From Lytechinus variegatus (Eukaryota > Echinodermata > Echinoidea > Temnopleuroida > Toxopneustidae): 64,000 bases of DNA. Shown piece after piece: positions 1-64,000 of the stretch. Location of the stretch: assembly GCF_018143015.1 (NCBI RefSeq), contig NC_054751.1, positions 32,936,347 to 33,000,346 of the forward strand. The letters are read 5' to 3'. The notes under the pieces are model-generated. The model saw only the letters and a program-made list of their open reading frames with translations. It did not search any database and had not been told where the DNA came from. The position numbers and the translations under genes were made by a program. Position 1 is the stretch's first letter, and the number at the start of each line of letters is the position of its first letter.

Positions 1-1590
1 ATGCACACAAGACTAAAGTTATGCATGTGAACCAGGAAGAAAAGAATCCAAACTCCTCATTACTATTTAGGAAACGTAGGAAATGCATATCATCCGTATC
101 TTCATTCTTGTACTTGGGTATTACAATTAGTTCAGACCTATCATGGAACCCACACATTGATTCAATTGTCTCTAGGTCGAACCGTCTGCTTGGTTTTATC
201 CGAGTTGTTGCACGTGGTGCCTCTACCAATGCCATATTTGCATTATATAAAGCTCTCATCTTGCCAATCCTCGAATATGGCATTCCTGCCTGGCACCCGA
301 CGACCTTAACTCAATCTAGGAAAATTGAAAAGATTCAGCGAGCAGCAACCCGCTTAGCTCTCAAGCAGAGGCGAGGCGAAATGCCGTATGATGAAAGACT
401 TCTGGCACTTAACTGGTCATCACTCACATCTCGTAGGGACTACTTGTTATGCTCATTTGCATACAAGTGCCTGTCGGGTTTATGTGACTGTAAATCTCTT
501 CTTGAAAACATACTCATTAACCCCCGTCATATGGAAGTTCTTTCCTTTCGACATCTTTCTTCTAGGACACAATCCCTCTTCTGCACCCCCTCCAGAAGAC
601 TACCTCGACTGTGGGACACACTACCCAACGACATCAAGGATGTTGCTGTTCTTTCTCCTTCTACTTTCCTCAGTTCTGTAAAGCAAGCAATTCTATTTCC
701 TGATTAAGACTTTTATGCTTTTCTACTTTTCCTGCTTAATACAATGATTCTGGTTCTGCCTTGGAGACATTTTCTTTTCATTATCTCTGCCTCTCTCTCT
801 CTCTCTTTTCTCCTTTTTACTTTGTATAAATTATATCTTTCTCTCCTATCAAAATTATGCAATTATACATTATGCACTTAATGCATGCTTTTCTCTAGAT
901 TTTATCTTGTATTTTATCTTGTAAATTACCTTAATTATTTTAAGGCTAGTACAGTGATATTCTTATCCTTTCTCTTTATCTTCTCGATTCGTTAATCCAA
1001 TGCTTTCTTATCCCAATTTCCTATCCTGATGAGTTTTATCATGTTATCATGTTTTTTCACTGTACATGTATCGTTATGATAAATCAAGTGATTATATCCT
1101 GAAAAAGTTTTCGATATTAATTACATTTTACTTTGGACTTTTACCCCCCTTATTTTTTCAGATCTCCAGTTACACCAGATCTGATAATCATACATATTTG
1201 AATTTCCAATTGCAAGTTTATTTTAAAAATACCCCTTTCATTACTGTTCAGCACCGAGGTGTTATTTTCTACTATGTTATATTTTTCCAATTTTGCAGTG
1301 GTATTTTTTTATGCATCTCAATATTATTTTGGCACCCTTTTCAGTATTCCCTTTTTAAACGTGCAATATTTTGTGTAATAGTATTTATATATTTTTATTT
1401 ATGTCTTGGGAGCGGCATGTGTGGGGGCTCATGCCTTCGGGCAACAGTGATGAATTTCGCTTTTGTGCCCCCTGACCCACATGCCGTTCCCGCATTCTTT
1501 GCATGTTAATGTACTGTAAATTTTCTAAAGTAATGTGTATGTACTTTTTTATATTGGTCAAATAAATAATAATAATAATAATAATATTTT
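1..1590 (+). mobile_element. LINE 3' end: RT C-terminal fragment plus 3' UTR
   Basis: The open frame runs from the window edge (about base 3) to the stop at 705-707. It encodes the C-terminal part of a non-LTR retrotransposon reverse transcriptase: YLGITISSDLSWNPHI, then LYKALILPILEYGIPAWHP, then a KIEKIQRAATR block and a terminal LPRLWDTLPNDI block. These are typical of the CR1/L2/Jockey side of LINEs (family knowledge). A long AT-rich 3' UTR follows, ending in GGTCAAATAAATAAT with an AAT microsatellite at about 1561-1585, which I take as the 3' end of the element. The 5' part, with the RT catalytic region and endonuclease, is outside the window. It lies antisense inside a SUPV3L1 intron. 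Clade assignment is uncertain. Confidence 0.85.
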
Positions 1591-2103
1591 ACCATTTTTG
1601 GTATCACACTTTCCATTCTATAAGGTTATTTTTTGGAAATATCTAGATTTTCAAACCAAATCAATCGATAAACCATTCAAACAGGCAACTGCATTAACTA
1701 TATATTCAAAATGATTCTACTGATAGACCTTTATTACTGTCAATCTTCTCCAGTAGGCACTAATCACACAGATATTAAAATACCATATTTTGCCATCAAG
1801 CTCTTATTATGAAGCTTCACAACAGTAGCACAAAATTTTCTTTAAAAATCCTTCATGACTTTAATTTATTACTGTTTTATGTTGTTGTCATTTGTTTCTT
1901 CTCATAAATATTTTCCCTTCCAGAGATGTAGAGAACCACAGATTTGCCCCTGAACTTTTTATCTTATTCTATAACATTATTTTCCACAAAGGCTCTGATT
2001 TTTTTTAATAAAAACCAAAACCCAAAAGATCACAAATTTGATACTAGTAATTATCTTGTTTCTCTTGGGTGATCTGTAATGATGTACAGATAGTGTGACT
2101 CAC

Positions 2104-5100
2104 CAAGTAAAGCTCTTGTCCATGCCCAACCTCTGGAAGGGTCTCTTAACATCTGGATTTCATCAATGACTGCTATCTCATCTAGGAAAAAATAAAGAGA
2201 GGATGATTTTCACGTACATATAAAACTGATGATCATTTTTCACAAACAAAAAAAGATGAAACTTATGAACTTTTAATGTACCAGATTGTGTGCAGCTTCT
2301 TATGGAATAATAATGTTTAATCTGGAATCAATCATTAGCTTCTTTAAAGGACAAGTCCACCCCAACAAAAACTTGATTTGAATAAAAAGAGAAAAAATCA
2401 ACAAGCATAACACTGAAAATTTCATCAAAATCAGATGTAAAATAAGAAAGTTATGGCCTTTTAAAGTTTCGCTTCATTTCACAAAACAGTTATATGCACA
2501 TCTCGGTTGGTATGCAAATGAGGAACTGATGACATCACTCACTCACTATTTCTTTTGTATTTTATTATATGAAATATTTTCATTTTCTCATCATTGTCAT
2601 GTGAAGTGAAGTTTCATTCCTCCTTGAACACGTGGAACACGTGGAATTCCATTATTTTAACATTTTGTGCTTCAGGCAAGGAGGTCCTAATTGTCAAATT
2701 TGTAAAAATTGAAATAATGTATAATTCAAACAATAAAAAACAAAACAAATAGAGAGTGAGTGACATCCTCGACTCTCTCATTTGGATGTAACTGGCTCAT
2801 TCATATAACTATTTTGTTAAAAATAAGCGAAACTTTGAAATGTCATTACTTTCTTATTTTACATCCAATTTTGATGAAATTTTCAGCATTGTGCTTGTCT
2901 GATTTTTCTCTATTGATTCAAATCAACATTTTTCTGAAGTGGACTTGACCTTTAAGATGATGCATGGAGAACTCCACCTAGATCTACTAAAATATGCCTC
3001 AAAGAAGGAAACACAACTCATGATGATCAATTCAAGGTCAAGTCAGCCTTCATATCAACAACACAATTAAACTCCTTCTTCCCCGAAACAATCACCCATT
3101 GGAACAATCTTACTACAGAAATTATCACCTCAAAAGCTCTGAAATCTTCCAAAACAAACTCCGAAGGCCCTCCCAAAACCCAAACCCCTCAAATTTTATT
3201 ACCACTCTCGTCAGCCTCCTGGAGGAGGACTTCGGGGAAAACGACTGTAGGACTTGAATTTTGACATTTGGTTTCTTTGATAGTTATTTATAGTTCAAGC
3301 TTTGGTATTTAGTTCAGCTTTGTTTACATTCTTGATGCTTTTGTTGTCATCCATTTACATTTGACTTTCAACCTACTTCTCCAGTCATTCCTTTCCTATT
3401 CAGATGTGTTCTTTCATTACATTCTCACATCTGATTCTTTTGTTCAACATTCTTAATATGTAATCATCCCAATATCTTATTCATCTCCATCCTCTCTCTC
3501 TTATTGGTTATTTTTATGAATTAGACTTTTACACTTTCAGTTGGCTCCTTCATTCTCTTTATTTTCATTGGTTGATATGCTAATTTTGTAATGCAATTAT
3601 GAGTTTTACTGAGGCAAGGAATCCCAGCAAATAAAGCAGTGCACAACCAGACTTCATCGAGTTAAGTTCAATTTTGTTTCTGTGACTTCAGAGTTAAGTT
3701 CCATCTTCTCCTCTCCGTTTGCTTCTGTTTGATGTGTATGCTTGAGCTTCTGTCCCATCTTCAGTTGAACATTTTATTTTTCCCTTAAGACTTGTATTAT
3801 TTTCAACCCCACACGACTACAAGGTACAAGGGTGCATACTTACATGGTTGGGAAACACTGGTCATCTCTACTGTACATGCCACATGAGGTGAAGGAATCG
3901 AGTCTGGGTGAGCATACTTCCTCTCCTCTCCTGTTACCAAGTCACACATGATACCCTGAAACAAGAGATGGAATAATGAAATTATACCGAATTCATATGA
4001 TAATAGGTATACTCATGACATTACAGTCCAAAGATATACCATTAAAATTCTATGAAACATACATCTTAAAGCTTTGCATTGCCAAAAATTGAATGAACGA
4101 TAGTAATGAAAGCAAGTACGAAGTGGCTTTCTATAATGAACTAGAGACAACATAAAATAAATAATGCACACATCTCTTACCATATTTTATACTTATCATC
4201 CAATGCTTTCTATGCTCCCATTTCCTCTTTTCTTTTCACTTCTTCATATTTTATATTGAACTTATAAAATTTGAAGTAGGAAGGTGGAGTTTTGGAGATG
4301 GGTTTCAACTTAACAATAGAATTTTGAACAGTTTTAGAACTTTTAATACTTCAAAATAACCCTTTTCCTTACAATATTAGGACTGATCCTGTTCATACCG
4401 ATTATCAATACCACTATAGAACACTTCATCAAAATTTTTGTCAGACAAGTTGTCAGATCTGACAACTTTCCTTGATTTTGATTGACTGAGAAGCACAGTT
4501 CTTATGGTAATTGTCAAACAATATATATTTTGTCAGATTTATCTGACAGCTAAAATAGTAACAGTCAAATTTCTTTGCTTCTGAGCAAATCAAATCACGG
4601 GCAGTTGTCAGATAAGGTCATTTGTCAGAGTATTCCATCAACTCTAATGGTTAATGAAATACTCTCCTGGTACCTTATATCATTTGGAAATTTATTCCCC
4701 GGCCCAGAGCTGATCTTAAATCTATTATCTTACCCTATCATTAGTCTTCTTGTGTACTTCACTGGCCAGCAGCTTCAGTGGACCACAGTAGACTCCAGAC
4801 TTTGCGTTGCTGAATCTCTCTAAGGCATGGTATGTCTTACCACTGTTAGTAGGTCCTGCATGGAATACAACCTTCCTTTCAATAGCTCTAGCCTCAGGGT
4901 ACCTTGGTATGGAAGCAATTAATGTAACAGGGAGATAAAAATGGTAAACACCATGTGCTTAAGCACAGCAAACATGGTAGTTTCTATACATGTAGATTGT
5001 AACAGGCTGTGAGATGGGCTCTAATGACTATCTAATCTGGAACATATAAGCAAGAACAGCTTATAGCACAATGTTACGAAGAAAATGAGTGAAAAACATC

Positions 5101-7824
5101 CTGTCGATTATTAGCTAAGAATCATCATCGTTAATATTCTCTATGTTTCTTCAGCTATTCCAAACTACATTCTATGTAGGTATAGTTACAAAATCTCTCT
5201 CTCTTTTCCATTTTATTCCTGAAATTTTGACTCCTAAACTTTGTAAACATGCAAAATTGACATTGTTTCATGCTGATCTCAAATGATTTAGTTTTAAATA
5301 GCAGCTTTTTCATAAATTCTTAAAGATTTTTTTGAATACTAGTAGTTGATAAGTTTAGTGAACTCTCCACTCCAGCATTACAGATCTTTTATAGATCTTT
5401 GATTGTTTTTCTGGATTATTGCCCACAGGATGCTGTGCAAAATAGTGGAAACACAGATCAACACTCACCATTGGGCTGGGTCTGTGAGGTCACTGATCTT
5501 TTTTAGATCGTCCATGCAGTCCAGGGCAGGGAAGATCTGGCGGGCATGGCGTATGAAGTAAGGAAAGATGTCATCTATATGCCCCGCCCCTACCAGAATG
5601 TCACTAAGAATAATATGCAGATCAGGCTCCAGAGACTCCACCTCTGTGATGTATTTCCTGAAGCTCATGAAACTTTGATGAAAGAGGTTATCTGAGAAAG
5701 GATACCAAAACATGAGATAAGCAGGACATCAAGCTCTTCATTCTTTCTTTCTCTTTTGTGTTTCTTTATCAAAGGCAGCATTTTCCATATCCCTCATCAT
5801 CAGGGGGTGTGTCATGAAGTATTCAGAACTAACTAAATTATCAGCAGTGATAATTTTAGTGAAATCCATGTTTGGAGTGACTAAAAAGCATTGATCTGAT
5901 TGTTACTATAGTAACTATCAGAGACTGACAAGTTGTCAGTGCTGACAAGCTTAATGAAATGGTGACCAGAATGAAACTTATCCAGAATGAATGCACATTT
6001 GCAATTCACTTGGGAGTAGATTATGAGCACCATGGTATCTCAAACACTTAGGCCTATGTTCTGAAGTCAGGTTTAATTTAGATCATGGTCTAACTCTGTG
6101 CTAAAATTAATGAAAGCAAAGAATGTCACCATTTAAGTTACATTGTTTGTTTCTTAAGTTTACTGTGCTCTTACCTAACTCATGAATGATGAAATAAACT
6201 TTCTTATTTATCCTTTTAAAATTATTAAAAATGATTTGAGAGAACAATGAGCTGATGCATTGAAATTACACTGTTAGAGATTAATTGCACTTTTGGTCAT
6301 TCATAGTTTATTCATAACTTTAAACCAGAGTTTACTTTAGATTAAACCCAACATGAGAATACAGGCCTAAACTATGCTGATTTGTGCTGGGTAAGCAAAA
6401 GGGGGGTAAAATGTAGATTAACGTCTTCCCAGAGGACTATTAACTAAAAGACTGAAAATAATTGACAATGATCCAGACAGGAGTCCACTTAGTAACACCA
6501 TGATACCATCCATGGTAGTTTTTATTATTATTATTTTTTTTTTTTGGGGGGGTACATGATGAAACAATGATGAAACAAATTCATATAAGTAGCATGTCCA
6601 AGCATTCTTGTTACTAATACATTCTATTTCCTCTCATCTTAACAAAAAAAGGACAGTTGTGCCTCTTTGAGTGCCACTATCCTAATACATGGTGCTGCAT
6701 ATGTGCCTATGACCAATCATAAGAGATCATCTTACCATCTAATCCTTCTTCTTCAGCAAGCCTCTGGATAGTTGGCCTTTTTGAAAACTTTGTGAGAATC
6801 TTCATCAATTCATCTGTAAAGAAAATGAAAAAAACAAATACAAAATTAATATGCATGGATATAAAATCACTGATTTAGATCGTACCCGATCTTCGGATCA
6901 GCAGCTGATAATGATCTAAACAAGGCTGATCCGCTGTTTCACGCCGTTCATACATGTATCGGTATGATCGGTGGCAATCTGAAATACCTCTTGCCGCAAT
7001 ATTTTAACAGTTTCAAAGTCAAAGTAATTTCAAAACACTTCCTGAGAGATCGTGCAATCAATTTGATAATCGTCATGACATCTATTAATGTTTATTTTCC
7101 TTTCTGACAAAAATGTTAGGAAAATGCATGCGTCCTTTATATTTCTTTTTGCAGAACGGGAGATCATAACGAAATGTATAATACATAAATCTAAGCCGTT
7201 AGTACCAAAAACAATTTTAAAACATTCCCAATCGATCGTTCATTAACGAATCTGAGATGTTTGTAACTACTGTTCTATTTCATTTTCCTCACAAAGAATG
7301 AATATAGGCTATAGCTACCACATTGCATTACATCATAATTTACAAAAAGGCCTATACTACAGACCCCTAAAGTAGAAAAAGTAAATAACAAGCATACGCA
7401 GGCCTGTTATTTAAGATGGTTAAGTTAATTTAAACATGATTTTCATACCTTTCTTATTCTTCAAATTTGCACCAAGCTCTTCGCCGATGTTAATGTCATC
7501 TGGATTATTAGCAGGTTTAACAGGAACAGGAATAAACAATGCTCTAACATTCTTGTCATCCTTGTCTGAAAAACTCCGACATATCCCAGGCGAAGGTGTA
7601 AACGCCGGTCGCCGGCTCTCCAGACAAGCTCCTCCCGAATTCGCCGCGAATAAAAATGATCGACGACGGACGGAGTGGATCCCTGACCCCGGAGTTGCGG
7701 CATGGTGAGAGTCCAACGTTCCGTTCAAAATCGTTCGTGGTACTGCTGGAAGTGTTCGTTGAGCACAAGACAAACAACGAAATGTCCTGACAATGGAATA
7801 TGGCCGACCATATTTACTAGACAT
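2104..7824 (-). CDS. SUPV3L1: SUPV3L1, mitochondrial ATP-dependent RNA helicase (5' half, exons 1-6)
   Basis: Coding exons on the minus strand: 7449-7824, 6736-6813, 5469-5691, 4734-4902, 3844-3955, 2104-2181. All have GT donors and AG acceptors, and the joined frame stays open for about 345 residues. The product is the SUV3 helicase, which unwinds RNA in the mitochondrial matrix with PNPase. Seen: an Arg/Ser-rich N-terminus fitting a mitochondrial presequence; the conserved [13 protein letters not shown] and [17 protein letters not shown] blocks (exon 3); Walker A GPTNSGKT at residues about 242-249 (exon 4); [12 protein letters not shown] (exon 5); and Walker B DEIQ at about 326-329 (exon 6). 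Human SUPV3L1 is 786 residues, so helicase motifs IV-VI and the C-terminal domain must lie left of base 1. The intron after exon 6 contains the LINE at 1-1590. Start chosen as the first Met before the presequence. Confidence 0.96.
2345..2954. mobile_element. MITE family A, near full-length (about 610 bp, long TIRs)
   Basis: The sequence starts near AAAGGACAAGTCCACC and ends near GGTGGACTTGTCC-like TGGACTTGACCTTT. The first and last ~110 bp are inverted copies of each other and include the blocks GAAAATTTCATCAAAATC and GTAAAATAAGAAAGTTATG. No ORF of note is inside. The same family recurs at 38191-38655, 38656-38865 (partial), 50710-51278, 13262-13450 (old fragment) and, split by insertions, at 60075-62905. 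Confidence 0.85.
2955..3660 (+). mobile_element. Degenerate LINE RT C-terminus and 3' UTR
   Basis: Around 3073-3140 the plus strand reads [18 protein letters not shown], which fits the closing block of LINE reverse transcriptases (…LPxxVxxW(N)xL…). A frameshift follows near 3135, then a stop-rich 3' region. It is an old, broken copy lying in the SUPV3L1 intron between the exons at 3844 and 2181. Exact ends are estimates. Confidence 0.6.
4425..4600. repeat. Interspersed repeat family D copy
   Basis: Contains GACAAGTTGTCAGATCTGAC and CCTTGATTTTGATTGACTG. Clearly related copies are at 5805-5980 (opposite orientation), 49200-49325 and 58585-58735, and a fragment is at about 28665-28735. All share a TTTCATGAAA-type end and an AGTTGTC(A/G)GA core. 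Likely an old MITE. Confidence 0.65.
5805..5980. repeat. Interspersed repeat family D copy (inverted)
   Basis: Reads GACTGACAAGTTGTCAGTGC and GTTACTATAGTAACTATCAG, the reverse-oriented equivalent of the 4425-4600 and 58585-58735 copies. It lies in SUPV3L1 intron 2. Confidence 0.6.
6050..6368. mobile_element. MITE family E copy (about 320 bp)
   Basis: The left end AGGCCTATGTTCTGAAGTCA and the right end ACATGAGAATACAGGCC are imperfect inverted repeats. A second copy with the same ends is at 49565-49889. No coding content. Located in SUPV3L1 intron 2. Confidence 0.65.
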
Positions 7825-10490
7825 TATAAAACAAATATATACTACTTGACATCAAGGAAAAAATGAAATACCTGCTCCAATTGCTATTTCAATTGAGTTC
7901 CTCCGAACTTAATTTCCACACGGGAATATTAAAGTTACACATGTTGTTAACAAGTTTGTAACGTAGAGGGCCATATTAATCACCACAACTTTTTTGTGAG
8001 AGGGGTGTGGCGTTTCTGACCTTCTAGAGCAGTTATTTCATTCATTTAAAGCTTTATTCACATACACATGAAACATATTTTTGTTTTTCCTTGTTTGCAC
8101 TTTGCTAGCACTTGTAATATATCAAACATAATGTTTTATTTCAAAATGAAATGCACGGTGAATAAATTGAATGGGGAGTCCCAATTCCACTCCGACATCA
8201 AGTTGCGGAAAATATGAGAAACACACTTCACGAAAGTTTGACAGAAATCCATCAAAAAATAACTTTGGAGATATGAATTTTTGTGACACCATCTGCGAGT
8301 AGCTGTATAGTCTCCATTCATATTTTTTTATATATTGAAATGATTGAAAATATTTTATTGCAAGGATCTGTGTCTGATAGCAAGAAACAACAGGTAAAAT
8401 TAATTTTCATTTTTTTTAGAATTTTGCTCTTTAAGGAACTTATATCTCACAACAATCAGAGAGCTGCCAGCATGTGGCATCACGAAATAAACTTAGATTA
8501 TTTCTCAATGTGTTCTTTGATGCATTTTCATGAAATGACATGAAATTTTGCTTTAGGCTGTAGTGAACCCCCCCCCCCTCCTTCAGAGGCAACAAGACTT
8601 TCTCTTTGCTTTTATTAACATCTCTCTCTTTCCCTTGTTTGTTCTTAAGCTCTGTCTCTCCTCCCCCTCTCCTTCTCTCTCTCCCACCCCCCCCCCCCTC
8701 ATACACTCACCTGAAATGTGAAGTTTGTGTGTAACTCCTTGGTTGCAAGAAGTTGCCATTATGGGTTAAGTGGCATGAGTGCATACTACACACAATTAAA
8801 CTCACTCAATTATTGTGTTCTTTTCTTTTGTTTATGCAGTGGTTATCATTTAGTCACTCGTATGAATATTTCCACTGTGTCCCTTCCACTGATGGTTTTC
8901 TCACCATTTCAACCTCTTTTCAGGTACTTTCAAGCAATAAAAAAGAATGCTAAAAACTTTAAATGATGTACAGTATTCTTCATTTCTTTTTCAAGCTATC
9001 ATCTAATTCACATCATCATTTGTTCTCAGAACAGAACAAATAAATAAATAAGCTTCATTACTGCTCACTTAAAACCATACATTATTATCTACAAATTTAA
9101 GAGGGAAATTTTGTAACACAAGCATATGTTTACTGCACCTGAAATCTCAAACTCCATTCCACTGAATTGATTTCAAGATGATATAAATGAGAGTTGATGA
9201 TGTCACACATTCAATATTTTGTTTTTAAGTTATTAAATGATATACAGACCAGTTCAGGTTTTGTAGATTTGATCACAATTTTTGGGGGGAATGATTTGTA
9301 GAAGTTATAGATAGATCCAGAATTTACCAGGGGTGGGGCAATTCCCCCCCCCTTTGTTTTGAGGAAGAAAAAAAAACATGATCGTCACTCTGCACAGTGG
9401 GCATTTTTCAATACAATGTAAACATATGATTTGGGGGAGGCCAGCTTGCCCCCCCCCCCCCCCATTATTTTAGTCTAGGTCATTTAACATGTACAAGCCA
9501 TAGAGTCAAAGTCATATCATGGTTTACAAATATGAGAAGGAAACACATGAAAAATAAAAATTTTCATTAAAAGAAATTAAATGCAGTTAACGCAAGACAG
9601 CAACTGTGCTTCGAATTTGTATTTCACCCCTGATATATATATTGTAAAATCAAGCAAAACTTTTGACTGATTTTGATGAAATTGCAAGCATCATGCCTGT
9701 TTGATTTTCACTATCTATTTACAATGTAAATCAACTTGATGTTGTTTTCAATGCCTCCTAACTTACATAATGACACTGACAAGTTTAACTTAACAGTATA
9801 CATTTTTTAGAACAAAATCAAGAACTGAAAATGCTTTAAAAAACAAATAAATAGGATAAGCAAAATAATACTATATCTGAAAATCAATATTGACTGAATA
9901 TTTCTGACGACCATGGCAGGCTAATATGAAGTACTCTACAGAAAGAAATTAAAATAAGACCTTCTTCTATTTTTTGAATTTATCTCCTTGTTGTATAATT
10001 GCAATCCTGAAATTACAGCATGAACATGAGACAACAAAAAATGAATGTGGTTTACAAATCTAAAGGGGAAAAATGAAACAGCTCTACTTTACTTTTTTTT
10101 CTATGCATTATAGTTAGTTTCATTGAAGATACCCAAGGTAAAACTACACTCAAAACTGAAAATGTTTCACTGACAAATGCATAGGACAACGAAATAAAAT
10201 GTCATATTGACATTCAAACTTCAGGACAGGTTTTAAAAAGAATGGCAAATAACTGCATAAAGTAAAGAACATAGGCATCTTTAAGTCATTATATCTGTTT
10301 TAAATCAATAATCTACTACTGGGTGTATCAGAACAAAGGAAGGATTCTTGAAAAAATATCAAAGATCATAAACCTTATCATAGTTTGAATGGTACGGTAC
10401 CTAGACGATTCAATGACCACACATTATTGAACACCGCTGTTTTGAAATATTGCACAGCAACTGGACAAAAGAAACAATCACTTAGAAAAC
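7825..10490. other. Intergenic, no gene recognised
   Basis: This lies between the start of SUPV3L1 and the BBIP1 stop and should contain the SUPV3L1 promoter (just right of 7824), but no core element is convincing. It holds C- and G-rich low-complexity tracts (about 8569-8700 and 9335-9465) and an old family-A-like scrap at about 9655-9740. Short ORFs here show no recognisable domain. Confidence 0.6.
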
Positions 10491-10494
10491 AATT

Positions 10495-10690
10495 GTACTT
10501 CTTCCCATCTCATAATTTAGGTTTACTTTGCTACATGTGGGGGTGATATGCTTCCTAGCAACAGCTATTTCATATGCTTTTATCATCCCTGACCAGCATG
10601 TAGCACTACTCCATTTTGTATTGTTTGTTTTACCATGTATAATATCATCTATGTTTGTATCATGATTTGGTCAAATAAATAATTATAAGA
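10495..10690 (+). mobile_element. LINE 3' tail, same family as 1-1590
   Basis: Reads CTACATGTGGGGGTGATATG, then CCTGACCAGCATGTAGC, and ends TTTGGTCAAATAAATAATTA. This parallels the 3' end of the LINE at 1410-1585 (GCATGTGTGGGGGCTCATGC … GGTCAAATAAATAATAAT). A 5'-truncated insertion. Confidence 0.75.
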
Positions 10691-10724
10691 ACCTTCTGCT
10701 GCATACAGATTCAACATGCCTTGG

Positions 10725-10890
10725 AAGTGAATCACCCGCTGTTTGCATTCTTGCAATGCATTGTCATATAAACATAATTCCCTACTTATCTAGCCCATTT
10801 GTAGTTGTTACATGTCTACAACTGTATTTGTTTCTTTGCTGTATTGTATCTGTGTTTTTTAGAATTGGTCAAGTAAATAACATTTTTGAT
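10725..10890 (+). mobile_element. Second LINE 3' tail
   Basis: Ends with AGAATTGGTCAAGTAAATAA, matching the 3' terminus of the LINE family at 1-1590 and 10495-10690. It is more diverged. Consecutive truncated insertions in the same orientation. Confidence 0.55.
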
Positions 10891-11148
10891 TGAGTTTTAC
10901 TTGCTAATGATGGATATGCACTGATATCAGAAGTTGAATGTTTCAATGACCGCAGCCTCATAATTGTTTCAACTCATACAGTGATGTGATTAGACCATGA
11001 AACATGGTAATTTACAAAATGAGTTAAAAATGACAATGCATTTTTCCAGAAAAAGTATCATTGCAGTGGAACAATTTTCATGGGGGCGGGGCACTCTCCA
11101 TCCCCCTCCCATGTTCCATGACACCTGCTAAGGCAATGTCCATTGATC

Positions 11149-11370
11149 TCAGAATCCACTCATTTCTTGAGACTGCTGTAACCTTTCTGCTATCTCCTGC
11201 TCCTGGACCTTGTCCTGTGCATCTTTCTGCATCTTCTCCATCTTCTCTAGTGTCACTGACTTCAGTGGAAGAAGTTTTGGTTTGCAAAGGACCAAGGTTG
11301 GTTGCTCCTCCTGATAGACAAGTCCTTGCTTCGGGAGCACCTCCTTGAATTGGTTCTTGTTGTCCGGCAT
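11149..11370 (-). CDS. BBIP1: BBIP1 (BBIP10), BBSome-interacting protein 1
   Basis: A 73-residue single-exon frame. The core FKEVLPKQGLVYQEEQ, then LVLCKPKLLPLKS and TLEKMEKMQKDAQ, matches animal BBIP1 closely (the human protein has FREVLPKQG and the same LCKPKLLPLKS core). BBIP1 is the smallest BBSome subunit, needed for BBSome assembly and ciliary membrane traffic. The C-terminal half is a predicted helix rich in E, K and Q. The Met chosen (11368-11370) is two bases downstream of a good acceptor (CCTCATCAG), so a 5' UTR intron or an alternative upstream start is likely; the human long form also has extra N-terminal residues. Longer ORFs overlapping it in other frames are shadows. Confidence 0.94.
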   Translation of the reverse strand: MPDNKNQFKEVLPKQGLVYQEEQPTLVLCKPKLLPLKSVTLEKMEKMQKDAQDKVQEQEIAERLQQSQEMSGF

Positions 11371-13261
11371 ATCTGATGAGGATTTGGAACACCGAGGATC
11401 ACAGTGAGTAGGCTACAGCCGCTGTCAGGATAGGGAGACAAAGTCTGATGTAGAGATTTGATGAGGGGTTGATGGGCGTGTCCACGTCAATCTGGTTTCA
11501 TTCCATGTAAATGCTGTTCCTGAATGCACAAAAAATAATAAAAGACAACTGTGAACCAAAATCGACCTAGAATTTCACTTTCCTATATTTTATATGAATT
11601 ATAAAAAGGCATTCTCGGAGGATCTATTTTCTGACCGATAGCACCCAGGTAAGTGAATTTCGATTACTTCTTGCTTTTCAGTCAAAATCTTACGAATTAA
11701 CGTCGATATGGCATCGTGTTCGTTGGAGTTTGTATAGTCTATCGCAATGTGTACAAAGTCAATTTATTCCCGGGTTTCGGAGCGTAACGTGGATATGCAT
11801 GAAATTGCCAAGACTCGATAATTTTTGATCGATACTGGAGCAATCTGATCACGAACCATGACCATTTCCCGCATAGACAATGTGACCGGATATCGTTATC
11901 GCTATCCATACTTTCGCACACAATCCGAATGAATAATTTTGGTGACACGTACATGTAGTCATGATGTGATCTGCGCGATTCACTGAGCCGAGACGGTCTA
12001 TCCGTTGTACACAGTCTATGGACAAATTACCACTGCTGTGCGAAGATCGAAGGTGCACTGCATGCAGTGGTATACCGTATGCACGTAGTAAGTGTGTAAA
12101 TAAACCTTTGCTGCCCTGCGATGATTTGGAACTCGTAATTTCGTAAAGTAATGATTTTCTTTTTAAATAATGAAATTTTCATGCTGGCAGTGGACGCAAA
12201 TCTAAAACTTTCATTCTCTTGGCCTTACTATGTTATCGATAGCAAATAGAGTATCTGGCTGGCATGAATAATACTGACACTATTGGATCATTCATAAAGG
12301 AAAATAACCCCAAAAAAATATTTTCAAAATAAAAGTGAAATTAGATTTTGAAGACGAAAAGTCTGGGATTTTTTTAGAAAAAAAAATTAAAAAATAAAAC
12401 TGATCCATTTATACCATTGTTAATTTGTCAAGAGGTCTGGCTTGATTATGACAGCAACACTCAGTGCAAGGCGGTTGTGTTATTCATTGATCGTCCTTAG
12501 TGAACTTGCCATAATAATCAATTTATACGATTGTGTTCACGAATGAGAAGACAAGACAATGAATGCAAGGTTATTGGGTCGGCTTTCGACGTCGTAAACA
12601 TTAACAACCAGCACAAATGTAAGTAGGTGGGACAACGCTTTACAACGAAGATCAATTGCTGCTGCATGCTGTGATATTTGGTAATTAAAACGTTGTCATG
12701 TGAGCTGGGGTTATCGACATCAAAATAAATATCAAAATAATTAATTCTTACCTCTACTTCCCTCCTGAAAATGCAAGATACCGTATATGATATCTTCAAA
12801 CGAACGTCAAGCAGAACAAAAAATATTCCAGGGACGTCGTGTCGTTGTCAAGAAAAACAAAATATGTACCGGTACTGTTATGAAGAGCCAAATGTGTGTT
12901 TGCAGACTTTCCACAGTTCCAAAACAAATTTCCCGAAACTGAATCCCACATTTCCCGAAATTCATAGGCATTTCCTGGCATTTTCAAGTTTAATTTTTAA
13001 CTAAAATCAGACGATAATACAGCGAGCCTAAATTTGGTCCAAGTGTCCAAAATCAATAAATTTAACATTTTTTTTTTCACGCCCTCTTCAAAAATAGGAA
13101 CAAAAAAAGGAATTACGAAATTCGAGCGCGGACCACGGCGCGAGCGGAAAATTTTGAGCTATACACTACGTATCACTTTAATTGTAATTTTCAGATTTCC
13201 CGAAATTTCCTTAACCTCTCCCAGAAAAAGTCAAAAGTTTCCCGGATTTCGTGAAGAGTGG

Positions 13262-13450
13262 AATGTACATTTAAATGACAAATTCATCCAAACAAAAAGT
13301 TGATTTGAATAAAAAGAAAAAACAAAACAAAGAAGCTAAAATCGGATATGAAATTTAAAAGAAAATTATGATATTTTAAATTTTCGTTTAATTTCATAAA
13401 ACAGTTAGATTTTGTTTTATAACATGTTTTCATTGTCTTCTCTCAAATCA
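13262..13450. mobile_element. Old MITE family A fragment
   Basis: Contains ACAAATTCATCCAAACAAAA, GTTGATTTGAATAAAAAGA and CATAAAACAGTTAGATTT, matching the left arm of family A (2345-2954) with many substitutions. Confidence 0.6.
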
Positions 13451-14236
13451 AATATTCATAAGCAAATTATACAATCACTATTAGTATCACAGAATTATAG
13501 GCCTAAAATTGTACAACGGTCATTGAGAATGAAAAAGAATATGATAATGATAACCTAGAGCATTGCAACTTGTCTCTAATACAGATTTGAAATTCATAAA
13601 AATCTAAATTAAAAGAGAGAAAAACAAAGATAAAAATACAAATGATATCCCCGAACCCTGAGCATCCCCTATAAATCAAAATCTTGCTTCCTTTTTTTTC
13701 CTTCTGTTTTCTTTTGCTTTTTGAAAAACTAAATTATAACTTCTTCATAAAAAAACAGATAGGGCCTATATTAATTTAAATGACATAGCATACAATTAGT
13801 TCGTAAATCATTTATTTTTATTCTACTAGATATAGGGTGAAAGTGAAATATAGCTGACAAAAACTAAACGAATCATTTTTTTTTACTCTTATTCATAATC
13901 TAAATGAAAGTATATAATCCATAATATTGACGGTGTAATTTTAATAATTGTATCTAAAACAAAGCTTAAAAATAAAACATCTCTACAATACACTTTCTAT
14001 TCAAACTGTTGAATACCGATGTATATATTTTTTAAGGAGTTTGAAAAAAAGGAAAGCAGCAAGCATTAAAAAAACAGACAGAAGCAAAGCAAAATAAAAA
14101 AACAAAACACAAAACTCCTCCCAACCCCACGGTATGTTTGTGCCCCCCTTCCCTTCTTTTTCGATTGGCAAATGAGGTCGATATGCAAATGATAATGAGA
14201 GATGATATGATATGTGGAATATACTGTTTTTCCTAT

Positions 14237-14410
14237 AATAATAATAATAATAATACCAATCTTAATAATGACGATGATGATGATGATGATAATAATAATG
14301 ATAATATAATAATAATAATAACAATATAATAATAATGATGATAATAATAATAATAATATTAATAATGATAATAGTAATAATAATGATAATAATAATAGCA
14401 ATAATAATAG
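14237..14410. repeat. AAT/GAT trinucleotide microsatellite
   Basis: Runs of AAT interspersed with GAT over about 170 bp. Open frames across it (poly-Asn/Asp on one strand, Ile/Leu on the other) come from the repeat. Confidence 0.9.
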
Positions 14411-15791
14411 ACCCTTAATATCCCCCATGCACTCTTTTTCCCGCTTTTCGTTTTTATCATCATTTTCCCCTTCTCCCTTAATATTCTGTCGTATTCTTTC
14501 TTTGTGGTCCCCCACCTCATTCATCTTGTTCAGTCACTTGATTTTTTTTATCATCATTACCATAATCCATTTAACATCACTGAAATCAAATTTCTGCTTA
14601 CACTCCCCAAAATCTCCCTTTGATCATTTTCGCTTTTCGTTCTGTTTGAAAGATCAGTGCCACAAGCCTCGCTTCTCAGCTGGTCTCCCTTTTTTCACTT
14701 CTTTTCTTTCTTTTTAGCATACATAGACAACCATTTATATACTTTACTAACTTTTTAGAAGGTTTTGATGGTTTTGATTTATCAGTGATATTTGTTAATC
14801 ACATATCGTTTGTATGGAAGTGTATAAGCTTGATTGATTTGTATATGGATTTATGTAATTTTTCTTGTATTTATATTTAGATTTTTTTATATGTATGTTT
14901 AGTGAAAATTGTGAAATAAAATAAATAAGTTCAATTCAATATTAAAATAGCAAGTTTGATATGGTCTAGTCTTGGCGTGGAGACCCACTTGTTGATCAAA
15001 GTTTCAATCAGGGTCTTTGCCTGCAGACTAGGGGTTAGTCTAGGGTATTTTTTACGGTGGTAATATAGAGTCATGTTATATTACTTAGACCTATCTTTTA
15101 GACTGTTATTGGCCTTTCATCCATTCCTCCCTACGTCCCGAAACTACTACTACATGGGGCCATACCCCGCCCCAGTGAAAATATAACATTAAAAATAAAT
15201 ATACATAAAATGGATAAATAATTAATTAAATATAATTAAAAAGTTACACAAAAATCACAACCAAGGAAAAAAAAAGAAAAGTAAAATAAAATTAAAAGGG
15301 AAAGGGGTGAAATATCATATTATTTTCTGAATATTATTACATTTTGTATCAAAATGTAATTTGCCCCATATGCCATGTCTGACCCCCTTAAAAATTTTCA
15401 CTCATGACTCTACTGATGGCCGGCAAGGCGATGCCAAATGATAAATTGGCCGGTTAAAAAGTTACCGCAACCTTCGGGGGAAAAAAATTATGGCTACGCC
15501 ATCGTCTATCACTCAACAATTTTCGACAGCCTGTATATAAATAAAGATTGGTTTCGAATTCATGATCCCATGTAACATACAAATCTGAAGTCAATTTTAG
15601 CTTTCCACAATTTCCGCCTTTTTATTTTCAGATTCCAGTCGACACAGATCAACACTTGACTGCATTTCGTATTCGATTACGATCAGACAGGACCTTTATT
15701 TACTTTTCCTGTATTGTTCATATTATTTTCAATACAGCTTTAGAAATCCCCCGAATCTGGACTTTGAGTTCAGTCTGGTTGACAGAAGAAG

Positions 15792-27955
<12,164 letters not shown>

Positions 27956-28207
27956 TGACGCCAATCCAAAGGACTAGAGAATTTAGCAAGCAATCTTACT
28001 TGCCCTTTGAACTATGTATCAATGCCAACCAAGATCATTAATTGTCAACGACAAAATATTTGGTGTGGTCAGATATTGCTCCGATTCCTGTGAAACATTG
28101 AACAATAATGATAATTATTATTATCATAATAATGTTTTTGAATAGTAATAATATAGCAGCTGGGATTGAGTTCCTGAGTTAAACATGTCTAGAACATTTT
28201 CCTACTC

Positions 28208-28634
28208 TAAAAAATATTGGGTAAAAGTGCTTCATTTGGGTAATTATGTGTCCGACCAACATTTCTTTTGGGCATATTTATTTATCCAGTGTGTGAAAAT
28301 TCTGCCCGTTCTAAAGTAATTATTGCTGCTTATTTTTTAAGTTTAGGGACTTGCCTTTTATACAAGCATTGCTTTTCTTGGCAAGTCCCTCCGGTCAGTT
28401 AATTTATCTTCTATATATTTTTTATAAAATGTAATTGAACTGTCTATTTTGTTTTGAATAATGTACTATTACTTCTATTATATTTGTTGATTTTGTTGAA
28501 CGGAAATAAATAAAATCTAAATCTAAACCTTAATGGACATGCTTCCCCCATCGGGTAAAATATTGCTCAAAATTAGTTGGACACAAGTCATAATTGCCAT
28601 CCCGGTGGTTAAAATTTTACCCAATATTTTTATT
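28208..28634. mobile_element. MITE with AAATATTGGGTAAAA ends, interrupted by a retroposon tail
   Basis: The left AAAAAATATTGGGTAAAAG and right AATTTTACCCAATATTTTTA are inverted repeats, and the inner blocks GGGTAATTATGTGTCC and its inverse also pair. The retroposon tail at 28345-28527 is inserted in the middle. Confidence 0.65.
28345..28527 (+). mobile_element. Retroposon 3' tail, (AAATCT)n-ended family, copy 2
   Basis: Shares GCATTGCTTTTCTTGGCAAG, the G/T-rich interior and GGAAATAAATAAAATCTAAA with the copy at 22655-22864. Confidence 0.7.
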
Positions 28635-28731
28635 TTTTTACAAAAGACGGGTTTAAATAAGGAGAGTGCTTCATGAAAGCAGGACTTGTCCGACGTTTTA
28701 TCTGACTAGTCCAGTTTTATCCGACAATTAC

Positions 28732-28834
28732 CCATAGGCGGCGTAGCAGAGGATTATCTTTTGTGTTTGGGGGGGGGGACGCAACAAAAGCCGCCCCCCA
28801 AACACAAAAGATATCCTCTTATCTGCTCCGCCGC
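28732..28834. repeat. Hairpin repeat with G-tract loop
   Basis: AGAGGATTATCTTTTGTGTT and its near-exact inverse AACACAAAAGATATCCTCTT flank a run of ten G and a run of C. Probably a small MITE. Confidence 0.75.
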
Positions 28835-29519
28835 CAATGCAATTACCATAGCAACAGTGTTTCTCAGCCAATCAAAATCAACTTTATGCCGGCCAAATTA
28901 TATTTAATTACAGAATTTCGCATTGTATTTCAAGCTAATTATAATGGTTTTATAGAGCTTTCAAATGCTTTTTAAAAATATATTTGCATTGCATATTACA
29001 TTTTTTCCCTTCAAATTGTCAAAATTATTGGGGGAGGGGAGGGCCGGGGCAAATTGATATATAATTCATTTGCCCCCTCCCCGTGGACGCCTCTTCCGGT
29101 CAGTATAAACAAGTATAAAACACTCTCCAAGCTTAATTACACCCTGCAGTGAGTGGATGTAACATAAAAAATCTTCTTTTCCTCTCAATTAATTTGAATG
29201 TAATCTTTTAATATGATTTTAATCATGTTTTATTTCTGAAGTTTGATGTTAATTGGTATGAATTCCTTCGCATGTATTATTCTATATACCATGGAGCTTC
29301 AAGCTTCTTGAATGTACACAGTGCGCATCCAGTCATCACTCAGCAAAATGAAACAATTGAACCAATAAATAAAAACAAAACAAATATAAAGCATGAATTG
29401 AATAAACAACAATTGAACCATATAATGATAATTATTATTGAAAAGTTTCCCATCTCCTTGAAAATCAAATACATCGAGAAATAGAGATATATAGGCCCAT
29501 AGAATTGCTTTTGATTACG

Positions 29520-29716
29520 AAACACATAGGCGGCAGAAGCGGGGGGGGGGGGACAGGCCCCCTAAATTTGAGGAGGGGGGACGGTCCCCTCCCCCCTAAA
29601 TTTTTAGTTAATGATCTTTTTTGTTTTGTGTGTGTGCTTGTCAAATTTCTTTACATGTGTCCATCACAAAATTTCAGGTGGACCCCCCTTAAATTTTTAG
29701 CTCCCGCCGCCAATGA
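29520..29716. repeat. G/C-tract repeat, copy 1
   Basis: GGCGGCAGAAGCGGGGGG followed by CCCCTAAATTT and GGGGGACGGTCCCC units. A related copy in opposite orientation is at about 37780-38105 (…CCCCCCGCTTCCGCTGCC). Function unknown. Confidence 0.55.
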
Positions 29717-30075
29717 CGAAACATGTTGTGAGATTCTCGAAATTGGGAAATTTATATTACAAACTGAAATGAGCGGACGCAGTTCCATCGCATACCATAA
29801 TCGTTGAGACTTTAACTAATGCATATGACTTCGGAAGTTGTATACCCGTCGTTGTATACTTTAAGTCTAAGTTTCATGATGGGAAAATATTATGTTCTAT
29901 ACTGCTTTTTATCATATTGTAAAAATAATGTTGACTTATGTCTGTGCTAGTGATATAAGCGTATGTATAAACTAAAGTGAAGCAAGCAATAAATACTACT
30001 AAAATATCTATTGAACTTACGGGTTTCTTGCTAAGTCGCTTTCCCTCTCACCACCACTTGATTTTTTTGTTGGTA

Positions 30076-30250
30076 CACTGTAAAAAATGAAGTGCTAATT
30101 TAGCACTTTGTCTTACAGTGCTTGTATAGGGACTGCATTACTAGTGCTGATGATTTTCTAGTTCAAATTTAAATTAGAAATTAACACTAGTAGTGCAGTC
30201 ACTATACAAGCACTGAAAGTGCTAAATTAACACTTCATTTTTTTACAGTG
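30076..30250. mobile_element. Tc1/mariner-type MITE (175 bp, TA target site)
   Basis: TIR CACTGTAAAAAATGAAGTGC / its inverse CACTTCATTTTTTTACAGTG with TA on both sides; nearly the whole element is palindromic. Shares the CACTGTAAAAA end with 18182-18424. Confidence 0.88.
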
Positions 30251-30674
30251 TATAATAAGGTGATCGTATATACGCCGAAGTGTAATTAAAAGTGTTTCAC
30301 ACATGCAATTTGTCCTGGGTTTTAGGAGATTCCGGGATTTATTTAGATCATTTTTTTTAAATTCCCAAGGATGTACCTATTTGGGATCATGATAAAAAAA
30401 AATATATTTTTCTAGTCCATAGACTTTTTTTTTTACTAGTTTGAATAATTTCGATACTGCATTTTTTCCCCTGAAATTTTCGGAATACTAGTATTCTGCG
30501 TTTTCAGCAAGGAAAATCAATTTTGATGATAGGCCCTAATGGGCCCTAATGCCCTTTGGTTAGAGTTAGTTATTTTTGATTTTTTGTTTTTTTTAAATTA
30601 TTTTTATATTCAATTATTTATCAATTTGTTTATTCATTCATTAATTTTAATTGATTAATCTGTTTATTTAATAT

Positions 30675-30765
30675 AATAATAATAATAATAATACATTGTA
30701 TTTATATAGTGCTTAATACGTGATGTTTCTAAGCGCTTTACAAAACAATTTAGTAACATACATCA
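30675..30765. repeat. AAT repeat plus conserved retroposon-core-like sequence
   Basis: (AAT)n followed by TTTATATAGTGCTTAATAC and CTAAGCGCTTTACAAAAC. This motif is common in animal LINE/SINE 3' ends (family knowledge). In minus orientation the AAT run would be the 3' tail. Confidence 0.5.
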
Positions 30766-31189
30766 ATAACATTGGACAGTTAACATACAAGAAAGGAAAT
30801 GTACAGTGTAAAGTATAAAGTTATCTATGATCTATCTATCTATTTATTCATTTATTTATTTTTGTTGTTGCTTTATTTATTTCCTCCTTTTGGGGTCTCC
30901 ATTAGGCAAGAATCCACCGGTCATGATTACCGCCTGATCAACATTTTGTTTTCATTGAAATGGGAGGGGAGTACCTTACCGCATAAAATTGTATCCGATT
31001 TATCTCACTTTGTTTGATCGTACATGTATTTTTTGGATCCGATCCGACAAACTGGAATGTTTTGTGTACGTTGGATACGTACAGATGTGGCTGAACTTCG
31101 AACTCGATAGAAATTTGACATTTTATAGAAGACAAGTATAAAATTGGTATCTAGGTTGTTAAAAATTGGAAGCATATAACTATTGGACC

Positions 31190-34100
31190 ATGTCTGATTC
31201 AGAAGATGAAGCGAGGGACAGGGGGAAACAACTGAAAATCGTTATTGTTGGTGATGGGGCATCTGGAAAGGTAAGCACAGCACACAATCGCAATTGAAAA
31301 AATTCAGTCCATGCAATATACCGTGTAGGGTGACGTGAGGGAGCTCCGGCCCGCTCCGCTAGCGGGCCGGAGCCCGGCCCAGTGCAGTGGGTACCGGTAC
31401 TCTCCATAATGGCTTGAATGGGGTAACAATGCACCACAAATAAAAGGGGAAAAATAAATTATGCACTTCCCTCGTCTCGATTATAATTTATATATGGATG
31501 AAGGTTCATCATGTTCATCGTGACACAGAATTGAATCCTGACATCGAGGCACAAACTAACTTGAGCTTGACAATGACAGTTGACCTTCAAAAAAGAGAGG
31601 AAAAGTTCTGTCTCTACATTTGTTCTCTTTCTTTCAAAATTGAAAAGAAAATGGCCGATTGACATGATCGATACCGAGAACGAATTTGACATTCATGAAG
31701 CCAGGTCTAACTTTTCCTTTTTTTGAAATTTGAGGGTCCAGTTTGTGCCTCGATGTCAGGATTTTGTGTCACAATAATGAATAGACCTTCATTCATAATC
31801 GAGGTACCGGTACGGTAAGTGCATAATTTATTTTTTCCCCTTTTATTTGGAGCGCTATTGCGACCCCATTCTACCCCATTTTGGAGAATACCCAGTAACC
31901 CATGTCTGCCTAAAAGTATTACACAGACTAGACCAAAAGCTTCAGTCTCTGTATTTTGGTTGTTCCGCTGAACTGCGTTGGCTCCACTCACCATACATAG
32001 ACTGAAGTGGTTGGGGGTCCGTGGCTACAGACAACGTATAGTGAACTAGCGTTTTATAGATCGCGATTTAAAACTGTTTTTTGAGCGAAATTTAATGATA
32101 TAAATTCAGGGAAATACAAATAATTTAAGTAATTGCATACCTTGGACCGGATTTATTGATAAAAAAATCCACTGGATGATTGAGAAATCTGTCATCTAAG
32201 CCATTTTCTCCTGACCTGACGGTTTATCTTGCAAGTTGCCATCTTGAATGACGTCATTATCGTTAATGTCTCGATATATCGCGATTATAACTATTATCGT
32301 TTGTCTTCGTGAGTGTATCGTATCGTATTATTGCCTTGTAGGTGTGCTGGTGGAATGCAATATCGATATCACATTCGTACATTGTTGACGCCCTCTCTCC
32401 GTTCGTTTGTAAATATTTCATAGTTTGGCTGCCATTTTGACCTGTTTTCCTGTGTCGTACCCAACTAAACATCGGTAAAGTATAATTTTCATGCATTTTC
32501 ATCTATATCGTTTAAAGAATGTTAAAATAGAATAATTAACTATTTTGAATTTGTATTTTTTATATCCTTAGATTGTAACCTCGATGTGTTTTAGAACCTC
32601 AAACTTTGGACTCTGGTCGGACAAAGGTGCTGGTGTTATAACAAATGGGAGCCCACACGGACACTTTACCGTCGGTGAATGGGGATTACAGTAAAATGTC
32701 AGAAATTGTTGAATAAATCCCCAGAAACGACGGTTATTCCTGTCTATACACAGACGAGTCCTGGGCTCCGGCCCGCGAAGCGCGTTATGTATACCCAGTT
32801 GTTGTGTGTCCGGATGATCAGTTTTAGAAAGTCATGTGGAAAAAATTACAAGCGAAGTTTAATCAATTTTTAGTACAAAATGTTAGGAAATATTATAAAG
32901 AACAAAATAGAAGATGATTACAAGTATTGAATTCATATTTTTAGTGTAATCCAAAGACAAAAAAAGAAGGCTCCAAAAAGATAAACTGTCTGGACATGCG
33001 ACCCCATTCTACTGTGTGTATGTATGTGGGTAATGTACCAGACCGTATAGTATACAAAAAAATGCATGCAGCCGAGTGCGTTAGTGGAAATGCAGAGCAC
33101 GCGAGGTTTCTTTAGATAGATGCCGCACTGTGCACGAGCCGCTGGTGGCAAGTGCCTAGTGTGCATCATCTGAAGAAACCAAGCTTTATGGCAGTGTATC
33201 CTACTGCCGGAAACATTTGTTTTAGTGCTTTAAAAATGACAATTAGAGGAAATACAATAAAGAAAAATTCGCACTTGCTATTCAAAATATTATGAAAATT
33301 ATGCATGGATAGAGTCTATGTTAAATTATTTTATATTTACCAACTTTTTTCTTTGCATCGCACTTGCCACATACCCCTCCACGAAAAACAATTCTTTTCA
33401 TGTGTGACAAATTACTTCATGATTCCGGACGCGCGCCGGATGGGTGAAGATATTCTTGATTAATAATGATGTAAATCTAATCAAGAACTGGGGTGATTTT
33501 TTCTTCATATTGAAGAAATTTATGTTTGCTAACTAACTTATTTTTTCTTTTTAGCTGCATGTTCCATGGCTCTTTATTTATGCTCATTCGGATCAAGTTC
33601 TATCAATGCGTTGTTGATCGTTGACGGCTCTACTTACGGTAAACCTCGCACACGTTATACCTTGAATTAGCCGTCAATGCCCACCCACAATACACCACAC
33701 CTTAACATTTGATCAAGGAGTGGACGGAATTAACATTCGCCAAATATCAGGCCCATATTTCTGTCAGAAAATATATCAAGAATTGGGGTGATTTTCTTCA
33801 TATCGCGCCGGATGGGTGAAGATATTCTTGACTAATAATAATGTAGATCTAATCAAGAATTGGGGTGATTTTTCTTCATATTGAAGAAATTTGTTTTTGC
33901 TAACTAATCTTATTTTTTCTTTTTAGCTGCATGTTCCATGGCTCTTTATTTATGCTCATATCAATCCTTAATTTAAAACTACAGGTATGTTGTACTGTAT
34001 GATATTTTAACCATTTTCTGTCATTTTTTAGATAAATAAGGTAAAAGTTCAATTTTTTCGCTTTGTTTTTACAATCTTGATCTACGTATAGCTGTTTGAA

Positions 34101-37100
34101 ATTGAACTGCGGAAGTAGTATGCGCGTCTGGAATCATGATAGTGTCCGGTACTACAATACTTGACTACATTGTATTCTACAATTGCTTCAACGTTAGGCC
34201 TCCTTAGTTATCGTATTACCGATCACCTTTTATGAATTCAATCATATCAAACACAATATTCTCATAAAATTCACTAAACTGTCACCATAAACATGATAAA
34301 TACAAATGGAGACTCAAGGCCTACCTACAAAATATAAAACATGAACAAATTTTGCTGAAAAATTCAAATTAACAATTGAATATTGACCATAAGAAATGCT
34401 CTATTTGTTGGCCTGAAAATGAAATTAGATTTCCCCAACCAGAAAAAAAAACCTTTTAATGTAAAAAAAACCCTTTCTTCAATCCAGTATGGATATGGGG
34501 GACAGGAAGTCAGAGGATAACATTCTGGCAAAGCCAAATCCAAAAAGTATTGTAATTCTTGTTCATGAATTAAACAAGAGTCTACAGTCTATGCCAGCAA
34601 TAATCCAAGAATAAGATCATTTTGATTTTATACTGTTGAAGTCTGTTTGTCCACATGATAAAAAAGAGATAAAATCTGATTCCAAGTCAGAGGGCAAGTC
34701 AATGAACTCCATCTTGCATCTGATTCTGTTAATGCAACGCTTAATCTACGATAAAATTGTTCTGATCATTAATCAACAACCATCTATATTAAAAAGTTTT
34801 TTAAATCGTATATGAAACTCGTCCTGTCATTCGTCATATATTATTGGAAACTCCTCTTGTAAAGAGGCAGCCACAATAACATTCAAATATGGCTTTCTGT
34901 TTCTTTCTGTATACTGGACACAGCCTTTTTCATTGTACCTCATGCAAAACAATGACAATTATTAATAAAATGCGCGCAACTATTATGATTATTATTATTA
35001 TGCGCAAATATACATGGCAACCATGACGTAGCAATCAAGATTAAAATGACACTAATTACGTAACAATTAATGCACTCAATGGCAGTCAGTGGCCACTAGG
35101 AAGAGTAACAGAAGCCTACAAATGTGATGACGGCCGAGTTCGTAAAGGGAAACTGATCATGGCTGATCGCGATCTCCAAAAAGACAGTAAACGTAAGCAT
35201 GAGCCTAGATTTTTGGAAAGACCCATACATAAGCTCATTTTGATCCTAGCAGATGATTAGATTTGTTCTTAATGTGATACTGACACTATTGACATCAACG
35301 TACAGAAAGAGACTGCTTGTTACATGGGCTAGTATAATCCACACGAAAGACATTTAGAGATTCCCCGCAAGGAGCCAAACACAAGAACAATTAGACTGTT
35401 ATTTTATTATCGTTTATTTTTATATTAATAGGCAATGAGCAGATTGATATGCAAAGTTATTGATAGCTAGGAAAATTATTTCTGTGCTATTTGAATATGT
35501 GATCTTTCATTTTGTTTTGTTCAACCAAATGAGCGAAACATTGCTTATATTGCAGTATGCATTTTTGGCATGATATATTTATAATATATAGTTAATATAT
35601 TATATTCATGATCGATGTTTCAAGGATCAAATTGGATCAAAAGAAATGCATTTAAAAAGAAAAAAAAGGCTTGATATATTTTTCAGATATCGTTCAAAAT
35701 ATTGTATTATGCAATCTTTTATCTATCATTTTGTGATTTAATTGTATAGTTTCGACCTGAATTTACTTTTGAACGCTTGAAACTTTGATTATATATTAGA
35801 ATCATTCATTTATCAAACTTTGATGAGAGCATGCAAGCATGATACTAAAGCATGAATATTTTATTGTTTATTGATATTTTTAGTGGTTTATAGCATTATT
35901 CCTTTTATGCAAGCACTATAGATATTTCTAATTGAAGTTTATAACTATATATGTATAAGTAACTGTTTTGGATAATCAGTTAAAGGAGCCATGTTACTGC
36001 AACGCTTAATCTACAAAATAATTCTTCTGATCATTAATCGACAATCATCTATATTAAAGAATTTTTTAAATCGTATATGAAACTCGTCCTGTCATTCGTC
36101 GTATATTATTGGAAACTCCTCTTGTAAAGAGGCAGCCACAGATTCCATACAATGAAAGCTTGTTCAAGATTAAACTTCTAAACTCCTTTTGCTTGTTTAA
36201 AACCTTTAACTTTTTTTGTTTTTGCCAATTTGAAATTGATACATGTACACATATTATATTACACTTTATTGTGATGGTACAGATCAAACATTAAACATTG
36301 TCACAAAGTCCAGTGAGCTTTGTTCTCTGTGCGAGAACTTAACTATACTGAACCCATAGCATTGAAACTGAATATGAGATATTTTTACCTATAATTTACT
36401 GATTTATTGGCAAAGTGTCATCCTGGAAAAGAAATTGCATCCATCTTGACTCCAGAATGAGATTCTCTTTCTTTTTTTCTTTCTCTAGACATCTCTTGCA
36501 ACGCGTTACTCTCAGGAGCAATTTGGTAAACAGTATCAACAAACCGTGGGTCTGGACTTCTTTCTCAAGAGAGTATGCATTGGAGGTAAGTAGTAGTAGG
36601 GTTTCATGCTGCAGGGAGGGTAGGAGCATTTTTTAGTAAGCTACTGAAATCCTTGCATCTCAATGACTGAGAGGTATTATTATCACTGACAATGCTTCAT
36701 TAAAACACACCCTGGCCTGGTGGCTGTTATAAGTTACACACAAGTTTACACACAACTTGATGCATGTGTGGTGACCACTGATCTCTCCCCTACCTGGATG
36801 GGAACAATAACGCTGATTGGCCTATTCCGTGTTGAAGCACCGGAAGTTGGTACCTCCGCACGCCGAGTTCCCCCAAAAAAGCCAAAATCGGAGTAGAGTC
36901 TGGTACACGGCAATAGTGTCAAGTCTTAATTATACTTACCAAATCAACTCTTATAACAGCACTTTTCAATGTGAATTTATACCTGATACAAAGTTTAAGA
37001 TGTCGGCCTGTGCCACGTATAATTGCACTTATTGTGACGACCGTGGAAACAGAGAAAATGGGATTACTTTTCACAGATAAGACAAGCTGGTGAACTGCAT

Positions 37101-40100
37101 AGTTGTAGACTTTATGTAGTCCCATGTGCTCAAATACATGTGTGGTAATTCTAAATTACCAGAGCAAGTTTCCAAAACTTTAAAACTCCGGGGGGGGGGT
37201 TATCGATTGTTGTGATTTCTCTGGAAGCGTGATGAATTCAAACCATGATTCAAATGAATATTCAATTTATTAATATTCACAAATGTCACCAAGTTTTATG
37301 AGTTTATCAATCATGTTTGGACAGAAGAATATCGATCACGACTGAGACACGAAAATACTGACCGTGTATAGCATGTATTGTGAAACTTAAGACTGAAAAT
37401 CTGCCTTTTCGGAGGAGTTAAAAAAAAATTTTTTTGCAAGCATAGATCCTGACCGAAATAGACTGATTTTTGGGACAAGGTATTCTGAAAATTATTTATC
37501 TTTTATTTGTGAAAGGACAATAAAATTTACAAGCTATAGGCCCATGTACGGTACAGGACTAGGACATTAGGGGGCTTATGTAACTTGTGGCATGTGAATT
37601 TGTGATATTTCTCTGTCAACAATAGATCGAATTATTTTTTCCAAGAACTCTTTTTTTAAGTACGTAAAAAAGACATTAAGCTACAGAGACGGATTTACAG
37701 ACTTTACAGACAAATTTCACAGAACTTATTTTGAGATGCCGAATGTCTTCAAAGAAAAAATGTCTCGGTGCATGGAGCAAAAAAGGGGGGGTTATCAACC
37801 AGAAATTTAGGGGGTGACGCAATAAAAATAATCTGACAAGCAAAAAAAGGTTATCAACCCAAAATTTAGGAAGGGATGCAAATCAAAAGAAATAATCTGA
37901 CAAGCATAAAAAAAGGGTTATCAACCAGAATTTCAGGGCGGACCACAACGATTTTAGGGGGGTCCACCTGAATTTAGGGGGGATGCAGGAAAAAAATTGA
38001 CAAGCAAAAAGAACAAAAAAAAAGTTGTCAACATAAATTTTTGGGGGTCTGTCCCCCACCTAAAATTTAGGGGTACAGGACCCCCCCCCCCCCGCTTCCG
38101 CTGCCTACAGTGTATATGAACAAACTGGGTAGAGGATAATTGAAGAGGGTCGATCGATGTGACAGAAGGAAAGAGAGAGAGAGAGAGAGAAGGTCAAGTC
38201 CACCTCAGAAAAATGTTGATTTGAATCAATAGAGAAAAATCAGACAAGCACAATGCTGAAAATTTCATTAAAATCTGATGTAAAATAAAAAGTTATGACA
38301 TTTCAAAGTTTCGCTTATTAAAAAAGAATAGTAATATGAACGAGCCAGTTACATCCAAATGAGAGAGTCAATGATTTTACTCACTATTTCTCTTGTGTTT
38401 TATAGTTTGAATTATACAATATTTCAATTTTTACGAATTTGACGTTTAGGACCTCCTTGCCGGAAGCACAAAATGTTAAAATAATGGAATACCAACCGAG
38501 ATGTGCATATAACTGTTTTGTGAAATTAAGCGAAACTTTAAGCCAAAACTTTCATATTACATCCGATTTTGATGAAATTTTCAGGGTTATGCTTGTTGAA
38601 TTTTTTTCTTTTTATTCAAATCAAGTTTTTGTTGGGTGGACTTATTCTTTAAAGGGCGAGTCCACCTCATGAAAATGATTATTTGAATAGAGAGAAAAAT
38701 ACACAATAATGCTCAAAATTTAATCAAAATCAGAAATAAAATATGAAAGTTATATTTTCAACGTTTGAAAACGATGAATTTTTCGGTGTTACACTTGTTT
38801 GATTTTTTTTTTGGGGGGGGGTGGGGTAGACTTAAATTAAAGGGGGGTTCAAGCCCAGTGTTATAAGCCTTCATAACCTAGAAAGTCCTCGCCATATCGA
38901 TCCTCCAAAATACCCTTAGACAATTAAGTCAAGGATTTCATCCATTCTTCCCGTAGGTGAGAAAAACACCAACCCCTTCAAAATTATGTTTCAGAATTGT
39001 ATACTGGGAAAGTACCATGGTTTCAAGAAAACTGCGAATTCTGGCACCTTAAATATATGAAGTTTTGTATAAAAAGCAATAGTGCTTCAGTGTGCAGACA
39101 GCTAGCGTATCGCTCACAATGCACATGCTAATGGAGCGATCGCGTTCCTTTTGGGGGAACTGGTATGGCGGACAATAGAACTCGCGGGCTTCAAACAAAG
39201 GACCCTCCCCGCATATCCAGGTAGGGGAGAGATCAGTGGTGGTGACCAGTCCTTGTACTGCAGTGTTAATGAAATACCCTAAATTTGTCCTGTTTTACTG
39301 GTACCAGTCGTGAATTACTTAGTAATAATAATAATTGTACATAACTGCATGATTCCTACATAACCCCAGTAAACTCTCTGAAAAATACTAGGTTATGTTA
39401 TTAACTCCGGTCGTCATCTGTGTATTAAGTTGTGCATACCACCACGGGATAACAATTTTTTTAGCAATTAGGTGTTTATTCTATTGTCAATACAAAGATT
39501 TTGAAGGAATAGTCTAATCCAACCATCACCTTTTTTTTCAGTGTATTAAGTCGATTGGGTGTAATGTCAGCACCATTGTGTAAATTACTATATTTTTAAA
39601 CATGCAGTGATTTTTCTATTTCCTTTCAATTCAGAGAACTCTCACGTTTCATTGCAAGTCTGGGATATCGGAGGACAGACGCTAGGAGGGAAGATGCTTG
39701 AAAACTATTTGTACGGAGCTCATGTAAGTACTTGCTAACAATTATGTAGATTCATTGACATCCTGTTGAAGATACATAATTTGTTATTATCTCCATTGAT
39801 TTTTAGGTTGATGAATTTATTTATGATTCATCATGTAGATTGTAATATAGATTATTTATAGAACAACAGGTTACGCAGTTCTATAAACCAAGATATTAAT
39901 CAGAACAAATTGATTAAAAGAAAAAAAACCTTCATACACGACATGTAAATTATGCAAATTATAATATATCATTTCTAATTCTGCAGGTAATACTGCATGA
40001 AAAGAAGTTGAGAATGTTGTATTTTGAATCCAATACACTTTGAGCTAATAATTGTTTTTTTATCATTTAGGGAGTATTAATGGTATATGACATCACAAAC

Positions 40101-43100
40101 TACAGCAGCTTTGAGAACATAGAAGATTGGTATCAGAAGCTTAAAGATGTTCTCAAGGATGCAGACAAGTTCCCACATGTTGCTCTCGTGGGGAATAAAG
40201 GTAAGTTGATATTAAGTTGTGTATCAACTCAGTCTACTAGCAGTCGCATCTAACGTCATCATAGCTAAACACATTTGGTTTAATATCAGTTTGGTCCAAT
40301 TGTCATTTGGTCTAAATACATTCTTGGGTTACCTGCCCTAATCTAATGCCCACATGGTCTAATATTTTCCCTATGTCTAATCATATTTTCATATAATTTA
40401 TCAGTTATATGACATTTGCTCCAGTGACAATTGCTCTGATGAAAAATCTGCATGTTACAGCAAACATAAAACCTCATCCCCAATACTAAATAACTCCTTA
40501 TCATCATCTTTACATTATGCTGAACAAAAAACTCTGTTACAGTCCTAAAAAATCTAAAAGATTTTATTTTATTTTTGCACAAATAAACCATCAAGTGAAA
40601 TGTGCATTATTTAAAAATCATTAACATTGGATATTTTAATATACTTCTACATATTTCCATTTACGCTATGTGAATAAAACATTAGTGTAGTAGGTTTCAC
40701 GGTACACCATGTATCTTTCTTGGGCAAGTGTTGGTCCTGAAAAGGACTACCCAATCTCGATGTTTCTTGTCGTCCTCAGGAGAAACATCGAGATTGGGTG
40801 GTCCTTTTCAGGACCAACACTTGCCAAAGAAAGATACATGGTGTACTGTGAAACCTACTACACTTTTTCTTCGCCATGGAAACCGTCAGAAGTTACAAGA
40901 ATAAAATATTTATACTTTGCAGTCTACAAAGCCATGCTTAATTCTTTGACAGCTTTACAAAATTCACTCAGTCTCAGTTCTTATATTGTAATTTTGTTCT
41001 GTATCGTACTAGCTGATTTGGAGCATATGAGGACAGTGAAGGCTGAGAAACATCAAAAGTTATGTCAAGAACACAATCTATCTAGCCATTTTGTCTCTGC
41101 AAAGACGGGTGATTCGGTAAGTTCATTTGCCAGCGTTTCCTGTGCCTCTCATCTTAAACACTTCATCACATTTTGTATCTTATCTTACTATTTTTTCATT
41201 GTACTATCTGCATACCCATTTTTCACACCCCTGGTTTTTTTTTTTTAATAGTCAATTTTAGATTATGATATAAGTTATAAACATGTTTGTATATGGTATA
41301 TGTGTTTATACATATTCACAGTAGCTTTATATTTTACATGAGTATGTTTGTGCAACAGATATGATCACTTGTGATTATATCAAGTTCTATCTTGACTTTT
41401 TGTCTCGCCCACCGGAGGTGAAGGCGAGACTTAGGGATCCAAATGTCGTCCGTCCATCACAAATCTAATGACACATAACTCCACAACTGTAAGATGCTTT
41501 TCAACCAAACTTGGATGGTAGGTGGACTTAGGGGACCTGCATCTTATGCTGCAGTCGGAGGTCACATGGTAACATCAAAGGTCATCTTCGGGTCAACATT
41601 AAAGTTTCCGTGCAAGGCTTATATGACAAGTGTTATTCCATCCCAGTCATTTCACAATGAAGTTTCGATACAATTCTGTTGCGTGCCCTCGCAAATCACA
41701 AAATTTCTGGTTATTTTCATAAGTGGGCGAGACACAAGATCGCTTTTGCCTTGTTTATAATTTACATCAGAAATTTAATCCAGATTTTTACAGTACATAA
41801 GCTGTTTTTAATGATATACATACTTCTGTTTCTGTTTATTTGCATGCACTCTTGCTGTTATCAATAGGGATTGTAATTTTCTTCCAAGTCAGTGACTTTT
41901 ATTAAGATTTCCTCGCTGTAGTTAATCAGATGCATTTAACAAATTAGTGTAGTTTGCATTGAAATTGTTTTTATTGTCCCTTTTCCTGTTTCCTATTCAG
42001 TGATATATGAATTCTTCTGTATGAACATGTACAAATGGAGGAACTGTTATTTAGATCATTACTCTGAGTCTCACAAGGAAATAAAAAGTGTCTTTTCCAA
42101 AGTGGTATTTTACTCCGTAATGAATGTATTTGTATTTGAGAAAGATGTTAGTACTTGTAAATGATCTAATGACCGATGTAATTGAAGCCTTCATTGAGAT
42201 GGCAATCAAACTCAAGGTAGTTTAGAGCTGTCATAGCCAATTTGTTTTCAGACATTTAGCTGGAATTCTTAGCTTTGTAGTTTTAGTCGATGCTAAAGCA
42301 CTTATGCCTCTTAATCAGAATGTTCATTATAATTTAGTTTTTATTGTACATATGCATCAAATAGATGGTTATTGGGATAAATACTGCTTGAAACATCAAT
42401 GTACAGTATTGCTCTAAGTTAACATTTTGCAATCAAAATGACTATACAGTGCGTATAAAAAAAAGGGACAGATTTGGAAAGTCTATAAAATTTTGGTTTC
42501 AAATTATGATCTCTATATTTTCGAGTCAATAGGTGCCCAGGGGCCTGTTGCATAAAAATTTTTACCTGAGAAAACTCAGGTTGTTTTTACCGGAGTTTTT
42601 GCCCTGTGTTAAAGTCAATGGCAGAAATCAGACTAACCTTAATTTCCAGATTTTTTACCAGAGTTTTCTCAGGTAAAAAAATTTATGCAACGGGTCCCTG
42701 AAGTCTTATCCTTCAAATGCCAATAAAATAATTTAGTTTCATTCATGCTTGAGCGACCACGGAATGTTTTTGTGTGGGGTTAAAAAGGAGGCTTGCGCCA
42801 AAATGGCATAAAATGATAAATATGATGGTCGGACATCTTGCTAATCAGCAGACTTCCTCTTAACCTTTTCATTATTTCTGCCATAATTTTCGAATTATCC
42901 ACTCAAAATTAATTTCCAAATCTACTTATTTGCTTGAATATTTCTGCTGTTGTTCCATTTTAATGTTCTCTTTTAGCTTTGAATGATCCTTTAGGCAAGA
43001 ACAATTTTTTTCGTAAACCGAAGTTTCGGAGAGCGTGTTTTTTTTCAAATGCTTTCATTGTGTGCTACAAAGGTGATGGTGCCTTTGAACAGTGGCATAC

Positions 43101-45617
43101 TGATGGATGGGTACTCAGGGTGCCCCCCACCAAAAAAAAAAATCATGACCAAAAAAAATTGGAAAGAAAAATAACAAAATACATAGAGCGTGAAATATAT
43201 CATTTACTGCATATTATGTCAAAATCACTAAATATTGGATATTTTGATTGAAAAAGTGGAAATTTTTGCTTGCTCGCTTCACAACTTTTTAATACATTTT
43301 ACCCGATCTGACATATCTTTATTTTGTTATGATTAGCCAAAAGTCCAATCATCAAATTTCTCATTTCTGCCATTTTGGCACAAGCCTCTTTTTGAACCCT
43401 CTACAAAAACGTCCCGTGTTCACTCAAGCATGAACAAAATTTATTTTTTTAAATGGCATTTGAAAGATAAGATCTTAGAGCATCTAATAATATCAAAATA
43501 TAGATATCATAATTTGAAACAAATCTTTTATAGACTTTTCAAAGTTGTCCCGTTTTTGTCTCACCTGCATAGTAGAGTGAGACTATAGGCGCCGCTTTTC
43601 CGGCGGCGGCGTCAACATCAAATCTTAACCTGAGATTAAGTTCTTGAAATGACATCATAACTTAGAAAGTATATGGACCTAGTTCATGAAACTTGGCCAT
43701 AAGGTTAATCAAGTATTACTGAACATCCTATTAGAGTTTCATGTCACATGACCAAGGTCAAAGGTCATTTAGGGTCAATGAACTTAGACCATGTTGGAGG
43801 AATCAACATCAAAATCTTAACCTGAGTTTAAGGGTTTAAAATGTCACCATAACTTAGAAAATATATGGACCCAGTTCATTAAACTTGGATATAAGATTAA
43901 TCAAGTATCACTGAACATCCTGCATGAGTTTCACATCACATGACCAAGGTCAAAGGTCATTTAGGGTCAATGAACTTTGGCCAAATTGGGGGTTTCTGTT
44001 GAATTCCCATCATAACTTTGAAAGTTTATGAATCTGATTCATGAAACTTAGACATAATAGTAATCAAGCATCACTGAACATTTTGTGCAAGTTTCAGGTC
44101 TCATGATTAAGGTCAAAGGTCATTTAGGGTCAATGAACTTTGGCCAAATCGGCCAAAGTAGAGTACTGGGTAATCAAGTATCACTGAACATCCTGTGCGC
44201 ATTTCAGGTCACATGACCAAGGTCAAAGGTCAATGAACTTTGGCCGAATTGGGTGTATCTGTTGAATTACCATCATAACTTTGAAAGTTTATTGATCTGA
44301 TATATGAAACTTGTACATAAGAGTAAACAAGTATCACTGAACATCCTGTGCGAGTTTCAGGTCACATGATCAAGGTCAAAGGTCATGTAAGGTCAATGAA
44401 CTTTGGCCATGTTGGGTTTTTGTTGAATAACCATCATATCTCTGTAAGTTTATTGGTCTAGTTCATAAAAAGTGGACATAAGAGTAACCATGTATCACTG
44501 AACATCTTGTGCGAGTTAGAGTAGTTTTCAAATTCAGCACGGCTGCTATATTGAACCGCGTGATGCAGGTGAGACGGCCAGAGGCATTCCACTTGTTTTC
44601 TTATACGCACTGTAGTTATGCCTGTACTGTAGTAAAGACCCTTTTTTTTTCAATATTCATGATAGATGGGTTGGTATATATATCCCATCTCCTCATTCAA
44701 TTGTAGCTGATATTAATAACCTTATGAAAATGTTTTCTATCTTGAAATGCAGGTGAATTTATGTTTCCAGAAAATAGCTGCTGATATACTAGGGATCAAA
44801 CTCACTAAAGCTGAAATCCAAAACAACACTGTATCCTTATGCTTTTAATCCATTGAGATGTGTATTTATGAGATAATTTGTATTACTTTATTCAAATGTT
44901 CTTGTACCTGCTATGGAGATTTTAATTGTTCTATTTGTTTATAATTATGATGGAGATAAGTTGATGTTGGTTGCACACATTTAGTTCAATATTAGAATAG
45001 TTTATAACCATAAAATATTTATTGAATATTGATATTTACTCAAAGCGTACCTACATGTATTAGAGCAAAATGATTTATGCAGAATGGACCCTCAGTCCTG
45101 AAGTCCATTTGAGGGATTGAAAAAAGTAATAAAGATGAAAATTATTGTGACAATGATGATGATAGTGATAATGAAGACCAAAAATGTTAATGATGATTCT
45201 AATAATGATGATCATTTTACAGCCTTCTACTGATAATGATGGTAATACGAATAATGATGACAACGATAAGGATGTATTGAGGATGATGATATTAATGTTG
45301 ATGATAATTTACAGGAAACAAATGGTAATAGATTTGGCTACTTATACAGCACAGTGGTGCATCTTCCATTGAGTTGCTTTGTATTGATGGGCATTTTCAT
45401 GGTAACTGATGTTACACAGCACAATTTTACACACAAAATTGTGCTGTGTAACATCAGTTACCGTGAAAATGCCCTTATGATGAATGTGATCATTTCCTTG
45501 ACTCTAATCTTCTCAACACAGCGAGTTGTCAAAGCTGAAGTACTCAAATCAAGAGAGGAGCCTGTACCAAGACCGATGTCATCACACACGCGGAGTTCAA
45601 TGTGTTCTGTCATGTGA
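31190..45617 (+). CDS. RAB28: RAB28, ciliary/periciliary Rab-like GTPase, seven coding exons
   Basis: Exons: 31190-31270, 36489-36585, 39635-39723, 40071-40200, 41013-41116, 44753-44830, 45522-45617; product 224 residues (human 221). Seen: [11 protein letters not shown] start, P-loop GDGASGKT (21-28), [10 protein letters not shown] switch I, the RAB28-specific [12 protein letters not shown] (69 onward; GGQ instead of AGQ), [28 protein letters not shown] (131 onward), SAKTGDS (161 onward), [10 protein letters not shown], and a C-terminal SSMCSVM. CSVM is a CaaX box; Met in the last place predicts farnesylation, as for vertebrate RAB28. RAB28 associates with cilia and, in worm work, with BBSome function. 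The final intron (44831-45521) has U12-type splice signals. Introns 1, 2, 4, 5 and 6 contain the hairpins and transposons listed separately. Confidence 0.98.
31343..31373. repeat. GC-rich perfect hairpin in RAB28 intron 1
   Basis: GCTCCGGCCCGCT, five-base loop CCGCT, then AGCGGGCCGGAGC: a 13-bp perfect stem in AT-rich surroundings, 73 bp after exon 1. The same GCTCCGGCCCGC motif recurs at about 32765. Confidence 0.85.
31438..31851. repeat. Long inverted repeat in RAB28 intron 1
   Basis: Arm 1 (about 31438-31553) and arm 2 (about 31736-31851) are inverted copies: GGGGAAAAATAAATTATGCA / TGCATAATTTATTTTTTCCC and CTGACATCGAGGCACAAACT / its inverse CAGTTTGTGCCTCGATGTCA. The ~180-bp spacer has no gene. 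Likely a MITE or fold-back remnant. Confidence 0.8.
32787..33003. mobile_element. MITE family B, copy 2
   Basis: Reads TATACCCAGTTGTTGTGTGT, GTTAGGAAATATTATAAAGA and AAACTGTCTGGACATGCG. It aligns across its length, in reverse, with 17771-17995. Located in RAB28 intron 1. Confidence 0.75.
33432..33962. repeat. Direct duplication of a ~155-bp block
   Basis: 33432-33590 and 33806-33962 share GCGCCGGATGGGTGAAGATA, AATTGGGGTGATTTTTCTTC and TTTTAGCTGCATGTTCCATG with few differences. Each copy contains a good acceptor-like TTCTTTTTAG, but the sequence after it does not match RAB28. Confidence 0.8.
34735..36140. repeat. Direct repeat pair (34735-34873 and 36000-36140)
   Basis: Both copies read AACGCTTAATCTAC … TCTGATCATTAAT … ATATGAAACTCGTCCTGTCA … CTTGTAAAGAGGCAGCCACA. 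They are ~140 bp each, same orientation, 1.27 kb apart in RAB28 intron 1, possibly the LTR-like ends of a lost element or a local duplication. Confidence 0.75.
37780..38105. repeat. G/C-tract repeat, copy 2
   Basis: Repeating AAAAAGGGGTTATCAACC-like and CAGGACCCCCC units, ending CCCCCCGCTTCCGCTGCC; inverse of the sequence at 29520-29716. Confidence 0.5.
38191..38865. mobile_element. MITE family A, one full (38191-38655) and one partial copy
   Basis: AGGTCAAGTCCACCTCAG at the left and GGTGGACTTATTCTTTAAAG at the right are inverted ends. A second partial copy begins directly after it (GGCGAGTCCACCTCATG) and fades near a G-tract at 38810. Confidence 0.8.
40684..40864. mobile_element. Near-perfect 84-bp-arm hairpin (MITE-like) in RAB28 intron 4
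   Basis: The arms 40684-40767 and 40781-40864 pair with about three mismatches around a 13-base loop. Outer ends AGTGTAGTAGGTTTCAC / GTGAAACCTACTACACT. The long open frame reported across it is an artefact that runs into exon 5. Confidence 0.93.
41403..41745. mobile_element. Small element with GTCTCGCCCA…TGGGCGAGAC ends
   Basis: GTCTCGCCCACCGGAGGTGA at the left and GTGGGCGAGACACAAGAT at the right are inverted ends. The interior (AACTCCACAACTGTAAGATG, AGGTCACATGGTAACATCAA) has the same style as the GTCTCACCTGC family at 43553-44600 and is probably a distant relative. Confidence 0.6.
42543..42708. mobile_element. Palindromic MITE family C, copy 2
   Basis: GCCTGTTGCATAAAAATTTT … AAATTTATGCAACGGGTCC with inner TACCTGAGAAAACTCAGG arms; same family as 25207-25365. 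Inserted in the left arm of the 42447-44612 element. Confidence 0.82.
43553..44600. mobile_element. GTCTCACCTGC element carrying DR1 motifs, copy 1
   Basis: Ends TTTTTGTCTCACCTGCAT and GCAGGTGAGACGGCCAGAGG; interior built of diverged ~130-180-bp tandem units, each with CATAACTT.GAAAGT, ATGAAACTTGG, TCACTGAACATCCTG and GGTCAAAGGTCA. Exact AGGTCAAAGGTCA occurs at 43755, 43947, 44110, 44220 and 44373. A full inverse copy is at 60109-61378 and a partial one at 46929-47455. No ORF. Confidence 0.85.
44831..45521 (+). other. U12-type (minor spliceosome) intron, last intron of RAB28
   Basis: The donor right after exon 6 is GTATCCTT, the exact minor-spliceosome 5' consensus. The 3' side has TTCCTTGAC at 45494-45502, a full match to the U12 branch-site consensus TTCCTTRAY, with the presumed branch A (45501) 20 nt before the AG (45520-45521). 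No good polypyrimidine tract separates branch site and AG. The exon join gives [15 protein letters not shown], as in vertebrate RAB28. Confidence 0.88.
45389..45474. repeat. 40-bp-arm hairpin next to the U12 branch site
   Basis: Arms 45389-45428 and 45435-45474 pair with one mismatch around ACACAC. It ends 20 bases before the U12 branch site of RAB28. Size and near-perfect stem resemble both a tiny MITE and a microRNA precursor; nothing in the sequence decides between them. Confidence 0.93.
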
Positions 45618-45640
45618 CATTGTCATGTGACACTGTATTT

Positions 45641-45646
45641 AATAAA
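45641..45646 (+). promoter_or_regulatory. Candidate RAB28 poly(A) signal
   Basis: AATAAA 24 bases after the RAB28 stop codon, implying a very short 3' UTR if used. Later signals may also exist. Confidence 0.45.
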
Positions 45647-46305
45647 CTCTCGAGCTAAGAGAATACATGCATTTTGAGAGCAATGAAGGTCTTTGATCGT
45701 TCTTTTATGAAGAATGATCGGCAATGGCTTACTGCTGTCTTGCATCCGACCATTACATAAGGGGCGCCCTCTTGTGAGATGATGGAAAGATGTTGGCTTG
45801 TCGTTACCATGTTCTCAAGATCGACAAGGATCTCATCTTCATCGTTTATTTATTATTTTCTACCCATGATTTGATCAGCGTTTCAATCACTGCCTTACAT
45901 GAAGGTCTTAATTATCTCAGTCATGAGGTCCATCTCATTTTCATCGTCAGTGAAGTGATGTCATACTTGAAGACAAGCTTGTCCATTGAGCAACTTCAAT
46001 TTCAGTGAACAGTACATCAGCCTGTTGACTACTGAATCATGGAATTCCTATTGGATTTGGACGGGGATCGCCCACTTCCATTAGACAATAGGTTAACTAG
46101 TTTAATACGTGAAATGGATGATGTTTTTGTTCTCATGTTGAACCTTATTTCAGTCAATTGCAGACCTTTAGGAGTCTTGGCTCAGATATCTCTATGAAAT
46201 GAGAAGCTCAAAGCGACTTTGTATATTGATATCAGTATCATCTTGGAATCGTTACAGCTAGCTCACAAATAAGCACTTTGTCAGTGACATATTGGCTCCA
46301 ATTCA

Positions 46306-46727
46306 CAAAGGTGGTTCTAAAACCCATGGTTGAGTCCATGGTTTATGCAGATTTCCTGTAAAAAGTACGCTTAATTTAGCGCGTATCGGGTGCGTGTATA
46401 AAAAATTCCAGTGCTGATGCGCACTTTTGTCACAGTGCGCCAAATTGACGCCTGTTACCATGGTAAGATACGCCATTTTATTCATGAGTCCACAGTTTGA
46501 AGATTGGACTCATGACTAAAAACAGTGGACTCATGAATAAAATAGCGTGGATGACTACAGCAACAGACATCAATTTGGAGCACTATGACAAAAGCGCGCA
46601 TCAGCATTGGACATTTTTTAAACATGCGCCCGATACGCACTAAATTAAGCGTAACTTATACCAGAAATTTGCATAAACCATGAATTCAACCGTGGATTTT
46701 TGAAACCACCTTTGTGTATTCAGGCCA
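46306..46727. mobile_element. MITE family F, copy 1 (about 420 bp, palindromic)
   Basis: AATTCACAAAGGTGGTT … AACCACCTTTGTG ends, with inner CATGGTTTATGCAGATTT and CGCTTAATTTAG.GCGTATCG blocks in inverse on the other side. Copy 2 is at 53359-53757. Confidence 0.88.
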
Positions 46728-46928
46728 TTGTGAAAAACACATTAAAAGATTTTCTCCCCCAGTTGAAGGGGACGGGGGGGGGGGGGGGGGGTGATAAATC
46801 AGGTAAATTACTATTTTTGTTTTTTCATTGTTTATATTTGATCATTGATTGTAGGGAAAAAAAATGCATTCCTGTTTTAATGTGCCATATAAATACATTT
46901 ATCACTTTGTTTTTAATTTGTCTTTGTC

Positions 46929-47455
46929 TAACTTAGAAAGTATATGGATCTAGTTCTTGAAACTTGGACACAAAAGTAATCAAGCATCAGTGAATATCCT
47001 GCATGAATATCAGGTCACATGACCAAGTTCAAAGGTCATTTAGGGTTGAAGAACTTGGTGCCATGTTGGGATATTTGTTGATTTGCCATCATAAGTTTAA
47101 ATGTTTATGGATCTAGTTCATGAAATGTGGACATAAAGGTACTGGTAATCAAGTATCACTGATCGTCTTGCACAAGTCTTCGGTCACACGATCAAGGTCA
47201 AATCTCCTTTTGGGTAAATGAATGTAGTTTTTTATCATCATATTAATGGTGTTTTTTTTGTGAATGATTATTCTACAGTTGGATGATCTTTGAAATTGTC
47301 CATGGTGGAGAGAATAATGGAGGTTTTTACGGACTACACATATGGTGTTTATGGTAAAAAACCTCCATAATTCTAGAGTCATTTTCAAAGGAAGCACTGC
47401 TGCGATATTGAAATGCGTAATGCAGGCGAGACTGACAGGCGCTCCACTTGTTGTT
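46929..47455. mobile_element. DR1-element family, partial copy
   Basis: Starts inside the unit (TAACTTAGAAAGTATATGGA) and ends GCAGGCGAGACTGACAGGC, CTCCACTTGTTG, equivalent to the right end of 43553-44600. Its one DR1 site is altered (AAGTTCAAAGGTCA). Confidence 0.75.
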
Positions 47456-48430
47456 TTATTGAAGTATTCTTTTTTCTATATTTCTTGATGTCCACATTTT
47501 CCTATGTTAATTGCAAAATTGTTTCAAGGGAGAAGCTGTAGTTCCATGTGTTATAGCCTATAGAATATCTAAAATTATGGGTGATATGATTATTGAAATT
47601 TATAGTAATGGTTAGATATGTCATTCACTCTTTTCTGTCTGACAAGTATTCAATGCTCATTAATTCAATTCATCTTGTTTTTAATACTCTTTCTATTCAA
47701 TTTAAAACCAAAGCCAAATGCAAGTACTCCTTTTTCTGGCTCCAATATGTTTTAATGTTGTCAGCATTCATTCATTTTTAAAATTATTTTTAGGAGCATA
47801 TTGTTATAGTTTCAGCTGTGTGCAATCTTATTCTCTTTGCTTCTTTGATTGTGAAATTATGTTTATTTGAGTACTTAAACCAACTGCATACCTTGAAGTA
47901 CTAGTAAGGACAGAATAGGATTCATATTCTGCTTATAAATCTATTTTAGTACTATTCAATTCATCTGTGTGTGTCTTAAAAGCTGATAAGCAGAAAATTC
48001 TAATATCGCTAATGGACCAATATTCAAGAATTTGTCATTTGAATAAACGGAAAGAATTAGATTGACTGTTGCCTTGTTAAATTGCAACTATTTATCACAT
48101 GGTTTGCTATTGCATTAACTTGTTATTTGTATGTCAAAGGCCCAAGAAAGTAAAAGACCTTTTTCTATTCATCGTACCATTATACAACAAAAGTATGATC
48201 GGTCAACTTTCCTGTCATAAATGGGTATATTTTGATTATTTTATCGTTATATTTTTCATAACTTTAGTATGCATGGAACTTGTTTATAGATTATTATCTT
48301 TCTAAATATCCATCTGAAAGCAATTTTGTAAGCTCAAACCAGTTTATTGAGATCACAGACATCTATTGTGAACACATCTTATGTTTTTTGTTAATTGCTT
48401 TTGTTCAATGCATATGAATTATGTACACTT

Positions 48431-49027
48431 AAAGGGGAATCCAGCCTTGGCCATAAAATGTTGTGTTGGGAAGGAGAAAAATAAATTAAACAGAATGGTG
48501 AAAGTTTGAAAGAAATTGGACAAGCAATAAGAAAGTTATAGCTGCTTTAAAATTGAGATCACTAATACTATGTAGATTTCAAATTGGCAACTGGGTAAGT
48601 AAATTATGACAAGGGGCAAGGACAACTTTCCCATAGGCCATGTACTTTATTATCAGGGATTTGTGGTTTTCTCCTAAGTACCCATTCCCCTGGGGCAGTA
48701 ATCTAAATATAACCCATGTAGTATATTGTTTTATGTCCTCATGAAAGAAAAATATAATTTGAAATAAAACTTTTGGGGAAAATGACATTTTAGCCATGAT
48801 ATGTATTGGAGTACATGGAAGAGTAGTCCTTGCCTTACATCACTATGACATCCCATATGCGGCCAATTTGAAATCTCCATGGGTATAGTGATTACCAATA
48901 TTTACAACTTTTAAAAATTCATATCTCTCTTTTTGTCCAATATTGTTCAAACTTTCACCTATCAACTTGTCTGATTTTTCTTTTCCTTATAAAAACAAGT
49001 TTTTATTTGGGTTGGATTCCCCTTTAA
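48431..49027. mobile_element. MITE family G, copy 1 (about 600 bp)
   Basis: AAAGGGGAATCCAGCC at the left and GGTTGGATTCCCCTTTAA at the right are inverted ends. Inside are TGAAAGTTTGAAAGAAATTG and the inverse near the right. Copy 2 is at 52126-52703. Confidence 0.85.
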
Positions 49028-49199
49028 GGAGATTAATTACATTACATGTGTGTGTTAATCTTTTGGTGCTTTTTTGTTCAAAAATTCCAAATATACCATA
49101 GCTTCATTGTTGAAAATTATTTTACAAAATAGCTGTCACATTGCATGAAAATTCATCATTTTTATCCTAATATCAACAGGGCAATATGCATTTGAGTGT

Positions 49200-49325
49200 G
49201 ATGAACTGGGAACATGGGAAACGTTTCATCATCTGACAACTTTCCTTGAATATGATTGGCTGATTGTCACTGTTACTATGGTAACTTTTGGATAAAACAT
49301 CCTACAAGTCCTTTCATGAAATGCT
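49200..49325. repeat. Interspersed repeat family D copy
   Basis: TCTGACAACTTTCCTTGAAT, GTTACTATGGTAACTTTTGG and CCTTTCATGAAATGC match 4425-4600 and 58585-58735. Confidence 0.65.
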
Positions 49326-49564
49326 CAGCCTGTGAAGTCATTTCTCAAACACATTTGATCGTATTTTCTTATTAAAAGCCTGGGTGTATGTAAAAAATCA
49401 CTTTTTAGACAACTTTTTCAATGCAAGATTAAAGTAATTTGTAATTGGTGAATCAGTTTGCAAATGGCACTCAAAAGAAGTGTGGTCTGAGTAAACATAT
49501 GGTTAAGTTGATGCGATGAGAATGTGGATTTTGTTTTATATATATATATTAATTATACACTAAA

Positions 49565-49889
49565 CCAGGCTTGTATTTTGAAGTCTGGTTTAACTTAGGC
49601 AATGGTATTACTGTGTTAAATTTGTGGGAAGCCAGAAATTTCCAAATTGCATTTGCACTTCATGTTTCCTATATATCTTTACATGGCTTTTTCATCACAA
49701 TTTGATGATGAAGAGAAAGCATATTTCAGTTATTATTCAGAGTCAGTTATGAGTGATCTGAGAGTGAAATGAGCCGACAATGTGAACTTGTACTGTTAAA
49801 GTTACCTGTCACAATTGGCTTTCCATAGTTAAATCACAAATTTAGACCAGAGTTTAAATCAAACCTGAGTTCAGGATACAAGCCTTAGT
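49565..49889. mobile_element. MITE family E, copy 2
   Basis: CAGGCTTGTATTTTGAAGTC at the left and GAGTTCAGGATACAAGCC at the right are inverted; matches 6050-6368. Confidence 0.7.
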
Positions 49890-50709
49890 GCTTCTGTAAA
49901 CAAACAACACTGAATAGAGTGATACAAACTGTGGAAGAGAATCTCAAATTTTAATGAAATGTGAAACAAAGATTGTTCTTTTGAATCTCAAAATCTATTA
50001 TCAGCGATTTGCACGTCAAGTGCAAAAATAATCTCAAATGACTAATTTGGAGTGGTGTTAACTGTAATTTCTATACTTAGTTCATGCTCAGAATTTTACT
50101 AGAAGTGATAAGAATTAATTTCAGAAGTATGGAAATATTAATGCCAAAGGTCTTGGTTGTGCATGTAGTTCTGATTTTGGCTTCTGCATTTCTGTAACGT
50201 ATCATTGCAAATTATTTTTTCCCTGTATTCTTGTTGTGTAGGTGAAGAAAAGAAGAAAAATAGCAAGTTCTGACTAGTACACACAAAATACTCATGTAAA
50301 TAAATGTATATGAAAATATGCTATTATTATTTGTACATAATAGAAACCTTTATGAATTCTAACAATGATGTATAGAATTATGAGAATGTAATTTTACTGA
50401 TTTGATCATTCTTGTATATGGGTTTATATACTTCACATGTTTTTGTGTTTCGATCTATGTACCATAACCATTTTATATGTTTGAACACATTCTCACTTTT
50501 GTGTAGTTTTGTTTTAGCAAGTGTATTCATTAGACAAAGTTCCTTTCACCGTGATAGTGTATTTATAATTTTCAGGGATTCTCATATATTTTCAACAGTC
50601 TGTTTTACTGTTCTCTGCATTTTTTTCATCAGAATAAAGTCTCATGATAGCAAGAAAGAACATTAGGTTTTTTAACAGTTTGAATATAACAGATATATGG
50701 CCAACTTCG

Positions 50710-51278
50710 CTTTAAGGGCAGAAAAATGCTGACTTGAATGAATAGGGAAAAATCATATTGCTGAAAATTTCATCAAAATCAGATGTAAAATAAGAAAGTT
50801 ATGACATTTAAAGTTCCGCTTATTTTTCACAAAACAGTTATATGCACAACTCAGTGACATGCAAATGAGAGTCGATGATGTCCCTCACTATTTTTTAAAA
50901 TATTGCTTGAATTGTACAATATTTCATTTTTACAGATTTGACAACAAGGGCCAAATAACCATATAGTATTATAATAATGCTAATTTCTCATGTTCAGGGA
51001 GAAATTTATCTGTTTCACCTGACAATGAGGAGGAAATTAGAATATTTCATATATAGAAATACAAAAGAAATAGCGAGTGGATGACGTCATCATTCCCTTA
51101 ATTTGCATACCGACCAGGATGTGCATATAACTGTTATGGGAAATTAAGCGAAACTTTAAGATGTCATAACTTCTTTATTTTACATCCAATTTTGATGAAA
51201 TTTTCAGTGTTATGCTTGTTGAATTTTCTCTTTTTATTCAAATAAACTATTTGTTGGGGAAAACTTGTCCTTTAAGTT
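50710..51278. mobile_element. MITE family A copy
   Basis: Begins TTTAAGGGCAGAAAAATG and ends AACTTGTCCTTTAAG, with the family blocks GAAAATTTCATCAAAATCAG and GATGAAATTTTCAG in inverse orientation to one another. Confidence 0.82.
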
Positions 51279-51686
51279 TGATGAAGCAGTTTATTTTTTT
51301 TTACCAGGGCTGGTGTTCAATTTGATACTTAAAGCCAGAATTTGAAGTATTTTACTCATTATTCGGCTAAGTAATTCTTAGCCCATCTTTGCTATTTAAT
51401 TGTCTTTTTTTTACTAAGTATTTTGCTTGAATCTATGTTAGACCCCATACATGGCTCAAGTCTGGCTTATGTGCAATTTACACATACATACGTGCAGTTG
51501 TGCATGCTGCACACAAATGGATGTGTACATTTTGCATTATTTGGTTCAGACATCACAAATTATTTTACTTAAATTTGGCTAGATAAATTAAAATACTTAG
51601 AAGTGATGAGTACAGGCAATTTCCTTAGCCAAGTAAAATGCAAAGTGATTACTTAGTTTATCAGTACTTTCCATTGAATATGCACT

Positions 51687-51810
51687 GGGGGCCATTTCAT
51701 TAAGCTGTTTGTAAGTTAAGAGTGACTTTAGGAATGATGGGTTAGCCTCCATAAGAAAGGATCACTAGTCTTTAAAGTCACTCTTACAAACAGCTTTATG
51801 AAATGCCCAC
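51687..51810. repeat. Hairpin MITE, about 120 bp
   Basis: GGCCATTTCATTAAGCTGTTTG / its inverse AAACAGCTTTATGAAATGCC with inner AAGAGTGACTTTA and TAAAGTCACTCTT. Confidence 0.8.
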
Positions 51811-52125
51811 TAGGGCCAATTTCAAAGATCTGTAATTTTGCCATTCAAATTAAAAAAACTGAATGGGTTGGATATTTAAAGAGCAATGTAATTTCTGATA
51901 TAGAGAAAATTATTTTTATACATCATAGAAAATTGATAAATTACATTGTGAAGAGTTTGTTACGATGATGATCATCTGATTTTGAAAAAAAAACACTTTT
52001 GTTTAGTCTGGGTTTAAACTATTTTGATGTTCTATGATTATTCCACTATCACTTGTGCATTTGTAATAAAACAAACGGAAATCAGCATCTACAGAGTTGT
52101 CGAGTCATTCATTTGATATCATTAA

Positions 52126-52703
52126 ATGGGTATTCAGCCCTGGTCATAATATGTTGTGTTGAAAGGAGAAAAATAAATAAAACAGAAAGGTGAAAGTTTG
52201 AAAGAAATCAGAGAAGTTATAAGAAAGTCATTGCTGTTTTAAAATTGTGATCTCTAAGACTATGTAGATTTCAAATTGGCAACTGGGTAAGTAAATTATG
52301 GCAAGAGGCAAAGACAACTATATTATCAGTGATTTATGGTTTTCTCCCAAGTACCTATTCCCCTGGGGCTGTCATTTAAATATAACCTTGGTAGTATATT
52401 ATTTATGCCCTCATGAAAGAAAAATATAATATGAAGTAAAACATGAAAAAAAAAGTAAATTTAGTCATTTTATGTATTGGAGTACATGGAAGAGTAGTCC
52501 TTGCCTTACATTACTTTGACATTATATTTGTTGCCAATTTGAAATCTCCACAGGTATAATGATTTACCAATATTCACAACTTTTAAAAATTCATAACTTT
52601 CTTATTGTTTGTCCAATATTGTTTAAACTTTCACCTATCAACTTGTTTGATTTTCCCTTTTTCTCTAAAAGCAACTTTTTATTTGGGTTGGATTCCCCTT
52701 TAA
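52126..52703. mobile_element. MITE family G, copy 2
   Basis: AAATGGGTATTCAGCCCTGG start, GGTTGGATTCCCCTTTAA end; aligns with 48431-49027 throughout with scattered changes. Confidence 0.85.
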
Positions 52704-53358
52704 TTTATTATAAAGTTTCCTGTAAAGATGTATTGTTTCTCTCACATACAGGAATGATTGATGTAGGAATGGTTATGTTAATTTTGATTTTTATCATCAT
52801 AATCACCATCTATAGTATTCAGTGAACATGCCTGCATGGATTCTATCCTGAAACAAATTACACACACACAAAAAACAATTCTTTATCTAATGTTTAATAT
52901 CTCATAATCTTTCAATGACAAACATATTAAGTGCTAGATATATACAAGTAATAAATCTCTAAAGTTTTATGCGATATTTCAAGATTTTTTTATTTTCAAT
53001 GTCATGAAATCACTTTGAATCATAATAATTTGGAATGATATGAAATCAGTTTGAAACCCTGAGTATTTCCAGATAGCTCTCAATCTGCTTAATATTTTTG
53101 AGGAATATATGCTACTCAAGAAGGATTCCCTAAAATTCCAACATTTTGCATAAAATTTCAATGTCTTGTTTCCATCATTTTAATACTGTTTCATAGTTTC
53201 ATAGTCCTTTAAATTTAACATTCAAGTATTAGTCAAAAAGGAATTCAACATGAAACCTTTGAAAAATGTTTTGGAATGTTGTACTCCATAATTTCTTGAA
53301 TAAAAAAATATTTATGCAATTATATGCATAAGAATATTCTAGAATAAAAACCTTCATG

Positions 53359-53757
53359 GCCAGAATTTACAAAGGTGGGTTTGAAAACCCACGGTTGAGT
53401 CCATGGTTTATGCAGATTTTTGTATAAATTACGCTTAATTTAGCGCGTATCGGGCGCGTGTTTAAAAAAAGTTCAATGCTGATGCGCGCTTTTGTCAGTG
53501 CGCCAAATTGATGCCTGTTACCATGGTTAGATACGCTACTTTATTCACGAGTCCATCGTTTGAAGAGTGGACTCATGAATAAAATAGCGTGGATAACCAC
53601 GGCAACAGGCATCAATTTGGCGCACTGTGACAAAAGCGCGCATCAGCATTGGACAAATAATATACGCGGTAAAATAAGCACATTTTATACAGGAAATCTG
53701 CATAAACTATGGACTCAACCGTGGGTTTTCAAAACCACCTTTGTGAATTCGGGCCCA
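53359..53757. mobile_element. MITE family F, copy 2
   Basis: AATTTACAAAGGTGGGTTTG start, ACCACCTTTGTGAATTCGGG end; the same inner blocks as 46306-46727. Confidence 0.87.
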
Positions 53758-55639
53758 TCTGTCTTCCTTTACCACTTATACTATGAGGCTTCATTCATCC
53801 TTCATCTACATCTACTGATTTCAAAGGTCTAGTATATATAACAGAATCTTAACATGTAATGGCAAAAAATATTGTCCATGATAAATTCTTTGGGATTTCC
53901 CAAATAAATATTCCTCTTATAAACATGATGGTTACTAATATCCTGATCTCCTACAAAACTTATAAAGCAGGATACAAATATTTATACAAAAACTTATGGT
54001 AATCATTAACTCTTTGTGCACTGGTTCATGAACCCCTCTGTGTTAGATCATTTTCAGGTAAGGAAACAATGCATTGATTGTCTGAGAGTGAGATGCGAAG
54101 TTCACACGTCACCGAGTGTGCATGATGCGAAGTACGTGTGATAAGGGTTAAATCAGTGTTGGCTGTTTACATCATTAACATCATAACAATTAAAAAAACA
54201 TTTTTTTTTGGGTGGAATGATTTTTAACAAGATATGAAATATCATTACTTATAAAATATGGAATACTATAAGACAGAAATTGCATGGCTTTAAGTATGCT
54301 GCTTGTCCCTTGCATAAAACAGATAAAATTTCTTATATTTAATTTGACCTCAGCTATTTATTGTTAAACTAATTATACAAATTGGCAAGATTTAAGCTAC
54401 AATTATCTTCAACTATGGAGATACATGTAATGAGTGACTCTGTGATAGATCAATCAAGAAGAAAAAAACTGGTGCTACTACAACCCCATCTATGATCTTT
54501 AACTATATCTTTCAACCTTCATATGTTCTAAATTTCATTCTCAAACAATTTATCAAATCATAGTTCAGGACACCTCTTGTATCTAGAATTAAAAACCCAA
54601 CTGGGTAATACCACAGAAGTAGTTTAATTCATTACCGATAATGTTCAAGAGAGAAGGCCCGTCCTGTCTGTGCATATAACATGTACTGCATACTGACATC
54701 ACAATGACTTCATAGCCATCACCTGTACACATATGTATCAGCTGTTTAAAAGCCAGCAAACAGAAAAAAAATGTATGGATATGGACCTCCTTTTCTAATG
54801 TTTTTTTTTTTCATTTTGGTAAACATACGTACTTCTCTCTGCTATTCTAGTGAGTGTGATGAATATGACAGAGTGATATGCATTCATATCACTTATATGC
54901 ATTTATATTCACTGAAGATGAATGAGACATTGAATGCAAACAGGTGTGATGTGTCTGCTGGTGTTGTGAGTGTGTAATGGTGTGAATGCGAGTGTGCAAT
55001 GGTATGTTTGCTGCCTGGGAGGGGGGGTCTTCTGTGTGTGTGAGGGCGTGTGTGTTTTTTTGGGGTGGTATATTGTGTGGTAGGGAGTGTGGGGTGCGTG
55101 GGTGAGTGAAACATATATATGTAATCTTCCTCTTGAAGGCTTGTAGAGTTTCTTATTTGATTTGACATAATTTTGATATTAACATGATATTGAGGTAATT
55201 TTTTTTTCTCTTACAAAAAAAAGTTTCATATTGTTATAGAAGAGAAATTTGGCGGTTTGATTTCATTTGTAATCATTTTTAAAATATTTGTATTCTAATT
55301 GATATTGATATATTTATTTGTTTGATAATTGATTGTATACATGCAAAGAATCTTTATTTTATATGAATTGTGATTGTCAACTTATTGTTTTGAAAGAGGA
55401 AGAAAATAAAATATTATTCAAAAAAAAAAATTCATACATTATCTAGATTCCAAGCACAAGGCACAATATGTGCCAATAGTTTGAGTACCTTCCTCTGCTT
55501 TACTTAGTCAATAATCCAATGCATTTAACAAAGTCTGATGAGAGTAACTTTGATATTTGATTATTTTTGGTACATCTTTTTCATTTTAAACATGTTTACA
55601 TTCACAAAGTAAGAATTTATTCATAATTCCTCCAATATC

Positions 55640-55780
55640 AACAAAACATATGGCAAACATTCATTTGCTCATGCAGCCCCTGTTTTATATAACAAACTCC
55701 TAAATTCACGGAAAACAATTGATTCAGTTATCAAATTCAAAACAGCCCTTAAACCATACATTTAAATTGTACCTAACCTC
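55640..55780 (+). mobile_element. LINE RT terminal fragment
   Basis: Plus strand reads YGKHSFAHAAPVLYNKL, then SVIKFKTALKPYI and a stop at about 55768. The AP.LYN.LP … FK..LK pattern is the usual end of CR1/Jockey-type ORF2 proteins. Heavily truncated. Confidence 0.65.
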
Positions 55781-56154
55781 AACAAAGTGAACTCACCATC
55801 ACATATCTTCCTATTCTCTTCCTCTCTTTTATTTTCTGAAGCGCATAAAGACGTATTTGTTTTGTGTTATGCACTACCCAAAAACTGACCATTATTATTA
55901 ATGTTTTCATGAAGTTATAAAATGTTTGCTAGCTTAAAAAGGAATACAAAGTGTCCATGTATAGATATTTTCTTAATCTTTGGTAAACATTTCTCTACTT
56001 TAATAGATAATTTGGTTAAATTGCAGAGGTTTTCACAAAATAAAGGGAATGGAGTCTCAATGTTGTAATCCCTTCAGGTGTAACAGAGGTCTAAATCTAT
56101 ATATTTCATCATTCTAACTGGCTTTCAAATTGCTAATTGGTTAAATACATTGGA

Positions 56155-59034
56155 TTATTGACTGAGTAAAGTAGTCACTTGGACTCTTCCATCCATTGAT
56201 CCACTCAAGCATACTCCGGTGTTAAGTGTTGTACACCAGTCAACACTTACAACAGGTGTTCGGTGTCCAAGGATGGTCAAAGTCCGTAACATGCCTTTCT
56301 CTTTGTTCAGCTGAGAGAGAGAGTGAGAGAAAAATATTGATGGTTAGAATCTACAACCCCAAACAGCTAATCGGGTGATAATCACTGCTACATGCATTCT
56401 CTGACCAAGTTTAAAGTTGATCCGTTAACAATTTTATAGTTAACAAGGACAGAAATGGGATAGACAGACGACCCGATAACATAATCCCTCAAGCAACCTT
56501 CAATGGGTGGAGGCATTAAAAAACACCTGAATCTCAGAACAAGCATCTCCTCTCAGTCCCACTCACTACCAGCATTTATATGTCTACTCTGCCCCAGACA
56601 CTCCCTGATGATGATCTGACTAGTGAACCATCTTCTTCACACTCATAAGATTTGGTAATATGAGAAATTATGACTGCCCTACCATTAACAATACTTCCAT
56701 TACCATCAAAACCATTTTCATCACCACTATCATCTACTACTAATACTACTACCATCATCATCTTCCTACTGCCATCACCACTATCATCACCATCGACACA
56801 ACTACCACCACCACAACTGCTATCATTCTCATCCTACCACCACCACTACCTAGTCACCTACTACATTACCATCAGAGCCCTTCCACTGTATACTCTTGCT
56901 TGGTCCACAATCGCATGGCCCATAAGCACTGGGTCGAATTGACAGTTAGTCAAACCTCAATTGGTGCAACTTCATTTGTTTTGTTTTTAATTTCCACTTG
57001 ATCTCATAGACAGTTCATTCAATATCCAACTTGGCTCACCATATTTTGTATTTAGTCATATTTTGATAACTTTCAATTCTGCTAAAACTGAAAACTTGGC
57101 CATATAGTAATAAGAACAAATGACAAGAAACCTAAATATTCATTAGACTAGCAATCAGACTAAAATACCAGTTAGACATAATGTAAGATGAACCAAAAAT
57201 ATTTAGCCTGAATAAAGATAACCCATCTTAAAACTAGAGTACACAAACCTCAATCACTACCATCATCTCCATGACCACAACTATCACAACCATCCGTACA
57301 ATCACCACCAGCATCACCATCCCCATAATCACCACCGCCACTACCACCATCACCACACTACCGCCACCGCCACTACCACCATCACCAACCCCACCATCAC
57401 CACCACCATTACTACCACCACCACCACCATCACCACTCCCATTACTACCACCACCATCACCAACCCCACCATCACCACCATCACTACCACCACCACCACA
57501 ACCATCACTACCACCACCATCACCAACCCCACCACCATCACCAACATTACCACCATCACCACTACCACCATCACCACCATCACCAACCCCACCATCACCA
57601 CCACTACCACCACCATTACCACCACCATCACCACCACTACCACCACCACCAACATCACCACAATCACTACCACCACCATCACTACCACCACCACCACCAT
57701 CAACACCATCACCACCATCACCACTGCAGCCACCCCCACCATTTTCATCATCATCAATACCCATCGCAACCTACCATCTACTACTATACTCTTTCCTTTC
57801 ATTACTTACCTTGTATATAACCCCACCATGGGGAGCGCAGGTCAGTACATAGTTCCCGCTGCTGTCAAAAGCAAAGAGTTTTCCCCTTGGGTTTTGCTGC
57901 TGCCGGTACCCACCGAATCCTGATACCACAAACGGACCAGTAGCTCCATCATGAATAGGCATATCAAGAAGCTTCTGACCTACCTTGTGTATACTCCATT
58001 CAGTAAACTATAGGCATGAAAATCAAATAAATACAGATTAGTTTTTTTTTTAATCATCACAAGGGGGACTTTGTTTCTTTATAAAAAAGAAATTATGTAC
58101 AATAATATTGTACATAATTTCTTTTTTATAAAGAAACAAAGTCCCCCTTGTGATGATAAAAAAATATACTAAACAAAAAACAACAAAAACATGCAATCAT
58201 GTCCTATAGCCAAATACTTATTGGTATTATTTGGTAATAACCTCCATACCTATACTGATACAGAGCTGCCAAGTAATACTGATTTTCGGTATATTGATGG
58301 TTTCATATGAAGGACTGATTTCTAAAATGTTCAGTATTATGTGTTTGTTCTATGGTTATTCCTTTAAAAAATACTGATTCCCTCACCAAAATACTAATTT
58401 TCACCTTTTGAAATGCTGAAATTTTCTTGTTTAGGGTGGCAGCTCTGCTGAAAATATAACAAATACAATGTCCACAATGCAAAATCAAAATGACTGATAC
58501 AGCTGCTAATTCAACTGCAATCCTTTAGTTCAGAGAGCAATGACCAGCTTTATAAGCCAATCAATCAGGAGCGCAATTTCATCAACATTTTCATCTGACA
58601 AGTTGTCGGATCTCACAACATTCCTTGATTTTGATTGGCCGAGAAGCATGGTTACTATGGTGACTGTCGGACAAAACAGGACATGCAGGATAAAACGTCT
58701 TGACAATTCCTTTCATGAAACGCTCCCCAGGTATTTCATCAAGATATCTACAATGTTGTGATAATGACACAACTGTACCGCTACAAACTCTTCTGGTAGG
58801 TAAGGTCTTCTTGTGTTGGGCTGAGCCACTCATGTGGTCTGACTGCTAGGTGCTCTTGGGCACAGTGTATGGTGAACCTTAAATATTTAATACCACTTTA
58901 GATAATCTACTCTAAAAATTCCACACACACACACATATATCATAAAGTTTCACGTATTGGCTTCTCTAAGGGTAACAAAATATGCTGAAGATAAATGGTA
59001 ATGCTTTCAATGCCAATATGGTTTTTATTTATTT

Positions 59035-59086
<52 letters not shown>

Positions 59087-59980
59087 AAATAAATAAAAAC
59101 CAGTTGTATATATATATATATATATATATAAATGTGTAAAGTTATACATGTACAACAGCTTTTGGCAACTCTTTTTTATTTAAATATTGTAAGAAATGGA
59201 TGAAGAGAACAATGGTAGGCGTAGCTTAAATCAAGGTTCCCCAGAGCTATCTACCCTTTGGAAAAATTGGTGATGCCGAAAAAATGTCTCTGCCGGGAAT
59301 CGAACCCGGGCCCCCAGCTTTGAACGCCGGTGCCTTAACCACTAGACCACAGAGACGGTTAGTAGCTAGGGCGAGCCCGATCCGATTGACCGTCAGATAG
59401 ACAGATTTTCGACACTATACCAATTATATATTCCTTTGTCGGGTGAGCTGGGGGCCCGGGTTCGATTCCCGGCAGAGACATTTTTTCGGCATCACCAATT
59501 TTTCCAAAGGGTAGATAGCTCTGGGGAACCTTGATTTAAGCTACGCCTACCATTGTTCTCTTCATCCATTTCTTACAATATTTAAATAAAAAAGAGTTGC
59601 CAAAAGCTGTTGTACATGTATAACTTTACACATTTGTATTTCTTCTCCCATATGTGTACTGTATCGAAGCAATAGCTTTGATCCAGCTGAGGCATGGCGG
59701 CTTGTCATTGTTCAAAACTCACCTTCACCCGACAAAGGAATATATAATTGGTATAGTGTCGAAAATCTGTCTATCTGACGGTCAATCGGATCGGGCTCGC
59801 CCTAGCTACTAACCGTCTCTGTGGTCTAGTGGTTAAGGCACCGGCGTTCAAAGCTGGGGGCCCGGGTTCGATTCCCGGCAGAGACATTTTTTCGGCATCA
59901 CCAATTTTTCCAAAGGGTAGATAGCTCTGGGGAACCTTGATTTAAGCTACGCCTACCATTGTTCTCTTCATCCATTTCTT

Positions 59981-60016
<36 letters not shown>

Positions 60017-63000
60017 ACTTTCATTTCATCCAAAAGAAATTTTTTTATTTTCGAAAATGTTCATTCATCCATTTAGAGGACAAGTCCACCCAGACAAAAA
60101 GTTGATAACAAGTGGAATGCCTCTGGCCGTCTCACCTGCATCACGCGGTTCAATATAGCAGCAGTGCTGACTTTGCATACTACTCTAACTCGCACAAGAT
60201 GTTCAGTGATACATGGTTACTCTTACGTCCTCTTTTTATGAACTAGACCAATAAACTTACAGAGATATGATGGTTATTCAACAAAAAACCCCAACATGGC
60301 CAAAGTTCATTGACCTTACATGACCTTTGACCTTGATCATGTGACCTGAAACTGGAACAGGATGTTCAGTGATACTTGATTACTCTTATGTACAAGTTTC
60401 ATGAATCAGATCCATAAACTTTCAAAGTTATGATGGTAATTCAACAGATACACCCAATTCGGCTAAAGTTCATTGACCTTTGACCTTGGACAAGTGACCT
60501 GAAACACGCACAGGATGTTCAGTGATACTTGATTACTCTAATGTCCAAGTTTAACGAACTAGACCAATAAACTTTCAAAGTTATGATGGTAATTCAACAG
60601 ATACCCCCGATTCGGCCAAAGTTCATTGACCCTAAATGACCTTTGACCTTAATCATGAGACCTGAAACTTGCACAAAATGTTCAGTGATGCTTAATTACT
60701 ATTATGTCCAAGTTTAATGAATCAGATCCATAAACTTTCAAAGTTATGATGGGAATTCAACAGATATCCCCAAATCGGCCAAAGTTCATTGACCCTAAAT
60801 GACCTTTGACCTTGATCATGTGACCTGAAACTTGCACAAAATGTTCAGTGATGCTTGATTACTATTATGTCCAAGTTTCATGAATCAGATCCATAAACTT
60901 TCAAAGTTATGACGGGAATTCAACAGATATCCCTAATTCGTCCAAAGTTCATTGACCCTAAATGACCTTTGACCTTGGTCATGTGATGTGAAACTCATGC
61001 AGGATGTTCATTGATACTTGATTAACCTCATGTCCAAGTTTCATGAACTAGGTCCATATATTTTCTAAGTTATGATGACATTTCAAAAACTTAACCTCAG
61101 GTTAAGATTTCGATGTTGATTCCTCCAACATGGTCTAAGTTCATTGACCCTAAATGACCTTTGACCTTGGTCATGTGACATGAAACTCTAATAGGATGTT
61201 CAGTAATACTTGATTAACCTTATGGCCAAGTTTTATTAACTAGGTCCATATACTTTCTAAGTTATGATGTCATTTCAAAAACTTAACCTCAGGTTAAGAT
61301 TTGATGTTGACGCCGCCGCCGCCGCCGTCGGAAAAGCGGCGCCTATAGTCTCACTTTGCTTCGCAGGTGAGACAAAAATTGGACGTAAAATAAGTTGGTT
61401 ATGACATTTTGAAGCTTCCCTTCATTTCACAAAAGTTATACAGCGCGTCCCCAAAAAATGTCCCTCTGACATAGAACTAAATTAATTCTAAAATGTGGTA
61501 GGATTCTTAAATAAATGTTCATGAGTAGAAAGCTCATTTCATGTTCTAACTTTTATGAAAATTTCATTGGTTGCACTTCAGTGATTTTGAATACACACTC
61601 TGTTACGTAACAGTGGTGCATTTTAGCTCATTCCAAGTTTGCAGCATTGATGCATTTCTTCATTGTCTATGGCATGTTAACCCCCATTCTTACATCCATG
61701 ATCTGAGCAGGGATAATTCCCTAATCATATCTAGGCTCATCAAATCATAAACTTGAGCATGTTCAGAAGGACAAGAAACATAAACAATTAAGTTTGTTTG
61801 ATGATTGATAAGGGGAATCAGTGCACCAACTTGAAAGAAAATGTGAATGATGGATGAGTAAAATAAGCTGAAAAGGGGGAATCAACAAGTTAATCACCTT
61901 TTGCAAAAAGGAACTATACCAAAGAAAATTTTGACTTTTTTCTTTTAAGAAGTTACAGTTGCTAATGAACTAAAAAAAAGTAATGAAAGCAAAAATGCAG
62001 TATTGTTGGAATTATGCATGAAACAGACATGACCCATTGTCTCAATCATTGTGCATCTCCCGTTTATCAAACATGAAATGAACTGTCAAATACTGTTTTT
62101 GCCCTTCTGAACATGCTCAAGGTTGTGATTTGATGAGCCTGGTTAGATCATGGAGATTTCCCTGGTCAGATCAGGGAATTCCTTGGTCAGAACAAGGAGA
62201 TAGAGGTGATATCTCCTTGGTCAGAATGGTCAAAGGGGGTTGATATGCAAGAAAGTGCAGAACAGAAAGCAGTGTTGCATGCATATAAACTTGGAATGGG
62301 TTGAAAAGCACCACTGTTACATAATAGGCTGTGTATTCAAAACCACTGAAGCGAGACCAATGAAATTTTTATAGAATCTAGAACATGAGATGGGCTTCCT
62401 ATATCTATACATTTCATTGAGAATAATTTTTATTTGTGGAAGTTATTAAACAGCATATCAGAGGGACATTTTTGGGGGGATGAGCTGTATGCACATCCTG
62501 GTCGGTATGATGGGACTGATGACATTACCCACTCACTATTCCTTCTGTATTTTATTGAAATATTTCAATTTTCTCCTTATTATCCTGAACATGTGGAATC
62601 ACCATTGTTTGACCATTTTGTGGTTCAACTAAAAGTGACCTAATTGTCAAATCTGTGAAAATTGAAATATTTTTTAATTCTAACAATAAAACAAAAGAAA
62701 TAGTGAGTGACATCATCAACTCTCTCAATTGCATATCACTGAGTTGTGCATATAATTGTTTTGTAAAAAATAAGTGAAACTTTAAAATATCATAACTTTC
62801 TTATTTTACATCCAATTGTGATGAAATTTTTAGCATTATTCTTGTTTAATATATCTCTATTGATTCAAATCAACTTTCTTTCTGGGGTGAAGTTGTCCTT
62901 TATTACAAAGGGTGGAACAGACGTTACCTTTCCATCTGATCCCATACTATATACAGATGTTTCAGCAGGACTGAACTGAGCTGCATAAACCTGACCTTGA

Positions 63001-63732
63001 TGTGCTCTCCAACTCAACAAACACTCATGACGCTGAATGTCTAAAAATACAATGAAATTATAATTGTTATAATAATGATAACAATAATATTATGACCATA
63101 CATTCTGCTATGTGTAATGTACTATAATAGATCGAAATTATTATCATTATAAATAAATCATCAACATCTACACACGTCCCTTAGATATTTGGCACACCAT
63201 ATTGCAGAATTTCTTAATTTGCTCCATCAAACAATACTAAAAAATTATACTTTCAAGATATTCAGCTCATAATTGAAATTGAACCACAAGATTATCAGTC
63301 ATTCCTATAAGGGCAATTATCAACATTTTTTTCCAGGGCTACTTTTAGCTTACAAGCCTAGGTAGGTTACATTTCAATTTGTATTGGACCCTCTGGAAAG
63401 TTCAGGGGCTCTATTTTTTTATTATTTTCAGGGCATTTAGCAGCATTTCAGGGGTACATTTTCCATAGCACTTCGTATGCCTCATAATGATATTGACTAC
63501 ATATTTCATTGCTGCCAGAATTAAACAATGACACTGTTTCATCCATCCATAGCAGCTAATAACAAAATCAGTAACAAATTTTTTTGAGTTGCCAAATTGA
63601 GGAAGAATCCGTGATTAACTCACCAAACAATCGTACCATTCCATCGCTAGCTCCAGTAACAAACAGATTGCCATTGTGATTGAAAGATGTGCAGTTTATA
63701 CAACCAGCACTCCTTGCTAGAGGGAGTTCCTT
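56155..63732 (-). CDS. WDR91: WDR91, last four exons (WD40 domain C-terminus)
   Basis: Exons on the minus strand: 63624-63732, 62928-63040, 57810-58007, 56155-56310 (stop TAA at 56155-56157); 191 C-terminal residues. Seen: [20 protein letters not shown] (WD40 blade), [24 protein letters not shown], then [34 protein letters not shown] and GGVIYK, and a last blade [12 protein letters not shown] … [12 protein letters not shown]. This matches vertebrate WDR91 block by block. WDR91 is a Rab7 effector that restrains PI3-kinase complex activity during early-to-late endosome conversion. The N-terminal coiled-coil part and first blades lie right of the window. Splice sites are GT-AG throughout. The last intron carries a CAC minisatellite; the intron at 58008-62927 carries the tRNA complex and a transposon nest. 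Confidence 0.97.
56660..57770. repeat. CAC/ATC trinucleotide minisatellite (densest 57236-57760)
   Basis: Long runs of ACC, CCA and ATC units in the WDR91 last intron (about 40 bp left of the exon at 57810). The Pro/Thr-, Gly- and Val-rich ORFs on the two strands are products of the repeat. Confidence 0.95.
58053..58157. repeat. Perfect 51-bp-arm palindrome
   Basis: Arms 58053-58103 and 58107-58157 are exact inverse copies around AAT. It lies 45 bases upstream (minus sense) of the WDR91 exon at 57810-58007. Very recent MITE or fold-back remnant. Confidence 0.97.
58585..58735. repeat. Interspersed repeat family D copy
   Basis: GACAAGTTGTCGGATCTCAC, GATTTTGATTGGCCGAG and CCTTTCATGAAACGCTCC match 4425-4600. 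Confidence 0.65.
59022..59131. repeat. (TA)n within a short palindrome
   Basis: GGTTTTTATTTATTTCCTTA, (TA)n, then TAAGGAAATAAATAAAAACC: perfect 20-bp arms around a TA tract; a second TA tract follows at 59108-59130. Confidence 0.92.
59285..59356 (-). tRNA. tRNA-like gene, anticodon UCA by my count (copy 1)
   Basis: 72 nt on the minus strand. Acceptor GTCTCTG pairs perfectly with CAGAGAC. D-arm/A box TGGTCTAGTGGTTA; anticodon stem CCGGC/GCTGG around the loop GTTCAAA (U33, then UCA); T-arm CCGGG TTCGATT CCCGG with intact B box GGTTCGATTCC. The discriminator is A. Six T follow directly, a Pol III terminator. The body resembles metazoan tRNA-Glu, but Glu would have loop CUUUCAC/CUCUCAC. UCA reads UGA; the short variable loop rules out tRNA-Sec. 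Confidence 0.85.
59445..59481 (+). pseudogene. tRNA 3' half fragment
   Basis: GAGCTGGGGGCCCGGGTTCG and onward equals the 3' half of the tRNA genes at 59285 and 59815, including CAGAGACA and the T run, but lacks the 5' half. Confidence 0.9.
59815..59886 (+). tRNA. tRNA-like gene, anticodon UCA by my count (copy 2)
   Basis: Identical in sequence to the minus-strand copy as far as I can compare: GTCTCTG acceptor, A and B boxes, anticodon loop GTTCAAA, discriminator A, followed by TTTTTT at 59887-59892. All four stems can form. Located in a WDR91 intron, antisense to it. Confidence 0.85.
60109..61378. mobile_element. GTCTCACCTGC element carrying DR1 motifs, copy 2 (inverse)
   Basis: Begins AACAAGTGGAATGCCTCTGG, CCGTCTCACCTGC and ends TCGCAGGTGAGACAAAAA: the reverse of 43553-44600, including the GCCGCCG and GGAAAAGCGGCGCCTATAGT block. 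Exact TGACCTTTGACCT (inverse DR1) at 60321, 60474, 60637, 60800, 60963 and 61155. Unit spacing about 160-190 bp. Confidence 0.87.
61441..62487. mobile_element. Tc1/mariner-type non-autonomous element, 1047 bp, TA duplication
   Basis: CAGCGCGTCCCCAAAAAATG at the left and the inverse CAGCTCATCCCCCCAAAAAT at the right, flanked by TA at 61439-61440 and 62488-62489. Arms are inverse copies for about 300 bp (TGTCCCTCTGA, TTTCATTGGT, TTTTGAATACACA, AACAGTGGTGC). No transposase ORF. It disrupts the MITE A copy, so the empty-site sequence is known. Confidence 0.9.
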
Positions 63733-64000
63733 CTGCAAAGAACAAAGACAATGATGTTTATCATTCTTTCTCTCATAAATTACAAATTTACAAAAAATCG
63801 GTGCCCTTTTCTTTTGCTTTATGTGATACCCCAAATTTCTGATTTAGCGTACCGGTAATGGAATGAAAGTGCATTTCTCATGACACCAATCAAGTCTTTT
63901 AAATGAATTTTCTTTTAAGTTGCTAGTTTAGTGATGAGAATTTAAATCTAAAAAGATTGAATTTCAAATTTATCGGATTAAGATCAAATTGATTAAGAAT

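Follow-up and report, generated by a model that had tools for sequence, protein, structure and literature searches.

An insertion with two identical tRNA genes of anticodon UCA was characterised in the window, the whole 64,000-nucleotide stretch of Lytechinus variegatus DNA that was analysed. It is probably (at roughly 60%) a member of a non-autonomous, retroelement-like family that is abundant in the genome and has a unit of about 400–430 bp with an intact tRNA-UCA gene. If this is true, a mobile element has multiplied stop-reading tRNA genes while keeping both the tRNA and its anticodon intact, and the question is raised how a genome tolerates many apparent suppressor tRNA genes, which could be not transcribed, not charged, or used.

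The tRNA genes and the insertion in the window

A preliminary description made from the sequence alone had proposed two intact 72-nt tRNA genes at 59285..59886, and ARAGORN and Rfam upheld both with exact coordinates and strands (Table 1; E 9.8e-11 for each, with a gathering score of 29 for RF00005). The two genes are identical at 72/72 nucleotides. In the ARAGORN cloverleaf, stems of 7, 4, 5 and 5 bp surround a variable region of 4 nt, the discriminator is A73, and the anticodon loop GTTCAAA places TCA at positions 34–36 in both genes, which confirms the UCA register proposed earlier. Minimum-energy folding of the tRNA RNA alone gave the acceptor, anticodon and T helices, with the D arm absent (z −2.0). 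Six T follow at once 3' of each tRNA, as had been described, which would be a Pol III-type terminator; the A and B boxes of the right tRNA were placed by consensus and are to be read as presumed positions.

The surroundings of the genes had been described as an inverted repeat. Inverted arms are indeed present at 99% identity, and the repeat finder reported two pairs of them (59177–59446 with 59725–59994, 270 nt, 99%; 59126–59319 with 59446–59639, 194 nt, 99%). However, the inversion is not symmetric as a palindrome would be; two arms of a tandem array stand head-to-head and meet at a single point. The right arm starts inside a tRNA, and thus a third, truncated tRNA gene is found there. A direct repeat of 143 nt with a spacing of 406 also lies within the insertion. 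The earlier statement that about 250 bp of flank was copied along with the tRNA was right about the copying but too modest about the length, as the copied stretch comprises the entire insertion of 406-bp tandem units. No open reading frame of at least 100 aa is listed within 59126–59994.

Table 1. Features of the two-armed insertion and its tRNA genes, in window coordinates.
Feature	Position	Strand	Basis
Two-armed head-to-head insertion of 406-bp tandem units, whole	59126–59994		cyclic-unit tiling, 99.6–99.7%; repeats
Left arm (unit position 159 at the outward end, 245 on the 5' side)	59126–59446	minus	tiling
Right arm, start at unit position 372 (inside tRNA), outward end at position 108	59446–59994	plus	tiling
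Head-to-head junction of the arms	59446		repeat finder, tiling
Reference 406-bp unit (334-bp spacer + tRNA)	59481–59886	plus	
tRNA gene, anticodon UCA (left)	59285–59356	minus	ARAGORN; Rfam RF00005, 60.9 bits
tRNA gene, anticodon UCA (right)	59815–59886	plus	ARAGORN; Rfam RF00005, 60.9 bits
Truncated third tRNA, 3' part only	59446–59480	plus	direct repeat 59446/59852, spacing 406
A-box region, right tRNA (tRNA positions 8–19)	59822–59833	plus	consensus on window sequence
B-box region GGTTCGATTCC, right tRNA (tRNA positions 52–62)	59866–59876	plus	consensus on window sequence
T6, presumed Pol III-type terminator, left tRNA	59279–59284	minus	sequence
T6, presumed Pol III-type terminator, right tRNA	59887–59892	plus	sequence
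(TA)n run at left outer end	59107–59130		
(TA)n run at right outer end	59984–60014		

Dispersal and subfamilies

The genome searched comprised 869,567,369 bases in 33 contigs. The bare 72-nt tRNA, used as a probe, gave no match, the window's own copy included; very common words are skipped in this search. With a 296-nt probe (the tRNA and part of both flanks), 1,772 first-look candidates were obtained, and the best 40 of these, which were scored, all (40/40) showed 100% identity over the full 296 nt. The scored matches lie on contigs C1–C5, many of them at steps of 406 bp. The window's own copy, on contig C12, is absent from the best 40 of 1,772, so further perfect copies exist. An array of 13 kb on C4 (6.292–6.305 Mb) has steps of 406 bp or near multiples inside each block and an anatomy like that of the window.

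A diverged probe (L052:188–656) gave 1,833 candidates, and scoring of the best 40 yielded 147 rows with 84–100% identity, which represent a second subfamily with a period of 399 bp in 40 clusters on 16 contigs. From a third probe (L063), 1,988 candidates were obtained, the best 40 of which gave at least 175 matches and a third subfamily with a period of about 428 bp. At least three subfamilies of the unit, with periods of about 406, 399 and 428 bp, are therefore present on many contigs; beyond the best 40 for each probe the candidates are unscored, and the three candidate totals probably overlap.

Six loci of 1.8–1.9 kb each (L050–L055) were fetched together with the edges and the centre of the C4 array (L056–L058), and all share the window's plan of arms and ends. 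The arms can exceed one unit: in L055 the longest has 994 bp, and in the C4 array they extend over several kb. Unequal exchange after insertion may have enlarged some arrays. These dispersed and tandem copies, with their one shared anatomy, give strong support to the idea that tRNA and flank move together as a unit.

Ends and orientation of the insertions

Seventeen ends on the 3' side of the tRNA were read in the window and in L050–L056 and L058, and 17/17 adjoin a TA-rich or CA/TA microsatellite, the runs being short at L054. Their unit positions fall at 101–108 (eight ends), 152–159 (eight ends) and 48 (one end). In four end pieces of the third subfamily the unit likewise gives way to (TA)n, directly or after a (CA)n stretch, which brings the 3'-side ends at a (TA)n or (CA)n microsatellite to 21/21. 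In control DNA, (TA)6+ runs made up 304 of 254,000 bases (0.12%). The four outward 5'-side ends that were read lie at unit positions 308, 256, 387 and 404, all different, and all at or near TA runs. The presence of TA runs at the 5'-side ends too suggests that the microsatellite predated the insertion. Beyond the bordering microsatellites, the sequence differs from place to place among the fetched loci.

A tally of the 90 partial rows listed in the third-probe search agreed with the two preferred positions. In it, 43 of 45 3'-type ends fell into two short bins (query positions 68–75 and 123–132; the remaining two at 111 and 245), whereas the 37 5'-type starts were scattered along the unit, with at most eight in any two bins of equal size; eight rows were cut on both sides. 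The same tally on 79 of the 90 rows placed 43/44 3'-type ends in the two bins. Short matches are absent among the third-probe matches listed, so ends near the query start are under-counted in both tallies.

Orientation was followed in the 147 rows of the second-probe search, where 35 strand switches were found. Thirty-two of them run minus-then-plus, that is head-to-head with the tRNA sense pointing outward, and three run plus-then-minus. Among the minus-then-plus switches, 26/32 have rows within 22 nt of each other and 6/32 have gaps of 34–107 nt. The plus-then-minus switches span 49, 77 and 498 bp, and in the one that was read (L052) a CA repeat separates the two orientations. One minus-then-plus switch was present in 32/40 clusters.

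Proposed mechanism

Outward 3' ends that cluster at sites of microhomology to the target, together with 5' ends that scatter and arms joined head-to-head, fit two-sided priming of reverse transcription on a sense RNA. In such a process, a sense RNA covering several units would be transcribed either across an array, by read-through, or off a circular template. The arms longer than one unit imply an RNA that spans several units or is copied round a circle, and as the T6 after the tRNA should stop Pol III short of a full unit, a multi-unit RNA would need another promoter or read-through. Where a (TA)n or (CA)n tract is broken or nicked, its free 3' ends would then anneal to one of two AT/CA-rich parts of the RNA (around unit positions 108 and 159) and serve as primers for a reverse transcriptase provided in trans. 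What is seen of this step is the preference of the 3'-side ends for two positions and their microsatellite borders. The self-complementarity of (TA)n allows each of the broken ends to act as a primer, and at the same positions. The two cDNAs would stop at random phases and be joined head-to-head; the junctions are directly seen. In the copies read, the tRNA gene is retained together with its anticodon, and it probably provides a Pol III promoter and/or a structured RNA needed by the element. If true, the two preferred 3' priming sites, the head-to-head arms and the microsatellite target together would be a clear natural record of two-sided priming.

Several findings count against parts of this scheme. 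The family could be linked to no reverse transcriptase and no partner element, which speaks against the retrotransposition route, and neither a hammerhead core nor a credible ribozyme match that would account for a circular RNA was found in the 406-bp unit or in window positions 59000–60100. Against two-sided priming stand the 8/40 clusters without a strand switch and the position of the four 5'-type ends at or near TA runs.

The main rival is a DNA-based spread, in which microhomology-driven repair fills a broken (TA)n with a copy of array DNA or of a small DNA circle, with no reverse transcription involved. Microsatellites are plausible break sites, the microhomologies ATAT and CACA occur at the preferred ends, some arms are array-like in length, and the 5'-type end at unit position 256 sits just beside an AT-rich stretch of the unit. 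However, a double-stranded template should yield preferred ends of both polarities, and clustering is confined to the 3' type (43/45 among the rows listed), the 5' type being scattered. Moreover, the AT-rich stretch AATATATAATT near unit position 260–270 is the 3'-type end in 0/17 of the ends read. This explanation thus appears somewhat unlikely.

Folding of the unit RNA was compared with shuffled sequences. The 406-nt sense RNA was more stable than its shuffled versions, at z −5.1 with 100 shuffles and, with 60 shuffles, −4.8 as a circle and −6.1 as a linear molecule; the sense RNA of the 399-nt subfamily gave −5.1 and −4.7. The antisense of the 406-nt unit was weaker than the sense but not flat (−4.0 circular, −2.6 linear), and that of the 399-nt unit gave −2.0 (linear only). 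For the spacer alone, values of −2.1 and −2.8 were obtained. In the predicted unit folds, the tRNA part pairs partly with the preceding spacer and does not form the full cloverleaf. Among four sequences, 1/112 pairs of the unit fold showed a two-sided change, the four aligned units being too alike for covariation to be informative.

Conservation and possible decoding role of the tRNA

It had also been suggested that this might be a tRNA-derived repeat whose anticodon drifted while its promoters stayed intact. The copies read do not support this: the anticodon was TCA in 26/26 ARAGORN calls from the window and the fetched copies of three subfamilies, so it has not drifted there, and no part of the unit diverges less than the tRNA. 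Between subfamilies 1 and 2, the tRNA has 0/72 differences and the spacer 19/325 plus five indels (Fisher p 0.03). With the A and B boxes left aside, the comparison becomes 0/49 and non-significant (p 0.15), and a pure promoter constraint may therefore also account for it. The third subfamily differs at 1/72 tRNA positions versus 22/315 spacer positions. Over the fetched copies, whose selection depended in part on a match covering the tRNA, 6/1538 tRNA and 107/7196 spacer positions differ (p 1.6e-4).

The preliminary description had held the variable loop to be too short for a tRNA-Sec, and the measured 4 nt agree. A tRNA-Sec has about 90 nt, a long variable arm and G73, according to the text available from PMC5330540. 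Two tRNA-Sec loci were found elsewhere in the genome (76.9 bits, above the Rfam cut-off of 47), one of which was read and holds an 87-nt tRNA-Sec(UCA) with G73. With its 72 nt, short variable region and A73, and with tRNA-Sec present elsewhere, the tRNA of the element was rejected as a tRNA-Sec gene or pseudogene. As a separate observation, eleven equal weak matches to the tRNA-Sec model (42.5 bits, below the cut-off) lie at C1:39134615–39167154 in steps of about 2–6 kb, and perhaps form an array of another long-arm tRNA gene.

Judged by the identity table in an excerpt of PMC9976931, the tRNA matches eukaryotic tRNA-Trp at A73, G1-C72, C35 and A36, with U34 in place of C34; C35, A36, A38 and U20/U20a, by the numbering used here, are among the entries for eukaryotic tRNA-Arg, and the tRNA-Gly entries C36, C2-G71 and G3-C70 are absent. 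In an alignment to ten reference tRNAs and one fetched Lys gene, Glu-CTC was closest (59/76 columns, score 34), which is a lead only, and Gly-TCC came second by score (52/74 columns, score 29). A phage or viral relative was rejected, as only weak phage tRNA matches were seen (four records) and a 21-nt piece of the sequence had no exact match in viral contigs.

An intact tRNA fold with a UCA anticodon is what makes the gene a candidate opal suppressor, and a decoding role is possible as far as the sequence goes. It might then be asked whether this is a real nuclear UGA-decoding tRNA family, suppressor or regulatory, that was amplified for use by the host. The intact fold, boxes and terminator, the invariant TCA, the lower divergence of the tRNA than of the spacer and the presence of some tRNA-Trp and tRNA-Arg identity entries would all be in line with such a family. 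However, the anatomy of the insertions is that of a mobile repeat, the conservation outside the A and B boxes is non-significant when taken alone, and base 34 is U where tRNA-Trp has C. In addition, in two fetched copies (L050, L052) the tRNA has lost 1 nt or contains mispairs. Amplification for host use is thus quite improbable.

Comparison with known elements

The proposed retroelement-like family shares single traits with several known systems. In a tRNA-derived SINE, a tRNA with A and B boxes stands in a non-coding dispersed repeat, and transcription reads through the tRNA into the body. The tRNA-related head with an internal promoter is shared, whereas here the T6 follows at once after the tRNA, also in subfamilies 2 and 3 as far as their copies were fetched, and complete units are repeated several times in tandem. 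Penelope-like elements make tandem and partly inverted insertions with 5' truncation. In contrast to them, the present family has no protein (reverse transcriptase and GIY-YIG) and no pseudo-LTR, its unit being 406 bp without a frame of at least 100 aa; it may be a non-autonomous derivative of such an element. Twin priming of LINEs uses two outward 3' priming sites and leads to a head-to-head inversion. Here, by comparison, the same two sites would serve for priming on either side, and the inversion is found in 32/40 clusters.

Metazoan non-LTR retrozymes are described, in the text available from PMC7229834 (Cervera and de la Pena 2020), as tandem repeats of 150–450 bp, from dimers to large multimers, in up to thousands of copies, which are non-coding and give a self-paired RNA. 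Size, tandem layout, copy number and non-coding nature are held in common as far as that text goes, and short, dispersed non-coding units in tandem are indeed what the tRNA-UCA family consists of. Retrozymes are, however, defined by a (type I) hammerhead ribozyme in the portions available from PMC7229834 and the review PMC7761336, whereas each unit here has an intact tRNA gene and no hammerhead was found. The core CTGANGA is absent from both strands of the doubled 406-bp unit, and the 34 Rfam rows that window positions 59000–60100 gave at E ≤ 10 contain no hammerhead; a RAGATH-22 row over AT repeats reached 21.8 bits (cut-off 120.3). A hammerhead retrozyme was rejected, as no ribozyme was found in the unit or in this part of the window. 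In the available text of PMC7229834, the words 'microsatellite', 'inverted' and 'target site' have zero occurrences.

Helenus is a non-autonomous LTR element with a tRNA-derived promoter that can inflate tRNA counts, and it accounts for 245/245 'tRNA-Sup-CTA' predictions in Cronartium ribicola (Kojima 2024, PMC10886601, available passages). A tRNA-like gene inside a non-autonomous mobile element is common to both. By the same passages, Helenus has LTRs, a primer-binding site and duplications of 4–6 bp, whereas tandem units, head-to-head arms and microsatellite borders are found here. At the window and the fetched loci no LTR pair was seen, and target-site duplications are unreadable inside the (TA)n borders. 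Caution is advised, as what is counted as a tRNA gene in such genomes, or called 'Sec' or 'Sup', can be a copy of a mobile element.

Since neither retrozymes nor Helenus fit, the family was filed as a new variant of non-autonomous retroelement. A literature search, which covered few subscription papers, yielded no paper recognised as describing this tRNA-UCA repeat family. Going further, one could speculate about a new type of non-coding mobile element, with a rod-like RNA of unit or multi-unit length, an embedded tRNA gene in place of the ribozyme and two-sided priming at broken microsatellites. Through its insertions, perhaps more than a thousand intact tRNA genes for decoding UGA would have been seeded, which are then silenced or else form a standing, genome-wide potential for read-through. 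We regard this extended proposal as unlikely.

Other tRNA loci and repeats

Tandem arrays of tRNA-Lys(TTT) genes with a spacing of about 470 bp occur in the same genome (L037–L040; C4:23.485–23.505 and 26.060–26.080 Mb), and one of them is arranged in two opposite blocks. Their existence would allow the UCA genes to be an ordinary tandem tRNA gene cluster that was rearranged. This was already disfavoured, and is highly improbable: the Lys arrays, which served as a control, have zero (TA)6+ runs in the 40 kb read, and the UCA unit recurs with a single anatomy in dozens of distinct locations spread over many contigs. A DNA transposon or foldback (MITE-like) element with terminal inverted repeats is scarcely credible, for although the window has inverted arms and a AGTTGTATATA-like similarity of both outer flanks, arm length and phase vary by site, arms are sometimes absent and the microsatellite is the sole outer sequence seen in common among the fetched loci; tiling of the window and these loci showed no constant terminal inverted repeats, and a symmetric palindrome or MITE was rejected on this basis.

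Apart from the family, two tRNA-like stretches about 270 bp apart (L032:4663–4733 and 5001–5073) look like SINE heads, the first with 72% identity to the window tRNA. Just left of the insertion, window positions 59019–59102 form a perfect 84-bp palindrome with 42-nt arms around a (TA)n core, and tandem repeats of ~160–190 bp with TTGACCTTTGACCTTG-like or reverse stretches lie at 60187–61310 and 43612–44517. A minisatellite of 42 bp + 26 bp is present twice in the window, inverted and about 2.7 kb apart (23023–23354 and 25868–26231). A frame matching a small GTPase of the Ras superfamily, probably one exon, was found at 26696–27067 on the plus strand (Pfam Ras, 61.7 bits), and a long CAC/ACC-rich microsatellite at 57222–57923 is open in several frames.
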